The position numbers and the translations under genes were made by a program. Below the pieces are notes generated by a model. That model was not told the DNA's origin. It saw only the letters and a program-made list of their open reading frames with translations, and ran no database searches. Shown piece after piece: positions 1-64,000 of a stretch of 64,000 nucleotides of DNA; position 1 is the stretch's first letter, and every line of letters starts with the position of its first letter. Source of the DNA: Erpobdella octoculata (taxonomy: Eukaryota > Annelida > Clitellata > Hirudinida > Erpobdellidae). Location: assembly GCA_963978895.1 (NCBI GenBank), contig OZ022246.1, positions 13,003,742-13,067,741 on the forward strand, read 5' to 3'.

Positions 1-189
1 ACTGAAAATCAGTTTTAATAAGCGGTCAGTGATTGTTCGTCCGTGTAGTCCACCCGACCGAGTTCTAATTTATCTCAAAAATCTTTCTTTTTATCCGACA
101 GTTAAATTTATAAAATCAGTTTATTAGTTTTATTTGATTAAACTTCAAAGAATATTTTTAGAAACAAAAAACCATGACGTTTTCATAAG

Positions 190-430
190 TAAAATAAAGT
201 ATAAAAAAGATTTTTTTTAAACAACACTCGTATACTAATGTACTAAAAGGTTAAAAATAATATTAAAGTATCCATATTCATATATAACCGACTATCGCCC
301 AACGCTCTTATCTACAAAACAAAAAGTTTAGTTCAAAAAATGTTAATAAAGACATTTTAATATTATTTTTAACTTTTTAGTACATTATTATACAAGCGTT
401 GTTTAAAAAAAAACAATTTAATACTTTATA
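190..430. repeat. Foldback (inverted) repeat
   Basis: The segment at about 190-272 reappears as its reverse complement at about 344-430 with scattered mismatches, around a centre of roughly 70 bases. The central part near 285-340 recurs inverted at 16340-16410, just after a PLE tail and its (TA)n array. The unit may therefore be a PLE-associated or MITE-like foldback. No coding capacity is seen. The remainder of 1-590 is AT-rich with nothing else recognised. Confidence 0.5.
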
Positions 431-595
431 TTATTTTTTATTTTTACACACTTTTAATTAACTTGACTTCTCTGTCTGTCGTCAAATTTTGCAATCGATT
501 TTCAACTAACATTGTATCACATTATTGGTAATGAATACGATGTTACTTGATAGGAAATACTTGATGTATTCTATCCATGTTTTGTTTTTCTTTTC

Positions 596-637
596 GGTCT
601 CTGATGATGACAAACTAACTGTCGAATCTCGTTAGCC
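596..637 (+). ncRNA. Decayed hammerhead ribozyme remnant of a PLE
   Basis: The CTGATGA core (601-607) is followed by a U, a stem II pair (GACA/TGTC) and GAA. The ACG...CGT helix III seen in the other copies is lost: the copy reads GAATCTCGTTAGCC where the 22.6 kb copy reads GAAACGGTCCGTTAGCC. Stem I is also imperfect. It sits at the same place relative to a PLE tail as the three intact copies. Probably inactive. Confidence 0.55.
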
Positions 638-744
638 CTGTTTATTACTTTAAACTTATAAGTTAGACCTTTTAGTTTATTTTAATTATTTTATAACATA
701 ATTGTCTTTTTAAAAGTTTTTTTTTACAAATAAACGTAAATACG

Positions 745-1017
<273 letters not shown>

Positions 1018-1174
1018 GAATTTGAATTGAATTTGTTTAATATCAGAACCAAAAATATAAAACGTCTATAGAATCTAGCAATACAAAATTAATAAGTCTG
1101 AAAGTTATATTTTCGATGAAGAGGAGCTACATCAGGCTCCTCTATACTGACCGAGGCTAGAAGACTCGCGACTC

Positions 1175-3849
1175 CTAAGAAATGCGATCCTTGAAAGCGT
1201 TTACTGTCGGGGCGTCAATTGCGTATTGCGTAAGCGCATTCCATGGAGTGACATTCCGGTTTGTGAAGAAATTGTATCGCTCTTCGCAACCTCTGACATA
1301 CTGGTGCTCCAATTTGCAGTTGTGGCCATGCAGGTTGTGTGCCGTGTGACCGGCTGCTCGAGTTTGCGGAACGAAAAAGCTGACGTTGTCAATATTGCGG
1401 GCAATTTTGAACTGCTCGATCAGGTGACCTCTCGAACGACGTTCTTGTAGCGTCGTGATTCCAAGCTTTCGCAGGCGATGTTCATAGGGCTGATGTTTTA
1501 GTGTTGCAATGATTTTTGTTGCCCGACGTTGGACCTGCTCAAGAAGGTTAATATCGCCCTTTTGATAAGGCCACCGAGATTGAACAGAAAATTCAAAATG
1601 CAGCTGCGGCTGCGGAAAGCTTTTCTGAGTCGGCTGAGCATATGATTGGCTGATGTCGCTGCTTTTTCGACCTGTGCTGTCGTCCGCGTACATTTTGATT
1701 TGGTGTGTGATAGTGTCAGGTAAGTCGTTAATATATAACACAGAAAGTAGTGGACCAAGAACAGAGCCTTGAGGAACGCCACTGGTCACATTCTTCCACT
1801 CGGACTCACAGCCTTCAATCAAAACGCGCTGCTTCCTATCTTTCAGCTACGCTTCGATCCATGTGAGTAGCATACCACGGATGCGTAAGCTTCTAGTTTA
1901 TGCAAAAGGCGTTTGTGAGGTACTTTGTCAAATGCTTTGGCAAAATCTGTATATACTACGTCAACCACATAACCGCAATGAACAGTCTCAGTGAGCATGT
2001 CGCAAGTTTCAAATAGATTTGTCAAGCAGTTTTTTTTGTCTTGAGAAAACCATGTTGATGTTTGCTTATTAAGCCGTTGACGACGCAGTGCAGCATGATG
2101 TGTTCATGTAGAATGCCCTCCATTACTTTACAGGGCACACGAGTGAAAGAGACATGCCTGTAGTTAGATGGCTTGAGCTTGCTGCCTTTTTTGAAAATAG
2201 GGGAAACATTTGATTTTTTCCATGTGTCCGGTATAACTCCGGACATGAAGGAGCGCTTGTAGATGAGAGCCAGGAATGTTGCAAAGGCAGCTGCGCAATT
2301 GCTGAGAACGCGTGGGTGCAAACCGTCAAGACCCATCGATTTTGGTTTGTCTAAGCTATGGAATCTTTTTTGAAGAATAGCTGTAGAAAAACAACTTTCA
2401 TTTACATCACAGATTGATTCGGTGCGATCTGTAAAAGCAGGCATGTAACCCTCAGGTTTGATGACAAAAACAGATTGAAAATAGTCATTGAGTGTGGAAC
2501 ATATTTTTTCACGGTCCGCAGTTATGGTGCCGTCGGCTGTCTGGATAGAGTTGATGTGGTCTTTGACATACTGCTTGCTACTGACATGTGAATGAAGAAG
2601 TTTTGGATTGGATTTGGATTGGATTTGGAAACGCTGACTAGTTGTTCTTCATACGAGTGAATTGCGAACTTGACTGTTTTAGCTACACGATTGCATGCCT
2701 CTCGATGAGATTCTCGTAGAATAACTGCCTGCGTAGTCGTGTCCTGATGTGTTGTATTTGGCCCAGACCTGGCGCTTGACTCTAGCTGCTTTTATAACTT
2801 CGGGTGTTACCCAAGGTTCTTTTTTTCTGGACAAACGGAGTTATTGTAGATGGGATGTGTAGTGCACCCGCTTCGTTGTATTGGTCGATAAGAAGCTGAT
2901 AAGTGTCAGGTACTGAAAGGCCATCAAATAAGTTTTCTCAGTCGGTGTTTGAAATACAAGATGACAGCGCATTGTGGTTAGCTTTGCTCCATATGAAACG
3001 TTTGTGCGACGGAAAAACACGTGAATTGTTCAGACCGGCCACAGCGAACTGACCGGTTATAAAGCAGTGGGATTGGCCCATGGGCGTGTATCTAAGTGAG
3101 TCAGCTTCAAGTATCTCGATAGCTCGGTTGGGGTCGTTGGTAATAATGAGGTCAAAAGTGCTGCTAGGTGCAACATAACGATTACTGCGGTACGTACGAA
3201 ACGTGACAAACTGTGTCAGGTGCCAGTCGTTGAGGCACTCTTGAAATCTAATGTCACTGGGATGTTTGTTACCTATATGAGTCACTATTGCCACGTCACC
3301 ACCCTCGTCGATTGGAGCATATTTTGTGTGAGAAAAATTAAAATCGCTATAGAGCAACATAAATAAGCAGCTCAAGGCGGAAAGTGAGCTACGAGCTGTT
3401 GTGACTGAAGCAATACATTGTGTGAGTTAGTCATCGTTCAAGTCATGGCGGCAATATAAACAACCAATGAGGAAAGTTTCTCCACCGAAACGAATGACTC
3501 GCCAGACTTGTTCAATAGCTGGAGAATTGAGCTGATGAATGCCGGTCTCATTAGTCACAACTTCATCCACAACGTAGATCGTAACAGCTCCTCCAGCGCT
3601 CCTTTCTCTGTCTTTACGGTGCAGTTGATAGCCAGCTATGGAGGTGTCTAAGTATTCGTTAAACCATATTTCCACAAAAAACATGACATCTGGTCTAAGC
3701 GATTGGTCGAGGGCTGCTATTCTTGCTGTTAGCTCATCGAGTTTATCTTTATTGAGCGAGCATGGGTTGTTAGACCAAAATCGAAAGTAATTTAGAGACG
3801 AGGTAGGTGAAGAAGATTTGGGCTGGCTTGTCTTGTTGGGGTGACGCAT
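1175..3849 (-). pseudogene. CR1-like ORF2 (endonuclease-reverse transcriptase), broken
   Basis: ORF2 would nick target DNA with an APE-type endonuclease and copy the element RNA. The N-terminal endonuclease part (3849-3430) is separated from its continuation (SDFNFSHTKY, 3375-2938) by an in-frame stop at 3427-3429. The region 2937-2445 is frameshifted but still recognisable as the pre-RT linker. RT blocks follow: KSMGLDGLHPRVL and NYR motifs (2444-2022), motif A YTDFAKAFDKVPHK (2025-1843), then GVPQGSVLGPLL and YADDS (1822 downward) in three different frames. After YADDS the sequence jumps to the LINE C-terminal region (RRATKII, PWNAL, VNAFKDR), so the thumb region is largely deleted. Not functional. 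Confidence 0.88.
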
Positions 3850-3882
3850 TCTCTGTGGCTTTGCAAGAATGAATTATTGGGT

Positions 3883-4509
3883 CTACTTGAATTTGTGCAG
3901 TTGATTGCCACGGATGCCGTATCGAAAGGGCGAATCGTTACCAAGTTGAGCATTGAGTTTGTTTTTTTCTTGCCTCAACTGGTAGTCTAATTGTCTTTCT
4001 GCCTCTGTCAAATCCGGGCTAATGTAAACAGATTTGTACGTTCTGTTGCTTCTCAAACCTTTAGCTGCCAAAAGGATCGGGTTTCTTAGACTTGCATCAG
4101 TTTGTTTCACGAGGATTGGGCCTGGTTTTTCTTGATCTTTAGATCTTAATCTTTTTATGCAAATTGGTTTTACCTCAGACTTGCCGATTGAACAAAAAAG
4201 ATCTTTTACAAACTTTTCGTCTTCAGATCTTTTGTCAACTTGCACTGCACACGACGGTTCCGGAACTCCGTAAACGATAACATTTGTCTTTCTTTTCTCT
4301 CTATCATTCAGTTCATTCATGGAAGCATTCACAACTACTAACTGCGCAGCTGGCTGTTTTGATTTTCCGCCACCTGATTTAACTACCTGAACCCGATCGT
4401 TGCCGATAGTCGGAGGTTTCAAAGCTGCTGTTAATTCTGTGGTCAGCTTCTTGATCTGAGTCAAATTGTCTTTCTCTTTGGTCGGTAGGAGCGTGACTCG
4501 CTCAGACAT
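3883..4509 (-). CDS. LINE ORF1 protein (208 aa), intact reading frame
   Basis: ORF1 proteins of LINEs bind element RNA and act as nucleic-acid chaperones. The frame is uninterrupted from MSERV to a stop 33 bases before ORF2. It begins with a lysine-rich and heptad-like region (residues 5-35), then a central block NVIVYGVPEP, acidic spacer, IKRLRSK, PILVK and a C-terminal block YISPDLTEAERQLDYQ typical of RRM-type ORF1 proteins of CR1/Jockey-like LINEs. No CCHC knuckle is seen. The upstream base after the ATG is the (TA)n array, so the 5' UTR is missing. The conserved C-terminal block recurs at 15749-15875 in a chimeric element. Intact despite the ruined ORF2, but no sign that it is expressed. 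Confidence 0.75.
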   Translation of the reverse strand: MSERVTLLPTKEKDNLTQIKKLTTELTAALKPPTIGNDRVQVVKSGGGKSKQPAAQLVVVNASMNELNDREKRKTNVIVYGVPEPSCAVQVDKRSEDEKFVKDLFCSIGKSEVKPICIKRLRSKDQEKPGPILVKQTDASLRNPILLAAKGLRSNRTYKSVYISPDLTEAERQLDYQLRQEKNKLNAQLGNDSPFRYGIRGNQLHKFK

Positions 4510-4510
4510 C

Positions 4511-4512
4511 TA

Positions 4513-4588
<76 letters not shown>

Positions 4589-4590
4589 TA
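4511..4590. repeat. (TA)n microsatellite between LINE and RTE-like repeat
   Basis: Mostly uninterrupted TA joining the 5' side of LINE ORF1 to the CTAGCTGGGTTACCCGG repeat. Confidence 0.9.
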
Positions 4591-4860
4591 CTAGCTGGGT
4601 TACCCGGCGTTGCCCGGGGATTTTAAAGGTTCTTTATCGTTTTTCTCTCTGGCTCCTGTTTCCTTAACTGCTTGCTTTCCCGTTCCAGGTCGCTTTCTCA
4701 CTCCTGGTCGCATTTCTGCTCACGGTCGCTTTCCCGGCCCCGGTCTCTTTTACTTTTCCCGCTCCCGGTTGCTTTTACGCTTTACCGTTCCAGCTTGATC
4801 TCCTTTTTCTGCGCGCGCTTTTCGCTCAGTCACTTTTTCGTTCTTCTATTAAATTTTAAA
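4591..4860 (+). repeat. RTE/SINE-like repeat, 'TACCCGGCGTTGCCCGG' family, copy 1
   Basis: It starts with CTAGCTGGGTTACCCGGCG and is followed by a pyrimidine-rich stretch of degenerate units like TTTCCCGCTCCCG. The same head and body occur at 31975-32230 (plus) and 29253-29385 (minus). This head resembles the conserved end of RTE-type LINEs and their SINEs in many animals. The small ORFs inside are low-complexity artefacts. Nothing further is recognised to about 4985. Confidence 0.6.
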
Positions 4861-4991
4861 GCCTTCCCAATGTGGCTTAGATGGGCTGTAGCGGAATGCT
4901 GTGCACAGTCATCAAAATTGATCTGTTCTCTCGTTAACACTTTGTTGTTTGGTTTGCTCGTTTAGTTACGTCTGAACTTCCTCAATTTTAA

Positions 4992-5065
4992 TTAGTGTTC
5001 TTTAATGTATTGGTTCCACTCTGCAAGTGTGATCTTTTGCAAAGGATTATTATGATTGACTAAAG
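4992..5065 (-). other. Candidate 3'-terminal coding exon of an unknown gene
   Basis: On the minus strand a strong 3' splice site (poly-T then CAG) precedes a 74-base open stretch ending in TAA and encoding a plausible C-terminus (LVNHNNPLQKITLAEWNQY...). A consensus donor CAG|GTAAGTG lies upstream on the same strand at about 5815. Joining the two keeps a reading frame through a short open stretch that begins after a stop about 60 bases further up. I do not recognise the protein. It could equally be chance, but splice signals, frame and stop agree. Confidence 0.3.
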
Positions 5066-6599
5066 CTGAAAAAAAAGAATTTATTAGTTAACGCTGCAAT
5101 AATAATAATGTTAAAATCCGCTCACATATTTCAACAGGTTATATTTATTTTAAATACTTGTAAGATTATAAATGCTTACAATAGATTTATCACACACATT
5201 TGCTTTTCGAAAAATCGCTAGTCTTACTTTTTGAGTTGCTCTTAGATTTTAAGTGTCACGTCTACAGAAAGCATATAACGCTACATGTGGCATGTTAATA
5301 AATGTTGACCCATGGCTTTGAAAAATGTGATATAAAACACAGATTAAAATAAAACATGAAGTAATAATAATATTATAAACCTTCTTGTTATGTCAAAATG
5401 TCAAAGCATTAACTTATTGAATTTCCCCAGAATTTTCGGAGATCATCAATTTGGAACAATGGAAGAGTAACACTTTTATTTAGCAAATGATGCAATTATA
5501 AATTGAACAAAACAGCAGCAGATTGATAGGCTGGCTTGAGAACTTTGTTCATGATTTTGTTTAAACACAAAAATACTGCACTTGCTTTCATTTTTTTTCA
5601 AATTTCATGCACCTCATATATCAGTGAAACTTTTACAATAAATTGGTATTGCATGTAAGATTTTCTTTAAAATGTAATTTTCTAATTTCCTCTGAAAAGT
5701 AAAAAATAAAATAAGACCGATAAATTAATTCATAATCTTATAGTCATAACTACTCGTCAATAATAAATTAATTCCAAATCGGCTAATGCCATCACATAAA
5801 AAAACACTTACCTGTCCAAAAAAATTTCTCATTTACCGATAGGCTGATAGCAAGCTCGTCAGTTTAGGAAACCATGATGAACAATATTAGATAAGGAACA
5901 ATTGAAGTCAGAAGCCTTGAACGATAAATATGAACACTGAATTTAAATTTATTTTTCCAATCTGCAACTCCTTTTTGTAACACACAAAATGTTATAGCAT
6001 AATGATAATCTTATAATAATTAATAATATTATAACATAATAACATAATTAATCACGTGCAATGCAACAAACGAAACAAATTGAAAGATACACAGTAAATC
6101 ATGATTTTAAAAACTAAAAACAAATTACCAAAGCTTTGCCACTTTTGAATGGGAGATATACACAATGAATTTCTAATTTGATTTAATTTTAATTTGTTAA
6201 GTCTGGAACTCTTTTTGTGAAGCACAAAATATCTCTAAATAGAAGAAATTCCACCTTCAATTTATTGATTAGTCCTGAACACCAAAGTTATCTGGATTTA
6301 AAAGATAAGTTGCTAAAATTCAAATATAAAGTTTATATTATAAATCACCGATAGCAGATCTGTCGTATCGGAAGTTCGGAAGAGAATGAGCTTTATGAAA
6401 TCAAAACAAAGGTATCCGGCGGCACCATAGATATCTATGGGCGGCACTAAACAACACACATATTTATTTAATTTAATATTTATATTTAAAACCTTTAAAA
6501 CTTAAGAAAAAAATTAAAAAAATTTTGTATAATTTAACTATAAATTAATTTATTTGTATTTTGTAGAAAAAAAATTTACTTTATCTTACTACCGCTGAC
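5066..6599. other. AT-rich DNA, no feature assigned
   Basis: Apart from the possible donor site near 5815 there is no convincing ORF or recognised repeat. A perfect 16-base palindrome CCATAGATATCTATGG lies near 6430; its half also opens a longer palindrome at 32636. Confidence 0.5.
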
Positions 6600-6790
6600 C
6601 AAAACGTTTTTTGTCCATAAAACATCAACGGAGAAACAAATTTATTTAAAACTTTACAGGAACCACCGCTTGAATAAGATACATAAGTGTGCCAAATTTC
6701 AATTAAATCTGTTCGGCCGTTTACATTTTATTCTCGGATATAGAAACAAACAACATTTCATTTTTATATATAAGATATATTTCCTATCAA
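6600..6790 (+). repeat. RTE-like LINE 3' end fragment
   Basis: The run 'GTGCCAAATTTCAATTAAAT' then 'CTGTTCGGCCGTTTA' and a terminal TTTTTATATATAAGAT matches the pattern of 3' tails of RTE-clade LINEs and derived SINEs. A second such tail is at 34330-34435. It borders a PLE at about 6810. The coding portion is absent. Confidence 0.5.
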
Positions 6791-6835
6791 TTAACCTCGT
6801 ATATATAGGATATATATATATATATATATATATAT

Positions 6836-6905
6836 CTTTGAGACACGCTCTAAGAAACACAACTCGCCATTTGGCAGAAACAACTTTTCGAGCCAAATTC
6901 TCGAC
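6836..6905 (-). repeat. Inverted PLE terminal segment
   Basis: Exact reverse complement of the PLE tail downstream at 8068-8145. It encodes, on the minus strand, the same KWRVVFLRACLKD block and stops at a short (TA)n at 6810-6835. Confidence 0.9.
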
Positions 6906-6907
6906 CT

Positions 6908-7828
6908 TATGTTATTAATAGTTATCTCCTCAGAGCTTATCGTTTTTCCGAAACCTGGTCAGATTTCCATAAAGAAATAGTTAGAATCAAGCAGTTATTG
7001 GTTAACAACAATTATTCTAATAGCTTTGTCGACGGTTTTATTAACAATTTTGTAACCAAAATGAAAACATCTGTGAGTTCGGCTGGGTCTGACGCTGACA
7101 AGGGTCGTGATGTACGCCAGGAGTTCCCCGTGTTCTACAAAAATCAAATGAATCTCAATTACAGAATTGATGAAAGTATTATAAAGAAGATAATAAAAAA
7201 GGAAGTTTCTGTTATAGACCCCGTCAGGAATAAACTGGGTTTATATATTTATTACAAAAACTTGAAACTTTTCAATTTGGTCATCAAGAATGATAGAACA
7301 AGTATCACTGACCCGTTGCAACAAAGTCACGTGGTGTACCATTTCAAATGTTCTATTCCACATTGTAAGGTGGATACATACATTGGTCACACTACCACTA
7401 CGTTGTCAAGGAGACTCACGATGCATCTCCAGTTTGGGAGTATTCTTAATCATTATGAATGTATTCATTTGAAAAAGCTAACACGAAAAGAACTTGAAGA
7501 AGGTGTTTCGATTTTAACAAGAGAATCCGACTCTTTCCGGCTGAAAATTAAAGAGGCTCTCTATATCTTATTAATGAGACCCGCAATTAATAAACAATTT
7601 GATAAATTTCCACAGATTCTCCACTTATTCGGTGTCAAAGAAAGCAATATGCATCGGTTACCCTGTATTCCTTCTAACGACGAGGATAACATAAATGATG
7701 ATACTTCTGACTCGTCCTCTGACACAAATACTTTGGCTGTTGAGGCTGCTCCTGACGAATCTCATTGTAATGTATCTGAGGAAATTCTTGTCTCTTCTAA
7801 TATAACACAGCGAAAACGCAAAAATTGA
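6908..7828 (+). pseudogene. PLE polyprotein C-terminus: RT thumb and GIY-YIG endonuclease
   Basis: The frame is open from about 6908, without a start because the 5' part is lost, to TGA at 7826-7828. It opens with a PLE RT thumb-like stretch (AYRFSETW, then FHKEIVRIKQLL). About 130 codons on is a GIY-YIG nuclease: VVYHFKC with a second Cys, YIGHTTTTLSRRL with the catalytic Arg, and KEALYILLMRPAINKQ with the conserved Glu and Asn. In PLEs this endonuclease nicks the target for reverse transcription. The tail after about residue 230 is acidic and Ser-rich and ends in KRKN, possibly an NLS. The nuclease domain itself looks intact. A related broken copy is at 55555-56235. Confidence 0.85.
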
Positions 7829-7961
7829 TTTCCAATAGTATAAATTTTATATTCTTTTGATTTGATAGGTAGAGTGTTTTTTCGTTTTTTCTTTTGTTAG
7901 TGTGCTAATTCTTTGACAATTTCGGTTCTTTCTGTTTGTTTACTTTTCTCGTTTTACTTTT

Positions 7962-8003
7962 GACCCTGAGGATGGCTGACATAGCTGAAACGGTCCGTCG
8001 GTC
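7962..8003 (+). ncRNA. Hammerhead ribozyme 1 (type I, PLE)
   Basis: Stem I is GACC (7962-7965) with GGTC (8000-8003). The core CTGAGGA (7966-7972) is followed by an extra U, stem II GGCT/AGCT (first pair G-U) with loop GACAT, then GAA, helix III ACG/CGT with loop GTC, and C7999 as the cleavage-site base. All invariant core bases are present. PLEs are known to carry type I hammerheads with a very short helix III. Predicted cleavage is after 7999. The ATG of the downstream ORF is A7972-T7973-G7974, inside the core. Confidence 0.82.
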
Positions 8004-8168
8004 TGACAATAAAAGTTTAATGGAAAAGTTTTTGGCTAATTGTAGTCTCGAACAGAGAGTTTTGTGCCGAAAGGTCGAGAATTTGGCTCGAAAAGTTGTT
8101 TCTGCCAAATGGCGAGTTGTGTTTCTTAGAGCGTGTCTCAAAGATAAATTGATTCCACAGTTTATTCG

Positions 8169-8170
<2 letters not shown>
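7972..8170 (+). CDS. Short PLE terminal ORF overlapping the ribozyme
   Basis: It begins MADIAETVRRS and runs about 66 codons to IPQFIRN before entering (TA)n. The start ATG shares bases with the hammerhead core. The end block (KWRVVFLRACLKDKLIPQF) is conserved in five other copies here. It probably is the N-terminus of the PLE polyprotein, which in tandem arrangements would continue into the next unit. As present it has no natural stop, reading on into TA repeat as Y-I. Function is not established from sequence. Confidence 0.5.

Positions 8171-8235
<65 letters not shown>
8171..8235. repeat. (TA)n microsatellite at PLE 3' end
   Basis: TA array directly joined to the codon after FIRN of the PLE terminal ORF. 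From 8236 to 8465 the DNA is AT-rich with nothing recognised. Confidence 0.95.
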
Positions 8236-8238
<3 letters not shown>

Positions 8239-8465
8239 TTTCGGATCGATTGGCCAAATTTTAATTAAATAATTATTAGTGATATTTTCGTCGAACTATT
8301 TATTGTCTATGCTAATATACTCGTTGTTTATGTAGCAAAAATATAAATGGGTGTTTTTAAAAAACTTTGTTTTTGCTTCACTTGTTTAGTGTGTCTTGTT
8401 TTATAATTGTAAATATTAATTTTATTTTTTTTTCATTTTTTATTGCTTAAGTTTTTTTTTAATCT

Positions 8466-8640
8466 AAAAACGGATTAATGTATTTAATGTCACTCATCGA
8501 AGTACTAACCGGGCTCGACGTTGCTTAACTTCGTTGATCGTACGAGACGCGATGGTTTTAAAAATAACGTTTGCGCTGAAACAAATAAACAAACATCAAA
8601 CAACTAACAACATTGCAAGTTAATATAAGCGTTGTAATAA
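8466..8640 (-). repeat. 5S rRNA-derived repeat (SINE3-like), copy 1
   Basis: On the minus strand about 8560-8488 closely follows metazoan 5S rRNA, including GAAGTTAAGCAACGTCGAG and GGTTAGTACTTCGATGAGTGAC, i.e. most of the pol III internal control region. The 5S similarity ends at GTGAC and both 5S ends are lost. The flanks (TTTCAGCGCAAACG before, ATTAAAT...CCGTTTTTAGA after) are shared with the copy at 24119, so these are dispersed repeats and not genuine 5S genes. Confidence 0.7.
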
Positions 8641-9072
8641 ATAGGGAATAAGATGGATGAACATTGTTCATACGGATGTAGGGATGGAAAGATGTACAAT
8701 AGTGGGCATACTGATGTAGGGGTGAAAGGATAAATGGAGGTGTTAATAAAATGATGGAAGACAAGCGAGTGATAATTCCAAAAAAATAAAAATGGAAAGA
8801 TGAATGGATGTGTTGATAGAATGATAGAAGGTTAAGGAAATATTTTAAGGAACAGAAAATTGAATGAATATGAACATATAGTCGCATTTACGTACATGGT
8901 GTGAAAGAATAAATAAAACAAGTAAATTAAAAACGAATTTTTAAAACCAATGCTCTTATATGTAATTAAAACACAAATTTTGCAATCAATTTTTTCTTAT
9001 ATTACTCTTTTATTTTATGTTAAAGTCGAAATATCTTAATTATATCGAAATATCGAAATTAATTAAAATTAT
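8641..9072. other. AT-rich DNA with degenerate GATGGATG units
   Basis: Loose repeats of GATGGA/AAGATG occur at 8650-8830. No gene is seen. Confidence 0.4.
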
Positions 9073-9398
9073 CTAAATTAATTGACTTATTGTAAAACTA
9101 ATAATTGAATATTGCATTGTCTTCTATTTTAAGCATGTATGCAAAATTTGAAAAAATCTATGGTTCGTGTTAACTTGGTAAAATAGTCTGCCAGTCGGTT
9201 AGCGTTTTGTGGTCAAGAAAACCCTCAAGAAAACCCTCAAGAAAACCCTCAAGAAAACCCTCAAGAAAACCCTCAAGAAACCCCTCGATAAAATCCTCAA
9301 GAAAATTAACTAAATTAATTGACTTATTGTAAAACTAATAATTGAATATTGCATTGTCTTCTATCTTGAGCATGTATGCAAAATTTGAAAAAAATCTA
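9073..9398 (+). repeat. Direct duplication (about 88 bp) around a 12-bp minisatellite
   Basis: 9073-9160 and 9310-9398 are near-identical, differing by a few substitutions and one A. Between them lie about seven copies of AAGAAAACCCTC (9213-9305). Replication slippage or unequal exchange would explain the layout. Confidence 0.85.
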
Positions 9399-9435
9399 TC
9401 ATCAGGAAGTGACTCAAATATTGATTGCAAGATTT

Positions 9436-9527
9436 GAAACAGACAGAGAAACAGACATGAGAAACAGACAGAGAAACAGACAGAGAAACAGACAGAGAAA
9501 CAGACAGAGAAACAGACAGAGAAACAG
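9436..9527 (+). repeat. 12-bp minisatellite (AGACAGAGAAAC)n
   Basis: About seven copies with one variant unit (CATGAG). Arg/Asn/Gln-rich and Cys/Phe-rich ORFs on the two strands are artefacts of the repeat. Confidence 0.9.
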
Positions 9528-9679
9528 AGCCGACGAGTTAATAAAAGCATTGGTAAAAATAATTTTGTTTACATTTTATACAGGAAATTACGTCTCACCA
9601 AGGGAGCTGCATGGTTTGATCAGGTGAGTATGAAAAAGGTTGAATTAAACAATCCTATTTATCAAGTGAACACACGTAA

Positions 9680-9680
<1 letters not shown>

Positions 9681-9755
<75 letters not shown>
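9681..9755. repeat. (TA)n microsatellite flanking an LTR
   Basis: TA array ending two or three bases before the left LTR of the SAP element. A short TA run also precedes the right LTR, so either the LTR start includes TA or the target was TA. Confidence 0.9.
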
Positions 9756-9758
<3 letters not shown>

Positions 9759-9759
<1 letters not shown>

Positions 9760-9948
9760 GTAAAATCGCTGTTTTTACGATAGGTTTTCCCATTGATAGA
9801 CGTTAAAGGACTTGGAATAACTATTATGGACATTATTAATAGACCAGAAGGTATAACTAGCGTTAACAAAGCTTCATTTATTATTTTCCAATAAAAACAT
9901 CAAAACCATTCTATTGAGCCCGGTATACGATTTGGTGATATCGTAACA
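9759..9948 (+). repeat. Left LTR of SAP element
   Basis: Begins TGTAAAATCGC and ends ATATCGTAACA, giving TGT...ACA ends. It contains AATAAAA near its 3' part as a possible polyadenylation signal. The exact left edge is uncertain because TATATATTAA precedes both LTRs. Confidence 0.85.
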
Positions 9949-9949
9949 T

Positions 9950-9962
9950 TGGTGATCAGAAG
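9950..9962 (+). promoter_or_regulatory. Putative primer-binding site
   Basis: TGGTGATCAGAAG begins two bases after the LTR, with the TGG expected from pairing to a tRNA CCA end. I cannot assign the tRNA with confidence. A matching TTGGTGAC lies at the same place in the decayed minus-strand copy near 17065. Confidence 0.55.
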
Positions 9963-9974
9963 TAGGATACAAGA

Positions 9975-11543
9975 ATGGTTTTGAAATCATTGGATGAGCT
10001 TTGGGCGAATGAAATGAAAGACGAGCTGGAGAAACGTGGCCTGAGCGATACAGGTAAAAAGGACGAACTTATGGAACGCCTCTTAGCCGCGTTAGTGAAT
10101 GAGGGCTATGGGCCTGGCCACGACGAATATCTATTCGACATTGACGAGGAAGCTGTGGTCAAGCGAAGGAAATTAAAAAACAAATTGCTGGAGGAAGAAA
10201 GACAACGAGCGAGAGAAAACATGGCAGCACAGAAGAAGACAGGAGAAGGAATGATTCTTGGCCACGGAAACAAAGTAGGAGCAGCCGGTACAACTGTTGA
10301 GAGTTTGGTCGCAGGGTTGGCTGAGGCAGTGGTGGACACGGTTCTGGACCAGCGGGCTGCTGGTGATGTGGGTTGCTGCGGCGAAACCCAATTTGAACTG
10401 GAGTCCACCAGCTGTGTCTCAGAGCATGTGACGGATGACGGCCGTACAGACTGCACAAGTCAGGTGGGTCATGATGATGAGCCTGTTAAAGACGGTCATG
10501 ATAAGGAACCTTGCAAAGATGCTCAAGATGAACCATGCAAAGTTGGTGACAGTGATACAGTCGGTTTGGACGTCAAAAACCAAACTAAAGAAGATGAGAA
10601 GAATGTTGAAAACGAAATGCAAAACGATGAGGATGAAAGTGATGATGATTATTATAATAATGGCAATAACAACTATGGCTTTCACCCATACAGCGACGGT
10701 TCTGAAACGGAAGCCTCCATAACAGACGACGGCACCGAATATTCAGGGTCAGATTTTAGTGAAGAATCTGACTCGGATGAAGCAACCGAGGATTTAGAAA
10801 CGGACGAAACTCCAATGGAAAAATACGTCAAAGTTAAGTTGACAAAAAAAGAAGACACTGATTTCAGAGACGATGGCGATAATTTGAAGAAAGATCCGTT
10901 GGACGATACGAAAGTTAACACCGACGAAAGAGCCGAGTTGGAATGTGAAAAGAAAACGTTCGATTGTAGCTTGGAAGAAAACAAACATGACGACGATGAA
11001 CTTCTCCAAAACAACAATAGCAATGCAGCAAGCAAAAACTCTGGAAAAGATGAGACAAGAACAGAGAACGGTACCGAGGGTTTTAAATCAGATGAATCCA
11101 CAGAGGATCCTAGATCAGATAGACTAAGAGTCATTGTAAAATCAAATACCAGTTTGATGAAGGGATTTATTGGATTTATGGAACGACGTGTTTTCGAAAA
11201 ACCTTTTGAAGAGTTTTTTGAGAGAGATCGAAAAGATGTGAAGGAAGAAGAAAAAACAGACAATTCCGATAAACTGTGCAAAGATGTTCAGGACGAGGCA
11301 TGCAAAAAAGGCTGTGATGAACCGTGCAGAAATGGCGACGATGAGCCAAAGAAAGACTCTGTTGATGAGCCAAAGAAGGACTGGAAGAAACTGTGTCAAA
11401 CGGTCAAGAGACTTGACCATGTTGTTTGCGAATTGCGGTCAAAGCCACGAGTAAAGATCAAGGTATTTTGGTGTTCGTGGCCGAGTCGCATTTCTCAAAA
11501 GCGACTATGCTGTTCGGGACGAACAGAATTAAGAAGGGGGTAA
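9975..11543 (+). CDS. SAP-domain acidic protein of LTR element (522 aa)
   Basis: The start ATG lies 12 bases after the putative primer-binding site, and the frame runs uninterrupted to TAA at the purine tract. Residues 5-45 form a SAP-like helix-turn-helix motif (LKSLDELWANEMKDELEKRG, then DTGKKDELMERLL), usually a DNA/chromatin-binding fold. A charged segment follows (KRRKLKNKLLEEERQRARE, about 62-80). The rest, to about residue 480, is very acidic and repetitive with CKD/PCK/DEP patches. There is no CCHC knuckle or DTG protease. The family suggests a gag-like role, with SAP perhaps tethering particles or complexes to chromatin; that is inference. ORFs on the opposite strand are shadows of its biased codons. 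Confidence 0.8.
   Translation: MVLKSLDELWANEMKDELEKRGLSDTGKKDELMERLLAALVNEGYGPGHDEYLFDIDEEAVVKRRKLKNKLLEEERQRARENMAAQKKTGEGMILGHGNKVGAAGTTVESLVAGLAEAVVDTVLDQRAAGDVGCCGETQFELESTSCVSEHVTDDGRTDCTSQVGHDDEPVKDGHDKEPCKDAQDEPCKVGDSDTVGLDVKNQTKEDEKNVENEMQNDEDESDDDYYNNGNNNYGFHPYSDGSETEASITDDGTEYSGSDFSEESDSDEATEDLETDETPMEKYVKVKLTKKEDTDFRDDGDNLKKDPLDDTKVNTDERAELECEKKTFDCSLEENKHDDDELLQNNNSNAASKNSGKDETRTENGTEGFKSDESTEDPRSDRLRVIVKSNTSLMKGFIGFMERRVFEKPFEEFFERDRKDVKEEEKTDNSDKLCKDVQDEACKKGCDEPCRNGDDEPKKDSVDEPKKDWKKLCQTVKRLDHVVCELRSKPRVKIKVFWCSWPSRISQKRLCCSGRTELRRG
11531..11540 (+). promoter_or_regulatory. Polypurine tract of SAP element
   Basis: AAGAAGGGGG overlaps the last codons of the ORF and lies 18 bases before TGTAAAATC of the right LTR. 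The intervening TA-rich bases may belong to the LTR. Confidence 0.6.
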
Positions 11544-11558
11544 TAATATATATATTAA

Positions 11559-11975
<417 letters not shown>

Positions 11976-13173
11976 CATTATTAATCAGCAGTTGCCGAAT
12001 CCTATGGATTGATTTTCATTTGGAAGTTCATAGACAATGAAGCACTGCTTTATATTTTCTTGTCATAATTTTCAAAATGTACATAAAAACCACAACATAA
12101 CATTTATAAAACAACTTATACCACTCTCCTAAGTACTTGATATGGAAGCATGACAAATATGAGAAACTTTTGAATGACCATAGAAATGAGAACCCAATAA
12201 AAACATTGCATAAAAAACAGTAAAAAACCAAAACAAAGTTATTACACTAATAGAACAACTTAAGCTCAGTCTATATATAGCATTGCAATTAATATGCATG
12301 TGGAAGCATCCAAGGCAGTTTGTATATTCGCGTGGGGGGTTTGGGTTCGCGCTGCTTGTTCCCACGATACAATCTGCTTCTTAAAATTAAACACATAATA
12401 TATGTATGTGTGTAAATATGTATTTCTATTGCACGAAACTTAAGAATAATTGTATTACTCTTTTACATAAATCCAAAATTGATAGTTTATTTAACTACTA
12501 AAAATTTTAATTTTTTGAAGTTTTTAATAGTTTAATTGATTTTACTCAATTTTTAAACTTGATTGAATAATGGGAAGTTAGTTGTTTGAGTTGTATAGGG
12601 TCCCAACGTATGACTAAAGCAAACAAGCAAACACGGTAAAATTAATATAAAGGCTGTAGAAACAAATTTTTTACTATAAATCTTAAAATCCATTGATTTT
12701 TTATTTTAAAAATTAAATATTGTTATTTCAATGAACTAAAAAATGACGGTTTAATTTTCCAGGTAAAACATACAATTTTTAGTTTTTTTAAGTTTTAATT
12801 ACTTTTATTTCATATTTTATTTAGATTTCTGTCCAATAAATCTTAAAATTTAAAAAAATTTATTGTCATTGACAAACATTATATATATCAAATTGCTTGG
12901 CTGGATACCTGGAATTAGATTTATTTTGACTTCCAAGAAATGGCAAAGTTAATATAAAAAGATTTAATAAAGACTATAGAAAGCTCCATCTTTAGGCACA
13001 TGTTCACATCTTATAGTAGATAAACATTTAAGTATGCTTCCGATTAACTCAAAATCATCTTTCAACAGCAGAGCCATCAGCTTTTCGGCTTAAGCTGTTA
13101 AATTTTATGTGAGTTATATTTAAATTCGTGTTAGTTTTACTCCACCATATGCATGCTCTTGTTATAATAAATT
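11976..13173. other. AT-rich DNA with a dispersed unclassified repeat
   Basis: No gene is seen. About 12590-12960 shares short blocks (AACTAAAAAATGA, CAAGCAAACANGG, AAATTAATATAA) with 22080-22330, 24240-24300 and 42380-42700, and in opposite orientation with 17165-17290, 47750-47890 and 52820-52930. This looks like an old repeat family. Confidence 0.4.
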
Positions 13174-13401
13174 AAATTGAATACTCTATTATCTCATTTG
13201 TTTCTCAATAATTAGTTAATTGAGCTAATTCTCCATTTTTTTTCAGTAATTTATTTTTCTTTTATTTTCGTTTATTTAGTATTAATTAAACTAAATACTC
13301 TATAATCTCATTTGTTTCTCAATAATTAGTTAATTGAGCTAATTATCCATTTCTTTTCAAGTAATTTTTTGTATTTTATTTCCGTTTATTTAGTATTAAT
13401 T
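13174..13401 (+). repeat. 114-bp tandem duplication
   Basis: Two adjacent copies (13174-13287, 13288-13401) share CTCATTTGTTTCTCAATAAT and CGTTTATTTAGTATTAATT with few differences. No coding content. 13402-13586 has nothing recognised. Confidence 0.75.
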
Positions 13402-13585
13402 GTAATTATTTATTACTTTCTTAATGGTTATGGTGATTGTATTTTTTTCCAGTGACCTCTGCCGCCAATTTTATAAATGACCGCCATTAGGTTGCACTTT
13501 TACACTAACGTACTTTAGACAGACTGGTGGCTTAATCATTTGTTTGTGTCAATGGACATCCATATGCATTTTTATTAAAAGTATT

Positions 13586-13586
<1 letters not shown>

Positions 13587-13637
<51 letters not shown>

Positions 13638-13656
13638 CCTATATATTTTCGTCAAT
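13587..13656. repeat. (TA)n microsatellite
   Basis: TA array with GTATATGT and ACATATAC edges forming an imperfect palindrome. Confidence 0.85.
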
Positions 13657-13796
13657 AATTTATTTGTCAATCATCCGCTGGTGAACCTGACAAAATGAAA
13701 AGGTTATTTTAAAAAAGAAAAAGACGCATATTTAGGCTTTATTTTATTATCTTTCAATAAATTACAAAATCATTCAAAAAACACATATAAAATTAT

Positions 13797-13917
<121 letters not shown>

Positions 13918-14076
13918 TTTAAGTTTATTTGGATTTCAAGGGCCCTTTTGTGTAACACCTCAGGGCTCATTTTACAATAAAAACAACAAATCAAAACATT
14001 AAATATAAAGCAAAAAAATAACATAAACCACAAAAATCAGCATGTCAGGAAAAATGAAATAATTTCTCTCTGATCA

Positions 14077-15748
14077 TCAATTTGGATTGGATTTTGCAAA
14101 TAGAAATATCTTTAGCTCGGCCTTGAATAAACTCAATGTAGTGGCTTCTCGGATGCTTGCAGGCAACATATTCCATGTTGAGGGTCCAGCTATACTGAAG
14201 GCTCGACTACCGTAAGTTTTTGTTCGAGTAATGGGAACAACTAGATCACCACGACTAGCTGATCTATGACGAGATAAGTAAGAATTGTTATCAGACACAG
14301 TAACACACAGCTCTTGCAAATATGAGGGGGCTTCGCCATGGAGCGCCTTATAGACTAAAGTCCCAATTTTGAAAGTTATTCGCTCAGAGATACGCAGCCA
14401 CCGGAGTTCAGTTTTCATTATTGCAGTCACATGATCATGTTTCTTTAGTCCACCAAAAAGACGAGCAGCTGCATTTTGAATACGTTGAATCTTTCCAACA
14501 GCACTAAGAGGTAAGCCTGTGAATAGAGAGTTGCAGTACTGACAATAAACGAATGCAGCAGGAGACGTGTTGCTTCACTTGTCAGAGACTTTCGTATGGT
14601 TCTAAGTTGTCGTAGTTGGAAAAAACATGTTTTTGACATTTTAGATATATGATCTTTTATGGAAAGTTCAGAATCGACATAAACACCTAGGTTTCGAACA
14701 ACTTCTGTGGGGGCAACCAAAGCCCCAGCAACCAACAAAGCTTTTGCTTTACTCTGTTGCAACTTTGGTCTTGCACCTATCCAGATTAATTCAGTCTTAT
14801 CGCCATTCAGTTTTAGACGATTAGAAGCCATCCACTGTTCAATGTTCTCTATGCAGGGCAATAAGCGAAGGTGAACATTTTCCACATCATCAACAGAGCA
14901 GTGAACATATGTTTGGGTGTCGTCGGCATAGCAGTGTCCCTCGAGTCCAGAACGATGAATAATTGTAAGTAAATCAGTGGTGTACAATAGAAACAGTAGT
15001 GGGCCCAAGACTGATCCCTGGGGTACTCCACTACTAAGCGACACGGACAATGACAAGTTCCCACCCACACTAACCCGTTGCGTGCTGTTAGTTAAATATG
15101 AAATAATCCATTTTAAGACAACTCCACAGATGCCATGAGTTTTTTCAAGTCTCTCAATAAAGATTCCATGGTCAACAGCATCAAATGCGGCACTCAGATC
15201 TAATAGACTCAGTAGCGACACCTGACCACTATCAGTAGCAACTGCCAAATCATTGACCACTTTGAGTAGTGGAGATTCTGTAGAGTAAAACCGGCGATAC
15301 GCAGATTGGTTCCATGGGAGACTGCCAGAAAGACCTAGATGTACATTCAATCGTTTTGCAACAATCCGCTCTACCAGTTTTGACATAAAGGTCAGGTTAG
15401 AGACTGGTCGATAGCTCTTCATGTCAACAGGGTCAAGTCCGTCTTTTTTAATAAGCGGAGTGACAAGTGCAGACTTCTGACTAGCAGGAAAATATCCTTT
15501 TTATAAATATCGAGTGCACATCAAAGCGACAAAAGATGCAATGTGGACACAACATTTTTTGATAATCCAAGTTGGGGATGGATCCAGTGAACAATATTTG
15601 TTCCTGAGCAGCCATTATGAATATTATTATCTCATTAGCCGTGACTGGCTGGAATTCATCCATGAACAACGTGCTGGTCAAAAGTATAGATGGTGGTTTT
15701 CAAGCGCTGTATGTGTTCGAACTTGCTCTACCTTGTCTTGAAAAAACC
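14077..15748 (-). pseudogene. L2-like reverse transcriptase, frameshifted
   Basis: The long open part (15422-14445) has RT motifs LLDLSAAFDAVDH, SSGVPQGSVLGPLLF and YADDTQTYVH, with LNGDKTELIW and RNLGVYVD downstream, the style of the L2 clade. A frameshift near 14440 leads into the C-terminal block (14430-14077) with APSYLQEL, RSASRGDLVVP and WNMLPASIREA. Upstream, 15748-15423 carries the pre-RT part (FFQDKVEQVRTHT, then SLDPSPTWIIKKCC and YFPASQKSALVTPL) in shifted frames. Catalytic Asp residues are present. No endonuclease, so it could not retrotranspose alone. Confidence 0.85.
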
Positions 15749-15875
15749 TCACAAATTGATTACCCCGGATGCAGTACCGAAAGGGCAAATCCTTAGCTAA
15801 ATTTGCATTTAATTTGTTTCTTTCAAGTCTAAGCTGATAATCCAATTGTCTTTCCGCTTCTGAGAGAGTGAGCGG
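15749..15875 (-). pseudogene. ORF1 C-terminal fragment fused to L2 ORF2
   Basis: The minus strand encodes LSEAERQLDYQLRLERNKLN and RYCIRGNQ, closely matching the ORF1 C-terminus at 3883-4050. Its stop is missing, and the frame continues directly into the pre-RT segment FFQDKVEQ of the L2-like element. The other side is cut by (TA)n. Confidence 0.75.
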
Positions 15876-15876
15876 G

Positions 15877-15879
<3 letters not shown>

Positions 15880-15956
<77 letters not shown>
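15880..15956. repeat. (TA)n microsatellite between LINE and PLE
   Basis: TA array separating the truncated ORF1 fragment from a PLE terminal region. Confidence 0.93.
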
Positions 15957-15960
<4 letters not shown>

Positions 15961-16045
15961 TTTGACCTCGATTGATGTGTAAACATATCTGATATGTCTC
16001 GCCACACCACTTTATATATTTTCGTTGTAGCTGTAAATTAGTTTT

Positions 16046-16094
16046 ATGAGTTCTGATGATGGCTAATAAAGCCGAAACCTGCAGGTCAGCTCAT
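16046..16094 (+). ncRNA. Hammerhead ribozyme 2 (type I, PLE)
   Basis: Stem I is ATGAGTT (16046-16052) with AGCTCAT (16088-16094), seven pairs including one G-U. The core CTGATGA (16053-16059) is followed by an extra U, stem II GGCT/AGCC, GAA, helix III ACC/GGT with loop TGCA, and cleavage-site base C16087. All invariant bases are present and the stems covary relative to the other copies. The best-paired of the set. Confidence 0.88.
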
Positions 16095-16259
16095 GACCAT
16101 AACATTAATAAAAATATATACCAGTTTGTTCAAAAGTGTCTTGGTATTTCCGATTTTCGAAAAGTTTCACGTTTGATAGAAAAAGTTTGTAATAAGAAAT
16201 GGGCCATAGTCTTTAATAAAGCGTGTTTGAAAGAACATCTTGTTCCTAATTATTTGAAA
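16059..16259 (+). CDS. Short PLE terminal ORF overlapping ribozyme 2
   Basis: The ATG at 16059-16061 is formed by the last core A, the inserted U and the first G of stem II; another ATG lies three bases upstream. The frame begins MANKAETCRSAHD and is open for 67 codons to KKWAIVFNKACLKEHLVPNY, then enters (TA)n. It aligns at both ends with the ORF at 7972. A preserved frame in two divergent copies suggests real coding, likely the PLE polyprotein N-terminus, but no stop or downstream domain is attached here. Confidence 0.5.
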
Positions 16260-16262
16260 AAT

Positions 16263-16339
<77 letters not shown>
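16260..16339. repeat. (TA)n microsatellite at PLE tail
   Basis: TA array following YLKN codons. It is followed at 16340-16490 by a segment related in inverted orientation to 285-350, itself a partial foldback. Confidence 0.93.
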
Positions 16340-16342
<3 letters not shown>

Positions 16343-16599
16343 TTGAACTAAACATTTCGTTCGAAAGATAAGAGCGTTGGGCGATAGTCGAATATACATA
16401 GATAGATAACGTCCTACTCTTAATTTCCAAACGAAAAGCTTAGTTTAAAAAATATTAATATGAACACTTAAATATAATTTTTAACCTTATTTATTTATTT
16501 TATTATTTTTACAACGCCTATATTAGCTTCCAATGTCGTTTGAGGGCAGACCTCACCACCAAGAAATAAATATTTTCTCATTTTCTCTTATACTGCTTT

Positions 16600-17150
16600 G
16601 TTTGTTTTTATCGTTTGTTTTGCTTCTTCTAACAATTTCATTTTCAGCTTTTTCCGATTGTCCAGAGCTTCTTCATCAATATTAATTTCATACCCATCAT
16701 CTCCAGGCCCATAGCCTTCATTCACGAACGTGCAAAGAGTCGTTTGCTAGGTTAGCTGAGTTGGTAGAGTGTTATCCTTGAACTTCACGGTTCGACTCCC
16801 ACTCACTACCTAGTAGCCCATGTCAGCGGAAAACCTAGCGGGTAAAATCGTTTTCTCTGTGGGGCATGTAAAAGAACAGTGCCTTGAACAACTCTAGAAC
16901 AGGCGCTATATAAATTATCAAACATTTACATTTACATTTGCATTTGCTAAGTTTGTCCTTATAACCTGTATAAATTAGGTTTCGTTTCTCAAGTTTATCT
17001 CTCAGTTGACACATTAAGAGCTTGTCCAATGCTTTCAGAACTATTTGTTTAAATTCCAAATATGTCACCAATTTTTACAATATTGCCAATCGTATAATGG
17101 TTCCTTAGAATGGTTTTATAAGTTTATTGAACGATATGAAAATGCAGCCT
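16600..17150 (-). mobile_element. Decayed second copy of the SAP LTR element
   Basis: On the minus strand, 17150-17070 resembles the LTR end (AAAACCATTCTA...ATACGATT) and primer site of the element at 9759. The SAP block (LKALDKLLMCQLRDKLEKRN, YTGYKDKLSK) follows at about 17040-16950. After a SINE insertion the frame resumes at about 16742 with NEGYGPGDDGYE, NIDEEALDNRKKLK and KLLEEAKQ, aligned to residues 38-75 of the intact protein. There is a one-base frameshift and no right LTR is recognised. Confidence 0.78.
16750..16942 (+). mobile_element. tRNA-derived SINE with 7-bp target duplication
   Basis: The head has an A-box-like TTAGCTGAGTTGGTAGAGTG and B box GGTTCGACTCCC at pol III spacing. 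It is followed by an unrelated body, then GGCGCTATATAAATTATC and an (ATTTAC)-type tail. TTTGCTA flanks both sides (16743-16749, 16943-16949). It interrupts the decayed SAP element. The GCGCTATA end resembles the 3' ends of LINE-dependent SINEs. Confidence 0.82.
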
Positions 17151-17981
17151 TTTCAAATCCATTATATTAATTTCACCGCCGGTTTTGTTTGTTTGCTTTC
17201 TTACTTGCTTCTTTATTTTCTTGGAAACTTTAAAAATGAAAATCAACTAACTTCTCGTCGTTCAATCGAGCTGAAATTTAAAAAATAAAATATACAAAAA
17301 TATTTTTCAAACCAACCCTTGTAAAGTATAGGCTCGTTTTTCATAACAATGCATATAACTTAAAGTTTGAAAATTTAAAAAAAAATTTTTGTAATTAAAA
17401 ATAATAATTATTTATGTGAAATACAATTAATTAGATTTTTATCTATAAAAAGAAAAAATCCTGAAATATAAGGGATTTGTGAAAAAACTTGGTTTTTTAT
17501 GGTTTACTTTTTGTGTTTTTTCTGTACTATTTTCAACAAGCACCTCTGGGACCACCATTCGACGGGAAAATGATATAACCAGGGCGCAGATATACAATAA
17601 TATGCTATCTATCTTATAAGTTGTCGGTTTTTATAAACATTTTGTCACTTAGCATCTTGTCAACAATTTACAGTTTTAAATTGTTCAAAAATGTCAATTT
17701 GTTGCTTTAAATCATTTACTTTAAAAAATTCTTCTATGTTTTGGCAGTTTTTTAAATTTAGTTCTTAGAGGTTTTCGAAGGCTTTTCTCAAATTTAATTC
17801 AGTTTATTTGCACAAGAGACTTAAAATTTTAACATTTCTTCTGTTCTGTTACGTTTTCCTGTCTTTCAAAGACAAAAACACATTTAATGGTCTTAAAAAT
17901 TCAAAAATTTAAAGTGTTTTTTACGACGTCTTCAGTTGCCAAGAAAACTAATGTTTGATTCTGTTTCTCTGTCACTACATT
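17151..17981. other. AT-rich DNA, no gene seen
   Basis: Contains a copy of the dispersed repeat noted at 12590 (about 17165-17290), in opposite orientation. Otherwise unremarkable. Confidence 0.4.
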
Positions 17982-18240
17982 TGAGGCTGTGTTACAGAGA
18001 TGATCACATCTGATGTTGTGTTACAGAGATGATCACATCTGATGTTGTGTTACAGAGATGATCACATCTGATGTTGTGTTACAGAGTATATCACATCTGA
18101 TGCTGTGTTACAGAGATGATCACATCTGATGTTGTGTTACAGAGATGATCACATGTGATGTTATGTTACAGAGATGATCACATGTGATGTAGTGTAACAG
18201 AGATGGTTACATGTGATGTTGTGTTTCATAGATGGCCACA
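17982..18240 (+). repeat. 29-bp minisatellite, about nine copies
   Basis: The unit contains TGTTACAGAGATGATCACAT and so a TGATCA palindrome. The first five copies are nearly identical apart from one TATATC variant; divergence increases toward the right edge. Confidence 0.92.
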
Positions 18241-18377
18241 AAAATCTTTGTTGTTATCACCAGATTCCTGACGGAAAAAAGTAGACACGTAATTGTAATT
18301 GAAAAACTTTTAATTGCAATTTAACTTTTCTTTTGCTTTAATTCACTTTTAATTTAAAACTACCCCTGGTACATAAT

Positions 18378-18525
18378 TTATGTTAAATACACATTGTCTA
18401 CACATAAAAATACATGTTGCATGCATATACAAAATACATATTGTCTACACATATAAAATACACATTGTCTACACATAAAAAATACACATTGTCTACAAAT
18501 ACAAGTTGTACATTGTATAGACGTT
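18378..18525 (+). repeat. Degenerate minisatellite, TACACATTGTCTACACATAAAA units
   Basis: About five to six imperfect units of about 22-25 bases. No coding. Confidence 0.7.
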
Positions 18526-19551
18526 CAAGAAATGATTTGTACACAATAATGTTTGAAAGATGTGTATCCCATATGGGATAAACATGTTAACCACTGGAAA
18601 AACCCATTTTGCATGAAGTCAGCTGGGTTATTTTCACAATATCTGAAACTCTTGTCATTTCGTTTGCGTAATTTGTGACCAAAACAGTTTAAATATGGCT
18701 ATAATAATAAACAATATTTTTAGGGGGAAAATTATGTTTACGTCTGATATAAGCTGCTGAGCCATAAATTATAAGAAGAATTCTTATATAAATCCTTCCT
18801 GTGTGATGTTTACATTCGGTTTTCTGTGGATCGCATTTATAAGTGTTTGTGTGTTTTTCAGTTTAAGACAAAAAATGTCTTTATATTTTAAATTTAAAAA
18901 CTGTTTTGTAAAGATGTTATAAGCAAATATGACAATATATAGCCATAAATGTTTAAAATAAACTATAAAATTATAGAAAATGTAGCACAGTTGATCCAAA
19001 AAAAAAGTACATAAATAATATTTAGAAAGCCATAAAGAATATTTTAGCAAACATTCTTGGAAAATTTGAAAAATGTAAGACCATTCTAATTCAAGTTATT
19101 TTTGTTATATAAAAATTTTTTTGTGAATAGAAATTTCTCATAGAAGTCATTCATAGGAATAGTTTTTCACACAACCATCTTTAACTTGAAATTCATTTTG
19201 CACAAAAACTTAAAACACGTTTTTCTTGTTCGACGTAGAAGTTTTGATTAAAAAACAAATCTTCTAATGCTGTTAAAATGTTTCAATTTTTTTCAGTTCA
19301 ATTTTTATTCCGTGCAGTGCAAGAAAATCCGCTGAGTTTAACGATTGTTTGCGATGTCATGAAATGGCTGCTTTACCGTCTTTAATATTTCATCAGTTTC
19401 CGAGGCTCTTCATTAACTCGTGAGGTTGTGTATGATTGATGTGGTGGTTGTATGTGGTCAATGTGGTAGTTGTATGTATTTAATGTGGTTATAGTATGTG
19501 GTTGATGTGGTAGTTGTATCTGGCTGTTGTGGCAGTTGTATGTGATTAATC
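18526..19551. other. AT-rich DNA, no gene seen
   Basis: Only short random ORFs; a GTATGTGGTTGATGTGGTAG-like repeat lies at 19430-19550. Confidence 0.4.
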
Positions 19552-19640
19552 ATTCATTAATCAATCAATTAAATTTGTATAGCGCTATTTTCTATCGTTC
19601 AATAGCGCTCGGACACGAACTTATTAAATAAATAAATTTT
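19552..19640 (-). repeat. SINE/LINE 3'-tail-like fragment
   Basis: The minus strand reads AATAGCGCTATACAAATTTAATTGATTGATT, here given as two parts: AATAGCGCTATACAAATT then an ATTG-type tail. It shares the GCGCTATAnAAATT end with the SINE at 16750. No pol III boxes were found, so it is a fragment at best. Confidence 0.35.
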
Positions 19641-19814
19641 AAGTGGTGGTTGTAGTAACTCAATGGCTTTGTTCCAAGTTGTATTCTGGTAGCTATATTA
19701 GCTAGGCTAACAGAAGGGGTGGTGACACTTGCGTTCCTTCGTTAGCAATAGCTTAGTCGACGATGGAGTTGTAAAATAGTGATAGGGCAAAAAAGGCAGT
19801 AATTTCAGTTATTG

Positions 19815-20244
19815 CCCGTCACGTCACGTCACGTTACGTTACGATACGTTACGTTACGTTACGTTACGTTACGTTGCGTTGCGTTACGTTACGTTGCGTT
19901 GCGTTGCGTTGCGTTGCGTTGCGTTGCGTTACGTTACGTTACGTTACGTTTCGTTACGTTACGTTACGTTGCGTTGCGTTGCGTTGCGTTGCGTTGCGTT
20001 GCGTTGCGATACGTTACGTTACGTTACGTTACGTTACGTTACGTTACGTTACGTTACGTTACGTTACGTTACGTCACGTTACGTTACGTTACGTTACGTT
20101 ACGTCACGTTACGTTACGTTACGTTACGTTACGTCACGTTACGTTACGTTACGTTACGCTACGTCACGTTACGTTACGTTACGTTATATTACGTTACGTT
20201 ACATTACATTACATTACTTTGCGTTACGTTACGTTACGTTACAT
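19815..20244 (+). repeat. (ACGTT)n pentanucleotide satellite with 30-bp higher order
   Basis: About 85 pentamers. The left half mixes ACGTT with blocks of GCGTT. In the right half ACGTC variants recur at 20071, 20101, 20131 and 20161, exactly 30 bases apart, so six-unit blocks have been duplicated. CpG in every unit contrasts with the AT-rich surroundings. Long TLRYV-type ORFs in three frames are artefacts. Confidence 0.95.
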
Positions 20245-22079
20245 ACATAATTCCCATACGACAACGGCTGCACGTTGACGACGACATATTTAATTATTAT
20301 TGATTCAATGGAATAATAATTAATATTATAATTCTATTTAATAATTATTACACAACACCCACGTGCATTAATCTTCTCGACACGAACAAAAATCTTATTT
20401 TCTTTTTGTAAAACGTTTTTTTGTTATATTTAAACTAAAAAAATCTCAAGAAAAGTAGCATAAAAACGCCAAAATGGCAAAAATTTAGTGAAAACGAAGA
20501 GAAAATTGACAAAATGGGAACAAGAAGATATTGTGTAGGTGGAAAAAAAGAAAAAATAGAAAAAAAGAGAAAAAATGTAGAAGTAAGAAAATAAACGACA
20601 ACATTGGAGCAATAAAACCTGCTCCCCATCAGCACAAGAGCACAACACACAACGATTTAGGTATCATCAAGTTGATACGAAAACATGTGTTTAGATATGT
20701 TAATTTGTCTGCGTACGTGTTCCAAAGTGTTTAAGCTTGTTTATGTGCGTGATAAGAGCACATACGAGCACATCACGTTAACCCTGAAGGTGTTCTGTGG
20801 CTTTTATATTTCACACTTTGTCTTTGTAGAGTGTTAGATTATCGCGAAACGATGAACTTAAGTTACTGGTGTAATTTGCAGTGGCGGTAATGGTTATGAT
20901 GATGATGAGGATAATAGTTATAATATTGGTTTCTTTTTAATAATAATATTATTATAGCAATCATAACATAAATAATATTATTAATTTAAAAAAATCATCG
21001 AATCATGTGTCGATCCATTATTTCATTTGCGTAAGTTATCAAGTTATTAGCAACAATAAAATTTATTCAATAGTCTCATTTTTATGAAATAAACTTGTTT
21101 GAGTTATTTTTAAAAAATATCAATTTAAAAAAAAACAAATAACAATCAGTCAAAAATAAACTTCTCCATGGACTATTTTTAATGATTTAAAAACAACTCA
21201 AATAATTAGGTGCTTCAAAAATACATACATTTCAATTTTAAAACAGCTAGTGTAAAAGACTAAAAACTATTATAAAAAAACAATATTTTATCGTAATACC
21301 ACACAGCATAAAAATCATTTAAAGAGGCGACAACAAAAACGCCCGCGGCAACAAACGACAAGAAAGCGAAACTGCAAATAATTTTCTTCTACTCGCGAGT
21401 AGCAGGCGTTGCTGTAAATAATTTTCGATTATTGCGTTTTTACCGAGTTATTTTTTTTGTTCTTGATGCTCTGTACTTGAAAGGGGAAAGCAGCGAACGT
21501 TAAAAAGTCCGTAAATGCCAATATGGTATTTGGAAAATTGGAGGCATCGGTGTGTTTATAGAGGAATTGTTTTGACAATTTTTGGGACTGAAGTGAAAAA
21601 GTTGTTCAATATCCACACAAATGGAGTCGTTTAATGTCGTAAAGCGGTGTGAAGATGTCTAGTTAATACTGCCGTGTGCAGATGTGCTTGTGCGTATATA
21701 CAGCGGCGGATCCAGGAATTTTGTAAAGGAGGGCCAAATTTTTTTTATTTTTTTTATTTTAATTACTGTCGTTATGAAGCTCATTGTAAGATATCTTAAT
21801 TTTTTTATTTAGTAAAACTAAAAAAAAGAATTGAAATTAAATTTTTTATTTACTCCCATTTTCCCTCTGTTTTCCTCTCATTTTTTCTGTATTTATTTTC
21901 TCTGGAGATACATCAACACAAGACACCACTTTTTTCTATCAAGCTAAAATTAAGTGAACCATAAAAACTTTTGTAATTCGGCGGCTACAAATTGTTTGCA
22001 AATTTTTTTGATGATAATAAGTCTATAAAATAGAAAAACATTGACCACAGCCTTCTAAATATTTAATGTGTGAACTAAG
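20245..22079. other. AT-rich DNA, no gene; possible hAT terminus
   Basis: No supported ORF. CAGCGGCGGATCCAGGAATT at about 21701 resembles hAT terminal repeats (CAGNGGCGGATC). No partner end or 8-bp duplication was found. A slightly GC-richer patch lies at 21330-21440. Confidence 0.35.
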
Positions 22080-22330
22080 TGAGGATTGAAAATATAATAA
22101 ACTTTCGAATCAATATGTTAAGAATAAAGTTTTTAATATAAATTTTTACTTTAAAAATCAAATATCGCTTTTTTAAAATAAACTAAAAAATGAGGGTTGA
22201 TTTCTCTACAGAAAAGTTTCAATTTTTAAAAATTAAAAATTAAAGTTTTATTGATTTTATTCTATAGCTCAATTAAATGTTGTCCATTCCATTTGATAAA
22301 CTAATAAAATTCAAAAGTCCGTTCGTACAT
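22080..22330 (+). repeat. Dispersed AT-rich repeat copy
   Basis: Shares AAACTAAAAAATGAGGGTT-like core and flanking order with 12690-12830 and 42400-42560. Class unknown. The DNA from 22331 to 22612 has nothing else recognised. Confidence 0.4.
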
Positions 22331-22623
22331 TTGAACATATTCCTGATTGTCAGATCATAACAGCAGATTATTGAATAAAACAAGTAATATTTGTAATTTT
22401 ACATTGTCTTCTTCTATAAGCAAATTATGACCACACCAATAATCTTGTATATACTATTTTATATTTTAAATTATTTAAACTTTATTAATACGTAATTTTA
22501 TCTCAGTTCCTCTTACGATATTCTAATATCAAAGGTAGGTACGTTCAACCTGGTTTTATTGTTTATTTTATTTTATCGTTTCTTGCGTTGACGTTTGGTT
22601 TAAATTTTAAATGGGCTCTGAGG

Positions 22624-22952
<329 letters not shown>

Positions 22953-23094
22953 ATATTAGGGTTGCGCCGAAAACCGGCCCCGGCTCCGGCCGAAAATCGG
23001 CCATTTATCAGAATCCGGTCAAATCCGGTTCCGGCCGGATTTGATGGCCGGATTTAACATATTTATTTATTTATTTCAGTGAAATAAATACAAT

Positions 23095-23271
<177 letters not shown>

Positions 23272-23385
23272 TTCAAATGGCTTATTTCTTATCAGTTTAT
23301 TTCATATAGCTAAGCTAGGTTGAATGTTGAATCATTAATAAATTTAATCTTCCGATTGTTGCAACAGAATAGCAAGCTCGGAAGC

Positions 23386-23393
23386 TATATAAG
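23386..23393 (+). promoter_or_regulatory. TATA-box-like site before BED ORF
   Basis: TATATAAG lies 92 bases upstream of the ATG at 23478, with a CTCTCTCTCT tract between. Position fits a transposase promoter; not tested. Confidence 0.4.
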
Positions 23394-23477
23394 GTCACGC
23401 TAGCGAACTTTGAACTCTCTCTCTCTTTTGTTGAATTATTCTTGTTTTATTTGAGGATTAAAAATTAACAGCATAAA

Positions 23478-23761
23478 ATGGCTGAGAAAAAATCGGGCTT
23501 TTGTGCGTATTTTGATGTCAAAATCAATGATAATTCGAACGCTGTTTGTGAAAACTGCTACACAAGTTGTCACGCAGCAAGACTAATACTCCCAAAAGTT
23601 TTTCGCCGTCTTCTCTGCTTACTCATCTAAGATCTAAGCATCCAATCCTGTACAGTGAAACGAACAGTCTAAAGACTTCGATGGCGGCTGCTGTTGAAGT
23701 TGCCACTGCCACCTTCTCGAATAATGTTTATCAATTTTTGTTTATTGTTTATTTGAAATAA
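23478..23761 (+). pseudogene. BED zinc-finger transposase N-terminus, frameshifted
   Basis: The frame begins MAEKKSGFCAYFDVK and reaches VCENCYTS, the CxxC half of a BED finger. A frameshift near 23565 moves the continuation to the frame with SPSSLLTHLRSKHPILY, the HxxxxH half. Translation would end soon after at 23761. BED fingers bind DNA in hAT transposases. The catalytic domain is missing. Confidence 0.6.
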
Positions 23762-23895
23762 AGCTGATATTGTCTGTTGGTTACTACGTTGGTTTTTAAT
23801 GATAACATGCAGTTGAACAAAAAGCAGAATAATAAAAAATGACAAGACCGGCTCCGGCTCCGGCCACGGCCGGATTTTGAATTATGAATCCGGCC

Positions 23896-23928
<33 letters not shown>

Positions 23929-23972
23929 GATATATTTATATATATATATATGTGTGTGTGTGTGGATAGATA
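23896..23972. repeat. Duplicated TA/TG microsatellite
   Basis: Two similar blocks of (TA)n followed by GTGTGTGTGTGTGGATA. Confidence 0.85.
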
Positions 23973-24084
23973 ATGTCCAACTCTGTACATTATTTTACAA
24001 ACGTTGGTTTAAAACAATATTTCTTGTTAATTTTATTGTTTTTCATTTCTTAGGGTTTAAAAACATTTTACACACCAACATTTA

Positions 24085-24300
24085 AACAAATAATTTTTTT
24101 GTCTAAAACGGATTTAATGTCACCCATCGAAGTACTAACCGAGCTAGACATTGCTTAATTTTTTTGATTGGACAATACGCGGTATTTTCAACAACAACAT
24201 TTGCGTTGAAACAACAGCAACAAACAAACAACATTGCAAATTAATATAAGGGTCCAAACGCATGGTTCAAGCAAGCAAACCGGATAAAGTTAAAATTGAA
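24085..24300 (-). repeat. 5S rRNA-derived repeat (SINE3-like), copy 2
   Basis: About 24190-24119 on the minus strand carries AATTAAGCAATGTCTAGCTC and GGTTAGTACTTCGATGGGTG, matching 5S rRNA. It is more diverged than copy 1. The upstream flank runs into the AAGCAAGCAAACCGG repeat, the same family as at 12600 and 42650. Confidence 0.68.
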
Positions 24301-25319
24301 GATTTAAAAAGAAAATTCCTATCATCTCTGAAACTATAACTGCTCAACGTTAATAGCGCAATTCGACAAAACCTGTACTAAACTATATTTCACTAAAAAT
24401 TGCATCTTGACAGCATTGACTAATATATTTGTTATAATACACAATTATCAACACATTTTTCATTGCTTAGGCAAGAACTAACAAGATAGCTGACTAATCT
24501 GAAAAATATAAAAAAAGGACAATATTTCATTACTAAACTTTCAAAAGTGCTTATCCATCCATCATCGGAGAACGTCATTGGTCAATAATTTGACGTGACA
24601 TTTACGTGACTCCGACCACTGAGAGTCACGCAAGAATGTCAAATATTGAAAGTAAAGACAACGATAATGGCGGTAATGCTCCTGATGATTGTTGTACTGC
24701 CTACGATGAAGATGATGGTAGTAGTAGTTACAAGACGATATATCAAGTGGCATTAATTCGGTGGAAGTCCAAGTTAATGTGACACCCCCAACTAAGAAAC
24801 TTTAAAAAAAAATGTTTTCATGGTTTTCTTATTGAATGTTCCAATTTCATTAGCAGAGATAAAGTAGCTCGTCACGTCGTTTTAAGGTTATTAAAACCAT
24901 TGAGGCCATGGTTTGTCACCGTTACCTCTTAATACTGACTGGCTGCACTGTGCCATGATAAAGGTGGAATAACTATGTATGATTAAATTGTACTGATGTT
25001 AGAAAGAGAACAAATGGTGGTTATAATAGTAATTTTAAAAGCTTTGTAAAGTATCAAAAAAAGGGAAAATAATGTCACCTTTTTTGATTTGTTAACAATA
25101 AATTAGAATAACAGTATTTTGAATATCAGTGAGTGAGTGAGTTGGCTGCAGTGATCACTAGGCTGTTATTATTAATATAAGAATATTTGTTTATGAATAT
25201 AATGCCAAAAATAAAAGATACGTTCAAAAGAGAAACTTCAAAAAGAATACAATTTTAGAATTCCAAAATGAACTAGTTAATAGATAGCGATGGCTACATA
25301 TTTCGGGTCTTGATCTTGA
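24301..25319. other. AT-rich DNA, no gene seen
   Basis: A short perfect hairpin CGTGACTC/GAGTCACG with a 10-base loop lies at 24605-24630. Nothing else is supported. Confidence 0.4.
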
Positions 25320-25571
25320 TGACATGACAATATTTTCGAAAAACAATTATTGGATGTTTTGGATTCGTTTGTTCCAATCAAAAGTGTGCTATGCAAAACA
25401 TTATCAAAACCATGGCCATCACCAGGACTTGTGAATCTGAGACGTGAAAGAGATAGAGCTAGAAAATGTGGGAATCACAAACAATTGAAGAAGATGAGGA
25501 AGAAATGCACAAATATTGTAAGAAAAGAAACAATTCAAAATAATGCTAAAAATATTTGCCAATCTAAATAA
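25320..25571 (+). pseudogene. LINE ORF2 linker fragment
   Basis: The open stretch encodes VLDSFVPIKSVLC, KPWPSPGLVNLRRERDRARK and MRKKCTNIVRK. This is the pattern of the segment between endonuclease and RT in Jockey/CR1/L2-type LINEs (ALxPxxWWTxxLxxLRRERDRA). Neither neighbouring domain is present. Confidence 0.6.
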
Positions 25572-26212
25572 TATATATATCAAAGAATTTGGATGAATTG
25601 TTTGATATATATAATATTCAAAAATGAATTGTTGAAAAAATAACATGATCACAACTCTCTAAATACCTGGAACATTTACAAAAACTGCCAGCCCATCAAC
25701 GTGGTTGCAAAATAGATAGATCTACCTCCTCCGCGCTATTAAGTGCATCTTATAATTGAAAAACGTTTTTACAGCATCTTAAGTTTACAGGAGTCCAAAT
25801 TGTGAATTTTGAAGATTTTTGTCTCAGAAAAAAAATTCAGTACAATTGGGAAGTCTGCAGAGTCCAAAACTATCCATGTAACATTTTAGTGATTTGACCA
25901 TTGAACATTTAGAAAACAGTAAACTACTGTTTAATTTTGAAAAAACTAAATAGTTATTTACAAAACTGCTAGACCAGAATCTTATAAATTATTGGTGAAC
26001 TGTAGTTGCAAAAAAAACTTTTTTGGGATTGTCTGTTTCTAGCAACTCTAGCTGGAATAAACACATTTCTAACTTACTTCTAGACTTGAGTGGTTAAGTA
26101 TTTTTGGGCAAGCAATAAAAAGTAAGTTTCAAAAATTTTTGGGAAAAGTATCTCTGACTACCGCCCCCCACTTCATCAGGTTATAATGAAAACACAAAAC
26201 GTTTATTTAAAG
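25572..26212. other. AT-rich DNA, no gene seen
   Basis: No supported ORF or named repeat. Confidence 0.4.
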
Positions 26213-26996
26213 TTGCACTATGTTTCGGACGAAACCTCAAAGCCACTGACTATAAAGGCAATGTTAAAAAGATTTAGAAAAGAGAAAAGTCTTGAGAAAA
26301 CTGCGGAACTCCGTCTTAGAAGCTGCTGCTTTTATCGTAGACGGAAAGCTGTTTCAAATCATGGGCTCGATAACGCTGAAACCTCTGTCACCAAGCCTCC
26401 TGCACCGAGAGGATGGTACCAGAATATCTTTTGTGGATGATAATTTCAGTCTCTGGCGTTTAAGTCATTTTAGGAAAAAACGGTTTTTTTTTTAAATTGG
26501 TATATTGGATTTCAATATTTTTGGGACAAACGCCAGCCTTGCCTCCCCCCACCGCATAAACTTCCACTACGCCTATGCCTGGATGTATATACTGATCCAA
26601 CAGAAGAATGGGATGATGGTAGATATTTTTGTATAAAACATCAATGTTCTTCAAAAAAAGCTGAATGAAGCCGCAAACGTTGCACTTAATCTGCGTTTAA
26701 TAGAATTGCTACTACCCTTAAGGCGAGTTGAAAAAAATGTTGCGGAGGAGAGCAGGAAAGGGCAAAAATCCAAGCTGCGCCATTGAAAAGGTTCTTTTAT
26801 AACATAATTAATAACTGAAATGGTGATTATATTGATTACAAAATTATTACTTGTTTTTTTTTAATTTAAATTGATTATGAGGATTATAATGATTATAAAT
26901 TATCTAAAAACACTGTTTTTCAGACGTTAAATGAGAAATAATTAAGTAATTAAATAAGAGACAATTTATGTAATAACACAGTTCTTATTTCAGAAA
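26213..26996 (+). repeat. Tandem duplication, first 784-bp copy
   Basis: By eye this is identical to 26997-27780. It contains a decayed coding-like stretch: one frame gives DETSKPLTIKAMLKRFRKEK and the next gives VLEAAAFIVDGKLFQIMGSI and HREDGTRISFVDDNFSLWR, as if one protein had been frameshifted near 26290. I do not recognise the protein. A TTATTTCAG acceptor-like site sits at the copy's end. Confidence 0.9.
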
Positions 26997-27780
26997 TTGC
27001 ACTATGTTTCGGACGAAACCTCAAAGCCACTGACTATAAAGGCAATGTTAAAAAGATTTAGAAAAGAGAAAAGTCTTGAGAAAACTGCGGAACTCCGTCT
27101 TAGAAGCTGCTGCTTTTATCGTAGACGGAAAGCTGTTTCAAATCATGGGCTCGATAACGCTGAAACCTCTGTCACCAAGCCTCCTGCACCGAGAGGATGG
27201 TACCAGAATATCTTTTGTGGATGATAATTTCAGTCTCTGGCGTTTAAGTCATTTTAGGAAAAAACGGTTTTTTTTTTAAATTGGTATATTGGATTTCAAT
27301 ATTTTTGGGACAAACGCCAGCCTTGCCTCCCCCCACCGCATAAACTTCCACTACGCCTATGCCTGGATGTATATACTGATCCAACAGAAGAATGGGATGA
27401 TGGTAGATATTTTTGTATAAAACATCAATGTTCTTCAAAAAAAGCTGAATGAAGCCGCAAACGTTGCACTTAATCTGCGTTTAATAGAATTGCTACTACC
27501 CTTAAGGCGAGTTGAAAAAAATGTTGCGGAGGAGAGCAGGAAAGGGCAAAAATCCAAGCTGCGCCATTGAAAAGGTTCTTTTATAACATAATTAATAACT
27601 GAAATGGTGATTATATTGATTACAAAATTATTACTTGTTTTTTTTTAATTTAAATTGATTATGAGGATTATAATGATTATAAATTATCTAAAAACACTGT
27701 TTTTCAGACGTTAAATGAGAAATAATTAAGTAATTAAATAAGAGACAATTTATGTAATAACACAGTTCTTATTTCAGAAA
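26997..27780 (+). repeat. Tandem duplication, second 784-bp copy
   Basis: No difference from the first copy was noticed. The left junction joins TTTCAGAAA to TTGCACTATG; the right continues TTTCAGAAATTACTAC. Either a very recent tandem duplication or an assembly artefact. Confidence 0.9.
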
Positions 27781-28622
27781 TTACTACAAATTTCAATTTT
27801 AAAAAAGTTTCAGTAAAAGGAGAAACCAGTCGTGCATCTGCGATACGAAAAGTTCTGTAATTGAATCAGAATTAAATGCGTTCAAGGTCAATGATTTCAA
27901 CAAGAAAACAATAAATTAGCAGCTTTATAAGTAAGCTTCCTGTCTACTCAATTAAAGACGGGATGTAGTCAAAGTCTGATGAAATGACGAATAGTTTGCT
28001 GTGACGTTCGTAAAAAAAGAAAGATTGAGTGTGGTGCCACGATAAAGCAACATCCAGTAAGTCCAGCAATCATTTGTTATCGTCCAAGGCACATTGTCTC
28101 AATACTTCAAGGTCATTTTTACTCAGCTAACAACGAACAATCATTCAGGTTGATTGATTGAAACGAACACATGAGGTCAGTAGTATTTTATACGTAGCAT
28201 CTGCTGTTGCATTCCCATGCTGGGTTTTTTTCCTTGTTTACAATTTCGACTTGATGTTTGATTATTGCATTATTGAAGGTTTATAATTATTATTTGTTTA
28301 TTTGTTCAAAACATTAATTTGAATAATGAAATTAACGCACTTCTAAGTTTTATTTGATTTCAAAATTTATGAGTGCTAATTTTTTTAATAATTCACACTT
28401 GTGCTTTTCCGACATTTGATTGGTCAAGCTTTGAAATTGGTTTTTGAACCTACAAAAAACGGGTTGATTTGTTCAAAATGTCCAAGTTTAATAATTCAAT
28501 CAATGTTTATTTATTTTCATTTTTGTGAAAAAAAAATAGAAACAGAAGTGAGCATATTGACAGGAAGAAAATAAAACAAAAATAGGCAGCTGATAGAAGC
28601 AAACCGAAACAAAATTGCAAAA
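27781..28622. other. AT-rich DNA, no gene seen
   Basis: No supported ORF or repeat. Confidence 0.4.
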
Positions 28623-28892
28623 TTAAATAAAAAAAACTGAAACACCTAAGTTTATAAAAATAAAATTGATGGAATGAAGAAGATGTTTGATCAAAAAAAC
28701 CTGCTTTTCACATAAGGCAGCCATGTTGTTTATGCTTTTCAGGTTGTTTATGATGTACGCTTTGTTTATGCGGGTTGATACAACAAACTCAACTTCCGTT
28801 AACTGTAAGCCTGTTGAGCAGAACATCGATAAAACAGAGAATATGACGAAGAACCGAATAAGCTTAATACCAATGACATAAAAGTCTTCCAT
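28623..28892 (-). CDS. Hypothetical small ORF with signal-like N-terminus (89 aa)
   Basis: Starts MEDFYVIGIKLIR followed by a hydrophobic run FFVIFSVLSMFCSTG, which could be a signal peptide or membrane anchor. A second hydrophobic stretch lies at the C-terminus (INFIFINLGVSVFFI). No family is recognised. The opposite strand has a 64-codon ORF also with a hydrophobic start, so at least one of the two is a shadow. Low confidence; AT-rich DNA yields such ORFs by chance. Confidence 0.2.
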   Translation of the reverse strand: MEDFYVIGIKLIRFFVIFSVLSMFCSTGLQLTEVEFVVSTRINKAYIINNLKSINNMAALCEKQVFLIKHLLHSINFIFINLGVSVFFI

Positions 28893-28967
28893 AAAGCAGC
28901 AATTATTTAAGTTACCGTATTCAACCGGCCTTACTTAGTTTATTCAGCCTGTTTCGTCATTATTATA

Positions 28968-29252
<285 letters not shown>

Positions 29253-29385
29253 GTCATTTCATCATAACAGTCGCTCGCACCGAAGCGTGAGAGCAAGCGG
29301 GGAAGGAAACGGGGGCAAGAGAGAAAAACGATTGACAAACCTTTAAAAACCCTTGGGCAACGCCGGGTACTTCGCTAGTCATATC
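29253..29385 (-). repeat. 'TACCCGGCGTTGCCC' family repeat, copy 2, with (GAT)n tail
   Basis: The minus strand begins ACTAGCGAAGTACCCGGCG, passes a CCCGTTTCCTTCCCCGC tract and ends GGTGCGAGCGACTGTTATG then ATGAAATGA and (GAT)n. Compact, about 130 bases. The same 3' portion ends at 35165-35215. Confidence 0.65.
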
Positions 29386-29760
29386 ATAATTATTGTCGTC
29401 ATCATCATCATCACCATAATCATATAAGAATTATTGCCGTCATCATCATCCCCATAATCATATCATCATTATTGTCATTATCATCATCATCATGATCACC
29501 ATAATCATTTAATCATTATTGTCATTATCATCATCATCACCATAATCATATCATCATTATTGTTGTCATCGTCATTAGTCAATGTCATCATCAGCATACC
29601 ATAATCATATCATCATTAATGTCATCATCATCATACCATAATCATATCTTCATCAATGTCATCATCATCACCACCATAATCTTATCGTCATCAATGTCAT
29701 CATCATCATCATCACCATAATCATATCATAATTATTGTTGTCATCGTCATTAGTCAGCGC
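29386..29760. repeat. Degenerate ATCATC/CCATAATCATATC minisatellite
   Basis: About 35-55 base imperfect units combining ATCATCATCACC, ATAATCATATC and ATTATTGTC. No coding. Confidence 0.75.
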
Positions 29761-31969
29761 CACAACCTTCTATTGAAATTAGATTAATAATGCAAGTTCT
29801 TAGATTACTTCAGTAATATTAATGAAAGAACGATGTGTTCATGTGAATGAGATTTATTTGGTGTCAATAGAAGAAAGTGTCAGCAAATGTTATTAATTAT
29901 TAACAATTTATACATTTCCTACTTCTACACTGAGATATGGAAACATGGAAAGTAAATAACATTAGTGATAATGATGCTGATAATAATGATGATGGAGGTA
30001 GTAGGCGTGTTAATGAATATAAAAAAATCAATTTATGTAAAACAATTTAAAGGAAAATATTTTTTTATGTTTTTTCATTTTATATTTTAAGTTATGGGCT
30101 AATAGTATTTGTTTTATAAGTAGTAAAAACATGTTTGCTGGGTCCTGTTTTTTATGCAAATATTTCAGCTTACTTCAAGTTAAAATATATATATTTTATA
30201 ATATTATATTCAAACTATATGTCACTAAAAATCTATTTATATAAAACCAGATTATTATAAATTATTCCAAAATTTCTCAGCCGGGATTTGAACCGCGCTA
30301 CGTTACACGACTGGCGGGAATGCAAAACACTCTAAATTTATGACTTTATGATTATTCATAAATATATGCCATATTGAATTATTATTTTCAAGAACTAGAG
30401 GTCAGACGTTTTATTAAAATTTCATAGGTTGAAAAGTCAATTAATTTTTTTAAGTAACTTCAAAATTTAAATGCCGAACCTAAGCTACAAAACCATGAAT
30501 GAAATCTAACAAATATAGCAAGACTTTAAAAGCGTTCAACGTGAATGAAATTTTACTAATATTTTTAAGTTTTAATAAACTAACCAATGGTGAATAAATT
30601 GCCATATCAATTACTGGTACAAATTTCAACCCGTCCGGATAAGTTGAAGTAGTCGGAACAGCTGTCAATAGATCTTATTGACACCGCCACACATACTCCT
30701 ATAATGAGTAAAATTTGAAAAAAAATTTTTAAACAATAACGGCAGGGTAGGGTAGGGTATTGATGATGATTTGAAATTTAAAAAAAACACCTAAGATTAA
30801 ATAATTCAAAAGTTTGAAATTTTCAAAGTTCAATTGAAAAGCTAAAAATAAAACAGAAACCAAAATTATTAATTGTTTGACATTTTTTTCTTTTTTTTCA
30901 CCGAAAAGCTTTCACAAAGAAATACAATTTGTTTTTAAGATAAAAAAAATAATTCAAAAAATTTACTTTCAAAATTGAAAAAAAAAATTCAGTTTCAAAT
31001 GTCGCCATTTTTCTCTAATTTTGGCGAAAAAAACAACGGTACAACCAAATTGCGTTTCCACAATTTCGTTTCATTCACTAAATTTCTTCTGTCACACTGT
31101 AACCCATGTGCTGTTCAGCATTTATTAGTTCTGTTTATCGCATGCACGCGTGGAAGTGTTGCTATCTGGATAAATTGCTTACCCGTGTAAGCGTGTTTTA
31201 GGGGTGCTATTCAATCGCTTGATACATTGGTGCTATCCAATCGTTTGATACATTGCTTGTAGATGGAAAAACCAACAAAACAAAAACATATGACGTAGGG
31301 GCGTGTGGAATGGGTATTCAACCTTCAAACAGAAGAAAGAGAAAATGGAGTAGTAATTTTAGTATAAATAGTATAAGTGAAAAAAAAGATAAATAAGAAA
31401 GATAAAAAAAGAGAGACGTATAAATGGAGAGAGAAAAAAAGAAAGAGAAAGAGAAAAAGCAATAAAGCGAAAGTGTCGTTATTCAGGGTAGGTCACAAAT
31501 GTGTTTCTTTGATTCATAAGATATAATTTAAGAGTAACATATTTTCCTTTTCACCTCTCTCGATATATATTGCTACTGCAAAGATCCAGGAGTATACAAT
31601 TCTTTCTCATAATACAAATGTATACCTTTCTAGTTGCTGCAAAGAGCAAGGATAAAGCATTGCGTTTTATCTATGTTGCTTTTATTCTGATATAAATTGT
31701 ATTTTGATACAATTTTTGCACAAAATTAAATCATTTCATAGTTGATTGTATGTGTTGCGTGATGGTGAAGACGTTTTTGCTGTGCATTTTGTTGTTGTAG
31801 TGTTAATGCTAATGATATTCAGTTTGTTTGAGTTTGTATACGAACTGTTTTGATTTGTTCGTTATAGTTTTGAGGAAATGGAACGTTTAACCTCGAACGT
31901 TTTATCGCCAGCCGTTTCGCCTCTGAAGATAATGATACACGATACAAGCATTAAATGTTTATTTATAAT
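29761..31969. other. AT-rich DNA; one tRNA-like remnant
   Basis: At 30281-30294 the minus strand has GGTTCAAATCCCGG, a B-box, preceded by TTAGAGTGTTTTGCATTCCCG at about tRNA spacing; the A box is poor. It may be a tRNA-SINE head. A GAGAAAAAGAAAGAG-rich purine tract lies at 31380-31465. No gene is supported. Confidence 0.35.
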
Positions 31970-32230
31970 ATTTCTAACGGGGTACCCGGCGTTGCCCGGA
32001 ATTTTTAGAGGTTTTTCTATTGTTTGTCTCTCTTGTTCCCGTTTCCTTTCTCGCTTGTTTTCGCGCTCCCGCTGGTTTTCCTGCTCTTTTTTGTTCTCCC
32101 GCTTCCTCTTCCTTTCCCGCTTAATTTCTCGTTCCCGCTTTATTTTCCGTTCAGGATCCCGTTCGCTCTCCTGCTCCCACTTGCTTCACCGCTCATTTTC
32201 TTCTTCCACTCTCTTCTAACTTTTTTAGCC
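31970..32230 (+). repeat. 'TACCCGGCGTTGCCCGG' family repeat, copy 3
   Basis: Starts TAACGGGGTACCCGGCGTTG and has the same TTTCCTTTCTCGC and CGCTCCCGC pyrimidine body as 4591-4860. No (GAT)n tail here. Confidence 0.6.
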
Positions 32231-32635
32231 TATAAAACGTTAAATAGATTTGCTAAAAGTTGCTTGAAACCTTCAAACTCTGTTACGTAAACTAAATTTG
32301 AATTGTTAACCAATACCTTTTGATGTTCGTACATAAAAACATTTGGCCTGGAAAGATTTTTGGTTATAAAAAACTGGAAAAAAAATTAAATTAATACAGT
32401 AAACAACATTAATCATTTTTTATGTTTTTCTGACTGGTTACAATGTTTCTTATAATTGCATAAGGATAGGCTTAATGAAAGTTGACTTTGTTAAGTAATT
32501 AAACCAGGTATCAGCGTTCCAGATTGAGCCAGTGAGTGAATGAGGCTGGGAGATTATATAAGTATAAACAATAACCGTTCTTTTAAAATTGAATCGTCAC
32601 CTAAAAGCGCTACACAAAGCTCTATCATACATGAA

Positions 32636-32671
32636 ACCATAGATATCTTGATATATCATGATATCTATGGT
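32636..32671. repeat. 36-bp near-perfect palindrome
   Basis: Arms ACCATAGATATC and GATATCTATGGT flank a centre that is itself palindromic but for one mismatch pair. It would form a hairpin on either strand. The arm matches the 16-base palindrome near 6430. Confidence 0.85.
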
Positions 32672-32892
32672 GAAAACAACTTGACAGATAGCAATAAAAC
32701 ATTATTTGACGTTGAGTAATAACATTAATACGTTATTTTACTTTTAGTAATGTTACGTTGCGGTAAGTTGTCAGCTCCTGGTGTCATTTTATAGGTTTTC
32801 CGTACAACCTACGAGTTATTGCATGCCATTAAACAGATCCGTTTGCAATTAAGATCCGTGCGAAGAGAAAGAAACAGGAAGAGAGTTATGTT

Positions 32893-33412
32893 GGGGTGAA
32901 ATTGTATTTGGATGAAATTGTATTTGGATAAAGTTGTATTTGGATGAAATTGTATTTGGATAAAATTGTATTTAGATGAAAGTGTATTTAGATGAAACTG
33001 TATTTGGATGAAATTGTATTTGGATGAAATTGTATTTGGATGAAATTGTATTTGGATGAAATAATATTTGGTTAAAATTGTATTTGGATGAAATTGTATT
33101 TGGATGAAATTGTATTTGGATAAAGTTGTATTTGGATGAAATTGTATTTGGATAAAATTGTATTTAGATGAAAGTGTATTTGGATGAAATTGTATTTGGA
33201 TGAAATTGTATTTGGATGAAATTATATTTGGTTAAAATTGTATTTGGATGAAATTGTATTTGGATGAAATTGTATTTGGATGAAATTGTATTTGGATAAA
33301 ATTGTATTTTTAAGGAATTGAATTTGGATGAAATTGTATTTGGATAAAATTGTATTTGGGTGAAATTGTAGTTGGTTGAAATTGTATTGGCGAGGCTGTG
33401 TGGTGGAGGCTT
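32893..33412 (+). repeat. 16-bp minisatellite TTGTATTTGGATGAAA, about 32 copies
   Basis: Variants GATAAA, GTTAAA and TTAGATG are spread through the array. The stretch from about 32901 to 33030 is echoed near 33070-33300, suggesting block duplications. The right edge degrades into related GGTTGAAATTGTA units to about 33490. 32231-32892 otherwise has no feature except the palindrome. Confidence 0.93.
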
Positions 33413-33490
33413 TTTGGGTTGGAATTATATTGAGGTAGAATTGTTTTGAGGTTAAACTTAAATAGTGTTGTGGTGAAATTTAGATTTAGA

Positions 33491-34329
33491 TTAGATTTGC
33501 AATAGGGTGGAGTTATTCTAAAATAGCATGGGAATGAAAGCAAACAGAAATATCTAAATTGAAAATAAGTCATAATTTATTCTACTTATATGTTTATAAA
33601 AACATTAATAACTTTCAATTAGTTTTTCTAATAATGATAGTAATAATAATGTAATTATTTGTTTACTTTTATATAATTTTGTGTGTGCGCAAGTCAGGTA
33701 GATGCGCATTGATTAGCTGAAATATAATTTTGTGCCACTTTGAATATCTTTTGTTATCTCTGTATGACAAGTATCAATAAAAAGCCGGTCTTTCAAGAGA
33801 ACTGTAAAGAAAAATAAAAAGATAGAGAACTGAAAAATTAAGACAAAAAAACAGTAAATAGTTCTTGAAAAAGTAGATGTGGTGATGTGAATAATCTATA
33901 AACGGAACGCAATTTTGATTCCAATGAGTATACAAAACGCAATAAGTTCATAGAAAACGCCTTGCCCAATTTAAAATAATATACAGGTCCTGGAAACCAA
34001 ATTATCTTTTGAGTAGATACTAAATACTAATTTTTACATCTGTAGCACTCACAGTTTTTGAGTAGCAGTTATTCTAAAAATCAAATAATTCTATTTTCCA
34101 CCCCACATTTGAGGTTCTGGAAACCAAATTTAAAAAAAAAATGATGAAACACCTGTCTTCTTATTTTTAAGAAAAATCTAAATTCAAAATTTCAAAACTT
34201 TCTTTTTTTTGGTTTTCGAAATATGCGTTGTTTTAGAAAAAAAAACTTGTTTCCTGTTTCATCCGCTTTTTTCAAAATTTTCAAAAACCCTTTCTTAGTG
34301 GTTGCTTACACTATAAAAGTAATATAAGT
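33491..34329. other. AT-rich DNA, no gene seen
   Basis: Possibly the body of the RTE-like fragment that ends at 34435. No ORF is supported. Confidence 0.4.
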
Positions 34330-34435
34330 TCCAAATTTCACGTTCTTAGGATCATGCATTTTAGCTCGGCGTTGATTATCAGTCAGTCAGTCAGACAGTC
34401 TTCTTTTCATGTTCTTTTATATAAATAGATAATAT
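34330..34435 (+). repeat. RTE-like LINE/SINE 3' tail
   Basis: CCAAATTTCACGTTCTTAGG, CAGTCAGTCAGTCAGACAG and TTTTATATAAATAGATAATA in this order match the usual 3' end of RTE-type elements in animals. From 34436 to 35160 nothing is recognised. Confidence 0.5.
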
Positions 34436-35164
34436 AAGGGTATTTTTTATGTTTAATGATTGCTTTTAGTCATATCAGAGGCTCTTTTGAATTATGCTGT
34501 GATCAACTGAAATTAATTGTGTAAAAAACGACAAAATATTTAATTAATATTATTAAATTAAACAATTATATTATATTTTCAGTATATTTAAGATATTTGA
34601 AATAACCGTTGTACTAAGCTGAGATTTATTTTAATTTTTTAAACCAGATCAATAAAAATGTATGAAAATCAACATTTATTGAAAGCTTGAATAATTAAAA
34701 TATACAAGTTTGAAAATATCACTCTAATTTAAATGTTTTTTAAGTTCTTTTACTCTCGATTTTACAAGTTATTTTAAAATATTATAACAAGTAAAGCAAA
34801 ATAAAATAAAATAATATAGTTTGTCATATTAAATGAATTTAAAAAAATTAAGTAATTAAACATATATATTTTTTATTATATTTATCCGATAAGCATTTAA
34901 TTAAGTATAGTATCTTATTGAAATGGTTAAAAATGAAACCAGTAAAGTAATTAAAACTGTAAAAGAATTTGAGAGAAAACCACTTTTGACGTCCAAAACA
35001 ACAACAAAAAGACATTTTATTTTATTTTTCTAACACCAGCACTGACAAATGATGCAATCGACTGCAACAATAACTCAACGAACAGGACCAATCCGAGTTT
35101 GGGGCGGCAGGGTCAACTGTGACCACCCCGTCAGAAATTTATGACAATTTTGAGGAGGTGTCCC

Positions 35165-35213
35165 GAAATAAACTTTCCTGGAAGTCGGTGCGAGCGACAG
35201 TTATGATGAAATG

Positions 35214-35284
<71 letters not shown>
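35165..35284 (+). repeat. (GAT)n-tailed repeat end, split by LTR element
   Basis: GGTGCGAGCGACAGTTATGA then TGAAATGAGG and (GAT)n, the same 3' end as the minus-strand repeat at 29253. The (GAT)n array continues after the LTR element at 40220, so the element inserted into it. Confidence 0.8.
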
Positions 35285-35285
<1 letters not shown>

Positions 35286-35680
35286 GTCACGCCCGCGTAA
35301 ACGCAGGTGCGTGCCTGGATCTATACTTTGGGATTTCCGGCGGAGGTGATAAAAAGGAGTATTGCACCACGTTGCGTGTTCGGATTGTTGCGCGAATATT
35401 TGAACGTTTTAGCCTGTAGCCTGTAGCCTGGAGGGCTTGTATATATAAGGCTGTCGCGATCTACTTCTTCCCTTCGGGTTTCCTGTTCGCCATTGTTTGA
35501 TCGACGTTGAAACTGTTTTATATCTGTTCGTTTTCGTGGTGATAGTTTTTCGATAATCTTGCTTGGTATTCGATAAATAAAACAATATATACTAATAAAG
35601 AGTGTCTTTAACTTTATTTCGACTTAAATTTTCTCCAGTTCTGTTTGAATATCGACTATCGCAAAGGCGAAGTCGTGACA
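35285..35680 (+). repeat. 5' LTR of Gypsy-like element
   Basis: TGTCACGCCC...GTCGTGACA, with perfect TGTCACG/CGTGACA terminal inverted repeats. A TATATAAGG box lies at about 35441-35449. AATAAA occurs in CGATAAATAAAACAA near 35572-35583, a plausible polyadenylation signal. Confidence 0.95.
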
Positions 35681-35689
35681 GAGTATTTT

Positions 35690-35706
35690 TGGTGGCAGCG
35701 GTGGGA
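35690..35706 (+). promoter_or_regulatory. Primer-binding site (tRNA-Leu)
   Basis: TGGTGGCAGCGGTGGGA is complementary to the 3' end of animal tRNA-Leu (TCCCACCGCTGCCACCA). It lies nine bases after the LTR. Confidence 0.8.
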
Positions 35707-36101
35707 TAGTCAGTCGATACACCGATCAGTTTTGGGTGAGATTCGTCCTGGGCGATAGAGTTCATCGAGTTGGTGAAGTTCTATCGAGTTTGGTGATCTA
35801 ACGACTTTGGCGGTATCCAGTGGTTTTGGCGGAGTCAGCGGGATTCGACCGGGATCTGCAAAACCGACCAGGGATTCGACGCAAATCGACCAGATCAAGG
35901 AGGATCCTCACCGCAAGATCGACGATTGACGATTCAGTGCTGGAGAAAGAGTCCGGACAGTTTCAGACCGTTCAGTTCGATCACGTGGCGACATCCATTT
36001 CGCAAGGAGGGCCGATCCACATCTCAGGTTAGAGATTTTATCGTTGCCGGATTGCCCAGTTAGGTTTTTCTTTCTTTTTCTGTGTAGTAGGTTTCATAAA
36101 T

Positions 36102-39100
36102 ATGATTAGAACCCCTACGGTTGAAGAGTCAGTTGCGCTGGATAGTCCAACAGGGATCCTTAGCGAGGAGCACTATCAATTTGTTGATGATAGTCGGCGT
36201 CCACGTAGAGTTAGTGATGATGCTAACGTTAGTAAAAGTTCTAAGTCAGAAATAGCTGAGCGTAAGTTAGCATTGCGCGAAGCAGAATTGGCGGCAAAAG
36301 AAGCTAAGTTAGAAGAAGATAGGGCGAACCGCAGACTAGCTGAAGCTAAGTTAGAACAGGAGAGCAGACTCGCTGAAGCTAAATTAGAACAGGAGAGCAG
36401 ACTCGCTGACGCTAAATTAGAACAAGATAAGGCTACGTTAGATGAAGATAGGGCGAATCGCAGACTCGCTGAAGCTAGGTTAGATGAGGATAGGGCAACC
36501 CGCAGACTTGCTGAAGCTAAACTAGAGCTGGAACGTGAAAGGATTCAGGACCACAATAGTCTTGAAGGTTCCTTAGCCGTTCGCACTAGTCGCTTTCAAA
36601 ATGCCATGAAGGGTGTAATAGCGGAGTTTCCTTTAGATCCTGCTGCAATACCTGGGTATTTTCAATATCTAGAGAATCAATTTGTGTCTTACCAAGTTGA
36701 TGATGATGTGAAACCCAAAATATTGCAGGCCCATTTAAATGATAGAGCTCGCTCAATCTTGTGTCGATTGACCATTGCTCAATTAAATGATTATGAGGAA
36801 TTAAAGCAAATTCTACTGCAGGAATTTCGGGTCACTCCCATTCTATTGAGGGAGAGGTTTTATGCTGTAAAAAGAAAACCTGGTGAGACTTATTCACAGG
36901 TAGCTTCTGAATTACACACAGCGTTGTCCTATTATATTAAAAGTAGGAATATCGATGAGAATTTCCATCAATTAGTTAGTTTGATGTGTGCCGATAGGTT
37001 GAAACAACTAATGTCTCCCAGTTGTGCAGATTTCATTTTAACCCAGGAAAGGGATGATTGGTTAACTCACCTAGAGCTTTCTCGCGTTGCGGATAGCTAC
37101 ATGGCCACACACGAACATGAGACTAGACCGTTTCGATTCGACAACCCAAAACCAATAGATAGAGGAGCAGGGTTTTCAATTTCTAGCAAAATGTCTAAAA
37201 ATGCTATTGACACGGATACTGATAGAGACAAAAGGTACGGACTGTGCTTTAAATGCCATAAGAAGGGTCATTCATTCAAGGAGTGTCCTTCACACCCATT
37301 TCCTTCCTCAAACTTACCTAATCCCAGAATTAATTGTTGTCAAACAGAAAATTCCTTTAATTATCTCGGTGATAGGAAAACATTTGTTGATGATAAAAAT
37401 TTGTCCTCTCAGTCAAAAAATTCCCATAATTGTCTCGATGATAGGAAAATATTGGTTGATGGTAAAAATTTGTCTTCTCATTCAGAAAATTCCCTTAGAG
37501 GTCTCGTTGATAGGAAAATATTGTTTGATGGTCAAAAATCTTTTCCCGGTCCCGAGGCATGTCCCATTATAGATGTTGATGATTATCACATTAGGTCTTA
37601 TGAGAATGTATTTATCGATCAATTACCATCTATTCCAGCTTTGATTGATGGTGGTGCAGAAGTATGTTGCATTAGAGAAGATTTAATTAAATCTCTTCAT
37701 AGGGTACCACATAAATTTATAAAATTATCCGGCCTTAAAGGTCAACCAGAAATTGTAGGTTGTGTTAGATTAGTTGTTCGACCAGATCTTGTGGGTGATG
37801 ACATTGTGAACCTAGCACCCAAGGTTCGTGCATGGTTTGCTGTCGTCCCAAATCTTAATGAGCAAATTATTATCACTCCCTCCGTAAGTAATTTATTGAA
37901 AACGATATCATTGTATGATACCGTTGCATACCCTATTAAGAACAAACAAAATGCACATGACTCTGATGTGAATGTTCCCAGTCTTGAAATAACTAATTCA
38001 CAATATTTTGTTTTAGATGAACCTCGTAATGATGAGCATAGTCCAGATGTTGCATTGATTCTAGGTGAAGGTGTTTCTCGTGCTGCTGACGCTAGGAAAG
38101 TTGATTCACAGACCGATACTTGTCAGGACATAGGTGTTTCTGTAGTTGCGGGTGATGATATTTGTCCAGGTGCGGATGCAGGCGGAAGTGATTCACAAAC
38201 CGACGCTCGATTTACAACCATTAACGATGATTGTCAGGGGGTAGACGATAGTAATGATCCCGATGCGTTTGCTAAAGAGCAACATGATTGTCCTTCACTG
38301 AAGTCCTTCTGGTTGCTAGGTATAGATAAGCGTAAAAACTTTTATATCGACCGGGGACTTTTGTTTCACAAGGAGAATCAGTGGGGTCATTCCATAAAAC
38401 AGTTGTGTTTGCCTAGGAGTCGTATACTTGCAGTGTTACAGATGGGGCATGATGCTCCCTATTCGGGGCACATGGCTGCCAAGAGTACACGGCAGCGTAT
38501 TCGACTCAGTTTTTGGTTTCCCGATATGGAGAAACAAGTCCAAACCTATTGTGAGTCGTGCCCCGTATGCCAGTTAAGGGCACCTGTTAGAAAAAGAGAT
38601 CGGGTCCCCATAACTCCCATACCACGGGGAGATGAACTACCATTTAATCATTTAGTTATGGATTGTATAGGGCCCATAATTCCAGCGGGTGATAGTGTGA
38701 CTATCCGACCCAAGTATAATTATGCCCTGGTTGTTGTCGATTTGTTCTCTAGAGGGCCGATGGCTTATCCATTAAGGTTATTAAATGCTAAGTCTGTATG
38801 TGACCGACTTTTCAATGTATTTTCAGTTCCTCGAATGGTTGGTTTTGTTTGTAGTTATTTCACTTTGAACCTACTTGCGGGTGTGAGAGATTCTTGGAAT
38901 AGTGCAAAGGATGTGCCTTGGCATTTAGGTACAAAACCACCTGACTACTGGGGGAAGCAAAAGCAAAATCTCAGAATAGCCGTGAGATTTGGTGGAATCG
39001 CAGGTGATCATATTGTCAAATACTATTTTTGGGGTATGAATCGCCGGTGCGACATCGTGCCATTGTGGATTGCCGTGGTGGGCCCGATGATTTGTGCTTC

Positions 39101-39290
39101 AAAGGGACCTAGGGGAGACTACTTTCCAGTCCCCGATATCCCGAATCTGCTACAGATGGTAGGCAGAGCACAATTCCTAAGCTGTTGGCAAATTTCTATG
39201 AAGTTACTGTACTTTCTTACGAGTAAGATTTACTCGAGTTATGCAGAAATGTTGTCTATGGTCTGGAGTCGGTCAGCAATGCCTTGCTGA
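36102..39290 (+). CDS. Gag-protease-partial integrase polyprotein (1062 aa)
   Basis: The start is the first in-frame ATG after the 5' leader. Residues about 48-160 are a coiled coil of repeated LAEAKLEQE/LDEDRA units. A gag core follows (SRFQNAMKGVIAEFPLDP, ARSILCRLT, GETYSQVASELH), then a CCHC knuckle CFKCHKKGHSFKEC (382-395). A 23-residue tandem repeat (DRKILVDGKNLSS) spans about 425-490. The protease motif ALIDGGAEV has Asp516 but G in place of the usual T/S after it. A spacer then leads to the integrase zinc domain (H783 to CESCPVC at 817) and the first catalytic Asp (854, MDCIGP). RT and RNase H are absent between protease and integrase. After about residue 905 the integrase core degrades: the second Asp and the Glu are not found. 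Gag may be functional; enzymes are not. Confidence 0.85.
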   Translation: MIRTPTVEESVALDSPTGILSEEHYQFVDDSRRPRRVSDDANVSKSSKSEIAERKLALREAELAAKEAKLEEDRANRRLAEAKLEQESRLAEAKLEQESRLADAKLEQDKATLDEDRANRRLAEARLDEDRATRRLAEAKLELERERIQDHNSLEGSLAVRTSRFQNAMKGVIAEFPLDPAAIPGYFQYLENQFVSYQVDDDVKPKILQAHLNDRARSILCRLTIAQLNDYEELKQILLQEFRVTPILLRERFYAVKRKPGETYSQVASELHTALSYYIKSRNIDENFHQLVSLMCADRLKQLMSPSCADFILTQERDDWLTHLELSRVADSYMATHEHETRPFRFDNPKPIDRGAGFSISSKMSKNAIDTDTDRDKRYGLCFKCHKKGHSFKECPSHPFPSSNLPNPRINCCQTENSFNYLGDRKTFVDDKNLSSQSKNSHNCLDDRKILVDGKNLSSHSENSLRGLVDRKILFDGQKSFPGPEACPIIDVDDYHIRSYENVFIDQLPSIPALIDGGAEVCCIREDLIKSLHRVPHKFIKLSGLKGQPEIVGCVRLVVRPDLVGDDIVNLAPKVRAWFAVVPNLNEQIIITPSVSNLLKTISLYDTVAYPIKNKQNAHDSDVNVPSLEITNSQYFVLDEPRNDEHSPDVALILGEGVSRAADARKVDSQTDTCQDIGVSVVAGDDICPGADAGGSDSQTDARFTTINDDCQGVDDSNDPDAFAKEQHDCPSLKSFWLLGIDKRKNFYIDRGLLFHKENQWGHSIKQLCLPRSRILAVLQMGHDAPYSGHMAAKSTRQRIRLSFWFPDMEKQVQTYCESCPVCQLRAPVRKRDRVPITPIPRGDELPFNHLVMDCIGPIIPAGDSVTIRPKYNYALVVVDLFSRGPMAYPLRLLNAKSVCDRLFNVFSVPRMVGFVCSYFTLNLLAGVRDSWNSAKDVPWHLGTKPPDYWGKQKQNLRIAVRFGGIAGDHIVKYYFWGMNRRCDIVPLWIAVVGPMICASKGPRGDYFPVPDIPNLLQMVGRAQFLSCWQISMKLLYFLTSKIYSSYAEMLSMVWSRSAMPC

Positions 39291-39810
39291 GCGCGACTTC
39301 CTTTTCAGAACCATTTGGTGTTTTGTGTGTATTATCATTATTATATTAGCTAATTTCCTGTCTCGATTAAATTAGGTTTGGAGTAGCTGTGGCTACAATT
39401 AGGTTTATTTATCCTAGGGTGTATAATCTTTGGTTAAGTATTTCATTGTTATCAGAAATTGGTGTTAGTTTATATGGGTATTTTTGTAACCTTCTTGGGT
39501 TAATTTCTTTCTTTGGGCGATCTTGGTTAACGATAAAGTGGATCGGTCGTGAGTTTTTCTTTTGCAGGTATCCAGGGCGAAGAGCGCTTCATTGAACAGA
39601 GATGCCGGACGTTCTTCGACCACGTCGTTTCTTTCGCGTGTGGCTCATCGTCGCGACTGTTCTGGATTTTCAGGTTCCCAAGACGAGCACCAGGAAACCC
39701 GACGACGAAGGAAGCCATTCAGTCAACCGTATCCACACTCAGCCAACCGGATCGACCCAGATCAAAGAACGAAGATATTGCCGATAACGAGAAGGATCGT
39801 TATCGACTTT
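39291..39810 (+). other. 3' region of Gypsy-like element
   Basis: No intact gene. About 39585-39810 reads in one frame as a polar, basic C-terminal tail (RRRRKPFSQPYPHS), possibly the original end of pol. It is preceded by an acceptor-like TTTTTCTTTTGCAG ending at about 39567. Confidence 0.4.
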
Positions 39811-39820
39811 AGGGGGGGAG
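39811..39820 (+). promoter_or_regulatory. Polypurine tract
   Basis: AGGGGGGGAG, three bases (GTA) before the 3' LTR at 39824. It would prime plus-strand synthesis. Confidence 0.85.
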
Positions 39821-39823
39821 GTA

Positions 39824-40219
39824 TGTCACGCCCGCGTAAACGCAGGTGCGTGCCTGGATCTATACTTTGGGATTTCCGGCGGAGGTGATAAAAAGGAGTA
39901 TTGCACCACGTTGCGTGTTCGGATTGTTGCGCGAATATTTGAACGTTTTAGCCTGTAGCCTGTAGCCTGGAGGGCTTGTATATATAAGGCTGTCGCGATC
40001 TACTTCTTCCCTTCGGGTTTCCTGTTCGCCATTGTTTGATCGACGTTGAAACTGTTTTATATCTGTTCGTTTTCGTGGTGATAGTTTTTCGATAATCTTG
40101 CTTGGTATTCGATAAATAAAACAATATATACTAATAAAGAGTGTCTTTAACTTTATTTCGACTTAAATTTTCTCCAGTTCTGTTTGAATATCGACTATCG
40201 CAAAGGCGAAGTCGTGACA
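39824..40219 (+). repeat. 3' LTR of Gypsy-like element
   Basis: Same length and, by eye, same sequence as the 5' LTR. Confidence 0.95.
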
Positions 40220-40265
40220 ATGATGATGATGATGGTGGTGGTGGTGGTGGTGATTATGATGATGA

Positions 40266-40299
<34 letters not shown>

Positions 40300-40310
40300 G
40301 GTGATTATGA

Positions 40311-40344
<34 letters not shown>

Positions 40345-40357
40345 GGTGGTGGTGATT

Positions 40358-40405
<48 letters not shown>

Positions 40406-40441
40406 GTGATGGTGATGGTGATGGTGATGATGACGATTATA

Positions 40442-40484
<43 letters not shown>

Positions 40485-40510
40485 CGTCGACGACGACGAT
40501 GATGATGGTA
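40220..40510. repeat. (GAT)n/(GGT)n trinucleotide array
   Basis: Alternating GAT and GGT blocks form three similar units (GATGGTGGTGGT...GATTATGAT), then long GAT. All poly-D/G, M/V and I/T ORFs on both strands are artefacts. Confidence 0.93.
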
Positions 40511-40956
40511 ACAATGGTTTCAATGATAATGATGGTGACCATGACAACAATGATAATGATAATGACTATGTTGATAGTAGTTGTGCTGATGATAGAAATA
40601 GCACACTACGGTTATGGTTATTGCTGTCTTGTTGTGGTGATATAGATTGTCATCTCATTGGGAGTTCCGTCCACAACAGTTGATTTGCATAGCAATTACG
40701 CAAAATGTCTATTCGGATAAGAAATATTGTGATAAAAAATAGATAGCGATTTACATTCATCGGTGGCTTAAAATGACCAGGAATTTTTATAATAACCAGT
40801 AAAAATCCAGTCGCGTTTCGAGGGGCTGGAAAGAAAGGAGGGGTGGTTAAACAAGGGATGGATTCAAAAATTACAATTAAAAAATGTTTTTTTAAGGATG
40901 GTGACATTTATCATGATTATGAGTATGAAAATTTCAACAAACAAATTGTTTATGGG
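40511..40956. other. DNA with no gene seen
   Basis: A GAT-rich edge grades into AT-rich DNA. Confidence 0.4.
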
Positions 40957-41324
40957 TGGTGACGGCTATGATGACGATTATGATTATGAAAGTTATTTTT
41001 AGACCAAAAGAACATCTAGTGGTAGGGGTTTTAAAAATGTTAAAACATTCAAATTAATCTTTCTAGTTTCATTTCAACTTTTGTCAATAAATTATTCATG
41101 TTTTAATAATGTGAAAACATATAAATTAATTTTTTTAGTTTTATTTCAGTTTTTAATCTAAAATTATTCATGTTGGCAGATGTTGATGGTGATGGCGATT
41201 ATAATGATGAAAAATTGTTTTTAGCTCTGAAGAACATCTCGTGGTAGACGTTTTAAAATGTGAAAACCTTCAAATTAATCTTTTTATTTTAATTTCAATT
41301 TTCGTTATCAAATTATTCATGTTG
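40957..41324 (+). repeat. Diverged direct repeats of about 143 bases
   Basis: 40957-41100 and 41182-41324 share, in order, ATGATGACGATTAT-like, GAAGAACATCT(A/C)GTGGTAG, CAAATTAATCTTT and AAATTATTCATG blocks. A partial third unit is at 41101-41173. Confidence 0.6.
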
Positions 41325-42869
41325 GCAGATGTCAAAAATTCTCAAAAACATTTTTGCAAGGACAAAACTTTGAATTTTAAACTTTTTTAAATTTTCAATG
41401 TTTTGTTATAGACTATTATTTTAAATTAAAAAAACGAATGTAATTATGGAAATTAAGAGAAGAAAATAATGTTTTAACAAAAAACTGCAAAGATTAATTA
41501 AAAGAGACTGGGTAAGAACTTATGAGCTGAATGTGATAGAACTGATTTTTAAAAAAAGTCTAAAACTAAAACTAAAACTAAAAATGTCACATTCATGACT
41601 GTGTTTGACATTAATTGACACATTTTAAAAATAAGTTTAAGCTGAAAAGAAGCTTTAGTGTTTCAAACAGTAAAACAGTGATCGTAGAGGAAAATAATTT
41701 TAAAATGCCATACTTAGAATCTAAGTTTATCAACTTTACTGTTGGATTTTATTTTAATTAACTTATAGACTTCTAAACAAGAGGTCTAAAAACTAATATA
41801 GTAATATTAGTAAAAAATAACAAATAAGTAGAAAATAACAGATAAATAAAAGATAACAATTATGTAAAAGATAACAAATGAGTAAAAAATTACAAACACA
41901 TAGAAAACAACAAATAAAAATAACTATTTTAAAACAAATTGAATAATAATATAAAACGTTTTAATATAAAATATAATGAGAAAAATTTTAAAACTAATTC
42001 ATAAATAATTTAAATTTTTTATTCACTTTAAGGTTTCTAATTGAAAAATTAACAAGAGAACCGTAAAAAACTTTGTTTAATAAAAATCCTTTATATATTT
42101 GAAATAGAAAAATACCAATTTAATGCAAATATTTTGTATGAAGATATAAATCTATAATTCTAAAAACTACATAAATGAAAAGAAAAGTTTTAGTGTAAAT
42201 TGATATCTGCAACCTTGAAAAAAAATCTGAAAATCATTAAATTTAATAAAATTGGAATAAAAACATTATTTCATTATTAATTAAAATCCAAATAAAAACT
42301 TCAGATTAATAGTAATATAATTTCACATTGATTTAAGTAAGGGAAAAAGATTTGTTCTCAGCCAGAAAAAAAAACAGAAATGGAAATAACAAAATATTTG
42401 TTATAAATTTTCAATTTAAAAAAATTAAATAACGTTTTTTGAACAAACTAAAAAAATAATGATTTAATGTTTTGAAGAAAAAGAGTGGTATTTAAAAAAA
42501 CTACATTTTTAAATGTTTTTCAATATCTTATTTAATTTTTCCAGTAAATCTAACAATTCAATAAAATTAATTGTATTTGACGGAAATATACATTAAATTT
42601 TAGTTTGGTTGGATTACAAGAATTAATTTTTTTTAATATCAAAATGTCCTAAAGTACCGTACAAGCCAGCAAGCAAACAAACAAGTAAAATTAATATTAA
42701 TCATCGAAACCAAGTGGGCCCATAACTTCTTTTCGACTTCAGTGCCACCTTTGACTGTGTTTGATTATGAGCTTCTCTACTAAACATATCTAGGTCAGTC
42801 TATAATGTTAGTGAAAGGAGTTACATCCGCCAAACATTCAACCTGAACAATACAAGTAAACTTGCTTAA
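41325..42869. other. AT-rich DNA with dispersed repeat
   Basis: 42380-42700 carries the repeat blocks described at 12590 (AAACTAAAAAAATAATGA, CAAGCAAACAAACAAG). A degenerate AAGATAACAAATNAGTAAAA repeat is at 41815-41910. No gene is seen. Confidence 0.4.
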
Positions 42870-42960
42870 TGGAGCTACGATGGTGACGCCGGTGAGATTC
42901 GAACTGTCGACCTACAAGCTAACAGGTGAAGGCTTAACCGCCATACCACCACGACCTCTC
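42870..42960 (-). repeat. tRNA-derived SINE head
   Basis: The minus strand has A-box-like GTGGTATGGCGGTTAAGCC and B-box GTTCGAATCTC at tRNA spacing, ending ACCGGCGTCACC. The acceptor stems do not pair well, so it is a SINE head rather than a tRNA gene. The body would run left to about 42700. Confidence 0.6.
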
Positions 42961-42968
42961 GTGTAATC

Positions 42969-43760
42969 TTGCGTCATTTGTACGACATCTCAATCCAACT
43001 TTATGCCGATGATGCACATCTCTACATCCACTTTACTGTTCATAGATGGCGGCGTGTAATAGGTTATAAAGATTTGATCGTGCAGTGCCTCTATGGGTCT
43101 AAAACGGAGTTAATCTGGTTTTATTGGCAAATTTCTTCTACCCGTTTTCTCAAAAATCATCCTCTATCCCTGGGTGCAGAGATAAACGTTTGCCTGTTTT
43201 AGTGATTCGCAGCCTTGGGATTTTGCCAGACTCCCTATATCTCATGAGTTGCATTTTGCCAGACTCCCTATATCTCATAAGTTGCATTTTGCCAGACTCC
43301 TTATATCTCATGAGTTGCATTTTGCCAGACTCCCTATATCTCATGAGTTGCATTTTGCCAGACTTCCTATATCTCATAAGTTGCATTTTGCCAAACTTCC
43401 TATATCTCATGAGTTGCATTTTGCCAGACTCCTAATAACTCATGAGTTGCTCAAACCTGAATTTCTCATACCCCCGAATTCGCAAAGCAAATCCATCTCT
43501 CGATTGTTACTGCCTTAAAATTCTATCTGGTGACCATATCTCTTCAGTACAACGCCAGTTATACTGGCTTCCTATTTCATTCAAAATTGCCTATAAACTC
43601 AATTTGCTGACCTACAACATTCTAAAAAATTGTTGTCCATTGTATCAATTAGTCTCTTACTTCATGTCCAGGCAGACGCGGCCTTTTTCCTCATCAAAAC
43701 TTTCAAAACTTTTTTTAAACTAAAGCGACTAAAATTATTCAAATTCAAAAGAATTCAAAA
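42969..43760 (+). pseudogene. L2-like RT fragment with internal minisatellite
   Basis: The plus strand gives ISIQLYADDAHLYIHF and SKTELIWF (RT motif C and following), then RSLGILPDS. A 33-bp repeat array follows. After the array the LINE C-terminal region resumes with RQLYWLPISFKIAYKL and LLTYNILKNCCPLYQL. Upstream RT motifs are absent and several frameshifts are present. Confidence 0.78.
43215..43440 (+). repeat. 33-bp in-frame minisatellite inside LINE RT
   Basis: About seven copies of a 33-base unit containing TTTTGCCAGACTCCCTATAT and CTCATGAGTTGCA. 33 is a multiple of three, so each frame stays open: ILPDSLYLMSC repeats on plus and MQLMRYRESGK on minus. The unit starts at the LINE's conserved LGI-DS position. 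Confidence 0.9.
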
Positions 43761-49245
<5,485 letters not shown>

Positions 49246-49506
49246 TTGCGCTCTTGCAATTTCACATATTTAATTACGGTCTGGAAGCGTTACGTGCTTT
49301 CAATGTTCAATTTTGAAAACATTACATTCTCAAACAGCGGCAATTCTACCGGACACATTTGTCAACAATTTACATTACAGGAGCATAACAGTTTTTACAG
49401 CTCCACAACTGTGAATCTTACTTGGAAAATGTTTCGCAGGTTTATAACTCCACGACCAAAAGTTGTCTGTCTTTTATGTTCTCTAGGGATGGCGCGAGAC
49501 AACTAA
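49246..49506 (+). CDS. Hypothetical ORF, 86 aa
   Basis: Open from MRSCNFTYLITVWKR to CSLGMARDN. It has no recognised domain, contains three N-x-S/T-type sites and a GC level slightly above the flanks. A chance ORF is quite possible. Confidence 0.15.
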   Translation: MRSCNFTYLITVWKRYVLSMFNFENITFSNSGNSTGHICQQFTLQEHNSFYSSTTVNLTWKMFRRFITPRPKVVCLLCSLGMARDN

Positions 49507-49907
49507 TGACCTTTAAGAAACATTTTATGACTAGATATCATTAAATATTTCTTTTGAACCATTTGTGATTAATTCTATCTTTTTAAGTAAAAAATGTTTA
49601 CCACTGCAATAAATAATTGTATACATCAATATAATTGATGTATGTACTTAAAAGTAATTTTATGTATCACGCATAATCATACAAATCCTTTCAATGGTGA
49701 TACAATAAAATAAATATGAAATATTTTAATGATCATGAGGTTGTCCGTCAATTTAGACCGGTGAACGTACTCTAAAGCGTTTATCTTTATTAATCGGTGC
49801 TTCAATTATTTAGTGGTACTTCAATAATCCAGTTACAAAAACTATTCTATTACCTATATCTCATAGTTTTTGATTATTCATATTTTATAATTGCTTACAG
49901 TTTCTAA

Positions 49908-50757
49908 TAGGGCTGTACCGAAATCCGGTTCTGGTTATGCCGGAATCCGGCTATTTTTATAAATTCTCTTCCGATTCCGGTTCCGGTAACATTTTACTAT
50001 TTTACTGGATTTAAACCGGATTTGAAGTTAAACTTGACCAATATCTGAATCCGGCAATTTTCTAAATCATGTTCCTATTCCGGTTCCGGTAAAATTTTAC
50101 TATTTTACTTGATTTAAACCGGATTTGAAAATGAACTTTACCAATATTTGAATAAACCACTGTTTAACAAATCAAACGACCCACTACAGTGATGGAAGCA
50201 AAAACAAATGTGCTTTCCTGATCTTGCAGTAATGGCATCTTAGTCCACCAGCCAGTGTCGCATCTGAAAGACTGATCAGCAATGCAGCTAAAGTTATGAC
50301 AGATCATCAATGTTGCCAGAAAATACTGAAGGTTTAATATTTCTTAGGTACAACAGCCATTTACTGACTAGCATTATCGTACAAACTTAAGAAACAACAG
50401 ATCATGCCGTATGTCGTATGACAGTGATGATATTTTGATTGTATGTACTGACTTTGAAATTTGGTCTAAATTAACATAACCCTGTATGGTTGTATGTAAA
50501 CATGAATATTGACCATGTGAGAAATGACCAACAATGGCATATTAATGTATGCTATTGCCAATTATAAAAGTAAATCAACTGCTTACGTCATGTATTTCAA
50601 AAGTTAAGTTTAAAAAAAGCACAAAATTAATTATTGCAAAACAACTAAAAAGTACGCATTTTTTCTAGAAATCCGAATCCTGTTCCAGCAGGATTCAAGT
50701 AAAAATTACGATTCCGGTTCCTGCAGTATCTAAAAATTCAAATCTGGTACAGTCCTA
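49908..50757 (+). mobile_element. hAT element, non-autonomous, with 8-bp target duplication
   Basis: Ends TAGGGCTGTACCGAAATCCG and (reverse complement) TAGGACTGTACCAGATTTG. GTTTCTAA flanks both sides (49900-49907, 50758-50765). Internal CCGGTTCCGGT motifs resemble the element at 22957. A decayed transposase C-terminus remains inside. 850 bp in length. Confidence 0.93.
50225..50350 (+). pseudogene. hAT dimerisation-domain remnant
   Basis: The plus strand reads SPPASVASERLISNAAKVMT then DHQCCQKI, matching the hATC signature (PxSxxSERxFSxAxxVxTxxR). It has stop codons before and after, so is not functional. Confidence 0.75.
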
Positions 50758-50765
50758 GTTTCTAA

Positions 50766-51529
50766 TCATAACATTTTAAGAATGAATCGAGGTAAAACAT
50801 TCATGCTTTAAAACGTCGCAAATAATAATTCTAGCTTATTTTTTTTCTCTTTAATTCTGGGTTTGAAACACGGCTTACATTTTACTCATATTTGTGTAAA
50901 ACTGTTAGAAACTTATTTTTCGATGTTTTTGTATAATTGAAAAACAAAACGTTTGAACTTTAATGGGATGATTTTAAAAGATTATTATTTTTTTCAAATT
51001 CCGTTAAAAATATTTTTTAAAATAAATTGAGATTAAAAGATTTCTGTAGAATGATATTTTATTTTTAGTTAATACATATGAAATCAAAAATTAAATAAAA
51101 TAAACCAATAAGGAATTAAATGAACAAAAAAACATAAAACAAGATAGCAAAATATAAAAAAATTAAACAAAAACATGACTAGTACTAGCACTACAACTAT
51201 TTTTTTTAAAATACACACAAAAACTTTTGTTGCAAATTTTGTATGTCAGCCTTGCGGACAATTTTGTTTTTGACTGCTTAATAACCAGGGATTTTGAAAC
51301 TATTAAAAAAAAATTTATTGTCCATTATAAATGATTTATACAGTTTTTAATTTTGTATGAAAACAATATAGCAAATAAAACAGAATTTTTGTTATTAAAA
51401 ATTAATTTCTGCCTTTTCCTATAAAATATAGTCCCTGGACATGGTGAATAAGTGGATATAGACAGGATTATGCTGATACAATGTGTTCATAGCCCCGTGT
51501 ATGTTGTTATTAATTGCAATTATTATTTC
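50766..51529. other. AT-rich DNA, no gene seen
   Basis: No supported ORF. Confidence 0.4.
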
Positions 51530-51640
51530 AGTGTTTTGGGTTACTGCGGCCAAGCAAGAGTCCATCAGCTGTGTTTCAGAACAGGGGACAGATAACTATC
51601 GGACGGATCACCCAATGCATGTAGCGCACGAAGAGAGCAA
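51530..51640 (+). pseudogene. Fragment of the SAP-element ORF
   Basis: The plus strand encodes QESISCVSEQGTDNYRTD, aligned with LESTSCVSEHVTDDGRTD of the intact SAP ORF (about residues 143-160), with matching nucleotides upstream (GGTTACTGCGGC against GGTTGCTGCGGC). The SAP domain and LTRs are not found nearby. Confidence 0.6.
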
Positions 51641-53039
51641 AGTAAAGAAGCTTGAAGCAGTTTTCTAACGGTAAGGATTATCGCATCTCATTGGCAACAC
51701 AATAGAGAAAGGCTAACTCTTTAGGAGATCAAACAGTTCTATATGTGAACGTTGATCTTATGTGTAGAGGTTTGAAAGGCACTGCAGAGTCAAATTGAAA
51801 GATACGGTTTGAAGGATCACTTAGGTCCCAACAGGACTGGAAGAGTGCTTCCGACTGTTGAAAGAATTCCCTCAAAAAGTAGTAGTCTTTTTTTTAAATA
51901 ATTGAACATGTAAAATTGCCATTGCTTCATTTAGCATTCTGTCGAGTATGTTTCCTAAATTTTCCAGGTGTGATATTAATATGTTCACAGGTAAAGGCTG
52001 AAAGTGTAATTTAAGATGAGTTAGTTTTAATTTAATTTAACTAAATGTCCTGTTCAACTTAAACATCATTAGTTAAAATCAATAAAAATATATTAGAATG
52101 AATACTTAATGATTCAAAGTAGGTTAGCACTTTAACTAAATTGCAATTTATCAGTTTCACCGTCTAAAGAGTCAAATGCGTCTCTTAAAAACGCCAAACC
52201 ATTCATAATACAAATGTTCGGTTTATTGACAGTGCGACCTCATTTCTACAAATGAATAATCCATCGATGCAAGCAGTAGTAGCGTTGTAAATCTTTCTTT
52301 AATTTTCCTAGCCCTCATTTTAGCATACGTAACTTAATTATTATTTTTACGTACTGGTATAAACAGAATTTAACATTCCGTTTCAAGACTGCTTTCAACT
52401 TCAAATAAACACACACGTTCATCTAAACACACGCAAACGCAAATAAAAAGGCGGGAAATAATTAAATGCAGTGGCAATTGAATTTACGAAACGAACGACC
52501 ACCAACTTAAAAGACTTCTTTTTGCTTTCACACCTGCAATTTAATAAAAACCGACTTCAATCTAATCGCACATGATAAAACAAATTTGATTCATCATTCC
52601 AATCGTTTAGCAATTATTTTAAACACATTATTCAACTTTCATAAAAATCATTTTAAAATGTTGAGAAATGAAAAAAATAAGAAAATGTTTTTATTTCATA
52701 TAAGAAAACCAGCAAAATTTTTTTTTGTAATAATACAGCGTGCTTGAACAAGTTAAAACTTTTAAATTTTTAATTTGTGTGGTGAATATTTTTTTTTAAA
52801 TTCTTTTTAATAACCTCACCGTGTTTGTTTGCTCTAGCCATACCTCGGTACACTTTACCACTTAAAAACAAATTTTCCGATATTCAATCAAGTTGAAATT
52901 TCGTGGTTTATTTGTCGCTGCAGATTTCACATTCTATTAAAATTTTTACTCGATAGAACAAAATTTAAGCGAATTATAAAATAAAATAATCTAAACCTTT
53001 GAAATATTTTTAAAATTACAAATTTTATGTAAAGAAAAA
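51641..53039. other. AT-rich DNA, no gene seen
   Basis: Contains one copy of the dispersed GTTTGTTTGCTCTAGCCAT repeat at 52820-52930. Confidence 0.4.
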
Positions 53040-53317
53040 AGAAAAAAGATCGTCTTCAATTTCTTGATCTTCAATCTTTGGAAAGACGTCATTTAATTGC
53101 TGATCTAGTTTTCTGTTATAAATTAATAAACCATTTAGTTAATACTTCTATGTCATTGTCATTTGCTTCTACCAATATAATATCAACGCGGGGTCATAGT
53201 TATAAATTAAGATTAAATAAATTTACATGTGATGCTGTAAAATATTTCTACACTAACCGAATAGTTGCGGTTTGGAACTCTCCCCTCTCCGATGTTGTAC
53301 ATTGTTCCAGCATTTAA
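53040..53317 (+). pseudogene. LINE ORF2 C-terminal fragment
   Basis: The plus strand gives FLDLQSLERRHLIADLVFCYKL as consecutive pieces FLDLQSLERRHLIAD and VFCYKLINHL, then STRGHSYKLRLNK, DAVKYFYTNRIVAVWNS. This is the C-terminal pattern of CR1/Jockey-like LINEs. The RT itself is absent, so this is a 5'-truncated insertion; the repeat 3' of it may be its tail. Confidence 0.75.
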
Positions 53318-53370
53318 ATTATCATTGAAATCAGTTAACGTGGACACTTTCTTATACTACAGCTAGAGTT

Positions 53371-53883
53371 TATATACATACATACATACATACATACATA
53401 CATACATACATACATACATACATACATACATACATACATACATACATACATACATACATACATACATACATACATACATACATACATACATACATACATA
53501 CATACATACATACATACATACATACATACATACATACATACATACATACATACATACATACATACATACATACATACATACATACATACATACATACATA
53601 CATACATACATACATACATACATACATACATACATACATACATACATACATACATACATACATACATACATACATACATACATACATACATACATACATA
53701 CATACATACATACATACATACATACATACATACATACATACATACATACATACATACATACATACATACATACATACATACATACATACATACATACATA
53801 CATACATACATACATACATACATACATACATACATACATACACACATACATACATACACACATACATACATACATACACACAG
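53371..53883. repeat. (CATA)n tetranucleotide array, about 510 bases
   Basis: Nearly perfect TACA repeats with a few CACA units at the right end. It follows the LINE 3' UTR by about 55 bases. Long MYVC ORFs in all minus-strand frames are artefacts. Confidence 0.97.
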
Positions 53884-54059
53884 ACAGTTACTTATATATA
53901 ATTATAAATATACTAACTTCAAAGCCTGTCGGAAAACAGGCCTAAAAAGAAAACCACAAAAATATTTAACTCAAAAATTAGTGGTATTATCAACAACAAA
54001 ATAACAATCCCTATAAAAATAATCTAAAAATAATGTTTTATTAATTACAAAGTGGATAT

Positions 54060-55445
54060 CTCTTTATAAACAACATTTTTGTAGAAATAGCATTAGATCC
54101 TTTAATTAGATGTTCTAGATCCATCCCTTCAGAATTTTTGATTTTAACATCGCAATCGCGACGTACTCGGGACATAGCAACATATACATATAATGTAACT
54201 GTCCATTACTAAACACAGGCTTTGATGAATAAATGGCTACCATATCTAATGTTTGTTCTGGAAATTTATTTATTGTTATTGCAAATGTAGCTTAACTGGA
54301 AACTGTCTTCTTCTGAGAACGAAGGGAGGTTCTGGATTCGTTGAGCTGAACCTATATTAGGAATAAACACAATTTTTTTCTTACCTGCCCCATTTAAAAT
54401 TTCTGCAATATTTAAATCTCTAACTATTAATTGAGTTCCATTGCAGAGTTTTCGTATAACTTTAAAAATTATAAACATTAGTAGGTAAGCAATTTTTAAT
54501 TAAAGTTTATGTAGCGGCATTTCAGACAGTGCTTGTTCATTGAGAAACTCAATTGGGTAGTTTTGCATGTCTTCATCATTTGCATCAAATTAAAGAATTT
54601 TTGCATATCATATTTTGAGAATTTCTATTATATCATCAGAAAACTCATAATTGTTATTTAAGGTGCCATTACTTATTTAGCTAACCATTGACTAAAGTCA
54701 TGATCCATAGAACGGACATAATTTTTCAGTTTAAAAACTTTGAACCTGTTCCACTGTTCATTAAACTTTAGGCTTGCTTCGACAATTGCAGCTCTGGTCC
54801 CATGAGGTACTACAGGTAGTGTTTGACAAAAATCTCCACCAATAAGAAATGTTTTTCCATCAAATAATTACAAACTTTTCATTATTTTTTTAAATAGCTT
54901 ATCTGTAAGCTTAACTGTAGTTTTTAATGCTGTGCTGGGTGCTATCGAAAATTCATCCTAGATTATAATTTCTTATAACCTCCGCATCTAAAGTATTTAA
55001 TCGCATTGAAGATATTGAAGTATCTAACAATTGTACAGGTAGTTTGAACTGAAAATAAATTCTTCCACCTGGTAGTAAATTTGCAGCAACTCCTGTCGAT
55101 GCAACTGGTAATTCGATATCCTCAAAACTGTGCACTGAAATCAAAAAGGTAATGTAGAAATATAATTTCCCACTACCACCAAGTCCTGGTAGTAAATTTG
55201 CAGTAATTCCCGTAGATGCAAATGGTAATTCGATATCCTCAACACTGTGCACTGAACTCAATAAGATTTTGTAGACATGTTTTCCCACTACCACCAAATC
55301 CTTCAAGAAAAAACTAATTTTCAGAAAAACCTTAATTTTGCTTAGCAGTTATTAGTTCATCAAAAGCAGCTCTTTGTTCAATATTTAATCCTGCTGTTAG
55401 ATTTATAGTTTTTTGTTGCTTAACAGCTGGATGAACATTTCTTGT
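54060..55445 (-). pseudogene. Helitron/PIF1-type DNA helicase, degenerate
   Basis: On the minus strand the order is [15 protein letters not shown] (about 55400), Walker A-like GGSGKLYFYITF with a T-to-L change (about 55170), ASTGVAANLLPGGR, FKLPVQLLDTSIS, then DEFSIAPSTAL, LIGGDFCQTLPVVPHGTRA, KLCNGTQLIVRDL and a C-terminal AMSRV-like region in shifted frames (about 54190). This matches the PIF1 family as found in Helitrons. Stops and frameshifts are frequent. No Rep domain or Helitron ends are seen, so a decayed host PIF1 copy cannot be excluded. The P-loop region is duplicated (separate finding). Confidence 0.78.
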
Positions 55446-56235
<790 letters not shown>

Positions 56236-56397
56236 TGTTGGATTACAACGATTTATTGTCTTTTATGTTAATTAGTTCTTTGCTCCTTCTTCCGATGTTT
56301 GATTGTTCGACGCCATTGCCTGCTCTGTGCTCGTAACATTATATTCGATTAAGTTTGATAATAATAAACTTCGCAATTTGTTTTTCATAATCTAACA
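56236..56397 (+). repeat. 5' LTR of Copia
   Basis: TGTTGGATTAC...ATCTAACA with TGTTG/TAACA ends. Very short at 162 bases. AATAATAAAC near 56360 may serve as a polyadenylation signal. Confidence 0.97.
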
Positions 56398-56411
56398 GGT
56401 TATGGGCCCAG
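56398..56411 (+). promoter_or_regulatory. Primer-binding site (initiator-Met half-tRNA)
   Basis: GGTTATGGGCCCAG directly follows the LTR and is complementary to the anticodon stem-loop of initiator Met tRNA (CTGGGCCCATAACC). Drosophila copia uses the same internal site after tRNA cleavage. Confidence 0.9.
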
Positions 56412-56522
56412 TATACGTGTAAATTGCGATAAAGATAGTCGTTAAGTCAGTTTTCTAAGGTATTAGTCATCGCTCATCCGGGTATTTTTTTTTTTCGAGC
56501 GTAAGTTAAACTGAATTTAACA

Positions 56523-59500
56523 ATGACTGAAAGTACAGCTTCGAGAATTACGAAACTAAATAATCATAATTATCAAACTTGGAAGTTTAAGATCGAACTT
56601 TTGTTGACTAAAGAAGATTTGTGGGATACCATTAGTGAAGACTCGCCGAATCCCACAAACACCGCATGGCAATTGAAGGACCGTAAAGCTAGAGCCACGA
56701 TCGGTTTACTTGTAGAAGACAATCAGCTGAACCTCATCCGGAAGTTAACAACTGCTAAAGAAACGTGGGATGCTCTAAAGAAATATCATGAAAAGTCTAC
56801 ATTATCGAATAAAGTTAATTTGTTAAAGAAACTTTGTGGGTTAAAGTTGACAGAAACTGGAAATATGGAGCAACATCTGGCAAAAATGGAAGATTTGATC
56901 GACCAGTTGTCATCACTCGGTGAATCATTTGCTGAACATTTAACTGTTGCATTATTTCTAAGTAGTTTGCCTGATAGTTATGGAACATTAATCACTGCCC
57001 TTGAAACTCGACCTGAGGAAGACCTGACTCAAGAGCTTGTCAAGAATAAACTCTTAGAAGAATATAAGAGACGAACAGAAATGACTACCTCAGTAACCGA
57101 ACATCAGGAACAACAGGCGATGAATGTACATGCTACTCGTGAGAACCAACCAAACGTATCAACAGGAAGATCAACCTTGACATGTTTCTTTTGTAAAAAG
57201 CCAAATCACATCAAAAAAGACTGTAGAAAATATATAGAATGGAAGAAGAAGCACCCTGAACATAAAGTAAAAACTGTGAAACATTTTACTCAAGTTAATG
57301 ATAAAAGAAATTTCCAACAAGGTTATGATGTTTGTTCAATAGCACGTACAGCTAATATCATCAATTCGTGGTATATAGATTCAGGTGCTACATCACACAT
57401 GTGTGGAGATAGAAATTTCTTTGCAGCTTTGGACAAAAGGCTGAAGGTTGAAGTGGTTCAGGCTGATGGGGGTAAATTAACATCATCTGGTATTGGTTAT
57501 GGGTACTTACAGAATTTTAGTCCTGATGGAAATCTCGGTTTGAAAACAAAGTTATTAGATGTGTTGTTTGTTCCAGAATTAAAAGGAAATTTGATATCTG
57601 TAAAGAAGCTAACTAGTTTTGGATTTGAAGTACATTTCAAAGGAAACACATGTCATGTAATAAGAGATGGTGAAATTATGTTACATGCAGTTGAAGAAAA
57701 AGGCCTCTATGAATTCATCACAACCCAAAAGACATTCAGAGTTACTTGCAATAACATGCCTACAGAATGCATACATCTCTGGCACAACAGGTTGGGTCAT
57801 AGAGATACTAATGCCATCAAGACTCTTGCTCATGATTCTGCAGTGAATTTCCATATAAAACCTTGTGAAATTTCAGACATTTGTGAAACTTGTATCAAAG
57901 CAAAAATGAGTAGAAAGCCTATTCCAAAGAAATCTGAATCCAAAACAGATGATGTGCTTGACTTGATACACACTGATGTCTGTGGAACAATGTCTACCTC
58001 AACACCCAGTGGCAACAGATACTTCATGACTATGATTGACGACTACAGTAGATACACAGAAGTTTATTTGTTGAAATACAAATTTGAAGTGTCATCAAAA
58101 ATTAAAGAATATGTCAAGTATGTTCAAACAAAATTCAGAAAAACTCCAAAGATAATCAGATCAGACAGAGGAGGTGAATACACAGGAGATGAACTAAAGA
58201 TGTTTTTAAAGAATGAAGGCATTCAGACTCAACTGACAAATCCCTACACACCTCAACAGAATGGTTGTGCTGAAAGGAAAAATCGATACTTAGTCGAAAT
58301 GGTGAGAAGCATGCTGATTGATTCTGATTTACCTGACAGATATTGGGGAGAAGCAGTAACTACAGCCAACCACATGCAAAACAGGCTCCCAGTGACAGGA
58401 CGTGAAGAAACACCCTACCAGATGTGGAATGAAAAGAAACCCGATTTGAGTTACATCAGAAAGTTTGGTTGCAAAGCTTATGTTTCAATTCCTGCAAATA
58501 AAAGACAAAAGTTAAGTGATAAAGCAAGAAAGTTAATTTTTGTTGGCTACGAAGAAGGGACAAAAGGTTACCGTTTGCTTGATTCAGAAACAGACAAAAT
58601 CACCATCAGTAAAGATGTCATTTTCATTGAAGGAGAACCCCATTCAAATCAAACCAGAACTGAACAGAGACTTAATTCTGATCTTGCTAGTGAAGAAAAT
58701 TTTGTTGAATTATCACTTGAAGATGATTTTGTGGATCATGATAAAGCAACGATTCAAAGTAATGAAATCGAATTGAATAAAGACAATACAGCTATTCAGT
58801 TAACATCAAAACAGCAAGTAGAACTCAGAAGATCTCAACGACCTAACAAAGGGAAACCACCAAAGAGGTTTGAGGTTATCAACAAAGTGACAGTTAACCC
58901 GATTGTACCCAGAACCTATGAAGAAGCTGTATCATGTACAGAAGCTCAACAGTGGATTGCAGCAATAAAAGAAGAACTCAGATGTTTAGAATTGAATAAA
59001 ACCTGGATTTTGACAGATTTACCCGAGAATAAAACAGCCATCGGAAGTAAATGGGTATACAAAATAAAAACTGATGAAAATGAAAATGTCGTCAAATATA
59101 AAGCTCGTTTAGTTGCTCAAGGTTATTCTCAGAAATATGGTGATAGTTTCGATGAAGTTTTTGCACCGGTTGCCAGGACAACTACACTTCGAGCATTATT
59201 AACTATAGCTGGTCAGAAGAAAATGATTGTTAAGCATTATGATGTACAATCAGCTTACCTTAATGCCAATCTGTCTCATGAAGTTTACATGAAGCAACCT
59301 GTACCTTTCGGTAACAACGATCTAGTATGCAAACTTTCAAAGAATTTGTACGGACTGAAACAAGGAGCCAATGAATGGAACAAGAAACTTCATGAAATTC
59401 TCAGTAATCAGAGTTACAACAAAAGCGAGAATGATCCATGTCTATATTTTAAAAGAGATAACAAAAAGTTAATATACTTATCCATTCACGTTGATGATCT

Positions 59501-60440
59501 TATTGTGGCGACAACTGATTTATCAATGATTGAAGAATTTGAACACCAAATGAATAAAGTTCTTGTTTTAAAAGATCTTGGAAATCTAAAGTATTATCTT
59601 GGAATTCAATTTCAAAGAGACCAAGATGGCATATTTTTGTTAAACCAGCAAAAATATATTGATAGTAAATTACAAGAATTCAATTTGACCGATAGCCGAC
59701 CATCAAGCATACCGATTGATACTGGATATCAAAAGAGACAAGAACCACAAGAGTGTTTTGAGAATAAAGAAGTTTATAGAAGTGCCATAGGATCTCTACT
59801 GTATTTGTCGACAAACACCAGACCAGATATTGCAGTAGGAACTTCAATTCTTGCAAGACATGTTAGTGATCCAAAGAAATCTGATTGGACTGAAGTTAAA
59901 AGAATCTTTAGATATCTGAATGACACCAAACAGAAACAATTGAAATTAGGTTCTTTGAGTGAACAACATGCCACACAACTAATAGGTTATGCAGATGCTG
60001 ACTGGGGAGGTGATCTGAATGACAGAAAATCTAACACAGGATTTTGTTTCAAGTACTTAGGTTCACCAATTTCATGGGTGAGTAGAAAACAGACTATGGT
60101 TACTCTCTCATCTACTGAAGCTGAATACATAGCCCTAGTTGAAGCAGTTCAGGAAGCTCTATGGATACTGAGAATACTTAAAGATCTTGACCAAGAACTA
60201 AAGAAGCCTGTTATTATATATGAAGACAACCAGAGTTGTATTAGAATACTGCAGAATGACAGGTGTTCTCAGAGTACGAAGCACATTGACACCAAGTATC
60301 GCTTCATCCGTAACTTATACAGATCTGGTGAAATTGATGTTAGATACTGTCCGAGCGAGAAGATGATAGCTGACTTGTTAACTAAACCATTAGGACCAAT
60401 CAAGATTAAACAGTTAGCTCAAGACATTGGACTGTTTTAA
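56523..60440 (+). CDS. Copia gag-pol polyprotein (1305 aa), intact
   Basis: Single ORF typical of Ty1/Copia. Order: gag (KLNNHNYQTWKFKIELLL), CCHC knuckle CFFCKKPNHIKKDC (221-234), protease YIDSGATSH (Asp286), GAG-pre-integrase zinc region (HNRLGH...CETC), integrase with Asp485, Asp548 and Glu584 (D-x35-E), RT (KWVYKIKTDE, QSAYLNA, LYGLKQG, HVDD with Asp992), and RNase H (YADADW near 1158, STEAEY, EDNQS, IADLLTKP). All catalytic residues expected are visible and there is no stop or frameshift. The ATG is 126 bases after the LTR. Gag would form particles; pol copies and integrates. Gag and pol are fused, so the gag excess mechanism is not apparent. Confidence 0.97.
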   Translation: MTESTASRITKLNNHNYQTWKFKIELLLTKEDLWDTISEDSPNPTNTAWQLKDRKARATIGLLVEDNQLNLIRKLTTAKETWDALKKYHEKSTLSNKVNLLKKLCGLKLTETGNMEQHLAKMEDLIDQLSSLGESFAEHLTVALFLSSLPDSYGTLITALETRPEEDLTQELVKNKLLEEYKRRTEMTTSVTEHQEQQAMNVHATRENQPNVSTGRSTLTCFFCKKPNHIKKDCRKYIEWKKKHPEHKVKTVKHFTQVNDKRNFQQGYDVCSIARTANIINSWYIDSGATSHMCGDRNFFAALDKRLKVEVVQADGGKLTSSGIGYGYLQNFSPDGNLGLKTKLLDVLFVPELKGNLISVKKLTSFGFEVHFKGNTCHVIRDGEIMLHAVEEKGLYEFITTQKTFRVTCNNMPTECIHLWHNRLGHRDTNAIKTLAHDSAVNFHIKPCEISDICETCIKAKMSRKPIPKKSESKTDDVLDLIHTDVCGTMSTSTPSGNRYFMTMIDDYSRYTEVYLLKYKFEVSSKIKEYVKYVQTKFRKTPKIIRSDRGGEYTGDELKMFLKNEGIQTQLTNPYTPQQNGCAERKNRYLVEMVRSMLIDSDLPDRYWGEAVTTANHMQNRLPVTGREETPYQMWNEKKPDLSYIRKFGCKAYVSIPANKRQKLSDKARKLIFVGYEEGTKGYRLLDSETDKITISKDVIFIEGEPHSNQTRTEQRLNSDLASEENFVELSLEDDFVDHDKATIQSNEIELNKDNTAIQLTSKQQVELRRSQRPNKGKPPKRFEVINKVTVNPIVPRTYEEAVSCTEAQQWIAAIKEELRCLELNKTWILTDLPENKTAIGSKWVYKIKTDENENVVKYKARLVAQGYSQKYGDSFDEVFAPVARTTTLRALLTIAGQKKMIVKHYDVQSAYLNANLSHEVYMKQPVPFGNNDLVCKLSKNLYGLKQGANEWNKKLHEILSNQSYNKSENDPCLYFKRDNKKLIYLSIHVDDLIVATTDLSMIEEFEHQMNKVLVLKDLGNLKYYLGIQFQRDQDGIFLLNQQKYIDSKLQEFNLTDSRPSSIPIDTGYQKRQEPQECFENKEVYRSAIGSLLYLSTNTRPDIAVGTSILARHVSDPKKSDWTEVKRIFRYLNDTKQKQLKLGSLSEQHATQLIGYADADWGGDLNDRKSNTGFCFKYLGSPISWVSRKQTMVTLSSTEAEYIALVEAVQEALWILRILKDLDQELKKPVIIYEDNQSCIRILQNDRCSQSTKHIDTKYRFIRNLYRSGEIDVRYCPSEKMIADLLTKPLGPIKIKQLAQDIGLF

Positions 60441-60462
60441 TATTGACAACGAATAAATCGTT

Positions 60463-60473
60463 GAGGGGGGGGG
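60463..60473 (+). promoter_or_regulatory. Polypurine tract of Copia
   Basis: GAGGGGGGGGG directly abuts the 3' LTR and lies 22 bases after the stop codon. Confidence 0.92.
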
Positions 60474-60635
60474 TGTTGGATTACAACGATTTATTGTCTT
60501 TTATGTTAATTAGTTCTTTGCTCCTTCTTCCGATGTTTGATTGTTCGACGCCATTGCCTGCTCTGTGCTCGTAACATTATATTCGATTAAGTTTGATAAT
60601 AATAAACTTCGCAATTTGTTTTTCATAATCTAACA
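60474..60635 (+). repeat. 3' LTR of Copia
   Basis: Compared base by base by eye with the 5' LTR and found the same. Confidence 0.97.
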
Positions 60636-60787
60636 CTAGTGTATCTGTACTCTGTACTGAGAGTTCGTCACCGAAGACTGTGAAGGTTCCTGTCAAAGAT
60701 CTCGCTCTCAGGTCGATAATCTTGGTCCTTCTCCTTTATCATCCATTTTACACCCTAGAATTGTCGCTTATAATTTCTATAGCGAAC

Positions 60788-61411
60788 TGTAAACGTAGAG
60801 GAATATGCTTTCTAGCGATTCGTAACGTTAAAGTCGAAGTTATTTATAACACAATATTTCTCGAATTTTATTTTAACTTTATTATTCTTCCTTGAATATA
60901 ATCCTTTTCTTGACTCTAAACTGACTTATCTCACTTTGCAGAAGTTAACCCGGTTCTGACAAATCTTTTGATAATTCCAATTTCTCTACTCAACAACCTT
61001 ACTTTTTCTACTGAGGACCACAAAAAGGAAAAAGACCAATATACCAATTATATATATATACACACATATATATATACATATATATATACATATATATATA
61101 TATACATACATATACATACATCCATCCATGTATATATACACTCAAACACACATATACACATATATACACTAATGATACAAAAATTATACGCACACACAAT
61201 GTCACAGTAGCACCAATATACACATATACATACATATACATATATATATACATATATATACACACATATACACACATATACACACATATACACACAGATA
61301 CATTCATACATAAATGACTATTGTTTCAACACAACCAAAATATGCACACATAATAAAATAAAATAAACAACTATTATGAAAATACGTAAGATGAATCATC
61401 TTCATCTTACA
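60788..61411 (-). repeat. 3' LTR (624 bp) with internal CATA/TATACA repeats
   Basis: On the plus strand it runs TGTAAACGTAG...CATCTTACA, with TGTAA/TTACA ends. Inside, 61045-61310 is TATACA/CACATA microsatellite, which differs slightly in length and sequence from the other LTR (63734-63990). Confidence 0.92.
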
Positions 61412-61425
61412 TATCCCCCCTCTTC
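61412..61425 (-). promoter_or_regulatory. Polypurine tract of Gypsy-like element
   Basis: On the minus strand GAAGAGGGGGGATA immediately precedes the 3' LTR. Confidence 0.85.
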
Positions 61426-61440
61426 GAAAAAAGAAACGCG

Positions 61441-63372
61441 TCAGTGTTTCTTGATTACATCGTCACTCTCTTTACGACTAAGAAAGTCAGCACCGATGTT
61501 CTCCTTGCTTTTGAAATAGTTTACTTTCAACTTATTCTCAATCTCTATCTCTCTGCGTGCTGTGTCAACAGGGCGGGCATCTCCGAAGATTGCCGAATTC
61601 AACTTTCCATCTTTCCCCACCCCTCCATTTTGGCCTCTAGGCAGAAGATTGAGCCTTGGTCTTTCTTTTGGCGGATTCAAAGCTTGAACTTTTGCCTCAA
61701 CTTTATTTCCTACCTTTGAAATGGCAGACGTGTTTCTTTCCTTGCTTTGATACAGCTCCGAGTTAGCCGACGATTTTCTAAAATTTACCCGATCATTCCT
61801 CTGAGTGCTGTCGTAGTTGGAAGCGGATTTCTGTGGTTTCCGACCAAAGCGTTTTCCTGCCGCCATTGCATCAAAACCCCTTACCCCTTCAACATTTCCC
61901 AGCACGAGATCGCAAAGTAGGTTTTTCATGCACACCACCTCTCTAGTTCCTCTGAACCAGCCTGTTTTGATTTTTACCACTGCTGTTGGAGCTACCCGAA
62001 CTGTGCCGTCGATCAAAACACAGGGTCTTGTTCTTCCGGTCATCTGACGCGGGTGCACTAATGATTCCTTTACCATTATGGCAGTACAGCCAGTGTCCCT
62101 CAAAACTTTTACCGGTTTTCTGTTCACAAACCCTCTGGTTAAATTAAACATTTCCCCTGAGTGCAAACAACCATCCGCAATGACAGGCAAAACGCATCCA
62201 CACTTCAATTCCACCTCATCCATTTTTCCTTCTATCACCATGGCAGCGCATGCATTCACAACGCCGGAATCCTTGCATGATGTTGTCAAGTTGGCCTCTC
62301 TTCGTGCTTGGCACATGACTGGAGTTGCTTGAGTGCCTTGACTGTAGTCCCTCGCGATCTGTCCAGCGTGATGACAATCCTTTGCCATATGGCCCAGCTT
62401 ATTGCAATTGTAACAGCGTGGTCCAACCATTCCCGAGTCAGAGTCTGGTTGACCACGATTTCCGCTAATCCTGCTTGCGTTCTCGACCTTTGCCAAGCTT
62501 TTGATTGGGTGAGCTTGACTGTATTTGTTGACCCAGCGACTTAACTCGTTGACGTCAACGCTTTCTTTTTCCAACAAATACTCAGCCATTCCCGACGAAC
62601 ACTTTCCAAAGAACTGCTCTTTTAGGAACAAAAACAAATAGTTTTTTGTACCCGCGAGATCCACCCAGCGCCTGAGGTAACTATCTAGTCGCACCAGATA
62701 CTGTTCCCAAGTCTCTTCTGGTTCAAGCTTTGACTCTCGAAACTTTATTCGGTAGTCTTCTGCCGACTTCCCAAAACGGCGAAGGAGTGCCTCCTTTACC
62801 GACTCGTAATCCTGCATCTGACTCTCGCCGAGCTGGCCAAACACTTCCAATGTCTTCGCACTAAGCAACGACCCTAGAAGCATTCCCCAATCCTTCTGAG
62901 GGTGACCATTGGCTTTTGCCAATGACTCAAATCTCAGCAAAAATGCGTCGATGTCATCACCTTCAGAAAACTTTGGATAAGGAATCTTTGTTACCTCTAC
63001 CTTTGGCTCTTTTTTCGTTAGGGCCTCTAATTCCAGCTTCTTCAATTCCAATTCATGTTGGCGTTGTTCGCGCTCACGTAGAAGTTGAAGTTCTCGTTCT
63101 TCTTTAGCTTGTTGGAGTTCTCGTTCTTCTTTAGCTTGTTGGAGTTCTCGTTCTTCTTTAGCTTGTTGGAGTTTTCGTTCTTCTTTAGCTATTTTATCTT
63201 CACGTTCCCGTTGTGCTATTTTATCTTCACGCTCCTGCTGAGCTTTTTTTTTTTCCCGTTCCTCCATTATCTTAACCCTTTCTTCATCCTTCACCTCTTT
63301 GACATAACTCCTTAAATCCACTCCGGAATAGCCGAGAGCCTGTCCCATCGCAATGAATTTCTCGTCAGACAT
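61441..63372 (-). CDS. Gag-protease protein with truncated pol remnant (643 aa)
   Basis: Starts MSDEKFIAMGQALG about 80 bases after the primer site. Residues about 25-125 are a coiled coil with repeated LQQAKEEREL units. The gag core (YPKFSEGDDIDAFLLRFESL, WEQYLVRLDSYLRRWVDL) is of the Gypsy type related to SCAN-like gags. A CCHC knuckle CYNCNKLGHMAKDC is at 320-333, and an aspartic protease motif LRDTGC at Asp426 with later LVLGN. The C-terminal end (NYFKSKENIGADFLSR) matches the RNase H/integrase junction of Gypsy pol. So RT and RNase H have been deleted in frame and integrase is absent. The frame is intact, suggesting gag is under selection or deletion is recent. Confidence 0.87.
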   Translation of the reverse strand: MSDEKFIAMGQALGYSGVDLRSYVKEVKDEERVKIMEEREKKKAQQEREDKIAQREREDKIAKEERKLQQAKEERELQQAKEERELQQAKEERELQLLREREQRQHELELKKLELEALTKKEPKVEVTKIPYPKFSEGDDIDAFLLRFESLAKANGHPQKDWGMLLGSLLSAKTLEVFGQLGESQMQDYESVKEALLRRFGKSAEDYRIKFRESKLEPEETWEQYLVRLDSYLRRWVDLAGTKNYLFLFLKEQFFGKCSSGMAEYLLEKESVDVNELSRWVNKYSQAHPIKSLAKVENASRISGNRGQPDSDSGMVGPRCYNCNKLGHMAKDCHHAGQIARDYSQGTQATPVMCQARREANLTTSCKDSGVVNACAAMVIEGKMDEVELKCGCVLPVIADGCLHSGEMFNLTRGFVNRKPVKVLRDTGCTAIMVKESLVHPRQMTGRTRPCVLIDGTVRVAPTAVVKIKTGWFRGTREVVCMKNLLCDLVLGNVEGVRGFDAMAAGKRFGRKPQKSASNYDSTQRNDRVNFRKSSANSELYQSKERNTSAISKVGNKVEAKVQALNPPKERPRLNLLPRGQNGGVGKDGKLNSAIFGDARPVDTARREIEIENKLKVNYFKSKENIGADFLSRKESDDVIKKH

Positions 63373-63455
63373 CTTTCACAAAAGAAAAAAAAAATTCGGT
63401 CACTTGTGATCAAACAACTTCAGAAAATATATTTACGGATGAAAATGCGTAAATA

Positions 63456-63470
63456 CGTCGAGGTCACCAA
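63456..63470 (-). promoter_or_regulatory. Primer-binding site (tRNA-Trp-like)
   Basis: On the minus strand TTGGTGACCTCGACG follows the 5' LTR. From its second base it is complementary to CGTCGAGGTCACCA, which agrees with the 3' end of animal tRNA-Trp (CGTCGGGGTCACCA) except one position. tRNA-Trp priming is known in the CsRn1/Kabuki Gypsy clade. Confidence 0.6.
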
Positions 63471-64000
63471 TGTAAACGTAGAGGAATATGCTTTCTAGCG
63501 ATTCGTAACGTTAAAGTCGAAGTTATTTATAACACAATATTTCTCGAATTTTATTTTAACTTTATTATTCTTCCTTGAATATAATCCTTTTCTTGACTCT
63601 AAACTGACTTATCTCACTTTGCAGAAGTTAACCCGGTTCTGACAAATCTTTTGATAATTCCAATTTCTCTACTCAACAACCTTACTTTTTCTACTGAGGA
63701 CCACAAAAAGGAAAAAGACCAATATACCAATTATATATATATACACATATATATATATACATATATATATACAAATATATATATACATACATATACATAC
63801 ATCCATCCATGTATATATACACTCAAACACACATATACACATATATACACTAATGATACAAAAATTATACGCACACACAATGTCACAGTAGCACAAATAT
63901 ACACATATACATACATATACATATATATATACATATATATACACACATATACACACATATACACACATATACACACAGATACATTCATACATAAATGACT
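63471..64000 (-). repeat. 5' LTR, partial (window edge)
   Basis: Begins TGTAAACGTAG on plus and matches 60788 onward for 530 bases. Few differences were seen, mostly in the microsatellite (for example CACACATATA against CACATATA, and CACCAATA against CACAAATA). About 94 further bases are expected beyond the window. Confidence 0.93.

Follow-up and report, generated by a model that had tools for sequence, protein, structure and literature searches.

A start codon embedded in predicted hammerhead ribozymes of a probable Penelope-like element family in Erpobdella octoculata

In the 64,000-nt stretch of Erpobdella octoculata DNA analysed here (the window; contig OZ022246.1, positions 13,003,742 to 13,067,741), a predicted hammerhead ribozyme (HHR) and a start codon overlap in three copies of a repeated segment, which we name c7962, c16046 and c22613 after their positions. 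This overlap is assigned because no other place in the window matches a strict HHR descriptor and because the frame set by the embedded AUG is the only one conserved downstream. The segments are most likely the 3' ends (pseudo-LTRs, pLTRs) of a Penelope-like element (PLE) of the endonuclease-bearing type that lies in (TA)n microsatellites. Taken together, it is very probable that PLE 3' ends lie here in (TA)n, that the start codon of their ORF is provided by a minimal type I HHR core with one added U, and that the order of events would be the one proposed below. The start codon/hammerhead overlap of a lizard Poseidon element is then also present in a second, diverged PLE-like family, and for this reason it may be a general trait of PLEs that bear an endonuclease.

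Hammerheads are described here with the usual numbering and consensus (CUGANGA core, GAAA, UH cut site). HHR cores with one extra U 5' of stem II were found at 7966, 16053 and 22618, together with the core of a decayed copy at 601, just where the preliminary description had placed them; all four copies are on the forward strand. The HHR of c7962 (7962..8003) consists of stem I at 7962-7965/8000-8003 (GACC/GGUC), the core at 7966-7972, the extra U at 7973, stem II at 7974-7977/7983-7986 (GGCU/AGCU, with one G-U), GAA at 7987-7989 and stem III at 7990-7992/7996-7998 (ACG/CGU), and the predicted cut falls between 7999 and 8000. That of c16046 (16047..16093) has stem I at 16047-16052/16088-16093 (UGAGUU/AGCUCA, with one G-U), the core at 16053-16059, the extra U at 16060, stem II at 16061-16064/16070-16073 (GGCU/AGCC) and stem III at 16077-16079/16084-16086 (ACC/GGU), with the predicted cut between 16087 and 16088. 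In c22613 (22613..22656), stem I is at 22613-22617/22652-22656 (GGGCU/AGCCC), the core at 22618-22624, the extra U at 22625, stem II at 22626-22628/22636-22638 (GAC/GUC) and stem III at 22642-22644/22648-22650 (ACG/CGU); the cut is predicted between 22651 and 22652. In the decayed HHR c596 (596..638), core and inserted U are preserved and stem II has 4 bp, GAAT replaces GAAA, and the frame is closed. The stems vary in sequence among c7962, c16046 and c22613 and yet they pair, and one stem III pair is exchanged, being G-C in c7962 and c22613 and C-G in c16046; this comparison was made by eye, since c596 was placed wrongly when the four HHRs were aligned with MAFFT.

The string CTGANGATG occurs six times in the window (601+, 7966+, 16053+, 22618+, 29586- and 56138+), compared with a mean of 1.35 in shuffled sequences, and none of 100 shuffles reached six; at 29586- and 56138+ no HHR surroundings were recognized by eye. 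The window contains 28 CTGANGA cores on both strands. When CTGANGA had to be followed by GAAAC within 4-30 nt, three places remained (7966, 16053 and 22618; shuffle mean 0.59), a modest excess over chance and weak on its own because 3 of 100 shuffles also reached three. The strict HHR descriptor (insert of 0-2 nt, perfect stem II of at least 3 bp, GAAA, UH, stem I of at least 4 bp), whose ranges were set after the copies had been seen, matched exactly these three places, with an insert of one nucleotide (U) in each, and gave three matches on both strands of 300 windows simulated with a first-order Markov model. A looser descriptor, in which stem I was not required, additionally returned 7752+.

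In a canonical hammerhead A9 is joined directly to stem II. At the gathering score, Rfam gave no match in the whole window, hence no hammerhead, and among the 51 matches up to E 10 in positions 1-30000 none was a hammerhead, the top ones lying in simple repeats. The folding energies of the four HHR stretches were ordinary as well (z of -0.59, -0.79, -0.97 and -1.65). With Rfam blank and these energies ordinary, the HHR assignment is based on the descriptor and on the fact that stems of different sequence still pair. The features of a minimal type I HHR (CUGANGA core, stem II, GAAA, UH cut site and stem I) are present in three of the four copies, c596 departing from that consensus at GAAA. Since there is no Rfam match and one extra U is present in all four copies, we file these HHRs as a minimal variant and not as canonical hammerheads. 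Minimal type I hammerheads of PLEs were reportedly described by Cervera and de la Pena in 2014 and by Lunse and colleagues in 2017. According to the sections available of three papers (PMC6155905, PMC7229834 and PMC7761336), minimal type I HHRs of PLEs reside in pLTRs and their helix III is very short or absent; on that partial basis, the HHRs described here resemble them in type, in location and in helix III.

In all four copies AUG is formed by A9, the inserted U and the G that opens stem II (G10.1), which confirms the preliminary description on this point. The predicted cut falls after ORF nucleotides 28, 29 and 28 in c7962, c16046 and c22613, that is, 25, 26 and 25 nt past the AUG, and therefore cleavage would part the AUG from the remaining frame; the loss of the start codon by a cut about 27 bases downstream, as put forward earlier, thus holds as a predicted cut at 25-26 nt. 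The frame M-x3-(A/V)-E-T-x-R, also described earlier as conserved, with x3/4, was recovered in three of the four copies and is absent from c596, which reads MTN* and carries GAAT. Likewise, the E-T written by GAAAC stands in three copies and loses its value as a separate sign of selection on protein, because it is dictated by the GAAAC of the ribozyme together with a 12-nt spacing. The Kozak rule concerns a purine at -3 and the +4 position. The purine at -3 is supplied by core residue A6 in all copies; at +4, c7962 and c16046 have G, and the other two, c22613 and c596, have A.

The frame is open up to the (TA)n tract in two of the four copies, c7962 (7972..8170, +, from the embedded AUG at 7972-7974), where it is the N-terminal part of the putative PLE ORF, and c16046 (16059..16261, +, AUG at 16059-16061). 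These two frames are open for 56-57 codons past the cut, for which the chance by base composition is about 0.006 and 0.015. When the sequences past the cut were compared between them, the AUG frame scored 96, against at most 36 for the other eight frame pairs and at most 57 for 5000 residue shuffles; BLASTP of the same frames gave E 2e-11, a value for a single comparison. Past the cut, the frame set by the AUG is the only one conserved as protein between the two open copies, and it is in this stretch that the evidence for coding lies. The decayed ORF start of c22613 (22624..22785, +, AUG at 22624-22626) has a stop at codon 10, and the frame of c596 is closed as we mentioned before; both copies are also broken further on, and their closed frames count against the explanation that we favour. 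In both, the conserved tail peptide persists out of frame or behind stops. The changes by codon position gave no clear coding pattern, being near saturation or unclear, and were set aside as evidence: after the cut, c16046 compared with c7962 showed 32, 19 and 30 changes of 55 at positions 1, 2 and 3, and the corresponding values were 10/31, 6/33 and 5/31 for c22613 and 6/19, 4/20 and 9/19 for c596.

With respect to the identity of the element, c7962 is a 5'-truncated copy in which a C-terminal ORF piece is followed by 143 nt that contain no ATG, and then by the hammerhead, the ORF start and (TA)n. The C-terminal part of the PLE-like ORF (6909..7828, +) carries the motif KC-x4-C-x4-YIG-x5-L-x2-R-x3-H, and Pfam GIY-YIG was matched weakly at 7325-7468 (48 aa, E 0.0074) and with a 108-aa query (E 0.041), both under the cut-off curated by Pfam. 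The full 324-aa piece had no match in Pfam, NCBIfam or PDB sequences, the PDB sequence searches returned no relevant relative, and its AF2 model (mean pLDDT 41.2) was too poor for a fold search. Endonuclease-bearing PLEs encode RT and, C-terminally, a GIY-YIG endonuclease in a single ORF; here the ORF is represented by a C-terminal part that has no RT core. The C-terminal piece and the ORF-start alignment gave 51 and 36 pattern matches in viral_contigs, and the ORF-start alignment gave 90 in genome_contigs, none of them confirmed; these blanks say little on an animal element because both collections consist of viral or prokaryotic DNA. No full-length element of this PLE-like family was seen in the window, so that a full polyprotein starting at the HHR AUG is something we infer.

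The 3' side runs into (TA)n in all four copies, with the ORF start at the junction in each; in c7962 the tract occupies 8171..8234, and c16046 is a pLTR-sized piece flanked by two (TA)n tracts. In addition, c7962 bears at its 5' end, as the only one of the four copies, an inverted ORF-start segment (6836..6908, -), identical in 73 of 73 nt to 8071-8143 (+) and abutting the 5' (TA)n; the stop-to-stop ORF starts at 6854, and 6854-6908 belongs to this inverted piece. A perfect 73-nt inverted repeat at either end of one insertion, with both ends at or near (TA)n, is a footprint expected if priming of both cut strands took place on one part of the RNA. With the inverted piece counted in, ORF-start sequence meets (TA)n at five ends. 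Three are long, namely those of c7962 (+199), c16046 (+203) and c22613; the short ones are those of the inverted piece (+172) and of the decayed ORF-start segment of c596 (804..877, +), which adjoins (TA)n. The two types were told apart by eye, from translations and alignments; this applies above all to c22613 and c596, in which indels have altered the distances (+162 and +271). No 5' end was found for either of these two copies. Of the traits of PLE pLTRs, we observed the inclusion of the ORF start, two end types and, in one of the four copies, the inverted 5' piece. No tandem or partial-tandem copies were seen in the window, but the copies are truncated: c7962 has a single 3' pLTR and lacks a direct pLTR on the 5' side, and c16046 consists of a lone pLTR.

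The preliminary description regarded the overlap as undescribed; it is not new, because the same geometry has been published for Poseidon_Ac, a PLE of the Penelope/Poseidon clade of the lizard Anolis carolinensis (Frangieh et al. 2024, PMC11167929). What is reported here is a second, diverged example of a kind of overlap already published, together with the point that A6 provides the Kozak -3 purine. In Poseidon_Ac the start codon is inside the HHR, C3 and G8 precede it and the cut is 26 bp after it (PMC11167929), so that both systems have the AUG where the core meets stem II and agree in the distance to the cut (25, 26 and 25 nt here). Genomic copies of Poseidon_Ac end within the start of its ORF, where RT begins internally, and both strands are cut and extended (PMC11167929), which the inverted 5' piece of c7962 fits. 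The two systems differ in that RT starts mostly 111-118 nt into the ORF in Poseidon_Ac, whereas the ends here are at about +172 and +199, and in that the lizard element prefers an ATT motif in AT-rich DNA, whereas (TA)n tracts are found at the junctions here. The main text of PMC11167929 does not refer to the extra U by name, to the Kozak point or to the removal of the start codon by cleavage; other papers may say so. According to the part available of Arkhipova et al. (2013, PMC3846280), in which the word hammerhead has a count of 0, the pLTRs of Penelope families of Adineta vaga contain the first codons of the ORF, with an optional 31-bp tail and inverted 5' pLTRs. The two end types and the inverted 5' piece described here resemble that optional tail and inverted pLTR; as far as the same part goes, Pen2a differs in that its pLTRs cover the initial 12 codons, or 22 when the 31-bp tail is present, compared with about 57-66 codons here, with ends 27 nt apart.

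The order of events that we propose is as follows. The transcript would be translated first, from the HHR-embedded AUG; the protein would then bind the ORF-start part of the RNA and help a weak hammerhead to fold; cleavage 25-26 nt beyond the start codon would separate tandem units; and reverse transcription would begin about 170-200 nt into the ORF, which would leave the ORF start at the junction of element and genome. The motif, the overlap, the frame conservation and the junctions were observed in the window; the activity and the order of events we infer, and protein-dependent cleavage and the internal RT start are carried over from Poseidon_Ac, whose ribozyme, when tested, showed cleavage only with protein added (PMC11167929).

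It could also be that the hammerheads are relics with no cleavage activity and that the segment keeps only a coding and RNA-binding role, which we regard as rather unlikely. The HHR fold is disfavoured in silico, being 1.9-6.3 kcal/mol above the MFE. Furthermore, abolishing cleavage of Poseidon_Ac by mutation left insertion in vitro unaffected, and its cut site coincided with no ends of RNA-seq reads (PMC11167929). Against loss of activity, the core and the paired stems are retained in three diverged copies, one of which (c22613) has a broken frame; shared ancestry in the absence of selection could also explain this. If cleavage does occur, one RNA could serve either as message or as ribozyme, as the preliminary description suggested, and the overlap might act as a one-way switch kept by selection, an extension that we hold as quite unlikely: the RNA would be a message until its own protein binds, and the cut would then end translation and commit it to reverse transcription. 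In a tandem, the start codon of each unit would stay at the 3' end of the preceding unit, and circularising the released unit would restore the ORF. Such a switch, if true, would give an in vivo role to ribozymes for which, according to the part available of a 2020 paper (PMC7761336), that role was still a mystery.

It is very unlikely that the AUG is accidental, the extra U being a structural trait of a minimal ribozyme lineage, with the true ORF start elsewhere and cleavage irrelevant to translation. The first codons carry little evidence of protein, as GAAAC yields E-T at any spacing divisible by 3. In the plus hammerhead of CChMVd, the extra residue is located before helix II. This RNA, a non-coding one, is thus a precedent for an extra core residue, as given in the part available of PMC3705267. 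Upstream AUGs are also present: c16046 has them at -84, -65, -13 and -3, and c22613 has one at -13; the AUG at -3 (A6-U7-G8), which is in frame, arises where N7 is U, in c16046 and c596. However, the frame that the embedded AUG sets is the only conserved one downstream, in c7962 there is no ATG in the 143 nt that separate the stop of the preceding ORF from this AUG, and the published ORF of Poseidon_Ac starts at the equivalent place (PMC11167929).

Finally, an evolved OFF fold that would hide the core until protein binds, coupling translation and cleavage, is extremely unlikely: the modelled MFE folds of c7962, c16046 and c22613 do pair core residues with the segment 3' of GAAAC (GGAU with GUCC in c7962 and c22613, UCUG with CAGG in c16046), but the gap between HHR fold and MFE was ordinary when set beside 1000 random designs per copy in which the lengths of stems and loops were kept (fractions with a gap at least as large of 0.356, 0.747 and 0.598), and the idea was dropped after this control. 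Random hammerheads of equal dimensions show similar gaps, and a designed switch can therefore not be claimed.

Other features were observed in the window. An uninterrupted 1311-aa frame at 56505-60440 is Copia-type gag-pol-like, with integrase and RT motifs recognized by eye, and a 1085-aa frame at 36033-39290, in which a zinc knuckle and a zinc finger of integrase type were also seen by eye, resembles the polyprotein of an LTR retrotransposon. A gag-like 644-aa frame at 61441-63375 (-) shows a zinc knuckle by eye. Broken reverse transcriptase-like frames, of non-LTR type by eye, are located at 1175-1846, 2022-2648 and 14077-15500 (-). Furthermore, an acidic 525-aa frame with a SAP-like N-terminus by eye lies at 9966-11543, and a tandem array of short units (about TACGT) at 19775-20303 has all three forward frames open.
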